DNA of 64,000 nucleotides from Xestospongia bergquistia. Its lineage: Eukaryota; Porifera; Demospongiae; Haplosclerida; Petrosiidae. This document shows positions 1 through 64,000 of this stretch, one piece after another. A program made the translations under genes and the position numbers. Each line of letters opens with the position of its first letter. The stretch's first letter is position 1. The stretch lies in NCBI GenBank assembly GCA_963965975.1, contig OZ014414.1:3571501-3635500 (forward strand), read 5' to 3'. The notes under the pieces were generated by a model. The model searched no databases. It was not told where the DNA came from and saw only the letters and a program-made list of their open reading frames with translations.

Positions 1-1337
1 TGTATAGTGCAAACTTTTGACTTACAAAATTTTATCATTCTGTTGTCAAAAACTTTCATATAGATTTTTATTAACTATTTCTTACATCATGATTTATGTA
101 GTACTGATATTTAGAATGAGCTTTTATTTTGATTTTACAGTGTTTCTCCTTATAATATGTCTCTATAACATGTACATACATGGAACCAACATATTGACTT
201 GATAGTAATTCTTATCTGTTTAGTTCACAGTTACTATTGTAGTTAAAGATGTTGTAGATAATTATACTATTATGTATAGAAGTTGTACACTGTGTAAATG
301 TCCCTGAATCTAGACTTATAATGATCATAGCTGTCCCATAATATTCTAGACTGAACAGTCGTTAATTATTGATAATGATATTAAACTTTTATGTGAAGGT
401 GCTGCAAAAATCTCATTTTTTTATATTGTACATGTAATATACAGTAATGTTTTGCTTTCTAATTAATGCACAATGTAATGTACATGTACATAATTATATC
501 TTTGCAATGAAACCTTAAGTTATTTTTATGACTTCCTTCAATTAGTAAAAAAATGAACAAGTTATGGTGTTGATCAAATGTGATATGTGCAATAGTTGAA
601 TTAATTTTCGTTTATTATTTTTGATGGTTTTATGCAACAATATAATAACATCAAAAAACAAACATTTGTATACATAATATATTTAAGTTAGTCATTCCAG
701 GCAAGCCCGTTTTCTAAGAGAGGAAGGCCTTATGAAATTACCATTGTGATTCACCATATATCAGCCCACTCAGCATTTATCAAGTTATTTTTGTTTTATG
801 CTTTTAGGATGATTGTTTTCTATATCTTGAGTTTCCTAAATTTTGATATTGCTGACCTATGTATCACTAATTATTTTAAATTTAAACTGTTATAATAAAT
901 TCACTGATTTCTATGATTTGTAGAAAATACAAACATAAGGCAGCAATTCCATCTGAATTGATTGCTAAAGATTTGAATCATAGCCTCAAAAATCAATATA
1001 TAAGAACTTGTACACCTTTCCAGGAGGTGTATAAGTTATTTATTTACCTGAGATGGAACAATCTGATTGGTTAATTAAGTGATAATATGCTACAAGTTAC
1101 TGATACATCAGAGTTATGTAATACATACAAAACATGTGGTCCAAAATATGTAATTTTAGGTTTGAGTGAAATAACTAACAGTTCAGTTAATTATATTTTT
1201 TAAAAATTTTATATAATTGCGACATCAACATAACTAATAACTGTATTAACTTGTAGTTAGTATATCTAAACATTAGGTCATTATTAAATAATTTATCATT
1301 ATTATTGATATTATCTATAATTTGTTTGTTTGTGTAG
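1..1337 (+). other. Intron and duplicated flank of gene copy A
   Basis: No open exon is supported here. The first bases match the sequence just after the Death-fold exon at 54601-54893 (positions 1-50 align with 54951-55000). The window therefore probably starts in the intron that follows a Death-fold exon of copy A lying to the left. Positions about 1060-1337 match 53200-53482 almost base for base. The short ORFs in this stretch are not convincing. Confidence 0.6.
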
Positions 1338-1400
1338 GAGCACTTTACAGAGTCCGATATAATCCTAATTATTTTGGTCCCACTGAAATATCTGATTCAG
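1338..1400 (+). CDS. Linker exon of copy A, between Death-fold and GTPase exons
   Basis: This 63-nt exon is bounded by a GTGTAG acceptor and a CAG|GTATAT donor. It reads open with two bases completing an upstream codon, giving ALYRVRYNPNYFGPTEISDS plus one base. That base joins the first two bases of the exon at 2912, so the frame runs straight into the GTPase. The paralogous exon at 53483-53539 has the same borders, the same phase and the same ending, EISDS. Conservation of borders and phase between diverged copies is the main support. The exon has no recognised domain; it probably links the N-terminal Death fold to the GTPase. Confidence 0.6.
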
Positions 1401-2911
1401 GTATATATAATATGTCAATACATTATGTTAACTGATACACTGAACATTTACTGTAGTATTATAATTATAGCTTCTTCCTATGTGAGATGTTATATATTAC
1501 TTATTTACTTGTCATACCAGACAGCCCTATAATTGTTTTTAAACAATTTTCTTTTACTTGTTCTGAATTAACTTTAGTTAAAAATGTTAGTGATTTCCAG
1601 TACTACCACACTTTATTCATTGTATTAACTAGCAATCCTACACATTCCAGGATACTAAGTAGTCCCTAATACTGGACAAATGTCGACACTGAGTATCCTC
1701 AAATTTGATAATGGCTGTCTTTAGTGCATATATCTTCCTAAATAGCAAGTGTCACTGGTACATTTTGATATGACCCCATGTCAAGAGATATGCACTGTAG
1801 TACATCCTGAAATGGTCAATTTATGAGCCTAGTACATACATATCCATTAATACCAGTATCACTGGGTAGTTTGTATATCCTAGGATGCTCGGTCTCAGGA
1901 ACCCAGCCATACCTATGTATCACTTACTACTGAATATCCCTTGGTTCTTATTACAGCCTGGGATGATTCATTTAGGGGTTCATTTTGGAGCCCAGTTCAT
2001 ATATATCCTTTAGTGCTATGTTCATGGTACTTAGTTCATCCTAGGATGGATGATCCTTAATTGCCCAGTCCGTGTGGGTTTATCCGTTAATACAAAGTAT
2101 CCCTTGATGCTTGCCATTTCCTGGTATGGTTCATTGAGGGATTCACTTTTTTGAGTGCGTGTCATATATTATATATCTTTTACTATTAAGTATTCCTGGA
2201 TATCAATTCTCACCATTAGCTCTACCAGGACTATTAATGATAAAATCCTCAACAAATACTTGTTTTTGATATTGATACTCCCTTGTCACTATTTCTAGGT
2301 CAGCATGTGTAGGTTTCCAATTTGTTTTGGTGATTTCTCTTTCTAATCACAAGATATAAAATCTTTACTGTGTTATAATATAAATTATTAATCAATATAC
2401 TAGTGGCTTATTATCACAACATTACATCCACTGATTTAATAAAAAGGATTAATATAAACCAAGTATACTTGTCACCTTAATGTAAACACTATTGTATAAG
2501 CTTTTGTGAACTTATAAGTAACAATGAAAGTTCAAACATTACATACCCCACTACTGCAAACATGTTTGTAATTATTACTGACATTAAGACTCCAGTCAAC
2601 TGTACATTTGTCCACTTTATATTGTAGTGTGTAGCCATATAAATTTATGTCTTATTGTAACCATACCCACAAGTTCCATCCTTTCTTAGTCTATTATTTA
2701 TTGTAAATGGACACAAAGAGTTATGACTTAAACTGGACAATAGGAACTGACTAAATTCTAGTTAGTATTAAATGATTGAATTAAAAATTTATAATATATA
2801 TAATTTATAGCTACCAAATTTAGAAGGCTAATCAGTATAATGTATTATGTAATCCTTATTAACATTGTTTACTTAAATCAAAGTTTGAATTTTGTGTCTG
2901 TTATATATTAG
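1401..2911 (+). other. Intron of copy A, shared with other copies
   Basis: This is intronic sequence without a supported exon. Blocks of it recur near 22080-23520 and 53560-54170, and inverted near 36380-37650. It is part of the duplicated gene unit and not unique DNA. Confidence 0.6.
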
Positions 2912-4888
2912 ATGCTAACAAAAAGTTACTGGACAAGGCTATGAAAGAAGGCTATGTCACTGTTAAGTGGACCAAGTTTTCTGTCTCAGGTGCTCCTGGA
3001 ACTGGTAAATCATCCTTTTTAAACCTACTTTATAATGAAGACCCTCCAGATTGCCATACCAGTAATCCAGTAATTACTGCAAAAGAAGCAAGGATCATAT
3101 CTGCCACTGTAGGTGATGATTCTGTGTGGAAAAAAATAGACCATGAGACTCTTAAAGAAATAATTGCTCAAGGAATTAAACATAGCATCCGACCTCACCA
3201 ATCTATAGAGTCATTAGAGGAATCAGTTGATCACCAAACAGACAGCGAGAACTTTGAATCATCAACCACATTGCGACATCAAAGCTCTTCTTTTCCTGAA
3301 CCTACTATAACTCAGGAAATTATTGATCTCTTACCTCAAACACAGAAGTCTGAAGAGCTTTATCAATCTCATTGGATATATGGTATTGATACTGGTGGTC
3401 AGGCTGCATTTATAGACATTGCTCCAGCTTTGTTACGATATCACTCTGTCAATATTCTCACACATAAGCTAGACGAAAAACTTAATGACAAAGCAAAGTT
3501 CTTCTTTAGTATTAAGGGAAAGCAAATTGGTGAGCCTGTAGAAAAACAGATCACAAATATAGAACTTCTTCAATCATCATTTTGCTCAGTGTTGTCAGTA
3601 GATTTTCCCAAGTTACCAAGCATCCATATCAAACATGTTCAAAAACCCTATTACATAGTACTAGGAACATTCTTGGATAAAATGCTGGAGTCTAGTGAGT
3701 CTCTTGAAACCAAAAATGCTATACTCTCAACAATTTTAGAAAAATTTAGGGAAGTCACAATTATGTATCGTACAGCTGGAAATAAAGCAATATTTCCTGT
3801 CAACACTACTGCTAGAAGTGATTATGAGATAAATTTGGCTACTATGATTCGTATGAAAATCTGCCAATATTATATTGAGGCAGAAATCCCTATTCGATGG
3901 TTTTTGTTTCAACTTGAGTTAAATCATCTTCATAAATTTTCTAAATCTGGCATTGTAAGTCTATCTAAATGTTTAGAGATTGGTATGACCTTACAACTGA
4001 ACTCTAGAGAGGTCCATGCTGCATTGATGTATTATCATGACCTTACCATATTTCTTTATTTCCCTAAAGTCTTACCTAAGATAGTATTTCTTCATCCTCA
4101 ACCATTATTTGAGAGGTTGTCTGATTTAATTAGTATCTCTTTTGCTGATGCTGTTGATCATTTGGAAGAAGTAGGTGTCTCTTTATATAATCCTGCTGCT
4201 CATGGAGAATTAAAGGAAGAAGGAACATTTAGAGAAGACTTGTTGACATCACCCAATTCACATTTATCACAAGGATTCTATCCTGAGTTTACAGCACAAG
4301 ATTTTCTAAAATTAATGGAAAGTTTATATATTTTGGCTTCATTGCCAGACAATAAGTATCTTCTTCCTTCTGTCCTTTCTATCAAACAAGACACTAAATC
4401 TATCAAAGCTCAATTTAGTGAAGATATTGACCCACTTATTCTTACATGGGATGAGAAGCCACTTCCTCGAGGTGTCTTTCCTGCATTAGTTGCATACCTT
4501 CTACACAACAAAGGCTTGTTCAACTTTAAACTTCCTCCTTCAAAAGACTATCCACGTTATCGTAATGCAATGACATTAAGCTTTGATGATGGCTACATTC
4601 TTTTAGTTGATTCAATTACCTATATGGAAGTATTTTATTGTGGCCCATTAAACAAATGTCATGCTATACGTGAAGAAATTCTTATTGGCATTGTTAGTGT
4701 TATTGACAAGTTTTATTATATGACCACCATAAAAATTCCTGTTGAGCGCTTTTACTGTCCAAAATGCCCAAACAAAAATCAACGACATTTCTGTCGTCCT
4801 GATAAAGATTTGAAACACCTTGTTTGTTGTAACAGTCCTTACAGAACATATGTTGATGAACGTCAAAGGCACTGGTTTTCACCAGATA
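2912..4888 (+). CDS. Roc-COR-like GTPase exon, copy A (intact)
   Basis: One open exon of 1977 nt lies between a TATTAG acceptor and a GATA|GTAAGT donor. Counting from the ATG at 2941, a Walker A/P-loop GAPGTGKSS is at residues 17-25. A switch-like GIDTGGQAAF is near 148-157, the DxGGQ form typical of Roc GTPases. GTFLDK near 242 may be a degenerate base-recognition loop. A COR-like stretch follows from IPIRWFLFQLEL (about 317) to FLHPQPLFERL (about 383). A Cys/His cluster (CPKC, HFC, CC) at about 604-632 could bind zinc. The GTPase/COR reading is inferred from motifs and the 3' neighbour is a Death-fold exon, so the layout recalls Roc-COR-Death proteins such as DAPK1. A cytosolic signalling or innate-immune role is a guess. 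The gene probably starts left of the window. Confidence 0.75.
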
Positions 4889-5105
4889 GTAAGTTTAACA
4901 TATTGAAATATGTATAGATTGATTTATTAAAAATGCTGTTATTGTATTGATGGTGTAAATGTATATAATATTAATTCTTAGTTTACTAGAAAGAACATGC
5001 ACATCTACAGTATCTACAATATATAATTTTACAGAAGGTTTTTAATTAGTAAAATACACAGTATTTATTGTAATTTATACCATTTTATATTATCAACTTA
5101 TTTAG

Positions 5106-5398
5106 AGAGAACAACTAAGAAAGGCACATCTACTTCACTGGATGAGCTCTTAGCTCAGCAACCTCCAATTCTAGAAATAGCTACACATGCTAGAACAGCA
5201 GAATGGAATCATTTGGGTGTGATACTAGAACTGGATGATGTGGGTCTAGCTGGATGTCATGACTATATCAGTATGTATCAATTATGGTTACAGGAGAAAG
5301 CTGAAGAAGCAACAAGGAACAATTTATTAGATGCTTTAAGAGATATTGGACAGAATAATGTAGCATATCTATATGAAGAATATGTGAAATCATTGACA
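5106..5398 (+). CDS. C-terminal Death-fold exon, copy A
   Basis: The exon runs from a TTTAG acceptor to a GACA|GTAAGT donor. Its first two bases complete the codon left by the GTPase exon, and the frame is open throughout. It encodes about 97 residues with the pattern LLAQQPPILEIATHARTAEW, then LYQLW-like and LLDAL segments and a final YEEYVKSL. The short amphipathic helices and the conserved Trp fit a Death-superfamily domain, a homotypic interaction module. The same exon recurs at 19194, 25974, 60841 (minus) and 62586 (minus). The assignment to the Death superfamily is by pattern only; CARD or another Death-fold subfamily is possible. Confidence 0.65.
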
Positions 5399-6023
5399 GT
5401 AAGTTGATAGTAATTAATGTAATTGTATGTACAGGAGTGACATTGATACATAGTTATTGTGTGAATATTATAATATGTAGAATTATTCTTATTATTTATA
5501 TATGTATATTTTAATACATTGATATGGTAAAGTCAATTGTTCTTACATTATGTATATGAACACAACAGAAAAGAACCTATAGCCTATAGACAAAGCTTGA
5601 TTGTTCATCAAATTAAAGGAACTATATTCTTATCTACAAGCATGTACATTTGTATGATGACATTAACTTGATGATTTGTCTATCAAGGCAGCACTATATA
5701 TTCATGTACATGTAATTGAGTATATGCACACCATGTTGTTTTCTCTTTTGTTATGCATAATATAATCTAATGAACATCATCAACTTTCAACAGTTTGCAT
5801 AATGCAAGTGTTAAAAGAAACTGTAGGGTTTCTAACTTCATTAAAACATTAGTTAGAAACAACTTTGGAGTTTTAATATCCAAAGTACATATAACATTAA
5901 CTTGTCCAATATTTAAAATAACAAATTTTGCAATAAATAACCACAGTTTTATTATATTACAATAGCTATTGTATATTAGGTTAATTGTCTCTGGTTATCA
6001 AGTAGTATCTTTATTTAATATAG

Positions 6024-6105
6024 GGTGGACAAAACGAGTGTACCAAATATGTACAGTTGGGAGGTGCTGCTACAATGCAAGAGGATATACATGTAGGAGA
6101 CAATT
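6024..6105 (+). CDS. Small linker exon, copy A
   Basis: This 82-nt exon lies between AATATAG and AATT|GTAAGT. It starts in phase 0, as the preceding Death-fold exon ends, and leaves one base. It is open, reading GGQNECTKYVQLGGAATMQ and onward. The single leftover T joins the first two bases of the exon at 6605 to make a Cys codon, so the model stays in frame. A similar acceptor and start occur in inverted form near 61757, downstream of copy F. No domain is recognised. Confidence 0.45.
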
Positions 6106-6170
6106 GTAAGTATAATCCACATTATTTTTAGAATCATAATTTTAAAAAAATATATTTTAAGCTTAATTAT

Positions 6171-6418
6171 ATGTGACCTGATTTGCAGTAAGGGACCACT
6201 TCTGTCAAAATAATTGTGATGTGATTTATGAAAAAGGATCACTGCTAAAACATCTCAAAAACAGCTTGCTTACATAGATGCAGTCCATGAATAGTTATAC
6301 TTATATAGCAGCTATATGTATAAAAAATGTTTTAATGATTTTTTAAGTTGTCCTTTTTCATAAATCATGTCACAAATGCTTTGACAGAAGTGGTCCCTTA
6401 TTGCAAATTGGGTCACAT
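6171..6418. mobile_element. Palindromic MITE (248 bp)
   Basis: Long terminal inverted repeats of about 65-70 bp begin ATGTGACC and end GGTCACAT. Both arms carry AAGGGACCACTTCTGTCAAA or its complement. There is no coding capacity. This is most likely a non-autonomous DNA transposon in an intron of copy A; its family is unknown. Confidence 0.75.
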
Positions 6419-6604
6419 TTTTAAGTATAAGTATTATGGCAAGGAGTGTATTTATTGATTGCTACAGTCCAGAAGGAAACAATCAATTCTAGATCTGAGA
6501 TTATAGATCAGATATTCTAAATCTAGCTTTGACTATAATATCAGGAAACTTTAATATTATGGCTATTGTAAACCACAAGGCCTATTTTATTATTAATTTA
6601 ATAG

Positions 6605-8238
6605 GTAAGCAGCAGAAACAGAAGAAGCTTAAGCCTAGGTCAGAAAGACTTTATTCCAACCATTCAGAGTCTGAAACATCTAATGGATATGGTGAGGAGC
6701 AGACTAGAGGAAGATATCATGAAAGATCAGATATTAGCAAATCTTCATCAAAGAAGCACTTAAGATTATTATTGGAGAGAAAGAGAACTAAAGATAGTAT
6801 GCTAAAGTACTAAGTCTTATTATATTATTTATTTCCATAGGAAAGCAGTGGAAACAGAAGAAACTAAGTAGACCAGAAGAATTTTATTCCAACCATTCAG
6901 AGTCTGAAACATCTAATAGATATGGTGAGGAACAGACTAGAGGAAGATATCATGAAAGATCAGATATTAGCAAATCTTCATCAAAGAAGCACTTAAGATT
7001 ATTATTGGAGAGAAAGAGAACTAAAGATAGTATGCTAAAGTACTAAGTCCTATTATAATATATATTTCTATAGGAAAGCAGTGGAAACAAAAGGAACTAA
7101 GTAAAGCAGAAGAATTTTATTCCAACCATTCAGAGTCTGAAACATCTAATAGATATGGTGAGGAACAGACTAGAGGAAGATATCATGAAAGATCAGATAT
7201 TAGCAAATCTTCACCAAAGAAGCACATAAGATTATTATTGGAGAGAAAGAGAACTAAAGATAGTATGCTAAAGTACTAAGTCTTATTATATTATTTATTT
7301 CCATAGGAAAGCAGTGGAAACAGAAGAAACTAAGTAGACCAGAAGAATTTTATTCCAACCATTCAGAGTCTGAAACATCTAATGGATATGGTGAGGAACA
7401 GACTAGAGGAAGATATCATGAAAGATCAGATATAAGCAAATCTTCATCGAAGAAGCACATAAGATTATTATTGGAGAGAAAGAGAACTAAAGATAGTATG
7501 CTAAAGTACTAAGTCCTATTATAATATATATTTCTATAGGAAAGCAGTGGAAACAGAAGAAACTAAGTAAAGCAGAAGAATTTTATTCCAACCATTCAGA
7601 GTCTGAAACATCTAATGGATATGGTGAGGAACAGACTAGAGGAAGATATCATGAAAGATCAGATATAAGCAAATCTTCATCGAAGAAGCACATAAGATTA
7701 TTATTAGAGAGAAAGAGAACTAAAGATAGTATGCTAAAGTACTAAGTCTTATTATATTATTTATTTCCATAGGAAAGCAGTGGAAACAGAAGAAACTAAG
7801 TAGACCAGAAGAATTTTATTCCAACCATTCAGAGTCTGAAACATCTAATAGATATGGTGAGGAACAGACTAGAGGAAGATATCATGAAAGATCAGATATT
7901 AGTAAATCTTCATCAAAGAAGCACATAAGATTATTGTTGGAGAGAAAGAGGACTAAAGATAGTATGCTAAAGTACTAAGTCCTATTATAATATATATTTC
8001 CATAGGAAAGCAGTGGAAACAAAAGGAACTAAGTAAAGCAGAAGAATTTTATTCCAACCATTCAGAGTCTGAAACATCTAATAGATATGGTGAGGAACAG
8101 ACTAGAGGAAGATATCATGAAAGATCAGATATTAGCAAATCTTCATCAAAGAAGCACATAAGATTATTATTGGAGAGAAAGAGAACTAAAGATAGTATGC
8201 TAAAGTACTAAGTCCTATTATATTATTTATTTCCATAG
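6605..8238 (+). repeat. 233-bp tandem repeat with 466-bp higher-order period
   Basis: Unit starts are spaced exactly 233 bp apart from 6841 to 8239, and the first step is 236. Units alternate between two types (SRPEEFY and SKAEEFY), with two alternating intron variants (TCTTATTATATT and TCCTATTATAAT). This implies recent amplification as dimers. Each unit contains a whole exon plus its intron. Confidence 0.95.
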
Positions 8239-8459
8239 GAAAGCAGTGGAAACAAAAGAAACTAAGTAGACCAGAAGAATTTTATTTCAACCATTCAGAG
8301 TCTGATAGATCTCATCATCTATCACCTGAAAGTGACTTAGATTCATATGATAAATCAAGTGAATGTGACAAAAAACCAGCTAAAGGCAAGTCTTACAAGA
8401 GAAAAAGGACATTAGAGAAGAGAGTCTCAAAGACATCCAAAAAGAAACAAAAGCGTTAA
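6605..8459 (+). CDS. Tandem exon array coding the basic C-terminal tail of copy A
   Basis: Eight unit heads start at 6605, 6841, 7074, 7307, 7540, 7773, 8006 and 8239, each after a TAG acceptor. Each of the first seven can splice at TATG|GTGAGG to give an 84-nt (first 87-nt) phase-1 exon, ending SNHSESETSN[G/R]YG. Alternatively each can read on through GEEQTRGRYHERSDIS to a stop at MLKY*. The eighth has its own end, including KGKSYKRKRTLEKRVSKTSK and a stop at 8457-8459. All units are open in both readings. The tail is Ser/Lys/Arg-rich and looks like a nuclear-localisation or low-complexity region. The 3' exon of copy A is the likely owner, from phase agreement with 6024-6105. Which splice forms are used cannot be seen. 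Confidence 0.55.
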
Positions 8460-8491
8460 TTTGATTATGAATGTGTACTTCATTTTATATG

Positions 8492-8660
8492 TAGAGTAAA
8501 CTATTGATATTTGGACACCATGTATATTCGGATGTCTTCCCTCTTCAGTAGAAAAGAGAAGCAGTGAAACTGCTATATATAAATGTAGGTCATAGATAAG
8601 TATAACACTAGATGTGGAGAGCTGCCATTTTCAACTTTGCTCTTAGTCACAACGATCAGA
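8492..8660. repeat. Copy of the outer arm of the Tigger element at 44.4 kb
   Basis: This stretch matches about 44422-44590 closely, including TCGGA..CTTCCCTCTTCAG and AACACTAGATGTGGAGA. It may be one end of the element whose broken transposase lies on the minus strand at 10165-11399. The other end was not found. Confidence 0.6.
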
Positions 8661-8949
8661 AAATGAACAATTTTGGACCCATCTAATATTCCGAGTCAGA
8701 CTCTGGCTACTACTCACCTATTAAAGGAAGAAGATGATATTTAGTATTTTCATTAGCTCTATGCAGGTATTTACTCCAACGATATGATACACAAATACCT
8801 CCTCTTTCTAAGCATCTGCTGTTGTACACGAACTTCAGCACGCACCCCCAACGCTAAAAATCGGATGCCATTCATTTATCGTTTGCAGTATAATTACTCA
8901 CAAAAACTACATCTACTGACATTAATCACAAATAAAAATAAAGTCAGAT

Positions 8950-10040
8950 GAGTTTGGTTTTCTAGTACAATCTTCAGAATTGACTCTACCTCTAGTAAAA
9001 ATTGACTCTAAAATTGAGCAAACCAAATTTACAATGCTAGTTGTAATGTATCTTGCTCTGTAGAAACTCATGATCAGAATTGACTCCACCTCTCGTATGA
9101 CATTTTGAATTGACTCCACTTCTAGTAGGAATTTACTCTAAAATTGTGCAAACCAAAATCAATACAATGTTTGTTCTAATATACCTTCTTCTGTAGACAC
9201 TCAATTTGCAGTATGATCAGAATTGACTCCACCTCTTGTACGAATTGACTCTAAAATTGAGCAAACCAAATTTACAATGCTAGTTGTAATGTATCTTGCT
9301 CTGTAGAAACTCATGATCAGAATTGACTCCACCTCTCGTATGACATTTTGAATTGACTCCACTTCTAGTAGGAATTTACTCTAAAATTGTGCAAACCAAA
9401 ATCAATACAATGTTTGTTCTAATATACCTTCTTCTGTAGACACTCAATTTGCAGTATGATCAGAATTGACTCCACCTCTTGTACGAATCGACTCTAAAAT
9501 TGAACAAACTAAAATTACTACAATGCTTGTGTTAAATGTACCTTACTCTGTAGAAATTCCATCTGCAATATGATCAGAATTTTTACACCTCTAGTATGAC
9601 CTTCAGAATTGATTCCACCTCTAGTACAAACTTTAAAATTGACTCCACCTCTAGTACAACCTTTAGAATTGACTCCACCTCTAGTACAAATTGACTCTAA
9701 AATTGAGCTAACCAAAATGATTACAATGCTTGTTCTAAATGTACCTTTCTCTGTAGAAACTCCATTTGGAGTATGATCAGAATTGATTCAACCTCTAGCA
9801 CAACCTTCAGAATTGACTCCAACTCTAGTACGAACTTCAGAATTGACTCCACCTCTAGTATGACCTTTAGAATTGGCTCCAACTCTAGTACTAACTGACT
9901 CTAAAATTGAGCAAACCAAAATTACTACAATGTTTGTTCTAAATGTACTTTGTTCTGTAGACACTGCATTTTCAGTATGATCAGAATTGACTCCACCTCT
10001 AGTACAATCCTCAGAATTGATTCCACCTCTAGTACAAATT
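8950..10040. repeat. Nested minisatellite (243-bp period over ~26-bp submotif)
   Basis: A long unit beginning TTGACTCTAAAATTGAGCAA starts at about 9001, 9244 and 9487, a 243-bp period, and continues in a more diverged form to about 10040. Inside it a short motif like GAATTGACTCCACCTCTAGT is repeated many times. The minus-strand ORFs here (CTRGGVNS repeats) are translations of the repeat and are not taken as genes. Confidence 0.9.
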
Positions 10041-10164
10041 GCTACTAGTTGTTTATATAACTATGATTAATACTGTATAATTATACAATACCTGTGCCTT
10101 TTCTTGAACCAGTCACAGTAGCTTTGGAAGATGAAGGGTCTAAAAGTGACAATAATACAATATC

Positions 10165-11399
10165 TTATGTTATGTTGAATTGACTTGTCTCTTTGGCCTT
10201 CTTCAATTCCTTATGTTTCTCTAACTCCTTCATTTTTCCCTCTTTCTTCCTCTCACGTATGGCCTTTCTAATTTCCTTTTGTTTAAGACCTTCAGCTTTT
10301 TTCCTTTGTTTTTCATTGAGTTCCTGACAACATTCTTCACATGTTAATACACGAGGAGGTGACTTTGGCATAATATCAGAATACTTTATGGTTGGTTGTA
10401 CACTAGCAGATCTAAGGACCTTGGATACCTGGTAACAACTTTCCCTGGATTGTTGAGCAGGTTGGTGTGACATTCTTCTCTCCAAGCTCTTTTCATGGGT
10501 CCACAGACACCCTTATTAAGAGGCTGTGTCTTGCGAGGAGGCAAACAAAATACAATGACTTGTTCTTCAAGTGCCCTGTTCACAAACACAGGACTAAAGT
10601 GACTCGAGTGGCCATCTATGAGAAGGAGGAGTGGTGGTGTTTGAGAAGCATAAGCTGAAAAATGGCTGGTCAATCAGGACTCAAATATCTCACTATCAAT
10701 CCAACCACTTTCACTTATCCCGTACATTGTTCCTGGTAATTCACCAATTGACTTCTCAGGCTTGAGAGACTTTCTGTCAAAAATGACAAGGGGTGAAATT
10801 GCATACCCACCGGCATTACAGCATGATAAAACAGTGATGTGACTTTTTTCATTTCTTGCAATGAAGACTGGGTCTTTTGGTCCCTTTTTTGACATAACTT
10901 TAGGTGGCTTTGGGCTTAAGGGAAAACCTGATTGATTGAGGGTTAAATATCTGGCAAGGTCACCACATTACTTCTGCTTCAATGACTGTCGTTTCTAGAA
11001 GGTCAAAACAGCTTTCAAGCATTGCATCAGAGGCACCAATCACATGAGCATGAGTCAATGTCTCTGGATTACGAAATGTGAGGTCTCGGTGTTGACTATG
11101 AAATAATTTCCATCAACTACTTGAGACAGTTACATCAAGACCTTTTTGTCAAGAACACTTTGGACAGTTTCAATGACTTGCTTCACAGTATGAGAATAGG
11201 AAAGTGAGGACATGGCAGAAAGGAAATTAAGGAGTTTGAGTTCTTCACTATTATTCAAGTACCTCCTTGGTCCACTCTTAGCCCCAAACTGAACCATCCT
11301 ACTAACATGATTATGAAGGGTGGAACTGGGTACTCCATATGCCTCAGCTGCTCTCCTGATGGCCATGCCCTTATGGACAGTATCACAAGCCCTACACAA
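10165..11399 (-). pseudogene. Tigger/pogo-type (DDE superfamily) transposase, broken
   Basis: Order on the minus strand: a Psq-type HTH (AIRRAAEAYGVPSSTLHNHV, near 11350), a linker with FRNPETLTHAHV, a DDE core at 10895-10386 with VLSCCNAGGYAISP and LLLLIDGHSSHF (second catalytic Asp), PPRKTQPLNKG in place of a TQPLD-type motif (third Asp lost), and a Lys/Glu-rich coiled tail ending at 10165. The first catalytic Asp region reads IFNPQSIRF with no Asp, and there are several frame changes. It is a cut-and-paste DNA transposase of the Tc1/mariner superfamily, now inactive. It is homologous to the better-preserved minus-strand copy at 47836-48830. Confidence 0.8.
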
Positions 11400-11639
11400 T
11401 CATTGATCATTCCAGTCTTTATATTTAAGTGGGTGTCCAAAATGTCTTGTTAGAAGAAGTAGGTACCTAGTACCATCTTTTGCGCAACAGTTGTGTTCAC
11501 AGAGGGCAATAAATGATGTAGGTTGCCATTACTATGAAAATGGAAAGGCAATGACTTTAAAATAAGTTTTGTGTAAATTCTGTTCAGTATTTTTACCTGA
11601 CATTGGACTGAGAAATATAATTATTAGTTAAAAAGAATT

Positions 11640-12000
11640 GGCAAATGGAGAAATTTTAATGTAGTAACCACATTGTGAGCATGCTTTCAGCACTAACAGA
11701 CTCTTGCTTGAAAAGATAACTTGCTTACAGAGGCTTTACATTAATCAATGGTATACAGTACTCTCAAGCGTGCACACAGTACTTGATACTGTAAGACACA
11801 TGATCACAGTAATTACTGTGTGGATTGTGGTTAGATGGGATGGGAAGGCAGACCATCTGAGAACTATAGTCTGTCCGCACAGACTTCATAATAAAATGGA
11901 AAATAGGTACACATTGGAAGTGTGAACAGCCCCATTCAAAATTAATGTTGAGAATTTTCTGCTTCACTATGTTCTAGTGTTGTTTTAGATTAGCTTTATA
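11640..12000. other. No gene seen
   Basis: This is probably the 5' side of the Tigger remnant on the minus strand. No inverted terminal repeat or coding exon could be supported. Confidence 0.4.
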
Positions 12001-12002
12001 TA

Positions 12003-12220
12003 ATTTTAGTTAGTAATAGTTAATTTTTCTACCTGTGGAGTAATTTTAGTTAGTTATAGCTAGTTTCTCCACCAATGGAATAATTTTAGTTAGTTATAGT
12101 TAGTTTTTCTACCAATGGAATAATTTTAGTTAGTTATAGTTGGTTCTCTGCCAGTGGAATAATTTTACTTATTTCTCTGCTTTAGGAATAATTTTAGTTA
12201 GTTATAGTTGAGAAAGTTAG
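12003..12220. repeat. Minisatellite, ~5 copies of a ~45-bp unit
   Basis: The motif AATTTTAGTTAGTTATAG recurs about every 40-47 bp, each time followed by a TTCTCC/TTTTCTACCAATGGA-like tail. Confidence 0.85.
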
Positions 12221-12589
12221 TTAAATTTAATGCATTATTAGACTAAAGATATTGCTCGTTTTTCTTAAAAGTATTTCACTCTTTAAGTTTGTATCTGCCA
12301 GTTGGTTTGTTCTATCACTTGATGCAATCCAGCTTTGGAAGGAGAATGTTGTTCCATTAGCAGATCACGAAATGGTTTTCCACTAGAATTTTTGCAAAAT
12401 TTGCACTACCAATCAATGAAGCTAACATCTCAGTTAATTATTTGATGTAAGATTTATGCAGCATCAAAGTAAGGCTTAATTGCCTGGTGTTCTTTTACCA
12501 TTACAAGTAGCTTTATTATTCTTAAGACTCCTTTCTTTCTCCAATAACTTCCTATAAATATCAGCAGGTACTGTTTTCACTCCGCGATC

Positions 12590-12880
12590 AGTAGAAGTTT
12601 AGGTTAAATGTGAGCAAGCAACACAGCCTTGAGATCCTCATAAGATTTTTCCTGTGGCAAGGTAGTGCTGTGAGACTCTTAATCTGAGGGTAGTTCCTGC
12701 TCCTTACAACAGTTAATAACACTGAGACTTGCTTGTCAGGTCCTATGTCATTTGCGGTGAAGAAAAGATCCACCCACTTAAGATAAGCTGCAACCTTATC
12801 TGACTCTGGGTCAAATGCATCCAACTGCCCGAACACGACAGGTTTGTAGCTGTGCTGAGTTGAGCCATCTTAGTATCCCA
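12590..12880 (-). pseudogene. Ty3/gypsy gag 5' fragment
   Basis: The minus strand reads a start context MAQLSTATN followed in another frame by FGQLDAFDPESDKVAAYL and KWVDLFFTANDIG. This is the N-terminal gag pattern of invertebrate Ty3/gypsy elements. Just upstream is TGGTGACGAGGGTGGGATA, resembling the primer-binding/leader region after a 5' LTR. The frame breaks after about 75 residues and no pol follows. It is an old 5' fragment, and 12890-13010 may hold LTR remains. Confidence 0.65.
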
Positions 12881-12956
12881 CCCTCGTCACCAGTTGTAGT
12901 AACTCTGTCTAGCACAACTACCTCGAGTATATTACAACAATAATGGCAGATAACAA

Positions 12957-12980
12957 TATATATATATATATATATATATA
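12957..12980. repeat. TA microsatellite
   Basis: Uninterrupted alternating TA dinucleotides. Confidence 0.9.
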
Positions 12981-12999
12981 AACAAAATGTCTCAATGAC

Positions 13000-14400
13000 G
13001 TCACAAATTTTTTCAAATAATTACAATGAATATATAACATTACATAATAAAGTCTCAATATACTACAGCAAACATGTATGAGTATTCATATACATGGTTA
13101 AAATGTGATTATGCCTCATCAACGTGAAACATTTATCAACTATCATTATTTACAAATGAAAACTTGTGATTAACACAATTTCTGCTATATAAGATTTCTA
13201 GATTACTATTTTCCTAAACTTCTAGCACTTCAGTTTGGTTTTTATGTTTTAAATGGATTTCCAAGATGTACTTATTAGTACAATGATTTCTCTCTATCTT
13301 ATCCTCATCCTGAAATATGTCACAGAGTCAGTAGTCAACTTGGACAGAGTATAGTTTAAGAAATCATTTTAGTATTATAATACATCCATGTGATAAAGTA
13401 AAGGAATTGGATTATTAATGAACACAGATGTTAAAGCTGACTTTTTGGGACAATTAAGTTTATTTTACTTGTGACATATAACATGTCAGACAGTCTAATT
13501 GATGTAGAAAAATAGTTTATTTTACATGACCTTTAGCTTTAATCTTTAGCTTCAAACAGACAGCTTGAGTTTTGTCAAAGTAACAATTTCTTTATAACCT
13601 AACATTCTTAGTAATGTGTTTGTCACTATTTATCATGACATTACATCCACTTACTTCATAAAAGTCATGAATATAAACCAAGTGATTTCCTATTATAAGG
13701 TGATAAGATATTGATTTTAACCATACATGGCTAATATCAGTATTCTGTCACCTTTCATTGGGAAATGTCTTGGTTAGAGAATTTATCTTTGTCTGTAGTT
13801 TGATTAATATGTAATATCAAATTACAGAATATTTTTTATCTCAAGAATCTCAATGTATCTTTGTATAATTTTTAATGAGAGTCATAAACTATCAAACCAC
13901 AATAATGTGCTTTTCTATACGGCTTCATTGTCAGCTTAAAGACTGATTTTGCAATCCTTAATGATTAAATTAGTTGTGTATTAAACCTGAGCATCAGAAT
14001 TCCATAGACAATGCCTATTTAAAACAAAAATGTTACACTTAGAGAAGAAAGTTTTTAGTCTGTTCAACTCATCAACTGAGTCATTAATTGGAATTTTAAA
14101 TACACGAAGATGTGTGGAGGAATATGAATTGGAATGTCTATCCTATGCTTCAGTAACAATTTGAGGCCTCTCAAAAAAATCTAATGTCCCAAGATTGTTC
14201 TTTTATTTTGTTTTTGGAATGACTTCTTGCGTATTACCAATAAGAGAATTACTTTCAGTATTATCATAAACCTATTTAATACTAGCTACTACTATCAATC
14301 AGTGTTCATATTTCTCTGACAGATCTCACATGATCTTACCTTACCTACCTTTTTTATATCTGAATTCATGTGTGACCACTGAAATAGTTTCTTGCCAAAC
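13000..14400. other. Duplicated flank of the Death/GTPase family, no gene
   Basis: Parts resemble 21130-21900: the region around 13800-14010 matches 21140-21340, and TTTGAGGCCTCTC near 14160 matches 21840. No exon was supported. It is likely intron or flank of a decayed paralogue. Confidence 0.5.
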
Positions 14401-14790
14401 TTTCATTCTGGTAGCATATGGATGAGTCTCATGCAAAGAAATCTTTTTTAACTCCTCACTATTTGAAGTTAAAATAGTTCAGTTCTTGTGGAGTGCATTT
14501 GCTGTTGCTTGTTTACATCCCAGTTTATATACAGCTGAAGACTGGTATCCACTTTGGGTCAAAGCCCATCATTGAATCCTAGCAGATGCCATAGGAACAT
14601 TACTTTGGACTCATTGAATAAAAATGTCAATGGCTTGTCATTTGTGTATAGAAAGACTTTTGTCTTTTGGTTGTATGCTATTTTCCATAACATTATTTTT
14701 TTGTGGAGAATGAACACTAAGTCAGTGTTATAAGTCTGGCTAGGAAGGAGTTCATGCAAAGAGAAATGGTTTACACCACCCAAAACACCT
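14400..14790 (-). pseudogene. Ty3/gypsy RNase H remnant
   Basis: The minus strand reads KVFLYTNDKPLTFLFNESK and then, one frame over, MASARIQ, WALTQSGYQ and a CKQATANALH end. This is the C-terminal part of a gypsy RNase H and the start of its linker. Several frame changes make it non-functional. It is not collinear with the gag fragment at 12.6 kb, because on the minus strand gag would have to lie upstream. Confidence 0.6.
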
Positions 14791-15312
14791 TTTTAAGTCT
14801 GCACATTTTATCAAAAAACTAGAGTACTAACTAAGTAGGAAAAAAGCAAAATAGAATGTTTATGTTAAGTGAATGGTATTTTTGCATTCTACCATTATTG
14901 AAGAACATTCCCACAAGCTTTCTTCAGCTTCAGCAAAAAGTTGACAACCCATTAAAAATGCTATTAACAGTAAAAGACATTTTAATAGAGAAGTTAATAT
15001 ATGAATGCATGTAGTCTGATATAAAGAAACAAACAAGATAGTAAGTATGTTTCATCATATTATTATATAATAACACAGGTTTAAATGGCCTATTAACTGC
15101 ATACCATATTGTAGTTATTCAGGTATATACATGTACATTAAGCATGTCTGAGCTAGATATCACTCTGCATGTGTTATTATGTATAACTGGAATAATAAAA
15201 CTACCTTACTTATTATCTTGTTATGTTCAACATCCAGTCTTACATGGTTTACTATTTCCTTATTTATATACAGTTTATAAAATTATCAATTCTGTTGTCA
15301 CATGTATTTTAG

Positions 15313-15600
15313 ATATTTCTGATATCTTAAAGAAGGCACCTGATAAATATGAACTACTTGATCTATTAGCTGATATAAGTGCCAGGTGGCATGTGATTGG
15401 TATATGTCTTAGACTATCAGATAATGATTTGGAAAGTATAAGTCAAAGTCCGATTAGTGGTATTGAGAAACTATCAGCAGTCATAAACAGATGGAAAGAT
15501 ACTCAATCATCCCCCTTCATCTGGGCAACAGTGATTTCTTGTATTGAGGGTCCTTTTCTTCACAGCAAGAAGAAAGCTAATGAGATACGTCAATATTTTA
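15313..15600 (+). CDS. N-terminal Death-domain exon, copy D
   Basis: This is a phase-1 exon between TTTTAG and TTTTA|GTAATA, open throughout. It encodes ISDILKKAPDKYELLDLL, an ARWHVIGICLRL helix, a LSDNDLESI motif, INRWKDTQSSPFIW and a final EIRQYF. The conserved Trp pair and the pattern W..IG..L.L...DL..I fit a Death domain well. Its end phase matches the start of the exon at 19194. No GTPase exon lies between them, so copy D either lacked it or lost it. A piggyBac element sits in the intervening intron. The exon itself looks intact although its downstream partner is broken. A donor nine bases later (AAAG|GTAATT) is also possible but would change the phase. Confidence 0.7.
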
Positions 15601-16449
15601 GTAATAAAGGTAATTACTATTTGATATTAAATATACAAACAAATGATAGCCTAATTGTTTACCGTAATGTTCTTGTTTGTATACATAATGGGATAGGCTA
15701 AGTAAAATTTCAAAAAAGTAAACTTCCTGGTAGTTCAACTTATGTATTATACAGTATTGTTTATAATTTTTCCTGAGAGGGTAAACAAACAGCATGGACT
15801 TGATCATTACTAACAGAGGAAGAAGTGCCTAATTTCATATGTAGTTCCTCATATTGTTCTGACCAATTAAGTAAGTCATGTGATTTCAGGTTGACAGTCA
15901 GGAAGTTGATATCAGTTCTTGAGGTGTTTTATGAACATTAATCAACATTTCAAGAACAGTGATTAAACTTTCAAAGGACAAATTATTGACATTTGGATAA
16001 TATATTTCAAGCTGCACTGTAATTATAAAGTTAGGGACATTCACCAAATGCATAATATAATATATATAATTTTATATAATAATATATATATATACAAAAT
16101 TTCAGGTGCAAAATGGACAATAATAATTATTGTTTTTTTGACATACTATGTTAAATGAGAATATCTTTACTTAACTAGTTTTTGGAGAATTTTCTGAGAT
16201 CTATTAAAATTTTTTGCTTATATGTGACCAACAATTGTCTATAATTTGATGACACACCCTCAATTATTAGTGTATATTGGTATATTAAAGTGATAAGTGA
16301 GGATTGCTTTCTTCATTAGGTTGAAGGTGTGGGTATAGATTGAAAACTATTTAATATAACATAATGTTAATCAATAATGAGTATTACTACAATATTTTTA
16401 GGTGCAGAATGTTATAGTAAATTGTTGTCTTGACATTTTAGTTAATTAA

Positions 16450-16462
16450 CCCTTTGAGCGCG
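16450..16462 (+). repeat. piggyBac left terminal inverted repeat
   Basis: CCCTTTGAGCGCG directly follows the TTAA at 16446. Confidence 0.95.
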
Positions 16463-16648
16463 AAGGGCATATATTTATACACGCGGAATACGTTGTAAAA
16501 AAGCGGAAGTCATATTTTTATAACCAGCTGAAAATTATTCATTATTGATTAAAACAGGAGTGTCTGTGGCTTTTAGAGTTTTGATTACTGGTGCTTTGAT
16601 CTTCTTTTGGACTCTGCTTTGATCTTCTTTGTCAAGTTTTTCTGTACA

Positions 16649-18582
16649 ATGGCAAGAATATTATCTAGGAAGGAAGTATTGGACCTTGTTCTTGATGATG
16701 ACTGCTTTGATGAACATGATAGTGAAGATGACTTTGATGGCTACATTGATGATGGTGAAATTGAAAGAATTACAAGACATAATGAATATGAGTATGATGA
16801 AGGTAATGAAGGTGGAAATGAAAAAGAAAAGGAATGTGAAAATTATGAAGATGAAAATGAAACAAACGAAGGTGATAATGAGTATGAAGCTGTTGAGTTG
16901 GATGAGGAGGAGGACAATGATAACTCAAATATTGAAAGCAATGAAAGTGATGATTTAATTCTTCCTAATTATTCTGCTTATCCTGGTGGGAGAGTTGACA
17001 TGACAAACAAAAAACCTGTTGATTTTTTTGACTTACTCATAACTGATGATATAATTGAAAAGATTGTCGATGAAACAAATCTCTATGCCAACCAGTTTCT
17101 AGAAAATAATGGTGAGCTCCCAAGATACTCTCGTGTCCATGTTTGGAAGAAGAAGGCCTTTTGTGCAGGTGAATTACTGAAGTTTTTGGGCATTATTCTG
17201 TGTATGGGTTTGATACGATATCCTAAGCTGGAGGATTATTGGTCTACTACGTGGCCTTTCCACATTCGTACATTTTCTGACGTAATATCTCGAGATCGTT
17301 TCTCTGTCATTCTAAAATTCTTTCATCTCAATGACAATTCAAACTTCATTCCCAAGGGTTCACCTGGCTATGATCCTTTGTATAAATTACGACCACTATT
17401 AGAACCTCTTTTAAGAAATTTCAGGTGTAACTTCATTCTAGGAAAGGAGTTATCAGTAGATGAGCAAATGGTCAGCTATAAGGGGAGACTGTCCTTTCTG
17501 CAGTATATACCTAAAAAGCCAACTCGATGGGGCATGAAAGCTTTTGTCTTGGCAGACTCACACTATGGATATATATATAACTGGAAGCTATATACAGGTT
17601 AGAATTAGTCATTTATGCAACATGCATATATATTATAAATTATATAGGAAAAGACGAATCTCTGGATATTACTACCTATACAAAAGTTACCCATGCAGTA
17701 GTTATGAAAGTAATTGAAGGCCTCGAATTAAAAGGACATCATATATACATGGATAACTACTACTCGAGCCCAAATCTCTTCCATGATTTGCATGAAAAGG
17801 GTTTCGGAGCATGTGGAACTGTTTCAGTTAATAGAATGGGGATGCCTAAAGAATGGCAGAAAAAGAAAACATGTAAAAGGACAAAAGAGGATAATATAAT
17901 AAAGGAGTTACCACCACTAAAAAAAGGAGAAGTAAGAATCAAAAATTTAAAAGGCAATTTGAAGGCTTTACAGTGGAAAGACAAGAGGGTTGTTACGATG
18001 ATCAGTACTATCCACGATGATACAATGATTCATAAGACTAGGAGAAGAAAGTTAGCTAATGGAGGACGGGAAGAGGTGATGAAACCTGTTATGGTTGAAG
18101 AGTACAATAGACACATGGGGGGTGTTGATAAAGCTGACCAAATGCTGTCGTATTACAGCTTTTCTCACAGGACCATCAAATGGTGGAAAAGGGCAGCATT
18201 TCATCTCATTGAGGTAGCTGTAGTTAATAGCTACATATTATATAAACTGTCTGATCAAAGTGGCCGTTATCTAACTCAAAAAGAATATATAACAGAACTC
18301 GCAAGAGAGTTAGTTGAGAGAGGAGGACACTTACAGTCAACTTCTCAAAGTCAACTCTGTGTTGAATCTCCAATTCGTCTTACTGATCGACATTTTCCGT
18401 CCAAGATTGAAGATCGAACAACTGGGAAACCACATCAGAAAGACTGTTGTGTATGCAGCAAAAGACAAACCTTTGGACGGAAGACAACAACATACAAATG
18501 TAAGCAGTGTGATGTACCATTGTGCGTCGTACCTTGCTTCGAACTTTATCATACATACAAAGACCCCAAACGACACTTATAA
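16649..18582 (+). CDS. piggyBac transposase, two exons (16649-17597, 17648-18582)
   Basis: The start is the ATG at 16649 (MARILSRKEVLDLVLDD). An open stretch upstream has no earlier ATG in frame. A 50-bp phase-1 intron (ACAG|GTTAGA to ATATAG|GAAAAG) is needed to pass the stop at 17600, and both exons then join in frame to give about 627 residues. The N-terminus is strongly acidic (Asp/Glu-rich to about residue 110). The four catalytic acidic residues of piggyBac are present: SVDEQM (Asp near 271), YMDNYYSS (near 352) and GVDKADQM (near 477 and 480, three apart as in the family). The C-terminus has a Cys-rich cross-brace zinc motif with CCVC, CKQC and PLCVVPC. The enzyme excises and inserts at TTAA in the nucleus. 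All key residues are present, so it may be active. Confidence 0.92.
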
Positions 18583-18940
18583 CTTTGATATTATTACATT
18601 GTCTTACCTACAAACATAATATAATACCTTATAACTATCAACAAATCACTATATATATTTTACCACTGTTGTACCACACCACAATCAATTCAAACAGTAG
18701 CTTACTTATTTCATGAGTTATTCACAGAAAACGGCAACTCGCCTGACGTTTAGAGTTAGTACAATCAACACTTACTTGAGAACTAGAGTTACTAAAATGT
18801 TTAAGCAATGCTGTTTGACAGCAACAACAAGTAAAAACGCTAGAAAACTCAAAAAGAAAGACTCGTAGCAACTGCCTCTGACTCAAAGGTTACCCTTAAA
18901 TCAACACTCGCGTGGGGGTGTCAAAAACGTGCCCCGCCCA

Positions 18941-18953
18941 CGCGCTCAAAGGG
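18941..18953 (-). repeat. piggyBac right terminal inverted repeat
   Basis: CGCGCTCAAAGGG is the exact complement of the left end and is followed by TTAA at 18954-18957. Confidence 0.95.
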
Positions 18954-19193
18954 TTAAAAGTAATGGATAGATGTTTTTGAATAGCTTTTTATTTTTCCGT
19001 ATAAGTAAGATGCAATAATAAAATATTGGGTTATTTGATGACACACCCACAATTGTTACCTGTTTCTTTTATTCTGTCTGTCTAGTCCACATTTGTGTCA
19101 ATACAATTAACATGAATGGCCTTCTTTTATTTTTAATAAATAACACTTTGCTAGATAGATATTAACATGTTTATTTCTTTAATATTGTATCAG

Positions 19194-19490
19194 GTAATAT
19201 GACTGAAGATGATGTACATGTATCTACTTTACCAGATCAACTCTTGGACCAACAACCTCCTATTCTAGAAATAGTTACACATGCTAGAACTAGAAAGTGG
19301 ATTGAAATTGGGTAGACAATTACAACTGGACAATGTCATTCTAGCTGAATGTCATAATTATACCAGTATGTGACAGTTATGGATTATGGAAAAAGGAATA
19401 GAAGCAACAAGGAGGAGTTTATTAGATGCTTTAAAAGCTATTAGACAGAGTAGTGTAGCCAAGAATTATGAAGATTATTTGAAGACAATG
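19194..19490 (+). pseudogene. Second Death-fold exon, copy D, frameshifted
   Basis: The exon runs from a TATCAG acceptor to an AATG|GTAAGT donor and starts in phase 1, matching 15313-15600. It encodes DQLLDQQPPILEIVTHART, then breaks at about 19310 where one extra base disrupts GRQL-type sequence. It also has a TGA where paralogues have TSMYQLW. The remainder (ATRRSLLDALKAIRQSS, YEDYLKTM) is clear. Splice sites are intact but the reading frame is not. It is a pseudo-exon unless the sequence has errors. Confidence 0.7.
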
Positions 19491-19621
19491 GTAAGTTAAC
19501 ACTACCTATTCACACTATAATAATTAGACCAAGCATGGATAATGCAGTGATGTTTAGTTACTTAACGATTTGCTACATATGTATATAACATAGATACATA
19601 CATGCACACATGCATACATAC

Positions 19622-19624
19622 ATT

Positions 19625-19661
<37 letters not shown>

Positions 19662-19664
19662 TAG
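19622..19664. repeat. TA-rich microsatellite
   Basis: Two runs of alternating TA interrupted by TAAA. Confidence 0.85.
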
Positions 19665-20244
19665 GGATTTTTGTATAGATTTTGTTGGCATTATCTCGCT
19701 ATATCTCCTTTCATATTTTAATAAGTTTTAATAATACTTGATTTAGGACTATATCAATCCTTCATTATAACAATGAAAAGTTACAAATTATATGTATTAA
19801 TAATTATGTAATTGATGATTAATAAAATAGCAGCATCTAATGATATAATTTAGTAGTGTGATGATGGATATGTTCCTGTTATCGTAATACTATTCTGCTT
19901 ATACACTATTCCAATGAAGCATTTTGATAATAAAATTGTGTCTTCAAGTATTTGTAAGTTTGCTATTCATACTAGAATTAGAATCAGAAGAGTAACTTGA
20001 TTGTCAAACTATCTGCTGTTTTCGTAGCAATACTTTTTGCTTTAACTTAATGGCTTTAGAAACACACAAAAAATGAGAAGTATGTGTTTATAAGTCTGTA
20101 AGAGTGCTATAAGTGAATTTGGAGGCTATTGTGTGCAATAAATAATATATGAAACCATTTTCTTGGGCCAATCCCACAAGTTAACTACAATCATCTGTAT
20201 AATGATACCTTGGAAAAGATGTGTGTAATGTTAATCTATTTCTT

Positions 20245-20313
20245 AGATCAGTGAAGTTCAGAATACTGAGCAGACTATAAGAGATAATACCAGCCAAAAT
20301 AAAGCTGAACAAA
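20245..20313 (+). CDS. Possible small 3' exon of copy D
   Basis: A TTCTTAG acceptor and an AAA|GTGAGT donor enclose 69 open nucleotides starting in phase 0, as the Death-fold exon at 19194 would require (ISEVQNTEQTIRE). It occupies the position of the 6024-6105 exon of copy A. It has no paralogue support, so this is tentative. Confidence 0.3.
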
Positions 20314-20767
20314 GTGAGTGATAGGAAAGCTTCTTCCATTAGTCTTAATAATTGTTATAACATGTACCATAAAATATGAATAATTCATTGCCTTACAATT
20401 CATTTTTATAAATTTCCTATAGAATATTAATTTTATTTCTTTGTGATTTCTACAATATTTTAATTGTATGTATTCATTGTATATATATTCATTATCATAA
20501 GCAACCATAATGTTTATATAACATGAACATTTCTGTATTTATGGTACATTTAAATCCTATTAGTACAATAATCCTTTGCATATATCGATTATACATTACA
20601 GTAGATTCTATAATAAACAGTTATACTCATATTTTATAACAATTACCACATTAATTTTTTTTCATTAGCAGTTGTATCTCTTAACTTATATAGCATTGTT
20701 AATAATTATAATTATTTCTTAAAAATTAACTGTTATGTAATCAATGTATGTTATGTTTCTCTTACAG

Positions 20768-20900
20768 ATACTTGCCCAATTACTCCACCTGATCCGGTTA
20801 CACCCGGGGTTTATACAGTCTTGTGTCAAGTTGCCTTTTACAACCAGTCTATCAGCTTTTTAAACCTGTTTTCATTAGTTGACTTAAGACCATTCAACTA
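20768..20900 (+). CDS. Possible terminal exon of copy D
   Basis: After a CTCTTACAG acceptor the sequence is open through TCPITPPDPVTPGVYT to a stop at 20898-20900. It is short and Pro-rich with no recognised domain. It could also be chance. Confidence 0.2.
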
Positions 20901-23522
20901 ATATATTTTGTATTGGATGTGTACACATGCATAGTTGACAGTATTATAACATTCAACATATATACATGTATACTGACTGATATAGATGTATATAATAGCT
21001 TAATCTATCTTGCTTTAGCTCCAATTATCCTTAAACTTGATACTTGCTGTGTTTAGTGTATGTATGTCCCTCAATACCAAGTATCACTGGTACATCTTGA
21101 TATGAACCTAACTCAAGAGATATACACATTAATCATATTATCAAATTACAGACAAAAATTCTAAACTCAAGAATGTCAATGTTGTATACCTCAGTATGAT
21201 GTTTGTCATAAGCTATATATCAAACCAAAATAATGTGCTTTTGTATACTGTTTTATCACCAAGTTAATGACTAGTTTTACAATCTTTACAATAATTAAAT
21301 CAGTTGTGAATTTAAAAATGAACATCTGAATTCCATGACCACTGCCCACTTTGGTCCTAAATACTGTTTACTCTCTTTTAAACTTTATAGCCAGCTATTT
21401 TGAGTGAATGTTTTAATTGTGACTTTGCATCTAGCAATATAATAACAGGATATAAAGAAAACATTTGTATACATGTATGTACATGTATTTATCTTCAGTA
21501 GCATAAAAGAAGAATAAGATTGATACAAACATGCATTTATGATGTTGTCATAACCAAATAGTTATATTTAGAATATTTCCAGTGGTTGTTGCTGTGTTTT
21601 TATTTAAGGATAGCACCAATTTCATTGTTATTCAAAGTAATAGAGGGATGTATTAGAAATCTTGGACTTTTGTAGATATTATCATTCAAAGAAATAGAGG
21701 GGAATGCTATTAGAGTGTGGGTTAGCCTCATTCACAGACTACCACACACCTTGAATGAAAAGACAGTCTAGTGCATTAGCTTCAAGTAATGTGATCAGTG
21801 TAACATTGGTAAACAAATGGAAAACATGTGATTGCTACTATTTCAGGCCTCTCAGTATTAGCTAATGTAGTAAGTTTATCTGTGTATTTTGTTTTTGGAA
21901 ATGATATCTCATGTATTAGTAACAGTAAGATAATTATAGTGATGTTATAAGTTGTTGATCATTGCTTCAGTGTAATCTTATCATTAAAACAAAGAGTTTT
22001 AATTATAACTTTATCAACAGGAACGGTAGTTTTCTATATAATATGTCAATGCATTATTTATGTTAACTGTTACACTGGACATTTACTGTAGTATTATAAT
22101 TATAACTTCTTCCCAGGACTAACTGATAGTTTTAAATTATCATAATAAACTATGTGAATAATAACAAAGGTCCTAAAATAGTATTAGATTAGATACAAAT
22201 GCTCATGTAAGAGAATCTATATTACTTAATTTACTTAGCATACCAGGTAGTCCTATAAATGTGTTTTAATAAACAGGTTTCTTTCACTTTATCTGATCTT
22301 TCTTCAGAAAAGAGTGATATCCAGTACTACCACATCTTGTCCTTTGTACTAATTAACAATCCTATATATCCCAGCATAAAGTAGACTGGACCAATGTCAA
22401 CACTGAGTATCCTTAAATTGATACTGGATGTGTTTAGTACATGTATGTTACTCAATGCCAAGTGTCACTGTTATGTCTTGATATGACCCCAACTCAAGAT
22501 GTATATACATTCCTTAGTGCTATCCCTAAACACTGGTATCACTGGATATTTAGTACATCCTGGGATGCTGAGTTTCAGGAGTCTATGTATCAATCAAATA
22601 ATACTGGGATGGCTTATTCAAAGGTTCATTTTGGAGCCCAGTACATTTGTTTCCCTTAATACTATGTTGTTGATTCTTAGCACCTCCTGGGATGGTTCTT
22701 TATAGCCCAGCTCTGCATGTGTATGTGTCTGTTAATACCAAGTACTCCTTGATACTTATTACATCTTGGGATTTTTTATTCAGGACTTCCTTTTTCAGTC
22801 CATATCACATATAGTCCTTAATATTAACTATTCCTAGATATGGATTCTCACCATTCTCAATAAAGTTTAGTGTATGAGTAACTCTACCAGGACCATTACT
22901 GATAACATCCTCAACAAATACTTATTTTGGCTTCTCATACACCCTTGTCAATATATCTAGGACAGCATGTGAAAGTTTCCAAGTTGTTTCAGTGATATCT
23001 CTTTCTAACTACAAGACTGTATAACTTTGCAGTGCTAATATAATTATTGATCATTATACTAGTGGCTTATTGTAACAACAATTATCACAACATTACACCC
23101 ATTGATTTAATAAAATGTGTTTAATATAAACCAAAGTACACTTGTCACCTTAATATGAACACTACTGTATAAGCCTTTGTGAAAATTTTGAAATTGTGAC
23201 TCCAGACAACTGTACATGTGTCCATTTTTATGGTAGCCATATAAATTTATGTTCTATTGCAACCACACCCACAAGTTCTGTCACTTTGGTTCACTCTATC
23301 ATCTATTGTACATGTACACAAAGAGTTATGACTTGTACTTCTTAAACTGACAATAGGAACTGACTATATTTAGCTATATTCTACCTATAGTATTATAGGA
23401 TTGAATTGGAAAAATATAATATCTATAATTGTAACTACCAAATTTAAAAGTCTAATCATTATAATAAGTTAACATTGTTTGCTTATATCAAACTTTGAAA
23501 CTTTACTTCTATTACATGTTAG
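20901..23522 (+). other. Upstream intron/flank of copy B, duplicated
   Basis: Large parts match 1440-2910 (plus), 36380-37700 (inverted) and 53560-54170. No intact exon is seen. A linker exon equivalent to 1338-1400 was not found. Confidence 0.55.
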
Positions 23523-25483
23523 GCACTAACAAAAAGTTATTGGCCAAAGCAATGAAGAAAGGTTATGTCACTGCTAAGTGGACCAAGTTTTCTGTCTCAG
23601 GTGCTCCTGAAACTGGCAAGTCATCCTTTTTAAACCTACTTTACAGTGAAGATCCTCCAGATTGCCATAGGAGTACTCCAATAATTGCAGCAAAAGAAGT
23701 AAGGATTATAACTGCTACTGTAGGTGACGATTTTGTTTGGAAAAAAGTAGACCGTGACTCACTTAAAGCAATAATTACTCAAGGAGTAAAACACAGCATT
23801 CGACCTCAGAAGTAGTAGAGAAACATGGCTCATCAATAAACAAGGTACTAAACCAGCCATTAGAGGAATCAAGTGATCATCCAACAGATCAACAAGAAGA
23901 AACATCAGATAGTGACTGGACATGATCACACAGTTGATCAGAGCTCTTTATCAAAACCTACTATAACTCAGGAAATCATAGACCTCTTGGCCTGTGTAGA
24001 GAAGTCAGAAGAGCTTTATCGATCTCATTGGATATATGGTGTTGATACTGGTGGTCAGGCTGCTTTTGTAGATATTGCTCCTGTTTTGCTACGATATCAT
24101 TCCATCAATATTCTTACACACAAACTAACTGAGAGGCTTGATGACAATGCTAAGTTCTTCTATAGTGTTGAGGGAAAGTTAATTGGTGAGCCAGTAGAAA
24201 AACAGATCACAAATTTACAACTTCTTGAAAGTTTGTTTCGCTCAGTATTGTCAGTAAATTTTCCTGTATTACCAAACATTTGTGTTAAACACATTCAAGA
24301 ACCCTTCTACATAGTACTAGGGACATAAAATGATTGAAGCTTATGAGTCTCTCCAAACAAAAAATACAGTTCTCTCAACAACTTTAGAGAAATATCGACA
24401 AATCACAATTATGCATCGCAGAGCTGAAAATGAAGTAATTTTTCCAGTCAATACTATTGGCAGAGGTAATGATGAGTTAAAAATGGCTAATAGGATTCGG
24501 AAGAAAATCTGCCAATATTATATTGAGGCAGAAATCCCTATTCGATGGTTTTTATTTCAACTTGTGCTCCAAACATCTTCTAAATCCAACATTGCAAGTC
24601 TGTCTAATTGTTTAGAGATTGGTATGAACTTACAAATGAGTGATAGTGAAATTCAAACAGCTCTAAACTATTACCATGACCTGACCATCTTTCTGTACTT
24701 TCCTAAAATCTTATGTAATGTGGTTTTCCTTTATCCATAACCACTTTTCAAGAAACTCTATGATATCCCTATACATAGTTATGCTGCTCATAAAGAACTA
24801 AAAATGAAGGAACATTTAAAGAAGACTTGATGACATCACCCAATTCACATTTATCACAAGAATTCTATCCTGAGTTTACAGATTTTCTCAAATTAATGAC
24901 AAGTTTATTTATAATAGCCTCTTTACCTGAGAAAGAAAAGTATTTCCTTCCCACAGTTCTTGCTACAACATCTTTCACTGACTACAAGTCCATGCCATCT
25001 CCTTTTAAGGAACACATTGATCCTCTAGTTCTGTCATGGGATATGAAGTCTCTTCCTTAAGGTGTATTTCCTGTATTAGTTATAAACCTTCTACATTGTA
25101 AATATCAGCCGAGATTTCAACTTAAAAGTCCTCTACGTTCCACACCACATTATTGTAATGTCATCACTTTACAAACTAATTATGGTGATGTTCTTTTAGT
25201 TGATGGAATTTATTGGATTGCAGTATATTATTCAGATCCTTACAAAAGATGTAGTACTATGTGTGAAGTTGTTCATGCAGGAATTCCTGAGGTGATACAC
25301 AAATTTCAATATATGTCTAACATAGGAAATCTTGAGGAATACTTTTATTGTATGTTTTGTTCCAATAAAACTACAGAACATTTCTGTCAGTTAAAGAAAG
25401 ACAAAAAACACTCATATGCTGTGAAAGCTGTACTTCTAATGTTATTGATAAAACTTGTCAGCAACCTTGGGTTTTCGTTAACG
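23523..25483 (+). pseudogene. Roc-COR-like GTPase exon, copy B, broken
   Basis: This is homologous along its whole length to 2912-4888, with the acceptor (TGTTAG) and donor (ACG|GTAACT) kept. The P-loop reads GAPETGKSS, which still fits GxxxxGKS. The Roc-like motif is GVDTGGQAAF. There are adjacent TAG TAG stops near 23813, a stop after YIVLGT near 24327 with lost sequence, further stops near 24738 and 25058, and several frame changes. The C-terminal Cys cluster is present but shifted. It cannot make the full protein. Confidence 0.85.
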
Positions 25484-25973
25484 GTAACTTTTGATTTATT
25501 GTAACAATACATATATTACTAATTTATAATCATTATTATATTTAAAGTCAAAAATAAACATTATCTCTCATCCTTCTATGACTTGTGTGAAAGACATCCT
25601 GCCAATTTAATACCAAATCATTAGATCATCTGACCAACTCAAAGTATTATATATTATTTGTAAATACATGTTAGAACATACAGTTATGATATATATAATA
25701 AATTATATACATGATCACATAATGATTTCTTTATTATGTTACACTTTTATAAACAAGTACTATTATGATAATGAGCCGCTTTTGTTAAAAAGCACTTTCT
25801 CAAATCAATAATTATTAAATTGAACGTACTTTGATTAAAGAACAATTGACAATATAAAAGTACCATAGTGTTCCTACTGCCTGTACTGTCTTTGTTGTAT
25901 TATATACTTTCCATAAAGGTGTTATTAACATTACTGTCTTTAAAACATTAGTATAGTTTATTATACTTGATAG

Positions 25974-26239
25974 GTAATATGTCACTGGATCAACTCTTGG
26001 ATCAACAGCCTCCAATTCTAGAATTAACGACACATGCTAAAACTGCAAACTTGAATAAATTAGGTGTGAAACTAGAACTGAACAGTGTGGATCTAGCTGG
26101 ATGTCAGGACTGTACCAGTATGTAACAATTATGGATTCAAGAGAAAGCAAATGAAGCAACAAGGAGTTTATTAGCTGCTTTAAGATCGGTTAGATTAAAT
26201 GATATAGCCAGGAAATATAAAGAGTATTTAGAAACTATG
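25974..26239 (+). pseudogene. Death-fold exon of copy B, stop and lost donor
   Basis: The acceptor GATAG is kept. The text is MSLDQLLDQQPPILELTTH, then TSM, a stop codon (TAA in place of Tyr), then QLWIQEKANEATRSLL. The splice donor reads ATG|ATAAGT where paralogues have ATG|GTAAGT, so the invariant GT is gone. It is inactive on two counts. Confidence 0.8.
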
Positions 26240-27079
26240 ATAAGTTACCTTGTATGTATGGGAAATAATGTAAGTTCTTAATCTATATAAGTGATGTTAT
26301 GTATATTAACAAGTACAATATAGTAAGTATACTAGTTACCTTAATACAAGTATGTACATGTGATTGATAGTTCATTTGAAGTATTGAAAATAATTGAATG
26401 ATTTGAGGTCAGTACTTTGCATTTGAAGATTATTTCTTTAGACAAGATAGTTCCACTACATGTGTAATCACAAAAATGACCAGAAAAAGAGGATTATGAG
26501 CCTCCCACACAAATAAATAAAATGTTTCCCACATTGGTCATTTTAACTGATGGATTTACATCACTGTTTATATCAGAGATATCTGTCCTACAAGGTCAAC
26601 TGTGTTTTCATATCCTAATTGTTATTGTTATGAGTTATGTAAGGTAAAAGCAAACTGAACCTGACAAACTATATAGTTTAGTAAGCCCTTGCTCATAGTC
26701 AGTGTTTTTCCTCTAGTTTGTGTTTAAAAATAGTAACATGACTAGTACGGGAAAACTCAATATTTAATCATTTACAAAGTGTAATAATGTAATTAATATT
26801 ATTGTGTTGTAGTTAGATATATTCTGTAGTTACTGTAGATAGTTATTATCTATTATTTCCACAGATACATTCCTCAATATCTTAGAAGAGAGATTCTTGT
26901 AACTGTTGGTGACTACACTAGTTTAATTAGCTATCATATGACTATGTACATCACTATACATCTGTAGAATAGTGTTTGCTCTTTAATATTGTTTTGTGGT
27001 ATTATCAATAACAATTAAATAGTGGGTGTTATAGAATACGGAAAAATGCAATTGTATTTTTTAATACAGTTTCTTAGAT
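26240..27079. other. No gene seen
   Basis: AT-rich sequence between copies B and C with no supported exon. Confidence 0.5.
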
Positions 27080-27566
27080 TCGAGATTGTTATGGCAGTAC
27101 TCCTGTAATTGCAGCAAAAGAAGCCAGATCATATCTGCCACTGTAGGTGATGATTCCATGAGGAAAAAAATAGACGATGAGTCTCAGCAATAGTTGTTTA
27201 ACATAGCATCCGACCTCACAAACCAAAAGAGTTATTCGATCAATTGATCACACATGAAAGTATCATTAGATAGTGACGACTTTCAATCATTATCATTTAT
27301 TTGATAGACTCTGATTTAATCAGTATATATCTTATTTGCTGATGCTGTTGATCTTTTCGAAGAAGGAAGAGGTATCTCTCTACAATCCAGCTGCTCACAG
27401 AGAACTAAAAGATCAAGGAACATTTAAAGAAGACTTGTTGACATCACCCAATCCACATTTATCAGAAGGATTCTATCCTGAGTTTACACCACAAGATTTT
27501 CTCAAGTTAATGACAAGTTTATTTATAATAGCCTTATTTTATTGCCTGAGAAAGAAAAATACTTTC
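27080..27566 (+). pseudogene. Fragment of GTPase exon, copy C
   Basis: The sequence resumes at the part of the exon after the P-loop (STPVIAAKEA-like, in shifted frames). It then jumps to the late COR region (ISYLFADAVD-like), omitting the central ~1 kb. From about 27370 it is open (EVSLYNPAAHRELKDQGTF, HLSEGFYPEF) until it is cut at 27566 by the copia LTR. It is a deletion remnant used as a retroelement target. Confidence 0.75.
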
Positions 27567-27884
27567 TGTTTGCAGGTGCATTTGTAAATCCATCACCGAG
27601 ATATCTCAATAGACTCACAGGAAATCAATTATTTTTAAGGATCAAAATATAGAAAACAAACCAGATAAGGTCCTACTTAAATACACAACTGAAGAGAGCA
27701 GAGCCTCAAGTCATAAGGACAAATACCAAAACAAAATCATAACAAAAACACAATAAACAAAGAGATGGCTAAGGGAAGGACAAGAAGGAAGAGCTAGGAT
27801 GAGACACATTAATTAAACCTATCAACACATATACAGTAGTCAACACATGACATACAACTGCCTAATTACACTCATATACCAACA
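27567..27884 (-). repeat. copia 3' LTR
   Basis: The minus strand begins TGTTGGTATATG just after a purine-rich tract (27885-27893) and ends ...GCAAACA at the break in the GTPase exon homology. These TG...CA borders give 318 bp. The left border is inferred from the paralogue's loss of homology. Confidence 0.65.
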
Positions 27885-27891
27885 CTTCCAC

Positions 27892-28383
27892 TTAATTTGG
27901 CAGTTTGTGTTCCATTAGTCCCATACTCAATCGTAGAGTTTCGAACCTTCCTTTATTCAGTGGCTTGGTCAGTATGTCAGCAATCATGTCACATGTTGGA
28001 CAGTATCTCAGCTCAATTATTCTCTTCTGTAAAACCTCACAAACATAGTGGTAACGAATATCAATGTGCTTTGTCCTTGCATGTATAATGGAATTTTTAG
28101 CGATGGCAATGTCCCCTTGATTATCTTCCATCAGCACTGTTGGTGTGCTAGTGCTCACTTTCAAGTCTGACAATAACCTTCTCAACCAAGTTGCTTCTTG
28201 AGTAGCTGCACTAAGTGTCACATATTCAGCTTCAGATGTTGAGAGTGCAACAACTCCTTGCTTATTGCCCAACCAGTCAATTGATCCTCCGGCCATTATG
28301 AACAAATTTCCAGTAGTTAAATGACGATCATCTAAGTCTCCAGCCCAATCTGCATCTGAGTATCCAATCATTTGTTTCTGCAT
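27892..28383 (-). pseudogene. copia RNase H domain
   Basis: It is open for 163 residues, with MIGYSDADWAGDLDDRH, STSEAEYVTLSAATQEA, MEDNQGDIAIAKN and TKHIDIRYHY, followed by a stop close to the LTR. The acidic Asp-Glu-Asp residues of copia RNase H are present. It is one frame away from the RT segment upstream (28546-28328 overlaps), so the polyprotein is broken between them. Confidence 0.9.
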
Positions 28384-29290
28384 ATTTTAGTGCTAGATTA
28401 ACTGTACCTTTGAGATACCTCAGAATCCTTTTTACAGCTGTCAGGTGTACCTCTGTTGGTTTGGAGTTGAATTTCGACACCACTCCTACAGCATGAGCAA
28501 TATCAGGGCAAGTTGCTGTGGCAGCATATAACAAACTTCCAACCATTGATTGATACTTGTTTGGATCAACTGCTTTGCTAACACCATCATCCTTTTTCAG
28601 CTCATTATTGACATCAGCTGTAATTGAAACAACTTTAGAGTCAGCAAATCCATACTTCTAAGGCATCTTTAAAATGTACTGTTTCTGGTGTACCCAGATG
28701 CACTTCTGGTCTTTGTCTGGCTCAATACTAATTCCAAGACAGTAATGGAGAGGTCCCATGTCTTTCATCTTGAATTGTGTTGCCAGGGTTTCTTTTATTC
28801 TCATCATTTCCTCTGGAGTTTTGGTGATTACAATGAGATCGTCCACATAGACTGCAACGATAGTAATTGTGTCAGCTATTTGGATGTAGACACACGGGTC
28901 AGCAGTACTCTGTTTGAATCCAATGGACTCCATGTACTGTCTAAATGCTGTGTTCCAGCATCGTGGTGACTGCTTGAGACCATACAGCGATTTTTTCAGC
29001 TTGCATACCAGGTGCCTTTTTCCAGGTTGGACATAACCTTCTGGTTGCTCCATGTATATCTCCTCTTCTAGACTCCCATTGAGAAATGCTGTCACCACAT
29101 CCATTTGATGAATCAACATATCGTTTTCAACTACAAAAGCTAATAGTGCCCTGATTGATGAGAATTGCACCACTGGTGAGAAAGTTTCCTCATAGTCAAT
29201 CCCATACTTCTGAGCATAACCCTTAGCAACTAAACGACCTTTGAACCACTCCACTTTACCATCATTTCCGTGTTTGACCTTGAATACCTA
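28384..29290 (-). pseudogene. copia reverse transcriptase
   Basis: The segment 29254-28658 is open, with GRLVAKGYAQKYGIDYEETF, HQMDVVTAFLNGSL, LVCKLKKSLYGLKQSPR and the catalytic AVYVDDLIV. A stop near 28660 ends it, and a second piece (SLLYAATATCPDIAHAVG) lies at 28546-28384 in another frame. The catalytic residues survive but the frame does not. Confidence 0.92.
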
Positions 29291-30543
29291 CCTGCATCCA
29301 ATAGGTTTGCGACCACTAGGTAGTTCTACTAGGTCCCATGTTTCATTTTTCATGAGTGACTTGTACTCCTCATCAGCAGCTGCTTTCCATTCTTTGGCAC
29401 AATCACCAATAAGAGCTTCTTCTATGCTTCTAGGTTCATTGATTTGACACACATGATAGGCAACATGATGAACTTCATCATCCACTGATGCCACATCTGC
29501 ATACTCGTCTTGACCATTTCTCACAGGTGGTCTCCTCTGGCGTTCCATACGACACTGATCTTCATTCTGTTGTTGTTGTTTCTCTTTTTTAGTTGTTCGT
29601 CTTTCTCTTCATTTGAGTCAGTATTCACTTCCACTATGTACTTTGACTTGGTTACTTCTCTGAGTCCAAAGTCTGTTTCATTGAATATCACATCATGTCT
29701 TATGACCACTTGTGAATTTGTTTTATCCAACAGCCTGTACCCTTTTGACTCCTTACAGTACCCAACAAAACGAAGTTTTTCTGACTTCTTGTCTAATTTC
29801 TGTTGCTTATTATCTGGAATATGAGCATAGGCAATACACCCAAACACTTTTTCAGGTGACCAATATTTGGTTTCCTTCAATACCATTGCTCATATGGTGT
29901 TGTATTTTTATCAACAGCTGTTGTTGATGTTCTATTTTGAATATACGCTGCTGTGGCAACTGCTTCTGCCCAATACTTGTCGGATAGTCCAGCATGAGCT
30001 ATCATAGATCGAGCTGAATCCATTAGTGTTCAGTTCATACATTCAGCTACTCCATTTTGTTCCGGTGTGTGAGGTACAGTCAGCTCATGACATATTACCT
30101 TTGACTTTAGATAAGTCTTGAATTCTCTCGACAAATACTCTCCACCATTGTCTGTTCGTATGGCTCCAATTCTTTGGCGACAATCATCTGTAGTGAGGGC
30201 CTCAAATTCTTTGAATTTTTGAACATTTCTGACTTGTATTTAATGAATTAAACAGCACAGCAATGTGAATAATCATCGATAAAGGTTACAAAATTTCGTT
30301 GCCACCAATTGATTCTGTGGGCATTGGTCCACAAACATCACTATGTACCAATTGAAGCTTTCGGGTCAAACGTATTTCTCCCACTGGCTTAAATGGGGCT
30401 CGATGATTTCCTTCCACACATCCTTCATATAATGACAACTTCGATGCTTTTGAGAATCTCATTCCAGTTGCCAATTTCTTCTGAACAATTTCTTGGAGTT
30501 GTTGTCGATTCACATGCCCTAGCCTTTGATGCCACAGATCCAT
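29288..30543 (-). pseudogene. copia GAG-pre-integrase and integrase
   Basis: MDLWHQRLGHVNRQQLQE starts the His/Cys zinc region. Integrase core motifs appear in alternating frames: HSDVCGPM (first Asp), IRTDNGGEYL (second Asp) and HTPEQNGVAE (Glu). Past the core, YWSPEKVFGCIAYAHIP and KLRFVGYCKESKGYRL are the C-terminal integrase region, followed by the linker to RT (ALIGDCAKEW). At least three frame changes and several stops are present. Confidence 0.88.
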
Positions 30544-31300
30544 CTCATTTGTTTCTTTGATGCTGTTGCAACTGAGGCTTGTTTTTGAGAGATGGCAGGT
30601 TCACAGTCCAAGTGATACATCTTTCCTGTTAACGAACCCATACCAGATAGCTTTCCTTTCCTGTCTCTGATCCAGCATCTGAATTTACCAACTTTTACAA
30701 TGTTTCCCCTTGCCCATACCAGATAGCTTTCCTTTCCTGTCTCTGATCCAGCATCTGAATTTACCAACTTTTACAATGTTTCCCCTTGCAGCTGCTGCTC
30801 TCACAGAAAAAAAATTGCAGGTCAGCTTGGGAATGTACAGTACTTCATGAATGATGGACTTCTTTGGCTTACTCATTTTAAATAGCATGTTAACCCTAAC
30901 TTTTCTAATGCCAGCAGCATTGACCACACGATTATTGCCCAACCCGACCTTCTCTGGCTTCTCGAATTCACAGTAATCTGACAACAGTTCTTTATCCTGT
31001 GTCATGACTTGATGCTCCAGAGTCCACAAGCCATTTGTCCTTTTGAGAGGAGTCCTCTGAGCCAAGTGACACTGCAAACACTCATGGACTGGCTGAATCC
31101 ACGTCTGAATGTTTTTCTTCTGCAGGTTTAGCTCTATGTGTAGGTCTTGGTCGTTCTTGTTCTTTCTTTCTTGAGCAGTTACAATGAAAGTGACCTTCCT
31201 CACCACAATCAAAACACTTGAGCCTACTTGCTTGCTTTGTTCTCTTCTGATGAGCTCCCACTAGCGCTGAGGCTGTGCCATGATTGACACTAGACAACAT
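30544..31300 (-). pseudogene. copia gag zinc knuckle and protease region
   Basis: CFDCGEEGHFHCNC near 31225 is a CCHC knuckle. The retropepsin region follows. The protease active-site triplet can be read near 31014 only in a different frame from its surroundings, so there is a small indel there. Then come LLSDYCEFEKPEKVGLGNN and IHEVLYIPKLTCNFFSV. The region also contains an internal tandem duplication. It is inactive. Confidence 0.8.
30637..30788 (-). repeat. 76-bp tandem duplication inside copia protease region
   Basis: The block starting CCCATACCAGATAGC at 30637 is repeated at 30713, so the GNIVKVGKFRCWIRDR segment appears twice on the minus strand. The length 76 is not a multiple of three. 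Confidence 0.9.
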
Positions 31301-31389
31301 ACTAGTTTTACTTGAGTGTCTGTTTATCTTTTGTTCCTCATGAATTAGGGCTTATTATGTAAGGGAAAGGCTACAGGACTACTTCAATG

Positions 31390-31865
31390 TGACTGAGGAA
31401 TGTCAGCAAAGGAAAGTTCGAAATCTGCGTTTGCGACCTGAGATGTCCCCTGAGAACTACATTGCCGAGAGTACAAGGACTACCATCCACACAAGTCTAA
31501 TCCATCCTGTATGCATCAAAGAGAGTACGATTTACATGATAGCAGCTACTGGAGAAAGTCATAATTATAAGTTGGCTGACTTAATTCTTACGATCAATGG
31601 TGAGCGATATAATGTGGAAGCAGCCGTGGCTGATGAATTACCTGCTCCAGTGTTGTTAGGAAAGGACCTACCACTAGTAAAATTCATCATCGATGGACTG
31701 ACAAAAGACCAGTTAGCAGCATGCACAACCAAGGGGAACAGCGTTGAAGACACCGAGGGTCCGGCACATGATGACAACCCGACTAGCCCACCAGAGGATA
31801 ACCTTGCTATAATGACTAGAGGTCAGGCACAGACACAGACAGAGGCCGAGGACCAAACCCTATGA
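31390..31865 (+). pseudogene. gypsy protease-region fragment
   Basis: The ORF reads TTIHTSLIHPVCIKE, IYMIAATGESHNYKLADL and DELPAPVLLGKDLPLV, which is a retropepsin-like end with the ILLG-type motif. The first catalytic segment is not recognisable. It ends in a Thr/Glu-rich tail and a stop. Confidence 0.6.
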
Positions 31866-31919
31866 GAAGAGCAAGAGGCTCAGGGAAGACCCACTCCGGA
31901 GAAATGGTTGAGAGCAGAA

Positions 31920-32570
31920 TTTGTGGACGCCTCAAACTAGCACATGATATGCTGATGGCAGGACAGTTAGGAGAGGGAAAAGATGTTTTGTTGGATATTG
32001 CAGTGATTTTACTGGCCTACAGTTTACCACAACATTAGTGAATATTACAAGAGATGCCCAGACTGTCAACTAACCAAGCAAGGACGAGGGAGGAAGGCCC
32101 CACTGATACAGTTACTTATAATGGGAGAACCATTTAAACGGATTGCAATGGATCTTGTAGGACCTCTACCAAAGACGAAGCAAGGACACCGATACCTATT
32201 AGCTATTTGTGCCTATGCAACCAGATACCCAGAAGCCTACCCTTTGAAGAAGTTTACTGCACCTGTAGTCGTTATTGAACTCATTGACTTATTCTCTAGG
32301 CATGGAATACCAGAGGAGATCCTTACTGATCAAGGAACCAATTTTACATCCCAGTTGCTACAGGAATTATACAAGGCGATCTGAGTAAAACCTATCAGGA
32401 CATCCCCATACCATCCTCAGAAGGACGGGTTGGTTGAACGATTCAACCAAACCTGAAACAGATGATGTGACGACTTATTAAAGGAGAAGGTTGAGAATGG
32501 AACAAACCAATACCTTATGTGCTGTTTGCCTACAGGGAAGTACCAAAGGTATCCACAGGACTTTCAATAC
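31920..32570 (+). pseudogene. gypsy integrase
   Basis: LAHDMLMAGQLGE and CPDCQLTKQGRG give the HHCC zinc region (frame changes between them). The core has IAMDLVGPLPK (Asp), EILTDQGTNFTSQLL (Asp) and HPQKDGLVERFNQT (Glu). Stops follow KAI and FNQT. It ends with LFAYREVPKVSTGLS and then switches abruptly to RNase H sequence. Confidence 0.85.
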
Positions 32571-32800
32571 TCTTAGGAATTAAAGCATTTGCTACCTACT
32601 TACTAGGAAAACCTTTCCTACTACAGACAGACAACCGTGTACTTACCTGGTTGAGGATTTTAAAAGGTAAGAATGTGAGACTGACTAGGTGGAGTTTAGC
32701 GCTACAACCATACACATTTGAAATCCAACATAAGAAAGGATGAGATAATGCCAATGCTGATGTGATGTCACAATTACCTCAAGAACCGTGCTTCACACTA
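32571..32800 (+). pseudogene. gypsy RNase H C-terminal part, out of canonical order
   Basis: GIKAFATYLLGKPFLLQTDN, LTWLRILKGKNVRLTRWSLA and FEIQHKKG*DNANADVMSQ are the end of a gypsy RNase H and the start of the linker. It is fused to the end of the integrase, which normally follows it. A stop lies between HKKG and DNANAD. Confidence 0.8.
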
Positions 32801-32817
32801 AAGAAGGAGGGGAGTAA

Positions 32818-33270
32818 TGTGACCGACGGTACATTAGATGCCCCGCAGATGGATCAATCCTTTCAGGTCGAGCTAGCGGATCACACCCGTGATAAGTCAG
32901 CAATATGTGATGAAAAACAGACCAATCAAAATACACAAGAAACGGACCAATCATAACAGGCCAGTCAGAGTATAAAAAGAGACAGAGGCGATTGCGAAGG
33001 CAGACTCGAATTCAAGCAGAGAAGAGGGTGTCAACAGGAGAAACTGAAGTTAACTACTAAGTGCCGACACCTTACGACCTATATAACAGGACCCAAGTGA
33101 ACACTCACTATATTCTCTACCATTTTATTGTTATTGTATGCTACCATATTTGTTCACTATTAAAGTTACTTTTGTTCTTTATACAAAGTATTCCACTGAA
33201 AATAAGCGAGTTGCGACAAAGTAGAAAAGAATTATTGTGTGTGTTGGCCTCTTTGGGATAAGCCTGTCAC
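32818..33270 (+). repeat. gypsy 3' LTR
   Basis: It starts TGTGACCGACGG directly after a purine-rich AAGAAGGAGGGGAG tract and ends near CCTGTCAC. A TATA-like GAGTATAAAAAGAG at about 32969 fits an LTR promoter. The 3' border is approximate because there is no second LTR to compare. Confidence 0.7.
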
Positions 33271-33386
33271 TTACTTTTTAATTGACACCACCTTCTATAT
33301 ATAGGGAGATGGAGCTGAGATTTCTTTGTTAATTTTGTTTATGGAAATCACTTATTAGTATTACTGTGCACATATCCTATACCTAT

Positions 33387-33807
33387 ATTTAATACAACTG
33401 GTGTCCTCAAATTGGAGGATATTTTCTATATATATGCACATCAATAGTTGATTAAGAGAGAGTATATGATGATATTATATCATTCTTTATGTGTAATTTT
33501 AGCTACTTGAGTAGCTGGTTGAAAAGCATGTCCATATTTCTGAAACTTCTCCTTATTTCAAATTGATAATAAAATTATAGAAAGATTCTGATCTGCAATA
33601 TCTAAAATATATTGACAAATATTGACAGTAGCTAATGTTTTGATGAAGTGAGAATGTAATATTATAAATGTCTCAGGATTAGCTGTCAAGTCAATTAAAG
33701 TACATCTAACAAAACACAACAACTGCAATAATAATTATTGAAAGTTCATTTGATTGGTTAGCAATAGATTAATTGTCTAATCAGATTGATCAAAATATTT
33801 TAAATAA
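33387..33807 (+). repeat. 421-bp direct repeat, left copy
   Basis: It matches 40094-40514 with about four mismatches and no indels. No coding content or clear transposon ends were seen. Confidence 0.92.
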
Positions 33808-33940
33808 TTAATGTTAGCTTTCAGATTTAAAATCAATCTGATTGATCCAAAAAAACCAGACACATAAACTAAAATACTTCAAAAGAAGAAAAGTCAGCTC
33901 AGTCTAGCACAAGTCTACTTTGGGTCTACTACTGAAGAAG

Positions 33941-34800
33941 ATGAAGGTCCTTCTATTTGTTCTAACTTTGATTGCAGTTGCTTCTGTTCATTCTCAATGG
34001 TTCGATTATGTCAGTCCTAATCAGTTGGTAAAATGTGGTACATGTGGCATAGTCACATGTAAAGGAGTGGGATCAAGTATGACAGTTGAAGGTTATTATT
34101 CTTTAAGAGACTTTTCAAATTCGTCATACCAGTGGAAATCACTTATTGTTTGGGGCTCTAATTTCAACAAAAGTGTTGTTTGCGAAATGAAAAATGGAAA
34201 CCAAATTATGTATCAAAAAATAGTTCAAGTAAATTGTGTATATAAAGAACCAAGTCATATTTTCTTAACAAGTAACCAAACAGTTCAAGATGGAAAAAAA
34301 ATAACATTCAACTGTCATGGAGATGGTCAATATACAAAATGGTATGTTAGAGATGTTTGTATCCTTCAAATCATCCCTCAATTAAACACTATTCTACATT
34401 TTATTATCAGAATACAACATTAAGTATCTATGGCACTAAAACAACAAATGGTTGGTGGGTAAAATGTACAATATATCAATATTTGATAGGTAAAGGACCA
34501 TCATCAGTTGATAGTCGCATTTATAATAAAATAAGTAAAACAAGTTATATCTTTATTGAAGAAGGAAGTGGTCATTCACCTATTTATCCAAGTGATTCAG
34601 CCCCACCCAAAAATATACCTACCCATCATCCTTCTACTCGACCTCCTTTTAATCAACTGACTACTAAAGCTCCGTCTCCTCCAAAAAATCCGACATTTCC
34701 AACTCCACCTAAAAATTATGATCATCATAACGAAAATGGTTACTTTGCTCTGCTGTGGAGCATTTTAGCAGGAAGTAAAGATTTGAAAATAAGTCATTAG
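33941..34800 (+). pseudogene. Secreted Ig-like protein gene with one frameshift
   Basis: The ATG at 33941 starts a signal peptide (MKVLLFVLTLIAVASVHSQ). A Cys-rich N-terminal region follows (CGTCGIVTC, CEMKNG, VNCVYK), then an Ig-like domain with ITFNCHGDGQYTKWY. Near 34340-34365 the frame changes. The next frame continues the same domain with HYSTFYYQNTTLSIYG and GWWVKCTIY (second Cys), then a Pro/Thr-rich stalk (STRPPFNQLTTKAPSPPK) and a hydrophobic YFALLWSILAG. Domain continuity across the break shows a single indel. The frame change could be a real mutation, an assembly error or a missed tiny intron. The 3' end may be a donor (GAA|GTAAAG near 34774), in which case a transmembrane exon would lie further on. 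A cell-surface or secreted recognition role is plausible but unproven. Confidence 0.6.
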
Positions 34801-36000
34801 AAAAAGTTGAAAAAACACAGTAGTGACACTGATATTAGTTTAGTTTATTTTTATAGACTTCATTTTGATTAATAAAATACATCCCCTTTATTTTGTGCAA
34901 TAACTTTTTGATTTGTTACAACATTCTTTAATCTTATGACTCAATAATTCTGCAATGCATGGACATTCTAATATAATGATCAAAATTCTCTATAGGTAAG
35001 ATTACTGCTTTATTTAATCCACATGTCCAACATTTTAAGCATTCAATCATCACATGACCGGTATTCACTCTCTATACACACCGATTTCCTATAATCCTTT
35101 TTAAGCTGAACATGTCTTCAAATATTTGCCTAAACATTTTGTAAAAAAATCAAAGCTTCATAAAGTTTATTCTACAGGCTAATTCTAACATTGTGACTAA
35201 ATTAAAAGTGAGTTAATGGTGGTATATATAACACAAAAATAGTAAGGTTTTTCTTTCAGATTAGGTAAAACTAAATTCTTTCCCTTTTTTCAACTGTTTG
35301 ACTAGATTTTGTTAACCAAATTTCATTGATTAAAGATTATAAAAGTTTGTATCAAATTTATCAAAAATGAAGCAAAAGGTATTAATTATACTGCAGAGTG
35401 AAAGAGGTAAGATATTCAAGGATGGAGACAGATATATTATTGACAGTGTTAGGTCTCACAAAAGATAAATTTCCGAAAAATAATTTGAACTTTGTCACAA
35501 GAATATCAAAGTTAATAGAGCCAAACAACTTTATGAAATGTTGTAGAATGGTTATCTAGTCTTGAATTGAAAATAGATAATGTTGAAAGAAACAAATATA
35601 AAAGAGATAGAGAATGGGAATGTATGATAGGAAGATCAAGATACGAAGAATGCGCTGTCAGAAGATATTAAGACAAGAAAGTGGACTGATTTTGTGTGTG
35701 AGTGTGTGGGTGGCTGCAGTGGATTTCAATTTTTTTTGTTTTGAAAGTGATTGATTTGGAACTGGTATATAGTTTTACTTTTTGGTTTTTGGTAACAATA
35801 AACATTTTTGTGACAATAATACATTATGACTCTGTAGACTATTTTCTATGTCAATTGAGCATTGCCTTAGTTTCCTTTAGTTTTTTGACTACATCTTCTG
35901 AGTAGGAAAATCAAAGAGTCATGATTTGGTAGTGACTACTTTCTCCCACAATCCACCTAATTATGAAAATCAATTCATTTTCTACATTGTCTGGATCTGG
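34801..36000. other. No gene seen
   Basis: AT-rich sequence. The ORF at 35702-35905 is hydrophobic and low-complexity and lacks splice or homology support. Confidence 0.5.
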
Positions 36001-36099
36001 ATATTCAAAAGTTATCTAAGGCCAGACAAATAGTTCACCAGTATTGAATGATATTAATATTGATGTAAAGTTCTATAGTATTAGTTGTATGGCATATCA

Positions 36100-36364
36100 A
36101 ACTGTAATTGTTAAATGCCAATCCAACCTTACCTCCGTGCAAATCACAAACCATCTTAGTTTTGTCATTAAGCTTTTCATCTAACTTATGAGAGGTGATG
36201 TCTTTGCCAGTTCCAGAAGCACCTGGGACAGAAACTTTGTCCATTTAGTGGTGACATAAACCTCCTTCATAGATTTGTCGAGTAACTTCTTCTTGTTAGT
36301 ATCTAACATATAAATCTGACATAAACCTCCTTCATAGCGTTGTCAAGTAACTTCTTGTTAGTAC
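36100..36364 (-). pseudogene. GTPase exon remnant, copy E, internally deleted
   Basis: The minus strand starts after a GTTAG acceptor at about 36365 with the family exon start. That start (CTAACAAGAAG to GAAGGAGG-type sequence) is duplicated in tandem. SVPGASGTGK is then fused directly to HKLDEKLNDKTKM, removing about 130 codons that include the DTGGQ motif. It then degenerates. It is clearly dead. Confidence 0.8.
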
Positions 36365-37700
36365 CTAACATATAAATGAAATAAAATTTAAATATACAAT
36401 GTTAAAAAGGATGATATAACACATCATACTGATTAGACTTCTAAATTTGGTAGATATTTTAAATTTCAGATTCAATCTTTTAGTACTACCTAGAATATAG
36501 TCAGTTCCTATTGTTTAGTTTAAGAAGTACAAGTACATAACTTTGTGTACATGTGCAAAGGAATAGGACTTGTGGGTGTGGTTACAATAGGACATAAATT
36601 TATATGGCTACCACAAAAGTGGACACATGTATAGTTGACTGGAGTCATAATTTCAGTAACAATTACAAGCAACATGTTTACAATAGTATGATATATAATG
36701 TTTGAACTTTCATTGTTATATAATAAGTTGATAAAAGCTTAGTGTTCATATTAAGGTGACAAATGGTTCATATTAATCACTTTTTGATAAATCAGTGGGT
36801 GTAAAATGTTGTGATAATTATTGTGATAATAAGCCACTAGTATATTGATAAATAATTTATATTAGTACAATAAAGTTATAAGGTCTTGTGGTCAGGAATC
36901 ACTGACACAATTTGGAAACATTCACATACTGTCCTTGAAACATTGACAAGTGGGTATGAGAAGCAAAAATGGAATTTGTTGAGGATGTTATCTGTAATTG
37001 TCCTTGTAGAGTTACCCATACACTAAACTTTTCTCTAATGACAACAGTATAAATACATACTTAATAATTAGGAGATAATATATACACTGGACTCCTATAT
37101 GAATCCTTGAATAAACCATCCCAGGATATACTAAGTACAAAAGTATTCAGTATTAAGTGATACATATGTTGTAAAAATCAATTGGTTGATTTAACTAATA
37201 TAAAGGTTGCATGTGCAAAACATAAACACTAAAAACTAATGTATTAGGAAATTGATCTTTATGTAGTTAGTACATAAACAATAGTGTATTAGTAATAAAA
37301 ACAGTAGTGTGCTTGCTTTTTGACAAAAATATGTTTGAATTACAACCTGTATAACCCAACAATGGTTAAACCAACTAATCACTTTTTACAGTCTAGATAT
37401 GTAGCGGGTGTCTGAGACTTACCATCCATGTACTAAACTATCCAATTATACTAGTTTTGAGGGATATGTATGCACGAGAATCATGAACTGACCATTTCAA
37501 GACAAACTGCAGTTTGTGTGGATACTTAGCACTAAGGAATGAGTATACCTCGAATTGTGATTATGTCAAGATATACCAGTGATACTTGATATTGAGGAAA
37601 ATGAATGTACTAAACACACCCATAGTTTAAGGATACTCTTTGTTAATATTGGTCCAGTTTTAAGGGATACTTAATTGTAAGGAGTATTATTTAATATACT
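36365..37700 (-). other. Inverted duplicated upstream intron of copy E
   Basis: Reverse-complement matches to 21050-23520 and 1700-2900 run through here; for example 36500-36660 matches 23220-23390. No exon is seen. A MITE (37170-37390) is inserted. Confidence 0.6.
37170..37390. mobile_element. MITE, family with TTGGTTGATTTAAC ends, copy 1
   Basis: Left end GTAAAAATCAATTGGTTGAT and right end ATGGTTAAACCAACTAATCA followed by CTTTTTAC are inverted repeats. The interior carries a second inverted pair (CTAATGTATTA). It is homologous to 38540-38790. Confidence 0.75.
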
Positions 37701-38539
37701 GATAATATCCGAGATAACAATAAATTAATTATAATAACAAAGTATCACATTATAAATACTTAATGTCTTAAAAAGTTTCATTTTAAATGTATGTGGTATT
37801 GATTAAGTGTTTTCAAATGAACACTCCAATTATCAATAAATATACATGTAATTTAATACAGAAGTTGGAGTACAGAAATATAATTACATTAACTAGAACA
37901 TCCAAGAGCACACAATACTGAGAACATTCCACTTAATAATAACATAGGTATGTCAAGTAACTTGTCATATGTATCTATATGTACAATTATCTAAATGTAA
38001 CAAACAAATATTAAACCATATCATCTAGTTATTGGAACGTTCACTATTTAAAGAGAATGACTTTGTAATATTATGTAGTTGCACCAAATTTTCTTTCTGT
38101 ATAATGACAAAAGAAGACTACATACCTATCAAGGCATGCTCTTATGCTAAATTCTTTGTTAGTGATTAACAAAATAAATACAGAAGTAGCTATAAAGGTC
38201 ATTCGTGTTTATTAAGTTACCTATTCTTGGTCATGGGTTAAGCTCAATATCACCTGATAAAATAAGAAGCGAAAGAAAGAATCTTATTGCAAATATTAGG
38301 TCTTTAATTGTCCTGATTGTAATGACTCCACATATCATATTACTGCTGTTAATATTAGGAAATATTTTAGTCTAAGTTGTATATGATATTTGATAACATG
38401 CCCATAACCCAATACTCACTCTCTATTAACATATATCAATCATTACTACATTGAGAGAATAATTTCCACAGGTAAATAGAATAATTCACATGATATGAAC
38501 AATAGACATACTATGTGGATCATTCAAATAATTATATCA
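37701..38539. other. No gene seen
   Basis: AT-rich, without supported exons. Confidence 0.45.
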
Positions 38540-38790
38540 TTACATTGTATAAATTGATTGGTTGGTTTAACTAATAAACAGTTATATATACAGTTTGCAT
38601 ATACATAAAGTAAACATAATACTATTTTGATTACTAATGTATTATAAAATTGATGTTTATGTAGCTACATAAGCAGTAGTACATTAGTAATATAAACAGC
38701 ATTGTGATTACTTTTTACAAAAATAAGATTGCAATTACAATATACATAACCAAATAATGGTTAAATCAACCAATCAATTTTACAATGTAA
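38540..38790. mobile_element. MITE, same family, copy 2
   Basis: The termini TTACATTGTA..AAATTGATTGGTTGG and their complement at 38760-38790 are inverted repeats of about 35 bp. The interior is about 80% like copy 1 and non-coding. Confidence 0.78.
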
Positions 38791-40093
38791 ACACTATCTT
38801 TTTATATCACTTGGTGTTGTTTATAATTACAAATTTATTCTGAGAGCTTTCTATATCTTTATTTAGACCCCTTGTTGGAGTGATCATACAATTTTGTTAA
38901 TACAATTTTGTTTTGTTAAATCAATTTTGTTAATATTTATAGAGACTGGATGGTGTGCTTTAGAACCATTTGAAATGCTTGAGATAATTATCCTCATGCT
39001 TCACAGGCAAATTGGTCCCTTACCATTAAAATAACTTTGGAGTCCTATAAATATGGCTCTAAACTACATGCTATTTGTATGCAAAGTTTATTAGTAGAAT
39101 AGATAGAAAAGGTCTAGACTATCTTTATGATTTGAAGTATTAAGATTAAAAAAATTAACATAACATTTTTGATGGTATTATTGATGTAATGGACTGTACT
39201 TTGCCAATATGAAACAATTTAGCTAAAACAATCTATGGTAAAACTTACAAAAGATTTCACGCCTTGATCAGTCATACCTAATTTGAAATATCTGCATGTA
39301 CTAATATTATTTAAATTCATTGATTGTGACATGCATTTGAAGCTACTTTATGTAGGTTATTCTTTTTAAAAATCTTATACAACAATACAAAAGAGCTCTC
39401 AATCATTTAGCATTCAAATGAACAACAACCACTTTGACATGAGTGAGATTTATACAGTTAAAAAAGAGATGTGTTTTTTAAAGTCTGAAAGCGAGGCAGA
39501 AACATTTTTCTTGTGAATATTTATTAGAAACATAGCTACATATCTATTTTAATCAAGTGATTATAATGTTGATGCTATGTCTTGTCTAATAGTTATTATT
39601 CATTAAACAGCTTGAAAGTTACACTTCATTTTTATGATCCAAATTACCTTAGTAACAATATTGATATCAGCATTTTGGTTGACCTAAATAACTGTTTTAA
39701 CAGTAATTTATGCAAGATGTTTAAACTATATACAGTTGAGTGTAATCTGAGGGACTGGTAAACAACATACAAACAGAAAAAAAATCTTAGAATATACTAT
39801 TAAGTCAATAGTCCATCTGAAAATAATATAACACAGCATGTGAATCATACAACTCTATAGTCGACCAGACTCTCTACATGGTAGTAATTGATCAATGAAT
39901 TATAGCATGAGTCTCAATAGCATTAGCTCAGAGATCGGAAGAAACTAGAAATATTAACAGTTAAGGCTAAATCAAGCCACATTAACTTTAAGCTAATACA
40001 TTATTGTATAGTTAAATATTTAAGATGCTTTAGTATTGTCTCTTTGGGAGATATTATGATCTTGGAAACCATAAAGGTATTGTAAATGCAGTG
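38791..40093. other. Unassigned stretch, possible old element
   Basis: No intact ORF. Short plus-strand fragments such as KVTLHFYDPNYLSNN near 39620 look protein-like but belong to no family I can name. Confidence 0.3.
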
Positions 40094-40514
40094 ATTTAAT
40101 ACAACTGGTGTCCTCAAATTGGAAGATATTTTCTATATATATGCACATCAATAGTTGATTAAGAGAGAGTATATGATGATATTATATCATTCTTTATGTG
40201 TAATTTTAGCTACTTGAGTAGCTGGTTGAAAAGCATGTCCATATTTCTGAAACTTCTCCTTATTTCAAATTGATAATAAAATTATAGAAAGATTCTGATC
40301 TGCAATATCTAAAATATATTGACAAATATTGACAGTAGCTAATGTTTTGATGAAGTGAGAATGTAATATTATAAATGTCTCAGGATTAGCTGTCAAGTCA
40401 ATTAAAGTACATCTAACAAAACACAACAACTGCAATAATAATTATTGAAAGTTCATTTGATTGGTTAGCAATAGATTAATGGTCTAATCAGATTGTTCAG
40501 AATATTTTAAATAA
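40094..40514 (+). repeat. 421-bp direct repeat, right copy
   Basis: About 99% match to 33387-33807, same orientation. Confidence 0.92.
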
Positions 40515-40899
40515 ATTGAAATAGACTTAGATGATAGTAGGAATGAGTAGAATGTTTCTTATTTCTTCGTTGCAGTGTTTTTTTGCGTTGTAGTACTAGT
40601 TCTTTGAGTGGGCGTGGCCTTCTGTTTTTGGAATGTACTTATCTTGTGGTTGTAAAATAGAGCAATTAGGCATTTTTGAGGATAGTGAAATAGGTGATCA
40701 CTAGCTACAGTGTAAGGTGAACAAAAAGCTTCAGCTTTAGTATGTTGCTTTTGTCTGTAGCAAGACATGTGAAGCTTCTAGTAAGATGTATCATAATTAC
40801 AAACCACAATTTCAAGACAATAGTTATACAATGCAATACAACACAGTACAAACATTGACAATTAAGTAATATTTATATAGTTTATTTATGTAGCTAAAT

Positions 40900-41175
40900 G
40901 ATAATTACCATTCAATTGTTCTATTTCAGTCTCATCAACCGCAACAATATTATCAGCTACTACATCAATTTCATCATCTATATATATATAATTTTTTTGC
41001 TTTTATTGAAATAAATTATAATCAAAAATGTCATGTTCTATGAAATACTGAAGTTTCTGGGTAAATCGATCAACGTACGAGATGTTATACACACGAAACG
41101 CATAAATGCGTCGTCGGCGCTGGTGAACAATCAGCCACCGACGCATAAATGCGTCGGTGGCGCGGAAAGGGTTAA
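40900..41175 (-). mobile_element. 5' end of a second piggyBac family
   Basis: On the minus strand it begins TTAA then CCCTTTCCGCGCC, followed by a hairpin-forming pair of CACCGACGCATTTATGCGTC blocks. An acidic coding stretch follows (IDDEIDVVADNIVAVDETE) ending at a possible donor. This TTAA, terminal repeat and acidic N-terminus layout mirrors the intact piggyBac at 16450, but the sequence differs. The catalytic core and other end are missing. Confidence 0.5.
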
Positions 41176-41405
41176 CCCCAAAATCTCTTCTTTGCAAACA
41201 CATAAAGAAATTATTAATAGGAACATACTTTATTTGATCAAAGACAACAGCTTGACAGATCAACAGCAACTAATAAATAATAAAAAAAGTATGGACATTC
41301 AACTATACAGTAAGTACAGTCTCTCTTAGCTCGGGGGATGTCTGTGGAGGAGTGGAGGTGTGACAGAAATACGGAAATAACTGTAATTCGTAAAACGGTA
41401 AGCGC

Positions 41406-42498
41406 CAGGGCCTCCAATGTTAGGGAAATTTCCCTAAAACTAGGAAATAATTGATTAACTTAGGGTCCAGGGGAGGAATTTTTAAAAATTAAGGAATTTA
41501 GGGATTTTATAATTTCAAACCTTTAATAATATTCATAACTAATAATAAATTCAAAGCCTGTTTAAAATCTATTTTTGATAAACATGCATGATTGCATACA
41601 TGTAAAATTTACTGATTAGCAGGCATACATGATACATGACAAAACAAAGAAAAGAAATAGTATGAAAACAAAAACTTTAGATGCTATTATTTTGACTAAA
41701 CGAAACTTGCCTTGCACTTGTGTGGAATTAAAATCTGACAGTTCCATGTGCAAATGCAGGCCCATAGCCAGGGGGGGGGGGGGCATTTGGGGCTTGAGCT
41801 CCCCCTTTGGCCAAAATACACTGATTATTACACTCACACTTAATTACATTGATCAATGGGTGAGCTGATGCACTGTTAGCTACAGCTACATGCACAAACT
41901 GCAAACATAACTCACCATTAGCACCTACAAACCACTGAATAAGACTCAATGGATCAGCTTGTTCCTATGATGCAATACTTTTTTCTTATTTTGTAACTAT
42001 ATATTATATAGAATTTTAATTTAGTAGCTATCCACTCAGCTATCCAGCAGCATAGAAACTAAGTACAGGTGTAACAGTATACTATGTTTGCTAGGAGGCA
42101 TCCACGTTGCTTGCAACTTGAGAACATTATTAACAGTTAGTATTATACATGTTTTAACTCTGCATGGTATGAATCTCTTTCTTTCTTTAATATGACAAAG
42201 TAAAGTCATGGGTGTGGATATGGATAGTCACTGATTAAGGGTGTGGTTTAATCTTTTACAAACAAGCCCAAGAAAATCCTGGCTACGGGCCTGAAATGTG
42301 TCAACTTAGAAATGTATGATAGTGATGAAAGTTCTGACTCTGACAATGACTAAGTATTGGTTTTTCTAGAGAAAATTCAAGGAAATATTGTAAACTTTAA
42401 GGGGGGACTAGGGGGTTACTAATTTTGTATTTAGGGAAATAAAGGGAAAAATTTTAGTTTCCGTAGGGGAAAATCAAATTTTGAGGTTGGAGGCCCTG
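41406..42498. mobile_element. hAT-like non-autonomous transposon
   Basis: The termini CAGGGCCTCCAA and TTGGAGGCCCTG are inverted. They are flanked by GTAAGCGC (41398-41405) and GTAAGGGC (42499-42506), an 8-bp target duplication with one mismatch, as expected for hAT. There is no transposase. A short acidic tail with a stop (SDESSDSDND*) at about 42320-42352 may be the last trace of coding. Another element is nested inside. Confidence 0.8.
41757..42293. mobile_element. Nested DNA element inside the hAT-like element
   Basis: CAGGCCCATAGCCAGG at the left and CCTGGCTACGGGCCTG at the right are inverted repeats. AAATG lies on both sides (41752-41756, 42294-42298) as a 5-bp duplication. A run of 12 or more G follows the left end. 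It is non-coding. Confidence 0.75.
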
Positions 42499-42509
42499 GT
42501 AAGGGCAGA

Positions 42510-43110
42510 TCTTGATTGAGTAATTCATGTCTTGGGTCTTTTTTAAAGTCTCTTGATATATAGATTATCTGGATTATATTTAGTGACGTAGTTCTAAATA
42601 TAGCAAGCAAAAGAAACTTTAAATGCATTAAGTAGCTAGCTGATATCAACTGAGATGCAAATACTGTCATTATGGATCCTGTCTATAGAAAACAACAGAT
42701 AAAAATTGATGTAAATGTGACCTTACATGTGGCCTGTATTATAATAATAATATTATGACTGCTATATATACATATATATAAAACAGACAGATTTGTGTGA
42801 ATAATAAATAATTTCCTTTTTAATAGTAACATAATTTTTGCAAGATTAATTCATTAGCTCTTTCTAATTCATAATCCTATCTAAGAAATCATAAAATGAA
42901 AAGTTATATTTGATTCTAACCCCTGTGTACTAGATTACATGAAGTACCAGCTGTGGATCCCTTGGGTTGTATGATCAATTGACTAAAGTCCCTACATGGA
43001 GTGATTAAACTCTTTGATATATATAAAAGTTAGGTCAACTGTGTTTTTACTACATATAAGATATAATAATATTAATTAGTATTTTTGTGTATTCATTAAA
43101 GTTTTTCGAT
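42510..43110. other. No gene seen
   Basis: AT-rich, without supported features. Confidence 0.45.
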
Positions 43111-43243
43111 ACAAGTAACCTATAATGTTCAACAATGATATATCAATTGCTCTACCAAGATTTACTAACAAATGGCAGAAATTAAATTAAAATCATGCAT
43201 CAGATATTATACTTACACTGTAAAAGTACATGTATATGACCAT

Positions 43244-43245
<2 letters not shown>
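43110..43245 (+). repeat. Segment duplicated in inverted orientation at 57490-57640
   Basis: The stretch with TATATCAATTGCTCTACCAA and CTTACACTGTAAAAGTACAT matches the reverse complement of 57490-57640. It includes the adjoining CT microsatellite, which appears there as GA. Confidence 0.75.
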
Positions 43246-43320
<75 letters not shown>

Positions 43321-43342
43321 TATATATAATATATATATTATA
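43246..43342. repeat. (TC)n-(TA)n compound microsatellite
   Basis: About 17 TC units run directly into about 19 TA units, then a degenerate TA tail. Confidence 0.95.
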
Positions 43343-43349
43343 TATATTA

Positions 43350-44420
43350 ATCTAAGGAGCTATCCTGATTTCATTTGTAATATAATTATTGATGATAATA
43401 TATATTGACATCCTATCTTAGTGCCTTTATATAGAATTAAGTTTTGCATGGTTACACTTAACCAGTTCACATTGTATTCTATATGTATGTATAATTATCA
43501 TTACAATAGATATAGTCCATTAGCTAGTGAGGCTGTGGGCTATGCAATAAGAAACCAATAAGAAACCAAAATTAATCACTTAAAGAAACTTGCACAGAAC
43601 ATAGTCAACTAAATCAATGTATACCATTCACATTAACATTTTAAATCAGTATGATAGATCATTGGAATTGGTCTCTATTATACATGTATACATAAACATA
43701 TAACTATAATATTAGTCAATGCTAAATTCAATCTATCAGTAAGTTGTACATGCTGTATTGTTTACATAAACTGAATGTGCTTCCTTATATTAACATAATT
43801 TTAATGTACATACACTGAATAACTGATATGTAGGTGCAGTATGGTTCAACATTAAATTGTCTTAATAGAAAACAATCTATGTTTCATTATAAAAATGTCT
43901 TAATAAAAGCATTGATAAACCAAAAAGCTGAATCATAGTCAAGTGGTAATGCATAATATTACTGACTACTACACAATGTCTGTACTGCCATTCCTACTTT
44001 GGATTGTTTCTACAACCACTGATAATTAGTGAACTTCTATTTTCTAGTACATTATTAAATTAGTCATTAATTACTATATATCAAAGGGAATAACCCAGGG
44101 AAAGTCAGTGGTTTTCCCCCAACAAACAGCTGTACTTTTGTGGTTAGAAGCAATAGCAGTTATACATGTATAGACTACAAAGGAAACGTTGAGACAGTTT
44201 ACTACAAATGTAGATGTAGAAGGTCTGGGATCATATCTTATGCTCTTATTTTGAATTTCAGCTGACAGACATTGAACCATGACAATCTATATGATAATAA
44301 TGACATTGCCTATGTAATATGACTATTTAAATGTAGAAAACAGAGTATTTCAGAAAAAATAACATTTTAGTACATCACATTATTAAGTAGTGACTGATAT
44401 CAATGTTCTGAAGCATAAGA
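43350..44420. other. No gene seen
   Basis: AT-rich, no supported exon on either strand. Confidence 0.45.
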
Positions 44421-44537
44421 GTCAACTATTGATATTCGGACACCATGTATATTCGGACGTCTTCCCTCTTCAGTAGAAATGAGAAGCAGTGAAACTGGTA
44501 CATAGAAATGTAGGTCATAGATAGGTAAAACACTAGA

Positions 44538-44909
44538 TGTGGAGAACTGCCATTTTCAACTTTGCTCTTATCCACAATGATCAAAAAACGCACCCGTCTA
44601 AGTTCGGATAAAATATTCTATTGTCGTACATTTGGCTCTTTTCATTGAAGATGAAACGAAACCGTTGGCAACTAACAGTAAACAAATGTCTTACTAAACC
44701 TCTACAGATTCTGCTACAGAACGTTTAAATGTATTAGTGGCTTTGGCAGTGTTCCATGATCCAAAAGTAGAAGGCGTGGCATGTATAATCGTCCGTATTT
44801 AAACACGACTTGGCACATGCTGAGTGAAAACGTCGAGACACTCTTGACTCAGTCGTGTTGTTAGAGTTCTCTATTTCAACTTGCAGTACAAAGTCAATAC
44901 ATTTTACCA
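44538..44909 (+). repeat. Left long inverted arm of the Tigger element
   Basis: It matches the reverse complement of 49371-49766, with AACACTAGATGTGGAGAACT at its outer end and CTATTTCAACTTGCAGTAC at its inner end. Confidence 0.88.
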
Positions 44910-44949
44910 CTATTCAACTACTACTACTGTTTTTTTTTGTCATTTTAGC

Positions 44950-46200
44950 CATCATTCAAAGTGTTGTCCACCAAAAAGACATAAATTGATGGTGAACTGT
45001 TTGATCTGTTATGGTTCAGGCATCATTATCTGTCTCATACTCCACCGCTTCGTCCATTGCTTTTATTGTTAGATAGACACTCATCTCATTAGACACCATC
45101 TGTTATTAATAAAGCTGCAGAGGAAGGAATAATTATGTTTTGTTTACTACCTCATTCTACACACTTGACTCAGCCCCTTGATAAAGAATGTTTTTCAATT
45201 TTAAAGAGATATAGGCGAGAGGAGTGCCATAATTAATTAAGCTCGAACCCTGGAAAGGTTATCACCAGATTTACATTTTGTCAGGTTTTTTGACGTGCCT
45301 GGACTCAAAGCATGACAATGGAAAATGTTATAAGTGGTTTTCATACCACTGGAGTTTACCCTATTAATAGAGCAGCTGTTTTTATTAAAACACCGGTAAA
45401 ATCTATAATGGCAGATTTATAAGCCAAGAAAATCCATTACCTTCCCCTTTATAGACTATCTCTATCAAGTCATACATCTCCAGTACATAATACTATCTTC
45501 ACTACTGAAGAGATATTACGTTTTCAACGACGTTATGATTAAGGCTATGATTTAGAGACTGATGTACGATATAACAAGTGGGTTGAAATGTATCATCCTC
45601 AAGGTACACCACAGCCTTTATCACCACATGTTGGAGAGCTTTTTCTGTTTCATGTTCACCTGATACTTCTAGACCTGAAGTGGAAAAATGGCATGGATCT
45701 CAAAGTTGTCAACTTACCTCAGTCACCACTCTTTCCAAATATTTAAATGAAATGCCAAATACAAAACTTCCAAGAAAAGAAGCAAAGACATCTGCTCGTG
45801 TTTTGATAAGCAACGAAAATCGTAAGATGCTTGAAGAAAAAGAGAGGAAGAAAAAGGAAGCTTTGGAAGAAAGGAAAAGAAAAAAAATGTGCCCTAGAAG
45901 AAAGAAATAGGAAGAAAAAAGAAGCTGACCTTAAGAAACTTGCAAGAGAAAGATCAAAAAGTAATTGCATTAATATAATGAATACTTAATCAATTAATAC
46001 TCTTTGTATTTACTACATGCAGAGAATCCTATGGCAATTGAAGAAAAAGAAAAAACAAAATTAGAAGAAATGAGAAAGAAGGAAGTGAAAAAAGAAAAAA
46101 GAAGTAAGTATATATAAATTATAGATACTGCAACTTACACATTCTTGCTTTGATTAGATCAAGCTAGGATTGCTCAGTTAAAAAAGCTGAGAATGATAGA
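44950..46200 (+). pseudogene. Tigger transposase, core end and coiled tail
   Basis: The plus strand, with frameshifts and stops, reads LSHTPPL, LLLLLDRHSSH (Gly of DGHSSH changed), INKAAEEGIIMFCL, HLTQPLDKECFS (third Asp), FHTTGVYPINRAAV and a C-terminal domain with FTTEEILRFQRRYD. A Lys/Glu-rich coiled segment (MLEEKERKKKEALEE) ends at a GTAATTG donor near 45960. A further exon at 46021-46102 (ENPMAIEEKEKTKLEEM) lies between TGCAG and GTAAGT. The N-terminal half is missing on this strand. Confidence 0.78.
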
Positions 46201-46229
46201 CTCTTAAATTTTGATTCCACAATATTATT

Positions 46230-46530
46230 TTAGAAAGTACTTGCTCTAAAAAGTCCTTTACTGGTTCAGCCCCTATTGGCAGTTCTCAATCTACATCAAA
46301 TAATCCCACTGAAGGTAGGTATTTACATAATTCATCTTAAGTCTAGCACCTTGTCAACCAGTATCAAATGAAGGTATTCTTATATTATACTGCAATTAGG
46401 TTGCTCGTTGCTTACAATACCTGAAGAACTAGAGAACAGTTTAAATGAAGGTATAGTGTTAACTTATTGAATTAGGATATATACCACAACAGTTACTACA
46501 GGTATCTCCAAGTCTACAATAGGTGAGTTT
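46230..46530 (+). pseudogene. Small exons of the Tigger C-terminal tail
   Basis: Candidate exons sit between good splice sites: 46233-46313 (ESTCSKKSFTGSAPIGSSQS), about 46400-46450 (GCSLLTIPEELENSLNEG) and about 46501-46521 (GISKSTIG). Each starts after AG and ends before GTAGGT, GTATAG or GTGAGT. Ser/Thr-rich. They precede the 66-nt exon array. Confidence 0.45.
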
Positions 46531-46567
46531 GTCTTGTATCTTTTAATTATTCATTATAATAATCTAG

Positions 46568-47091
46568 CTGCTAGTACTTAGTATCGGACATGTTCTCAGT
46601 CTCAAAAGGCAACCACTGTCAAGACTCCAAAGGGTAAGTTTGTCTGTTATCTTCCATTATTATTCATTATTAAATAATCTAGCCTCTAGTACTCGGTCTC
46701 TGAGATGTTCTCAGTCTCAAAAGGCAACCACTATCAAGACTCCAATAGGTCAGTTAGTCTGTTACCTTCTATGTTATTCATTGTTATAATAATTTAGCCT
46801 CTAGTACTCAATCTCAGACACGTTCTCAGTCCCAAAAGGCAACCACTGTCAAGTCTCCAATAGGTCAGTTTGTCCGTTATCATCTGTATTATTCATTGTT
46901 ATAATAATCTAGCCTCTAGTACTATGTTACGGACATGTTATCAGTCTCACAAGGCAACCACTGTCAAGTCTCCAATAGGTCAGTTTGTCTGTTATTTTGT
47001 ATTATTCATTGTAATAATAATCTAGCCTCTAGTACTCAGTCTCAGACACATTCTTAACGTCAAAAGACAACCATTGTTGAGTCTCCAATAG
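46568..47091 (+). repeat. Array of five 66-nt exons (115-bp period)
   Basis: Exons lie at 46568-46633, 46683-46748, 46798-46863, 46913-46978 and 47026-47091. Each is exactly 66 nt in phase 1, after (T)CTAG or TTTAG and before GTAAGT/GTCAGT/GTATAT. The consensus is ASSTQSQTRSQSQKATTVKS followed by PIG. Some copies have point stops (TTAG in the first, TAA in the fifth). The introns are duplicated as well. Confidence 0.85.
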
Positions 47092-47155
47092 GTATATATA
47101 ACATATATTGCTCACTTGCAATAATATTTTTTATAAAAAAGTACTGCATTTGTAG

Positions 47156-47313
47156 GCAGGGACAGTTTTGGCAGAATGTTTTATTGTGACAATGCAAATT
47201 GGTCAATTGGCTGATGATATTTTCAATGTGCTAATCTTAAGAGACAACCAAGAGGGACTTGGTGTTGTCCTACTTGTGATAATCTATCTAAACTAGATGA
47301 ACCTAACTCTTGA
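47156..47313 (+). pseudogene. PHD-finger-like terminal exon of the Tigger gene
   Basis: After TTTGTAG the exon continues the phase-1 frame as GRDSFGRMFYCDNANWSIG, then two adjacent TGA codons, then YFQCANLKRQPRGTWCCPTC and DNLSKLDEPNS*. The spacing of C, W and C-x2-C fits the end of a PHD finger (PRGxWxCPxC). Two Trp codons mutated to TGA, and a Cys mutated to Trp, would explain the damage. C-terminal zinc fingers are known in related invertebrate DDE transposases (from memory). Confidence 0.6.
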
Positions 47314-47729
47314 ATGTCATTTAATTAAACTTTTAATTAAGCACCTAAAAAACTGAGTACAAGTTTCAATATATGTTTGCATAATATAACACCTTGTTAG
47401 TTGGGATTGAACCTTTTAACTAGCTTTGCTTATTATAATGTACATGACCTACCTATAAGAGTTAGTGAATAACTATAGTCACACCCATCCAGCTGATTTC
47501 CTGAACAATGATTTGTTTTCATATAATAAAACTTAATTGTATGACTTTTACGATTCACTCATTAATTGATAAGAATGGCCATGGCTTTTGGCTGTAGACA
47601 ATATATTTAGATTATGAGGCTACTATAAATACAATCCATAATAAAAATGGATAAAACAAAAATTACCTATATGAGAAGAAGACATATTAGTAATTTAGCA
47701 TGATTCAGAACTAGGAAAATTAATAGATA

Positions 47730-48830
47730 TATCTGGTGTTTTAATAAAAACAGCTGCTCTATTAATAGGGTAAACTCCAGTGGTATGAAAATCACTTATA
47801 ACATTTTCCATTGTCATGCTTTGAGTCCAGGCACGTCAAAAAACCTGACAAAATGTAAACCTGGTGATAACCTTTCCAGGGTTTGAGCTTAAGTAATTAT
47901 GGCACTCCTCTCGCTGATATCTCTTTAAAATTGAAAAACATTCTTTATCAAGGGGCTGAGTCATGTGTGTAAAATGAGGTGGTAAACAAAACATAATTAT
48001 TCCTTCCTCTGCAGCTTTATTAATAACAGATGGTGTATAATGAGATGAATGTCCGTCTAACAATAAAAGCAATGGACAAAGTGGTGGAGTATGTGACAGA
48101 AAATGATGCCTGAACCACAGATCAAACAGTTCACCATCAACCCACCCACTCTCTGACAAGCCATACATTGACCCTGGCACCTCTCCTACAAACATTTCAG
48201 CCTTTAATGTCTTTCGGTCAAACACTATCATAGGTGGCAAGACATGGCCACTTGCACTACAGCAAGACAACACTTTAATTTGAGTTTTGTTACCGGTAGT
48301 AATGAATTGAGTATGTTTTTGCCCTTTCCGAGCAATGACTTTGGGAGGTGCTGGGTCTAGTGGCATACCAGTTTCATCACAGTTATATATTTGGCAAGGT
48401 TTGCTGTACAAGTCATTTTGATCTAATGTTTCTTCAAGAATATCAAAATAATGATCAAGTGCTTCAGGTGAGGTACACACGGCTCTAACATAGGAAAATT
48501 GTTCAGGATTTCTAAGAGATAATGATGGATGTCTTTTTTTAAAAGAGTCCCACCAACCGTATTATGGTGGTCCATTGACAGATACAAACATCACTTTTAC
48601 CGTGAGGCGATCATGTAAAGTACTTTTTGGTACATTGTATTCTTCAGCTGCTCTTCAGACAGACATACCACTCAATACTGCTTCATAAGCTTTAAGTAAA
48701 TTATGCTTTTCATAAAGCTTGTATTGTGAAGTGTGCTCAGATGTGCTTGATAGGAAAGGCTTATGGTTACTGCATGATCGAAAAGTTCTGTCAGCTAAAA
48801 GCAGATGTTGTTGAGATGACAGCTGTATTA
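47730..48830 (-). pseudogene. Tigger transposase, HTH and DDE core
   Basis: Near 48680 an HTH of Psq type (AAEEYNVPKSTLHDRL) is preceded by a stop. WWDSFKKRHPSLSLRNPEQF follows. From 48480 to 47836 it is open for 214 residues with all three catalytic Asp: QIYNCDETGMPLDP, LLLLLDGHSSHY and HMTQPLDKE. It then breaks after TRFTFCQVF, continues as FHTTGVYPINRAAV and stops near 47720. The core is well kept, but the N-terminus has stops and the C-terminus is missing on this strand. Confidence 0.85.
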
Positions 48831-49370
48831 GAAAATATTTTATTAATAAATAGCAACAGATAAATTAGTTATACACACAAATAATTTCAATTAGTTTAAC
48901 TTGTGTTTAACAAGTTGTCACTTTATTTATCCCATTATGCAATCTGGCCCACCTTACATCATTATGCTTTGATAAACCACAAGTTCACAGTGTCTTCAAA
49001 ACCAGCATAATTTCCGTTATCACATTGTTACAAACATACAAACATACAGACATACCACCCAAAACTGCTTCATTACAAATTACTCCACTCTAAATTCAAT
49101 TTAAGGAGTTAGCATTAACAGTTACAAACTAAAAGAATTCACTATTGAATTGACACAGACAACAGTGGTGAATAAATCAAGATCATTATAATAAACACAC
49201 TGTCTGATGTGATCATTTTAATTTGTAACTTCGACAGAAACAGATTGACTCACCATAACAAATCATGATAAAAAGTCAGGATAATTGCAGTTCTAGGCTG
49301 TGGTCGTAGCAAAGATCCAATTCAGACTCTCCAGAATAACAAAAAACAGTAGAAGTAGAGGAATAGTTGT

Positions 49371-49766
49371 AAATTTTATTGACTTTGTACTGCAAGTTGA
49401 AATAGAGAACTCTAACAACACGACTGAGTCAAGAGTGTCTCGACGTTTTCACTCAGCATGTGCCAACTCGTGTTTAAATACGGACGAATATACATGCTAC
49501 GCCTCCTAATTTGGGATCATGGAACACTGCCAAACCACTAATACATTTAAATGTTCTGTAGCAGAATCTTTAGAGGTTTAGTAAGACATTTGTTTACTGT
49601 TAGCTGCCAACAGTTTCGTTTCATCTTCAATTAAAAGAGCCAAATGTACGACAATAGAATATTTTATCCAAACTTAGACGGGTCCGAAAATCTTCGTTTT
49701 TTGATCGTTGTGGCTAAAAGCAAAGTTGAAAATGGCAGTTCTCCACATCTAGTGTTGCGGAAGTGG
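49371..49766 (-). repeat. Right long inverted arm of the Tigger element
   Basis: This is the reverse complement of 44538-44909 with scattered differences. The outer end is CTCCACATCTAGTGTT. Confidence 0.88.
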
Positions 49767-49769
49767 AGT

Positions 49770-50800
49770 TTAATCAACAAAACTGTAATGTTCCTGATTA
49801 AGAATTACTTCCTTAAATGGTTATTAACGTTAATATTATAACTATAGCTTTTGTGATGGTTTGTGTTGTCAAATTAAACTTTGATGTGCTGTTACAGACA
49901 AAATGTACAATATTTGAATTAAAAACCTCAAACGAGAACAGTCACATGATAATATGGAGAAGAACAGGGAAGCTAGTTGCCATTCCCTCTCTATATAACA
50001 AATTGAGAAACAGCTGCAACTTGACATTACCGTAGTTCTCTGAGTAAGCACCCACGGGGGCTTACAGTAATTTGAAAGGGGTGGGCACTTACAAGAGATT
50101 TTCAAAAACGGACACCATAAAAAAAAGTTAAGTATATGACAGTATATGCACTACACTATACTTATGTTTTCTACATGTTATAAGGCATCTTATTGTTGAT
50201 ATGTTATAAGATGGATATAAGTATTGTCTTATAACATTGTTTGTAATAAGTAGGAATAAACTAGAGTCATGTATCTTCCTTTGTAATAAGTATTGATTAT
50301 ATGAGTCTTATACTACAAAGCTTATAACTCTTGAGCATATAAGGATATAAAATACTTCTTATTTTGTTGGGTCATAATGTTGTAATCACACAAACTGATA
50401 TGTTTGATGAAAATCTATCATTTATTATGATTGTTGAATTACAAACCACTTTTTAAAGTAGATATTCATTAGCAAAAATGATCAAACTGTATTATACTTG
50501 AATAAGAGTAACAGAAACAGAAACATAGTCTATACAAAAATCAAATGTGAGAGAAACTCGTGAGGAAGATATAGCACAACGACACATAATTCTACTAATT
50601 GAGATGAAACTTGTACATTACTCATGATCAAATACAGTAGAACAAAGTACAACAGATGAATGTATATAATGCCTACAGAAATGATCACCATTCCATTGTA
50701 CATGAGCCAGAATATAAACTTTAGTAGTAGATGTGTTCAGAGATGATACAACAACTTCATGTTCAATAAATGACATTATTTGTCCTATTCGAATAGGTGC
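49770..50800. other. No gene; GC-richer patch at 50030-50105
   Basis: Mostly AT-rich. The patch with AAGCACCCACGGGGGCTTAC and GGGTGGGCACTTACAAGAG contrasts with its surroundings and looks like one end of a small DNA element. No partner end was found. Confidence 0.35.
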
Positions 50801-50829
50801 TTCGCTTCACCTTGAGTATCGATACCCAA

Positions 50830-52470
50830 AACATTTGACCATTTCGCAGCAATTGCAGTAGACTTTTGTGAACGACAATGAACAGGAGACAAGGCACTGA
50901 TGAATTTTTTTAGCATCAAGTTCCGACACAGTACATGAAAAACTCTTTATTTCTTGCATTATTAAAAGATCTTGTGCTTTTGACTGACCTAGTGAATTAT
51001 AATCACTCTTAGTTTTCAATTAATCTGTTCACATACAGCTGATAGAAAGTCATCCTAATGGCTCGTTAAAGTACTTATATGTTTGACACTCTGCATTCCT
51101 AAAAACTTGAAAAACAAATATTTTTGTGGCAAAATCCAAGACATGATAACACCTTCCATTATGCCATTGTAGGGTTCGTATGGAAAGCAACAGAAAGATG
51201 AGAATGGACCAAACTCTAATAAGCGATCTCTTCAGTGGCAAGACATGTGCATATTTGGCATGCAGTAGTCAGGTCCATACATAGTTTCAAACAATTTACA
51301 AAACTCTACTGGCAGTATATGACCTTGGTCAATTTGAGTTACAGAAATAATAGGCTGGGAAAGGATAGAACAACTCTCAACAAGCAAACACCAATATTTA
51401 TAATGTGCATCATCAATAACTCTGTAAAGAGGAAAAAATGAATATATTAATATCTAATTTTTCCACTTATTTGCAGTAAATGAAGCAAAACCTGATTCAA
51501 ATTTACAAGGAATGCATCCTATCTTAGAAGGAGGAATAATCAAATCAACTTTTTCCTGTAGCAAGATGAAGTGACTGGCATAAAGAACACCTTTCTTTTT
51601 CCATGTCTGAATAGTATCCTAGAAATATACAATGTATAGGATCAATTATATGACAACGTACTACATTAAAGTGAGGAATTAACAAAAGTTCAGAGTATTT
51701 AACACCACATTCACGCCAATTAGCTGTACAATCAGAACTTGTATGAGCTTCTTGACACTTCAAAGCTTTAGATTTATGTATGTTTATATCTCGAGCTTAG
51801 TTCCAAATGTTGATGTCACAAACTCTTTCATGCACTTTGAGTAACCAAAAGTATCATTAAAATTAGAAAATCTGCAAACTTTTCAAGCTGCAGGAAGATC
51901 ACATGCAACACATGCTAGAGTACCTCCCAAGGTTGTCAAACCGAGAAGAGTGGAAGTGTTTCCAAATGTAACACCATCACACAATAACTGCAACTCTCTA
52001 ACCATTGTTTTAGAAAAAAGTATTTATATGCTGCTTTGGTTCATTAGGGCCAAGTATCATTCCAACTAAAATCATGTTTTCTTTCTTTAAAACGTTCCTT
52101 TCTGGGTAGATTAAGAACACAGAGGTAAATGGCACCAACGATTGAACCAATCAACATTGAGACTTAAGCATTAATAATTATTTGGAAGGGCAAGAAATTG
52201 TCTATCATTAATACATTTAGTTCATTCCATACCCTTCCATCATATATATCTCTTAAAATACATTCCTGCACTCGGGTTCTCCAACTATCACATCTTTCAA
52301 GGAAACCCTTCGATGTGCCATTTCTTTTAATGAACTCACAATTAATACTATGATAAACAGACACTTTTCTTGGTGCAAGTTTATACCTTTTGCAATTTTA
52401 ACCATTTTCATTAGCACTTCATTACAAGCTTTATACACCTACTCAGATGAGGATGATTTTGAAACTGTAT
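50830..52470 (-). pseudogene. CACTA (En/Spm, tnp2-type) transposase remnant
   Basis: Read on the minus strand through many frame changes: LRDIYDGRVWNELNVL and IGSIVGAIYLCVLNLPRKER (52350-52080), LQLLCDGVTFGN, CVACDLPAA, YSKCMKEFVTSTFG (52010-51800), LLLIPHFNVVRCHIIDPIHC and IFLGYYSDMEK (51700-51600), and GHILPVEFCKLFETMYGPDY and CMPNMHMSCH (51330-51240). These match the order of tnp2-type transposases as I know them. Stops and frameshifts throughout; no TIRs seen. Confidence 0.72.
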
Positions 52471-52880
52471 AAAACAGCACCTTTTAGATTCTTGCTCTCC
52501 GTGATTGTCAATGATGCAGGTAGGCTTGTATAGATGTAGCGAAGTTTTACTATTACTGTTGTTATGTTGTTGTCATAATTTAAGTAAGTTTTGATAATTG
52601 AGTCTTAGTAAATATTAATGTTAATTTTTTCTCATTATTATTGCCTGTCAGGTCATTTAGTGTATATGCATGTATGTTTATAATATGCATGTACATATAA
52701 GTTTTGTTAAACAGCATTAGCAATAGATTAATATTAATTACTGTTTTATTATATGTTTGTAGTATAGCATTTTGGTCTCAGATCAGAATACACAAATTAT
52801 AATTCTTAAGGGTATGGTTATTAAGCTACCACCTTCACTTATTGATTATGCTTACATATGTAAATTTTCACAAGTCTTAT
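52471..52880. other. No gene seen
   Basis: AT-rich sequence downstream of the tnp2-type remnant; nothing supported. Confidence 0.4.
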
Positions 52881-52884
52881 GCTC

Positions 52885-53130
52885 TGTTGTACAAAGATTA
52901 CTGGCAACCTGGTCAAACTTTACTCAACTCTTCTCCTGATTCACCTGACAAGCTATCTACCTCTTCCCATCAGCAGCGGACCAATGACAACAGCATAGTT
53001 ATAGATACTCTTCCAAGGTTTTAGGCTAGCATGGAAAAGCAGCTTACTGAAGTTTGTAGCAAACTTGGAAATATTCATGAAAGAATGGACAACTTTGAGC
53101 AGTGCAAAAGTAACTGGAAGATGAAATAAA
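52885..53130 (+). pseudogene. Coiled-coil ORF remnant
   Basis: YWQPGQTLLNSSPDSPDKLS continues to IVIDTLPRF and a stop. In the same frame it goes on with MEKQLTEVCSKLGNIHERMD and another stop. The heptad pattern suggests a coiled coil of a transposon-associated protein. The family is not recognised. Confidence 0.35.
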
Positions 53131-53482
53131 ATCAAGTATATCTGTTTTAAGTTCAAGTTTTAAGTGTACAAAAGATATTAAACCAAGGTTTCATGGCACT
53201 CTAAGTAGACCAGATTGATTTGTTAATTAAGGGATGGTACCAGTTACTGGTACATCAGAGTTATATAATACATATAGAACATGTGGGCCAAAATATGTAA
53301 TGTTAGGTTTGAGTGAAAGAAATGACAGTTCAGTTAATTGTAATTTATTAATTTTATATAATTTTGACAACAACATAACTAATAACTGTATTAAGTTATA
53401 GTTAGTATATCCAAACATTAAGTCATTATTAATTAATTAATCATTATTATTGATATTATCTATAATTTGTTGGTTCATGTAG

Positions 53483-53539
53483 GAGTAACTGAGAAACTTC
53501 AATTTAGTCTTGATCCTGACGCTGAAATATCTGATTCAG
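53483..53539 (+). CDS. Linker exon, paralogue of 1338-1400
   Basis: This is a 57-nt open exon between GTAG and CAG|GTAATT, in the same phase as 1338-1400 and with the same EISDS end (VTEKLQFSLDPDAEISDS). The flanking intron matches 1060-1440. No GTPase exon follows before the Death exon at 54601, so the gene unit is incomplete. Confidence 0.5.
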
Positions 53540-54600
53540 GTAATTTAATTTCTACATAATATGTCAAATCATTATGTTAACTGTTACACTGGACATTTAC
53601 TGTAGTATTATAATTATAGCTTCTTCCCAGCACTAACTGATAGTTTTATATTATCATAGTAAACAATGTGAGTAATAACAAAGGTCCTATAAGACTATTA
53701 GTATTTTATTAGAAACAAATGCTCATGTAAGAGGATGTATATTAGTTAATTTACTAGTCATACCAGGTAGTGCCTTAATTGTTTTTAAGCAAAAAATATT
53801 CTTTCACTTGTTTTGATCTTTAAAAAGGAGTGATGTTCCTACAATACCAAGTATCATTGGTACATTTTGATATGATCCCAACTCAAGAGATATACACATT
53901 CCTTAGTGCTAAATATTCATACTAACTGTAGTACATCAATCATGGAATTATCAATTCATTAACCTAGTGCATACATATCTCTAAACACTAGTGTGTCACT
54001 GGAAAAAAAAATAGTGTGTAACTCTACCAGGACCATTACTTATAACATCCTCAACAAATACTTGTTTTTTCTTCTCATACTCACTTGTCAATATTTCAAG
54101 GACAGCATGTGAATCTTTCCAAGTTGTATCAGTGATTCCTAAACACAAGACCTTACAACTTTACAATATTAATATTAGTATATGACAACAGTTAACACAC
54201 AAATTACTACTTTACTTGTTAACATGTATACATAAACAAGTCACACCCTAAAGTGACTAATATCCAGTATTAATAAAAACTTTTACCAAATATTCTATTT
54301 ATAGCCCAATGACAAACCATTGCATTATAAGTAGTAAATTTGTTATATCAGTGTCAGTGAAGTCATTTTATGATAAATAGTAAATGTTATTAACAGTAGA
54401 AGAATAACAGTACATGTAGATGTCCTAGTTAATTGTATAAATATAATTACAATTTTATATTCCAACTTTCTATGTTACCATGAACATTAATTGATAATTG
54501 AAGTTTACATTTGTCAACACTCAATGAATATCACATACATTTAGACATTCATTAATTTATAATATGAAAGTTTGTTATAATTATTTTGTTGTTATCACAG
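53540..54600 (+). other. Duplicated intron sequence
   Basis: Blocks match 1400-2350 and 22080-23040. No exon. Confidence 0.55.
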
Positions 54601-54893
54601 ATATTACCAGTATATTAAAGGAGACTCCTAATGAAGATGAATTATTCATTTTTTATGTGTTATTAGTCACAAATGGTATGATATTGGATTATTATTACAA
54701 GTACGTCGCAATGTTTTGAATTATTTAAAACAAAGTGAGGGCTTCAGCTTTGTTAAACTCAAGAAAGTAATCAAGATCTTGAAAGACACAAAATCATCCT
54801 CTTTTACTTGGCAAACAGTGACTACTGCTATGGAGAGTCCTGTTATTAATAACAAGGAGGTAGCTGATAAGATATGTCACTATCTTCACTTTA
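54601..54893 (+). pseudogene. Death-domain exon, broken (paralogue of 15313-15600)
   Basis: Between ATCACAG and TTTA|GTAAGT. It starts DITSILKETPNEDELF, hits a TGA after YKYVAMF, and continues in another frame with INIL-type helix, KDTKSSSFTWQTVTTAMESP and DKICHYLHF. The Trp and Ser-Phe-x-Trp positions match 15313-15600. It is frameshifted. Confidence 0.75.
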
Positions 54894-54950
54894 GTAAGTT
54901 TTTATTATTAAGTAATGAGATTTTTTTATTAATACTGTCATTGTTAATAA

Positions 54951-56040
54951 AATGTATAGTGCACACTTTTGAAACACACAATTTTATCATTCTGTTGTAA
55001 AGACTTTGATATAGTTTTCTCTACATCACAACACACATGTAGTATGTAGTACTGGTATTTAGAATGAACTTATTGCATTTTAGAGTGTGTTTATCTTACA
55101 ATATGTCTCATAGCATATACACACATCGAATCAATATATTGACTTGATAGTAATTCTTACCTGTTTGGTTCACTGATCAGCTAGAGATTCCAACTTGGCT
55201 TGATAGCAATAGTTGTTAATTTTACACAGATTATTATATTCCAAATTGAACAGTGCTGTTTAAGCTTATGGTAAAGTTTTGATTATAGTATTAGACTCTA
55301 TTTAATGGCAAATTTTGTTGCAACAGCCTGTTTTGATAAAAGAGGAAGGCCTCACAAGAATGCCACTATAATTTATTATCAGTCCACTGAACATTCATCA
55401 AATTTATTCTTTAAATCTCAGTCTTTGTTTGCTCCATGCTTTCAGGAGTATTGTCTTCCATGTCCAAAATTGTCTTAAGTTGCATAAATTTTGATATTAC
55501 TGACCTATTTATTACTAACCATTTCAACTTTTCACAGTGTTTATTATAATAAATTCACCAATTTATAGAAAATAGAAACACAGACAGCAATTTCATCAAA
55601 TTGATTGTTATAATTTTGGAAATTATAGCCTTTAAATGATTATATAAGAACTTATATACCACTCTTGGAAGTGTATTTTTTGGTCTGAATTAGAGCAATC
55701 TAATTTGTTAATCAAGTCATAGTGTTTATTCTGATCTTTATTGTCAAAAAATAGAGGTGTCCAGTACTACCACATTTTGTCATTTGTATTAACTAAGTAG
55801 TACCTAAGACTGGATCAATGTCAACATTGAGTATTCTTAAAATTGATACTGGATGTGTTTAGCATATGTATGTCCTTTAATACTAAGTATTACTGATATA
55901 TTATGATATGACTCCAACTCAAGAATTGTGCACATTCCTTACTAACTGTAGTACATCATAGAATGATTAATTCATTATTCTAGTGCGTACATATCTCTAA
56001 ACGCTATTTTCACTTATTTCAATCAATTATGTACATTGTT
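54951..56040 (+). other. Duplicated flank matching the left end of the window
   Basis: 54951-55680 matches about 1-1040 (including the AAGCCC/AGGAAGGCCT patch at about 55340 and 710). 55740-56010 matches the 1570-1870 intron. No exon. Confidence 0.6.
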
Positions 56041-56166
56041 ATTATGTTGTTGTAGAATTTAATGAGTTTTTGAAAATTCTAAATGATCAGTTCAGTAACG
56101 AGCAAGCTAAGTCTCCTGCTAGTGAATTGGTTGCAAAGAATATCAGAAAGGAATGATCACCTTCTT

Positions 56167-56502
56167 ATGGAAGCCCTTGGCGACATTTCGCACTCATGTT
56201 CGTGTTCATGTGCGGACATTCCAATTCCTTTTTCCAATTTCAATATAACGGGATTATACGGAGTTTTAATGTCCGTTCTCTGCTTTCCTAAATAATAGAC
56301 CTACAATATACAACCAAAATCAAGGACCCAATCTAACTGGAAACATCTCGCTGACGCTTGATTCTAAGAGATGGCTCGTGGTATTCATGCTTCGCATTTT
56401 ATTAAGTAACAAGAAAAGCCTAGAAATGGCGCATATACAAACATGCAATATTCGCGCACATAAATGCGAACATGAGTGCGAAATGTCGCCAAGGGCTTCC
56501 AT
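56167..56502. mobile_element. Foldback/MITE with ~48-bp inverted arms
   Basis: ATGGAAGCCCTTGGCGACAT at 56167 is the exact complement of the end at 56502. The arms extend about 48 bp with a small insertion. The 240-bp centre is GC-richer than its surroundings, and TA dinucleotides flank both ends. The overlapping ORFs on both strands are a by-product. Confidence 0.7.
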
Positions 56503-56777
56503 ACTTTCTGCTACTGTTCCACCTAATGATGCACCAAAATGGGCAATAAAAACTAATACTGGTGAACATAGTAATTATTATGTAATGATCACTTTGTACT
56601 CTTAGGTTGCCAGAAGTGTAACTCCCACTATATTTATGGTAGTCATTATATCTTACTGTAGCTGTTTGTGTGAACTACATAATTATATTTCTTAAATGAA
56701 TTAAGGTATATTACTTGATTCATACGTTTTGATCATTTATGAAAATTACAATATCTATCATCTATTGGGACTCATTA

Positions 56778-56778
<1 letters not shown>

Positions 56779-56824
<46 letters not shown>

Positions 56825-56833
56825 ATATATATA
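56779..56833. repeat. TA microsatellite
   Basis: About 27 TA units with one TTTA interruption. Confidence 0.93.
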
Positions 56834-56839
56834 TCATGT

Positions 56840-57880
56840 ATCACTTCATAGTACGAGGTAAATGTCATGAACTTTTACACTTACTAAATTTTTTTCTTTG
56901 TAGCTACACAATGATAATTATGATACACTTGACAACACCAATGTAGGTTATTTGATGCATCATAGCTGTTAATTTTCATCTCTTATATAGTTGTGCTTGA
57001 GGCTCAAATTTGCTGTTAAACAGAATAGAACTCAGCATTGCATCTTAATTGATTATAGACTGTATACATAAACTCAAATTCTTTTCAATAAAAGATTGTT
57101 GCAATGTAATATATGATGACCTTTATTTAATGTACATAAAGTTTACAAAGAAGATGCTTTGTCCAAATCAGTTCATCTACTGTAGTCTGCAGATGTAGAA
57201 ATGCCAAGTGTCAACCATTGTAAACTATGGTGTAAACTAGAGTTTATATTATAGATTACAGTACTGTTTGCAAAGTATTTTGGCCCTGTGTTTTTCATGC
57301 ACTGTTCCAGGATTTTGTAATCCTAGGTCCTAAATTTCCATATACCTTATACATAATAATAAATAAGTATAGTTATCCAAACTCTAATAATTGAATAAGC
57401 TATTATCTTGATCTTTGTAGCTGCAAATATGTCAGTGTATATTACCAACGAAGTCAACAATAGTTCTTAGAAAGAGAGAGAGAGAGAGGAGTCATCATAT
57501 ACATGTACACTTACAGTGTAAGTGCAATACCTGACAATTTTAATTTACTTTCTGTCGTTTGTTAGTAAATCCTTGTAGAACAATTGATATATTATTGTTG
57601 TACTTTATATTACTTGTATTGAAAATCATTTTCATCAATCTTTATATGTGTTTCTTTTACAAGGAAATTTAGAGATTTCTTATGATTGGAAATATTGTAC
57701 ACAGCATAATTCCATTTAATGGAAACTTAAGATGAAATTTGAAGATTCAACAGTGTTTCTATAATTTTATATTTATGTATACATAATGTAAATTTATTTG
57801 AATTATAAACTTTCCAAAGATTTCATTTATTGAAATAAAAAGTGAAAACTATAGATACAATTATAATAGGTAATTATAAG
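56840..57880. other. No gene; inverted duplicate of 43.1 kb region inside
   Basis: 57470-57640 is an inverted match to 43110-43262, with a GA microsatellite at its left edge. Otherwise AT-rich without exons. Confidence 0.5.
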
Positions 57881-57989
57881 TGATATATAAAATAAGCAAT
57901 ATAAACACAAAGGTAGCAGTATCAATGATAACTTGTCTCACTTTCATTCAATTGAATGCTCATGTTAGCAATCTTCATTTTCTGGACAA

Positions 57990-59573
57990 TGTTGATGAGA
58001 TGGTAGTCCATCTAGACGCTAGAACATCATCATTTAGCCTTTACAAGACGTTAAGTGAAGATGTTTTTTGTCCATACTCATAAAATGATGTCACCTCACT
58101 CCTCCAAGGCAACGGTCTGAACCTAATCTTCTTTGAAGCTTTTCCGTTGTATGGCTCAGTTTCACTATATTCCGAACTAATCAGTTCTGGGACAAGAGAT
58201 GAGAGACAGTTTCTCTTATCATTTGTAGTTATAGCATTCGTTCTGTTAAGAGCACTCTTATGCTATGATGACTTCTGGTGATGTGATAATCACTACAATA
58301 ATAATAACACGAGCAAACAATTACCTGTAACAATCTATTCTCTCCTTTTTGGATGTAAACATCTGTGTTGCTCATTTTATATCGAACTGCCAGATTAGTG
58401 AAGTAGATTTGAGCAACCACTATTTACAATAAGTAATTAATCAGAGAATTACTACAGTTAAGAACTCACTCAAAATTATTGCTGTTAAAGCCTTTGGTAG
58501 TGATCCTTTTACCTCTGTGAGCTTTTTTAATATTGTGTGATTGTGTTTACACTTTAGTGATTTGCTATAAAGTAAGACAATCTATCACATTAACTTTACA
58601 GATAATATTTACAACTTAAAGTCTCACAGATTATCATCATCAAAATCATCACACCCTTTAATAGACTTGTACACTTTAACAACAGCATTTTAAAATTAAT
58701 GTATCAACTATAAATGAAACAACTTACCCTAAGTTCTGTTGTAGGCTTGAAAATTTAAAGAGAATGTTTATTCGGGTCAGAATCTCTTTCTTGATGTCTT
58801 TTAATTTCCTGTAAAGATTCTTCCATCTATCTTCTTAATTGTTTGACAATTATATTCCAACTCTTTCACTAATTTTGTCAAAAGTTCTATATAAGTAGTT
58901 ATCTCTAACTTATTGAACACAAAGTATGAACTTAAGATATGTTTCTTAATTAACTTTATGAAAAACTAATACATATATATATATATATATAATTACATGT
59001 AGCAAGGGAAATAACTACTCACATTGTATTATGAAAGCTGTTAATTAAATATTAAATATTAAGTAATTATGTAAAAACTAGCAGGTAAGATGAATAGACT
59101 GTTTAATACATTTCATTTATACTTAGCAACATACCACTTGTTATTAAATCATCATTTTCAGTCCTGGTACTAGTTTGACAGCCATAACTAGGAACTTGAG
59201 ACCGGCAGTCTGGTTGAAAACTGATTGAATTGTATTTAATGCTTATGCTCAATTGTAGATCTTCCTCTTCGATCTGTGATTCATCACAATTTGAGATTTG
59301 ATCGCTACTTGAGTCCCTTTCTTTACAATTGACTTCTTTTACCCATCGAGGTGGTTCAGTTAACTGACTCTCGAAGACGGTTTAATCAACGGTAAATAAA
59401 TGACTATAACTTTTCTTCTGAGGAGATAATGGAATTACTGTCACTTTAGTAACCATAGAATGTTTTGTTTTCGACAAATAAGCAAAGCTATAGAGTCTGA
59501 AAGCAAGAAGTCTCATCCCGCCAAAAAACAATGGGAATGGAAGGATCCGTGAAACATAATCATGTATATACAA
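57990..59573 (-). pseudogene. Decayed multi-exon gene, unknown (possibly TE-derived)
   Basis: Minus-strand pieces: 59573-59133 reads MVTKVTVIPLSPQKKSYSHL, one stop, then ESQLTEPPRWVKEVNCKERD and an acidic stretch (DESQIEEEDLQL). About 58835-58735 has MEESLQEIKRHQERDSDPNK, a stop and a GTAAGT donor. 58426-58326 reads VAQIYFTNLAVRYKMSNTDV before GTAATTG. 58215-57990 reads YSETEPYNGKASKKIRFRPL followed by PWRSEVTSFYEYGQ, then shifts frame. A basic RxLPWRS motif followed by a helix recurs, as I recall, in invertebrate transposon-related proteins. I cannot name the family. Stops suggest a dead copy. Confidence 0.4.
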
Positions 59574-59599
59574 TAGCTAGGTGATAGTGACTTTTGTCT

Positions 59600-60840
59600 T
59601 ACTCGACAAAAATTTCTGTGGACACTGTAAGATTGAAATAAGAACTTCATAGCAGAATAATGGATGACTTGTAATAACTATTATTCTAATATATTGAACG
59701 TTTATTTTCGTTTTTTGTTTGAGTCTCATTACAAAGTGTTGTCCTTATTACTGTGCCACGTATTTATTAATTGATTAAATTCCTCAGCACTATTTTTCTA
59801 AACATTGCAACTTGTGATTATGTGAAGTCAAAGTCTTAATTAAAAAATGAACTTAGAAATCAGTTAAATTTCAGAATTTGTGCAATAATTTCTCGTGCTT
59901 ATGTAGTAGTACTTTATATTGTGTTTCCAGATGGAAGCTATATGAGAAACTTGTGTATTTTCTATAGAATTTTGTTCAGAAATCTAATGTTTCCTGATGA
60001 GAGGAAACTTAAGAAAATTTCAAAATTCTTTATGAAAATTTGAATGGAATTTTGGCTATTGTATTTCCACAAAGATTATTCTCATGGAAATGTTTAAGAA
60101 ATATATAATTTTTCATAGTGCAGGTTAAAGGAACCAAGCTCCACAGTACGAACTCATTCTTCAAAACAGCGTCTCTTCTCTGCTATATATATGTACACTC
60201 TTCAATTATAACTGCAGGTGTCCTCAACAGAAACTACATTGTAGCTCCAGTGGATAGTTTTTTTAGCTGTATTACTATTGTGATTGTGACTTAGGCCATT
60301 CAAAACATTGTAACAAACATTAACAGCTCAACCAAATTTGTACCAATTGTTGCCAATATCAGTAAATAGTTGAATTAATTACGTTCATTGGCAGCCTTCT
60401 TTAATACTTGAGAAGTATCTGTAAAATACAAGGGATTAAAATAACACTCTTTCAATGTAATACATATATACACATGATAACTTTAGTAGCTATTTTTAAA
60501 TGTATTGAATAGTTAGGTAAGAGATAATTATTTAGAATCAATGAAATGATATTATTCACAAGTTGTGGCACTATTGTTGTCACTGATAAGCTGAGCTAAG
60601 TTCATCATAATAGCTATGTAATAGTAAACTGATGATGTACATGTGCTATGTAGTCATTGACTAATTATTGTGAGGAGTTGGATTTGTTCCAGACTTCCAT
60701 AGCTAAAATAGTATTAATGCAATACGTTCAAGTGATAGAAATAAATATAATTATTATTAAAGTGAAGATATATCCTTGAATAAAATTTTCAATAAGGTAA
60801 ATGTGATTAATTTTTACAGTATCATGACATTAGTAAATAC
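59600..60840. other. No gene seen
   Basis: AT-rich. A 60-bp stretch at about 60190-60250 (CACTCTTCAATTATAACTGC) recurs at about 61010-61065, so this belongs to the duplicated flank of copies F and G. Confidence 0.45.
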
Positions 60841-60992
60841 TCACCAGTAACGTTTTCAAATAATCTTCATATTTCTTTACAACATTACTCTATCTTATAG
60901 TTCTTATAGAATTAATCAAATTTCTTCTAGTTGATTGTACTTTCATCTTTTCCATTAATTCAAATTGATACATATGTGTCAATTCAGTATAT
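60841..60992 (-). pseudogene. Death-fold exon fragment, copy G
   Basis: The minus strand reads ELTHMYQFELMEKMKVQSTR, RNLINSIRTIR, a stop, then SNVVKKYEDYLKTLL before GTGAGT. It matches the second half of the Death-fold exon. The first half is gone. Confidence 0.7.
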
Positions 60993-62347
60993 CCAGCTAT
61001 ATAGATCTACACTCTTCAATTATAACTGTATGTGTTCTCAATAGAAACTATTTTATAGCTCCAGTATAGGTAATAATTATAAGAAATCGTGTACTTCTGT
61101 ATTCTGTTATACATCCATTCAAATGATTAATCAATAACACAAAGTATGCTTGTATTATATGTTAAGAACAAACAATAGAAAATATATTTTTTAAAAATCA
61201 ACAATCAGTAAGTTAAAGTAATGTTGTAGTAGTAAGAATGTTATTAGCTTGTTTTAACAATAAGTCTGCCATTTGCAGAGCAATTATAAAGATAGGATAT
61301 TGAGGTATGTATCTGTGGAATTAATAAATAATAATTATTTACAGTAACTACAGAACATATATAACTACCAATATAACAACTATAGTCCAACAATAATGTC
61401 ATATTATTGATATAATTAAAGTTTAAAAAGTATTGTAAAGTTTAATTTTATTTATTACTTCCAATTGTTGAATATAACAATCAATGTGTGTTAATATGAA
61501 TGGAAATAGAGCCATTTTGTATATAAGATGAACAGGGAATATATTTTCTCACTACTACTGTATATGTAGTTGAATTGACTTTATCAAAAAGGCAATCTTT
61601 GAATGCAAATGCAAACAAACTTTACATGTATATATCCATATACCATATACATACTTGTATTAAGGTAACTAGTGTACTTACTATATTGTACTTGTTGATA
61701 TACATAATATCACTTATATAGATTGAACACTCTCATTTTTGCCCACCTACAAAATTAGAAAATAAATTTGTGGTAACAAGTTGTTTACATGGTTAGTAAT
61801 GATACTATAATAATTTATGTGGATACACAGTGTTTGCCTCATCCAGTGATAAACTAGATTTAATGACAAATGTGGCTTTGATCTGTAGTCTGTCCAGGAT
61901 ATAATTAAACTTTAGCATTCACAACATAAATTTTGTATACCTAGCATCTACCTTAGTCTTTGATCTTATTCACCTTCACACTGTTGCAGACATCTTATAT
62001 ACACTCATCTTTTAACTGCTTATATATGTCTGGTTTTTCCTTTCTACAAATTTATTGTATCATTAATGATCGAGTAAATATTTTCATTGTGAACACAACT
62101 GATTATGTGCTTTTGCATACCAGTGGTCTCGGGTTCCAATAAAGCAATTAGTGCATTCCTAAGCATGACCAAATGCACACACACATATATATATTCACAA
62201 ATTAAGGTGAGATTTTGGTCCGCTATAAGTTGCCTCATGCTAAGGCATTTGGCAATGAAGTAAATTTTATATCAACAGTATAGAAACCAAGAGCAAGTAT
62301 ACTAATATCATATCTAAGAACAACCAAGTTAATGTCAAATTTTAATA
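60993..62347. other. Downstream flank of copy F, no intact exon
   Basis: At about 61757 the minus strand has TTGTAG followed by GTGGGCAAAAATGAGAGTG, resembling the start of exon 6024-6105, but with a stop in the expected frame. Nothing else is supported. Confidence 0.4.
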
Positions 62348-62501
62348 TACCGTGAATGTCAAAATTTTCGCCGCTCAAACTTTCGCACGTAAAATTTTCC
62401 TGATCTCTTAATTTCGCGTTTAATTATTTGCGAGTCTAATTTTCACGTTTTGTGTCAACCACAAAAATATAACTACCTCGAAAATTTTGACGTTTACGGT
62501 A
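62348..62501. mobile_element. Small MITE (154 bp) with TACCGT ends
   Basis: TACCGTGAATGTCAAAATTT at the left and its near complement ending GTTTACGGTA at the right. The outer TA on each side is probably the target duplication. The centre is rich in TTTCGC-type words. Confidence 0.78.
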
Positions 62502-62585
62502 GATTAAAGTCAGTTAATACTCTGAAGCTATTTATAGCTAAGGTGTTCACTCTATCTACATGTATACATTGACAATGTAACTTAC

Positions 62586-62854
62586 CATTGTCTTCAGATA
62601 ATCTTCATAAATCATAGCTACATTGTTCTGTTTAATAGTTCTTAAAGCATCTAACAAACTCCTTCTTGTTGCTTTATCAGCTTTCTCTTGAATCCATAAC
62701 TGATACATACTAGTTAAACTATGACATTCAGCTAGATTGACACTGTCCAGTTGAAATTGTGTGCCCAATTCATTCCACTTTTCAATTCTAGCATGTGTAG
62801 TTATTTCTTGAATAGAAGGTTGTTGATCCAAGAGTTGATCCAGTGACATATTAT
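62586..62854 (-). CDS. C-terminal Death-fold exon, copy F (intact)
   Basis: The exon lies between a TTGATAG acceptor (62855 side) and an AATG|GTAAGT donor. It joins the GTPase exon in phase 1 and leaves phase 0, as in copy A. It is open for about 89 residues: MSLDQLLDQQPSIQEITTHA, WNELGTQFQLDSVNLAECHS, MYQLWIQEKADKATRRSLL and YEDYLKTM. This is the best-preserved example of this exon with 5106-5398. Predicted Death-superfamily fold, protein-protein interaction. Confidence 0.7.
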
Positions 62855-63190
62855 CTATCAAATATAATAAAATATAATAATAATGTTTTAAGACAGTAAT
62901 GTTAATAAAAACTTTATAGAAAATACATAATACAACAAAGGCAATACAGGTAGTAGGAACCCTATGGTACATTCAGACTTTTGTATTGTCAATTGTTTCT
63001 TTAAATAAAGTACTTTCATATAATAACACTGTGTTATTAGTCAGATGATCTAATGATTTGGTTATTAAATTGGGAGGATGTCTTTCATACAAGTTAGAGG
63101 CAAATGAGATAAATTTTTTATTTTTAACTTTAAATATAATCATAATTATAATTAGTAATATATGTATTGTTATAGTAAATCAAAACTTAC

Positions 63191-64000
63191 AATTCATGGA
63201 AAACCAAGGTTGCTGACGAGTTTTATCAATAACATTAGAAGTACAACTTTCACAGCATACAATTGTTTTCTTGTCTTCTTTTATCTGACAGAAATGTTCT
63301 GTAGTTTTATTGGAACATATGGTACAGTAAAAATATTCCTCAAGATTTCCTATGTTAGAAATGTGTTGAAAGTTTTGGGTCACCTCACCAATTCCTGTAT
63401 GGACAACATCACGTATAGTACTACATCTTTTATAGGGATCTGAATAATATACTGCAATCCAATAAATTCCATCAACTAAAAGAACATCACCATAATTAGT
63501 TTGTAAAGTAATGACATTACGATAACGTGGAGTGGAACGTAGAGGACGTTTAAGTTGAAACCACAGATGATCTTTATGACGTTGAAGGTTTACAACTAAT
63601 GCAGGGAATACACCTTGAGGAAGAGGCTTAATATTCCATGACAGAATTAGAGGGTCAACATCGTTAATAAAAGGAATGGTCATTGATCGTGTGAGATTAG
63701 CAGTTGGAAGAACAGTGGGGATGAAGTATTTCCCTTGTTCAGGAAGGGAGGCAAAAATGAATAAACTTGTCATCAACTTAAGAAAATCATTTACTGTAAA
63801 GTCAGAAGAGAATCCTTGTGATAAATGTGGATTGTGTGATGTCAACAACTTTTCTTCAAATGTTCCTTGTACTTTTAGTTCTTCATGAACTCCAGGTTCA
63901 TATAGATCAATACACTCCTCCTCTAAGCAATCAATAGCATCAGCAAAAGAGATACTGATTAAAGCAGAGAGTTGATCAAAGATTGGCTGTGGATGAAGGA
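63191..64000 (-). CDS. Roc-COR-like GTPase exon, copy F (3' part; runs off window)
   Basis: The minus strand is open from the window edge (LHPQPIFDQLSALISISFAD) to a GAATT|GTAAGT donor at 63191. It covers the end of the COR-like region, HLSQGFSSDFTVNDFLKLMT, PLPQGVFPALVVNLQRHK and the Cys/His cluster FYCTICSNKTTEHFC with VCCESC. It aligns without gaps of note to 4084-4888 of copy A and has no stops. The P-loop half lies beyond 64000. It joins the Death-fold exon at 62854 in frame, so copy F may be functional. It points opposite to copy A. Confidence 0.78.

Follow-up and report, generated by a model that had tools for sequence, protein, structure and literature searches.

Which splice site closes each copy of a coding exon that is repeated head to tail near the end of a gene, and are the copies used one by one or all together? 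This question is raised by an array within a window of 64,000 nucleotides (C4:3571501-3635500), which is part of a 146-Mb assembly of 21 contigs from an animal-like genome, probably that of a sponge; all comparisons were made within that one assembly. Tandem Repeats Finder reported a period of 233 bp at 6577-8312 (7.4 copies, 94% matches, score 3067), and the array is a tandem repeat of an exon-bearing unit. Eight unit heads were located at 6605, 6841, 7074, 7307, 7540, 7773, 8006 and 8239. A preliminary description had placed the eight heads at a strict distance of 233 bp, which applies to six of the steps, the first one being 236 bp with three additional bases in unit 1. The sequence TATG|GTGAGG is present in all seven non-terminal units (offset 84, but 87 in unit 1) and is followed in each by an open read-through to a stop after MLKY, just as had been described. 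Unit 8 lacks this donor and has a different ending.

Pairwise, units 2-7 differ at only 2-12 of 233 positions, and the openness of all copies is therefore weak evidence by itself. Two unit types alternate perfectly within units 2-7 at four columns (31, 33, 218 and 222) and partially at four further columns (17, 21, 210 and 229), thus supporting the earlier proposal of growth by 466-bp dimers.

The array is preceded by four exons with compatible phases. The gene model begins at the exon 1338-1400 and covers the gene from there on. The predicted features are:

1338..1400, + strand: upstream coding exon, phase 1 out (TCA G|GTATAT), joining the next exon in frame without a stop
2912..4888, + strand: large exon with the P-loop GAPGTGKSS and a Roc-COR-like region, phase 1 out (GATA|GTAAGT)
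5106..5398, + strand: Death-domain-like exon, phase 0 out (GACA|GTAAGT); PF00531 match under the cut-off
6024..6105, + strand: short pre-array exon, phase 1 out, last base T (AAT T|GTAAGT)
6605..6796, + strand: module exon of unit 1, 192 nt, the sole unit enterable in frame from exon 6024-6105
6692..6697, + strand: GTGAGG of unit 1, the donor of the preliminary description, read here as within-exon codons GGT GAG G
6925, 7158, 7391, 7624, 7857 and 8090, + strand: GTGAGG at the equivalent place in units 2-7
6797..6840, + strand: array intron 1, 44 nt (GTATGC...CCATAG), holding the MLKY stop and TACTAAG
6841..7029, + strand: module exon 2, 189 nt, phase 1-1, from in-silico splicing
7074..7262, + strand: module exon 3, from in-silico splicing
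7307..7495, + strand: module exon 4, from in-silico splicing
7540..7728, + strand: module exon 5, from in-silico splicing
7773..7961, + strand: module exon 6, from in-silico splicing
8006..8194, + strand: module exon 7, from in-silico splicing
8239..8459, + strand: terminal exon, a module head followed by a Lys-rich end and the stop TAA

In-silico joining of these exons from 1338 to 8459 yields 1,319 codons in one open frame, whose only stop is the final one. With GATA|GTATG as donor the array resolves into seven in-frame modules, seven 44-nt introns and the terminal exon, all of them open; no stops or frameshifts were found in the seven modules. Exon and intron had been proposed to be copied together, and indeed the unit consists of one exon and a 44-nt intron in the frame of the gene. 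The earlier statement that splicing keeps the frame is also borne out, as the module exons (192 nt and six times 189 nt) are symmetric with phase 1-1, and so is the 84-nt version that ends at GTGAGG.

Entry into the array is restricted by the last base of exon 6024-6105. This terminal T forms TGA with the initial GA of units 2-8 in 7/7 cases and TGT with the GT of unit 1, so that units 2-8 are not enterable from this exon. A free choice of one array copy is thus impossible in frame, and a direct splice from exon 6024-6105 to units 2-8 was rejected as a candidate. Later exons, if translated, therefore depend on a donor within a unit. The pre-array exon ends in T in the window copy (A) and in paralogs B and C, and unit 1 of these three begins with GT rather than GA, avoiding TGA. 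Paralogs F, G, H and I have an adenine at the end of the corresponding exon, which suggests that A, B and C share two coupled changes, the exon-end T and the initial GT of unit 1. The pre-array intron of A, B and C also holds an approximately 250-bp MITE-like element (6168-6421 in the window), which matches its own reverse complement, occurs at many genomic places and is skipped in the alignments of F, G, H and I.

Apart from the array, the gene resembles those for Roc-COR proteins with a Death-like domain, on matches that are weak but consistent. PF00531 (Death) was matched at 5108-5404 with an E value of 3e-4 and 21.2 bits, below the curated cut-off of 22.6; the paralogous exon at 62559-62972 reaches 24.7 bits and lies above it. 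With an E value of 0.0045, a profile of 12 paralog pieces matched LRRK1 in its COR region; among the single pieces, COR-A was matched weakly in one of the 12 (E 8.8e-5) and Roc weakly in three (best E 0.026). The previous assignment to a Death/GTPase gene is upheld on such matches. Six window sequences served to model the structure of the GTPase exon, but the result was too poor to use (mean pLDDT 36.9, pTM 0.26). Further paralogs of this GTPase/Death gene are located in the window at 23468-25504 (+ strand, pieces in several frames) and at 62559-63998 (- strand, a Death exon and part of the GTPase gene).

The gene product probably ends in a long repetitive tail. As predicted, this tail runs for 514 residues from the start of module 1 up to the stop, 170 of them Lys, Arg or His and 82 Asp or Glu, and the 63-codon module has a high content of Lys, Ser, Arg and Glu. 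No Pfam family was matched by the module or by the terminal exon. As a guess, such a tail would be flexible, basic and, with its many serines, phosphorylatable.

Two phase-1 sites compete for the end of the module exon, GTGAGG and, 105 nt downstream of it, GATA|GTATGC. Donors were scored with a matrix built from 18 housekeeping donors, which themselves range from 1.0 to 8.1. GTGAGG scores 4.0 and lies inside this range, whereas GATA|GTATGC scores -1.6, below all 18; splice-site strength thus speaks for the GTGAGG donor. A second matrix, to which donors of the exon family had been added, was set aside since it contained the site AAAAAAG|GTATGA of paralog F, a rejected candidate. A third candidate, AAA|GTACTA at the end of the unit, was rejected (phase 2, score -2.6). 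Intron length was compared with 18 CCT introns, which span 42-109 nt, 17 of them at most 70 nt. A 44-nt intron is accordingly normal for this genome, and the 149-nt intron that the GTGAGG donor implies is longer than all 18. TACTAAG, if it is the branch point, sits close to the GTATGC donor, a point against that donor.

Conservation and substitutions distinguish the two sites in the other direction. GATA|GTATG is kept in 13/13 units of the five paralogs A-E and GTGAGG in 11/13, being absent from the units of D and E, where GACA|GTGAGT (score 1.0) is an alternative candidate donor. A comparison of substitutions between units had been suggested as a check. Behind GTGAGG, units 2-7 vary at eight sites, six synonymous and two non-synonymous (P 0.001-0.008 under neutrality for kappa 1-4), while the unit head carries one synonymous and four non-synonymous changes. 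The variable sites behind GTGAGG fall on third positions in 6/8 cases for units 2-7 (P 0.020), in 7/9 for units 1-7 (P 0.008) and in 8/11 when B and C are included (P 0.009). As the variation is mostly synonymous, the half of the unit that had been regarded as intron looks coding, an excess resting on eight sites; the outcome disfavours an 84-nt exon. Nevertheless, the density of variable sites behind GTGAGG (8/105) is not much below that of the intron (4/44). Furthermore, dN/dS behind GTGAGG ranges, in comparisons with D, from 0.30/0.62 (A1-D1) to 0.34/0.34 (C1-D1, about 1), and values of up to about 1 toward D and E indicate weak constraint there.

Related Lys/Arg/Ser exons occur on contigs C3, C4, C13 and C15 and form a family with the array unit; in this family, GGTAAGGAA or GGTGAGGAA encodes a conserved within-exon motif. 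From 32 motif rows 14 representatives were picked by hand, with 15 near-duplicates and three rows with Asp for Gly excluded. In these representatives the motif G-[KE]-[EK]-P-A-[SG]-G-R-P-Y continues beyond the GGTAAG/GGTGAG site, where it is conserved as protein: 175, 247 and 377 pairwise differences fall on the first, second and third positions of the codons. Donor-like sites are found farther downstream in some members (CATAAAG|GTATAG in L066, CATAAAG|GTAAAT in K), and member M has GTGAGG followed downstream by AAAAAG|GTAAAA. AAAAAAG|GTATGA of paralog F was rejected as a family exon end, because the F exon is open to AGAG|GTATAG. One family member forms a separate array:

C3:7521600-7524800: array K (L053), period about 272 bp, five 222-nt exons and 44-51-nt introns

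Its changes (7 synonymous, 22 other) and the two stops in its unit 5 suggest neutral evolution and decay, and the C3 array was rejected as independent proof of constraint. Stops are also present in some other family members.

Copy number differs between the paralogs: seven modules precede the terminal exon in the window (A), three in B and one in C. Paralog B (C4:3310733) is 99.4% identical to the window over 4,232 bp and has four heads; its near-identity starts only past the P-loop. Paralog C (C4:3114624) has two heads and a GTPase exon split into three frames, and in F the GTPase exon is full-length. D and E carry one diverged unit and then a terminal-like exon that continues to the donor-like AAGG|GTAAAT. 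Their unit head contains an in-frame stop unless an extra 59-nt intron is assumed. Both have MTNY in place of MLKY, D without the TAA, which does not favour the MLKY stop as the protein end. Unit B2 carries a Ser-to-Pro change (column 141) that otherwise occurs only in A3, and it has four differences from A3 and also four from A7. Because of this shared change, part of the array is probably older than the split of A and B, units having been lost or gained since.

The reading towards which we lean, with confidence a little beyond even, is a tandemly duplicated exon with its 44-nt intron, spliced in order at GATA|GTATGC into seven modules and a terminal module. According to this, head-to-tail duplication would have multiplied a 63-codon exon of 189 nt (symmetric, phase 1-1) together with its intron, close to the 3′ end of a gene of the Roc-COR/Death-like type. 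If the locus is transcribed, the copies would be spliced sequentially, unit 1 first and each ending at GATA|GTATGC, giving a protein with seven modules, of which 2-7 hardly differ and 1 has diverged further, and a Lys-rich terminal module. Copy number may have been altered by unequal recombination. The within-exon GTGAGG would be mainly coding (Gly-Glu-Glu), possibly acting also as a minor, frame-neutral alternative donor.

The preliminary description instead gave each unit two fates, an 84-nt exon that splices at TATG|GTGAGG or a stop exon read through to MLKY. The presence of the donor in 7/7 units, its score inside the range of the 18 true donors, and a preserved frame with a single stop at the end agree with this. 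The terminal exon is moreover unreachable in frame from exon 6024-6105 (TGA), so that some unit donor is needed if it is translated. We nevertheless regard this reading as unlikely: GTGAGG is not favoured as an exon end by its loss in D and E, by the 13/13 retention of GATA|GTATG, by the coding appearance of the half behind it, and by an exon family that is coding at, and reads through, this very site, while four of the five changes in the always-included head are non-synonymous. Nor is the MLKY stop kept. For the skip-or-stop switch, neither AATAAA nor ATTAAA was found within 6501-8719, and each unit is therefore without a canonical poly(A) signal of its own, which together with the family read-through does not favour such a switch. 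Both phase-1 donors might also be used, one codon base being left over at either site, so that modules of 28 or 63 codons would tune the length of the tail by alternative 5′ splice sites. Gly at the internal site is encoded by GGT in 13/14 representatives, the second motif Gly by GGT in only 1/11, a difference that would suit a family-wide internal donor (G|GTAAGG or G|GTGAGG) that is frame-neutral and maintained as a nucleotide sequence, allowing each module two lengths, 28 codons in the window for the short form and 63 for the long one. On the other hand, the Pro codon CCA is nearly as fixed (12/14) and shared ancestry may explain both; four of the 32 motif rows are without GT there (L066, L069 and L078 with GAT, L080 with GGA). 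A nucleotide-level donor kept by the family appears doubtful to us, as does the use of both sites in the array. The two-length model is still a serious rival on account of the weak GTATGC, the strong GTGAGG, the 13/14 GGT codons, a dN/dS of about 1 in C1-D1 and the neutral C3 array. If it were true, near-identical exons could supply a multi-module gene of a two-donor family with many different tail lengths, all in frame. Finally, the protein might end in unit 1, the rest being a neutral satellite or a decaying gene end. The weak GTATGC donor, the decaying C3 array and the damaged or partial paralogs B and C would fit; the synonymous bias of the internal units, seven modules without stop or frameshift and the co-occurrence of the exon-end T with the GT of unit 1 in A, B and C make this quite improbable.

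In accounts of tandem exon duplication in animal genes (PMC9013439; Exonize, PMC12343006), homologous exons lie next to each other with introns and are frame-compatible. With copy numbers that change as in a minisatellite, the array is such a duplication, gene growth of a known type: seven modules and a terminal exon with a module head, each with predicted splice signals, are adjacent in one gene, and the module exons are a multiple of 3 in length with equal phase at both ends. Unlike in mutually exclusive arrays of the DSCAM1 type, copies 2-7 are nearly identical and probably all included. The exon-bearing kringle VNTR is likewise a tandem unit with coding sequence and variable copy number. 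The kringle VNTR unit also contains introns. Here the unit is 233 bp with one exon and a 44-nt intron, its module is not a kringle (no Pfam match), and the copy-number variation observed is one between paralogs of a single assembly rather than between alleles. Roco (Roc-COR) proteins with a Death domain resemble the gene in its weak COR/Roc matches and the Death-like exon downstream. To our knowledge, no repeated basic tail of this kind occurs in Roco proteins, and no such array was found among the literature matches listed. A coding exon with a 44-nt intron thus behaves like a minisatellite, with 1, 3 or 7 modules, in an immune-like gene family, and a coding motif Gly-Lys/Glu-Glu can mimic a 5′ splice site and mislead annotation.

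Other repeats were observed in the window. A minisatellite of 30-bp units (GAATTGACTCCACCTCTAGTA...), which also shows higher-order periodicity at 204 and 243 bp, extends over 8974-10038, and a tandem array with a 115-bp unit (5.1 copies) over 46509-47093. Transposon-like ORFs are located at 16577-18582 and 27892-31260, which we take to be piggyBac-like on the + strand and copia-like on the - strand.
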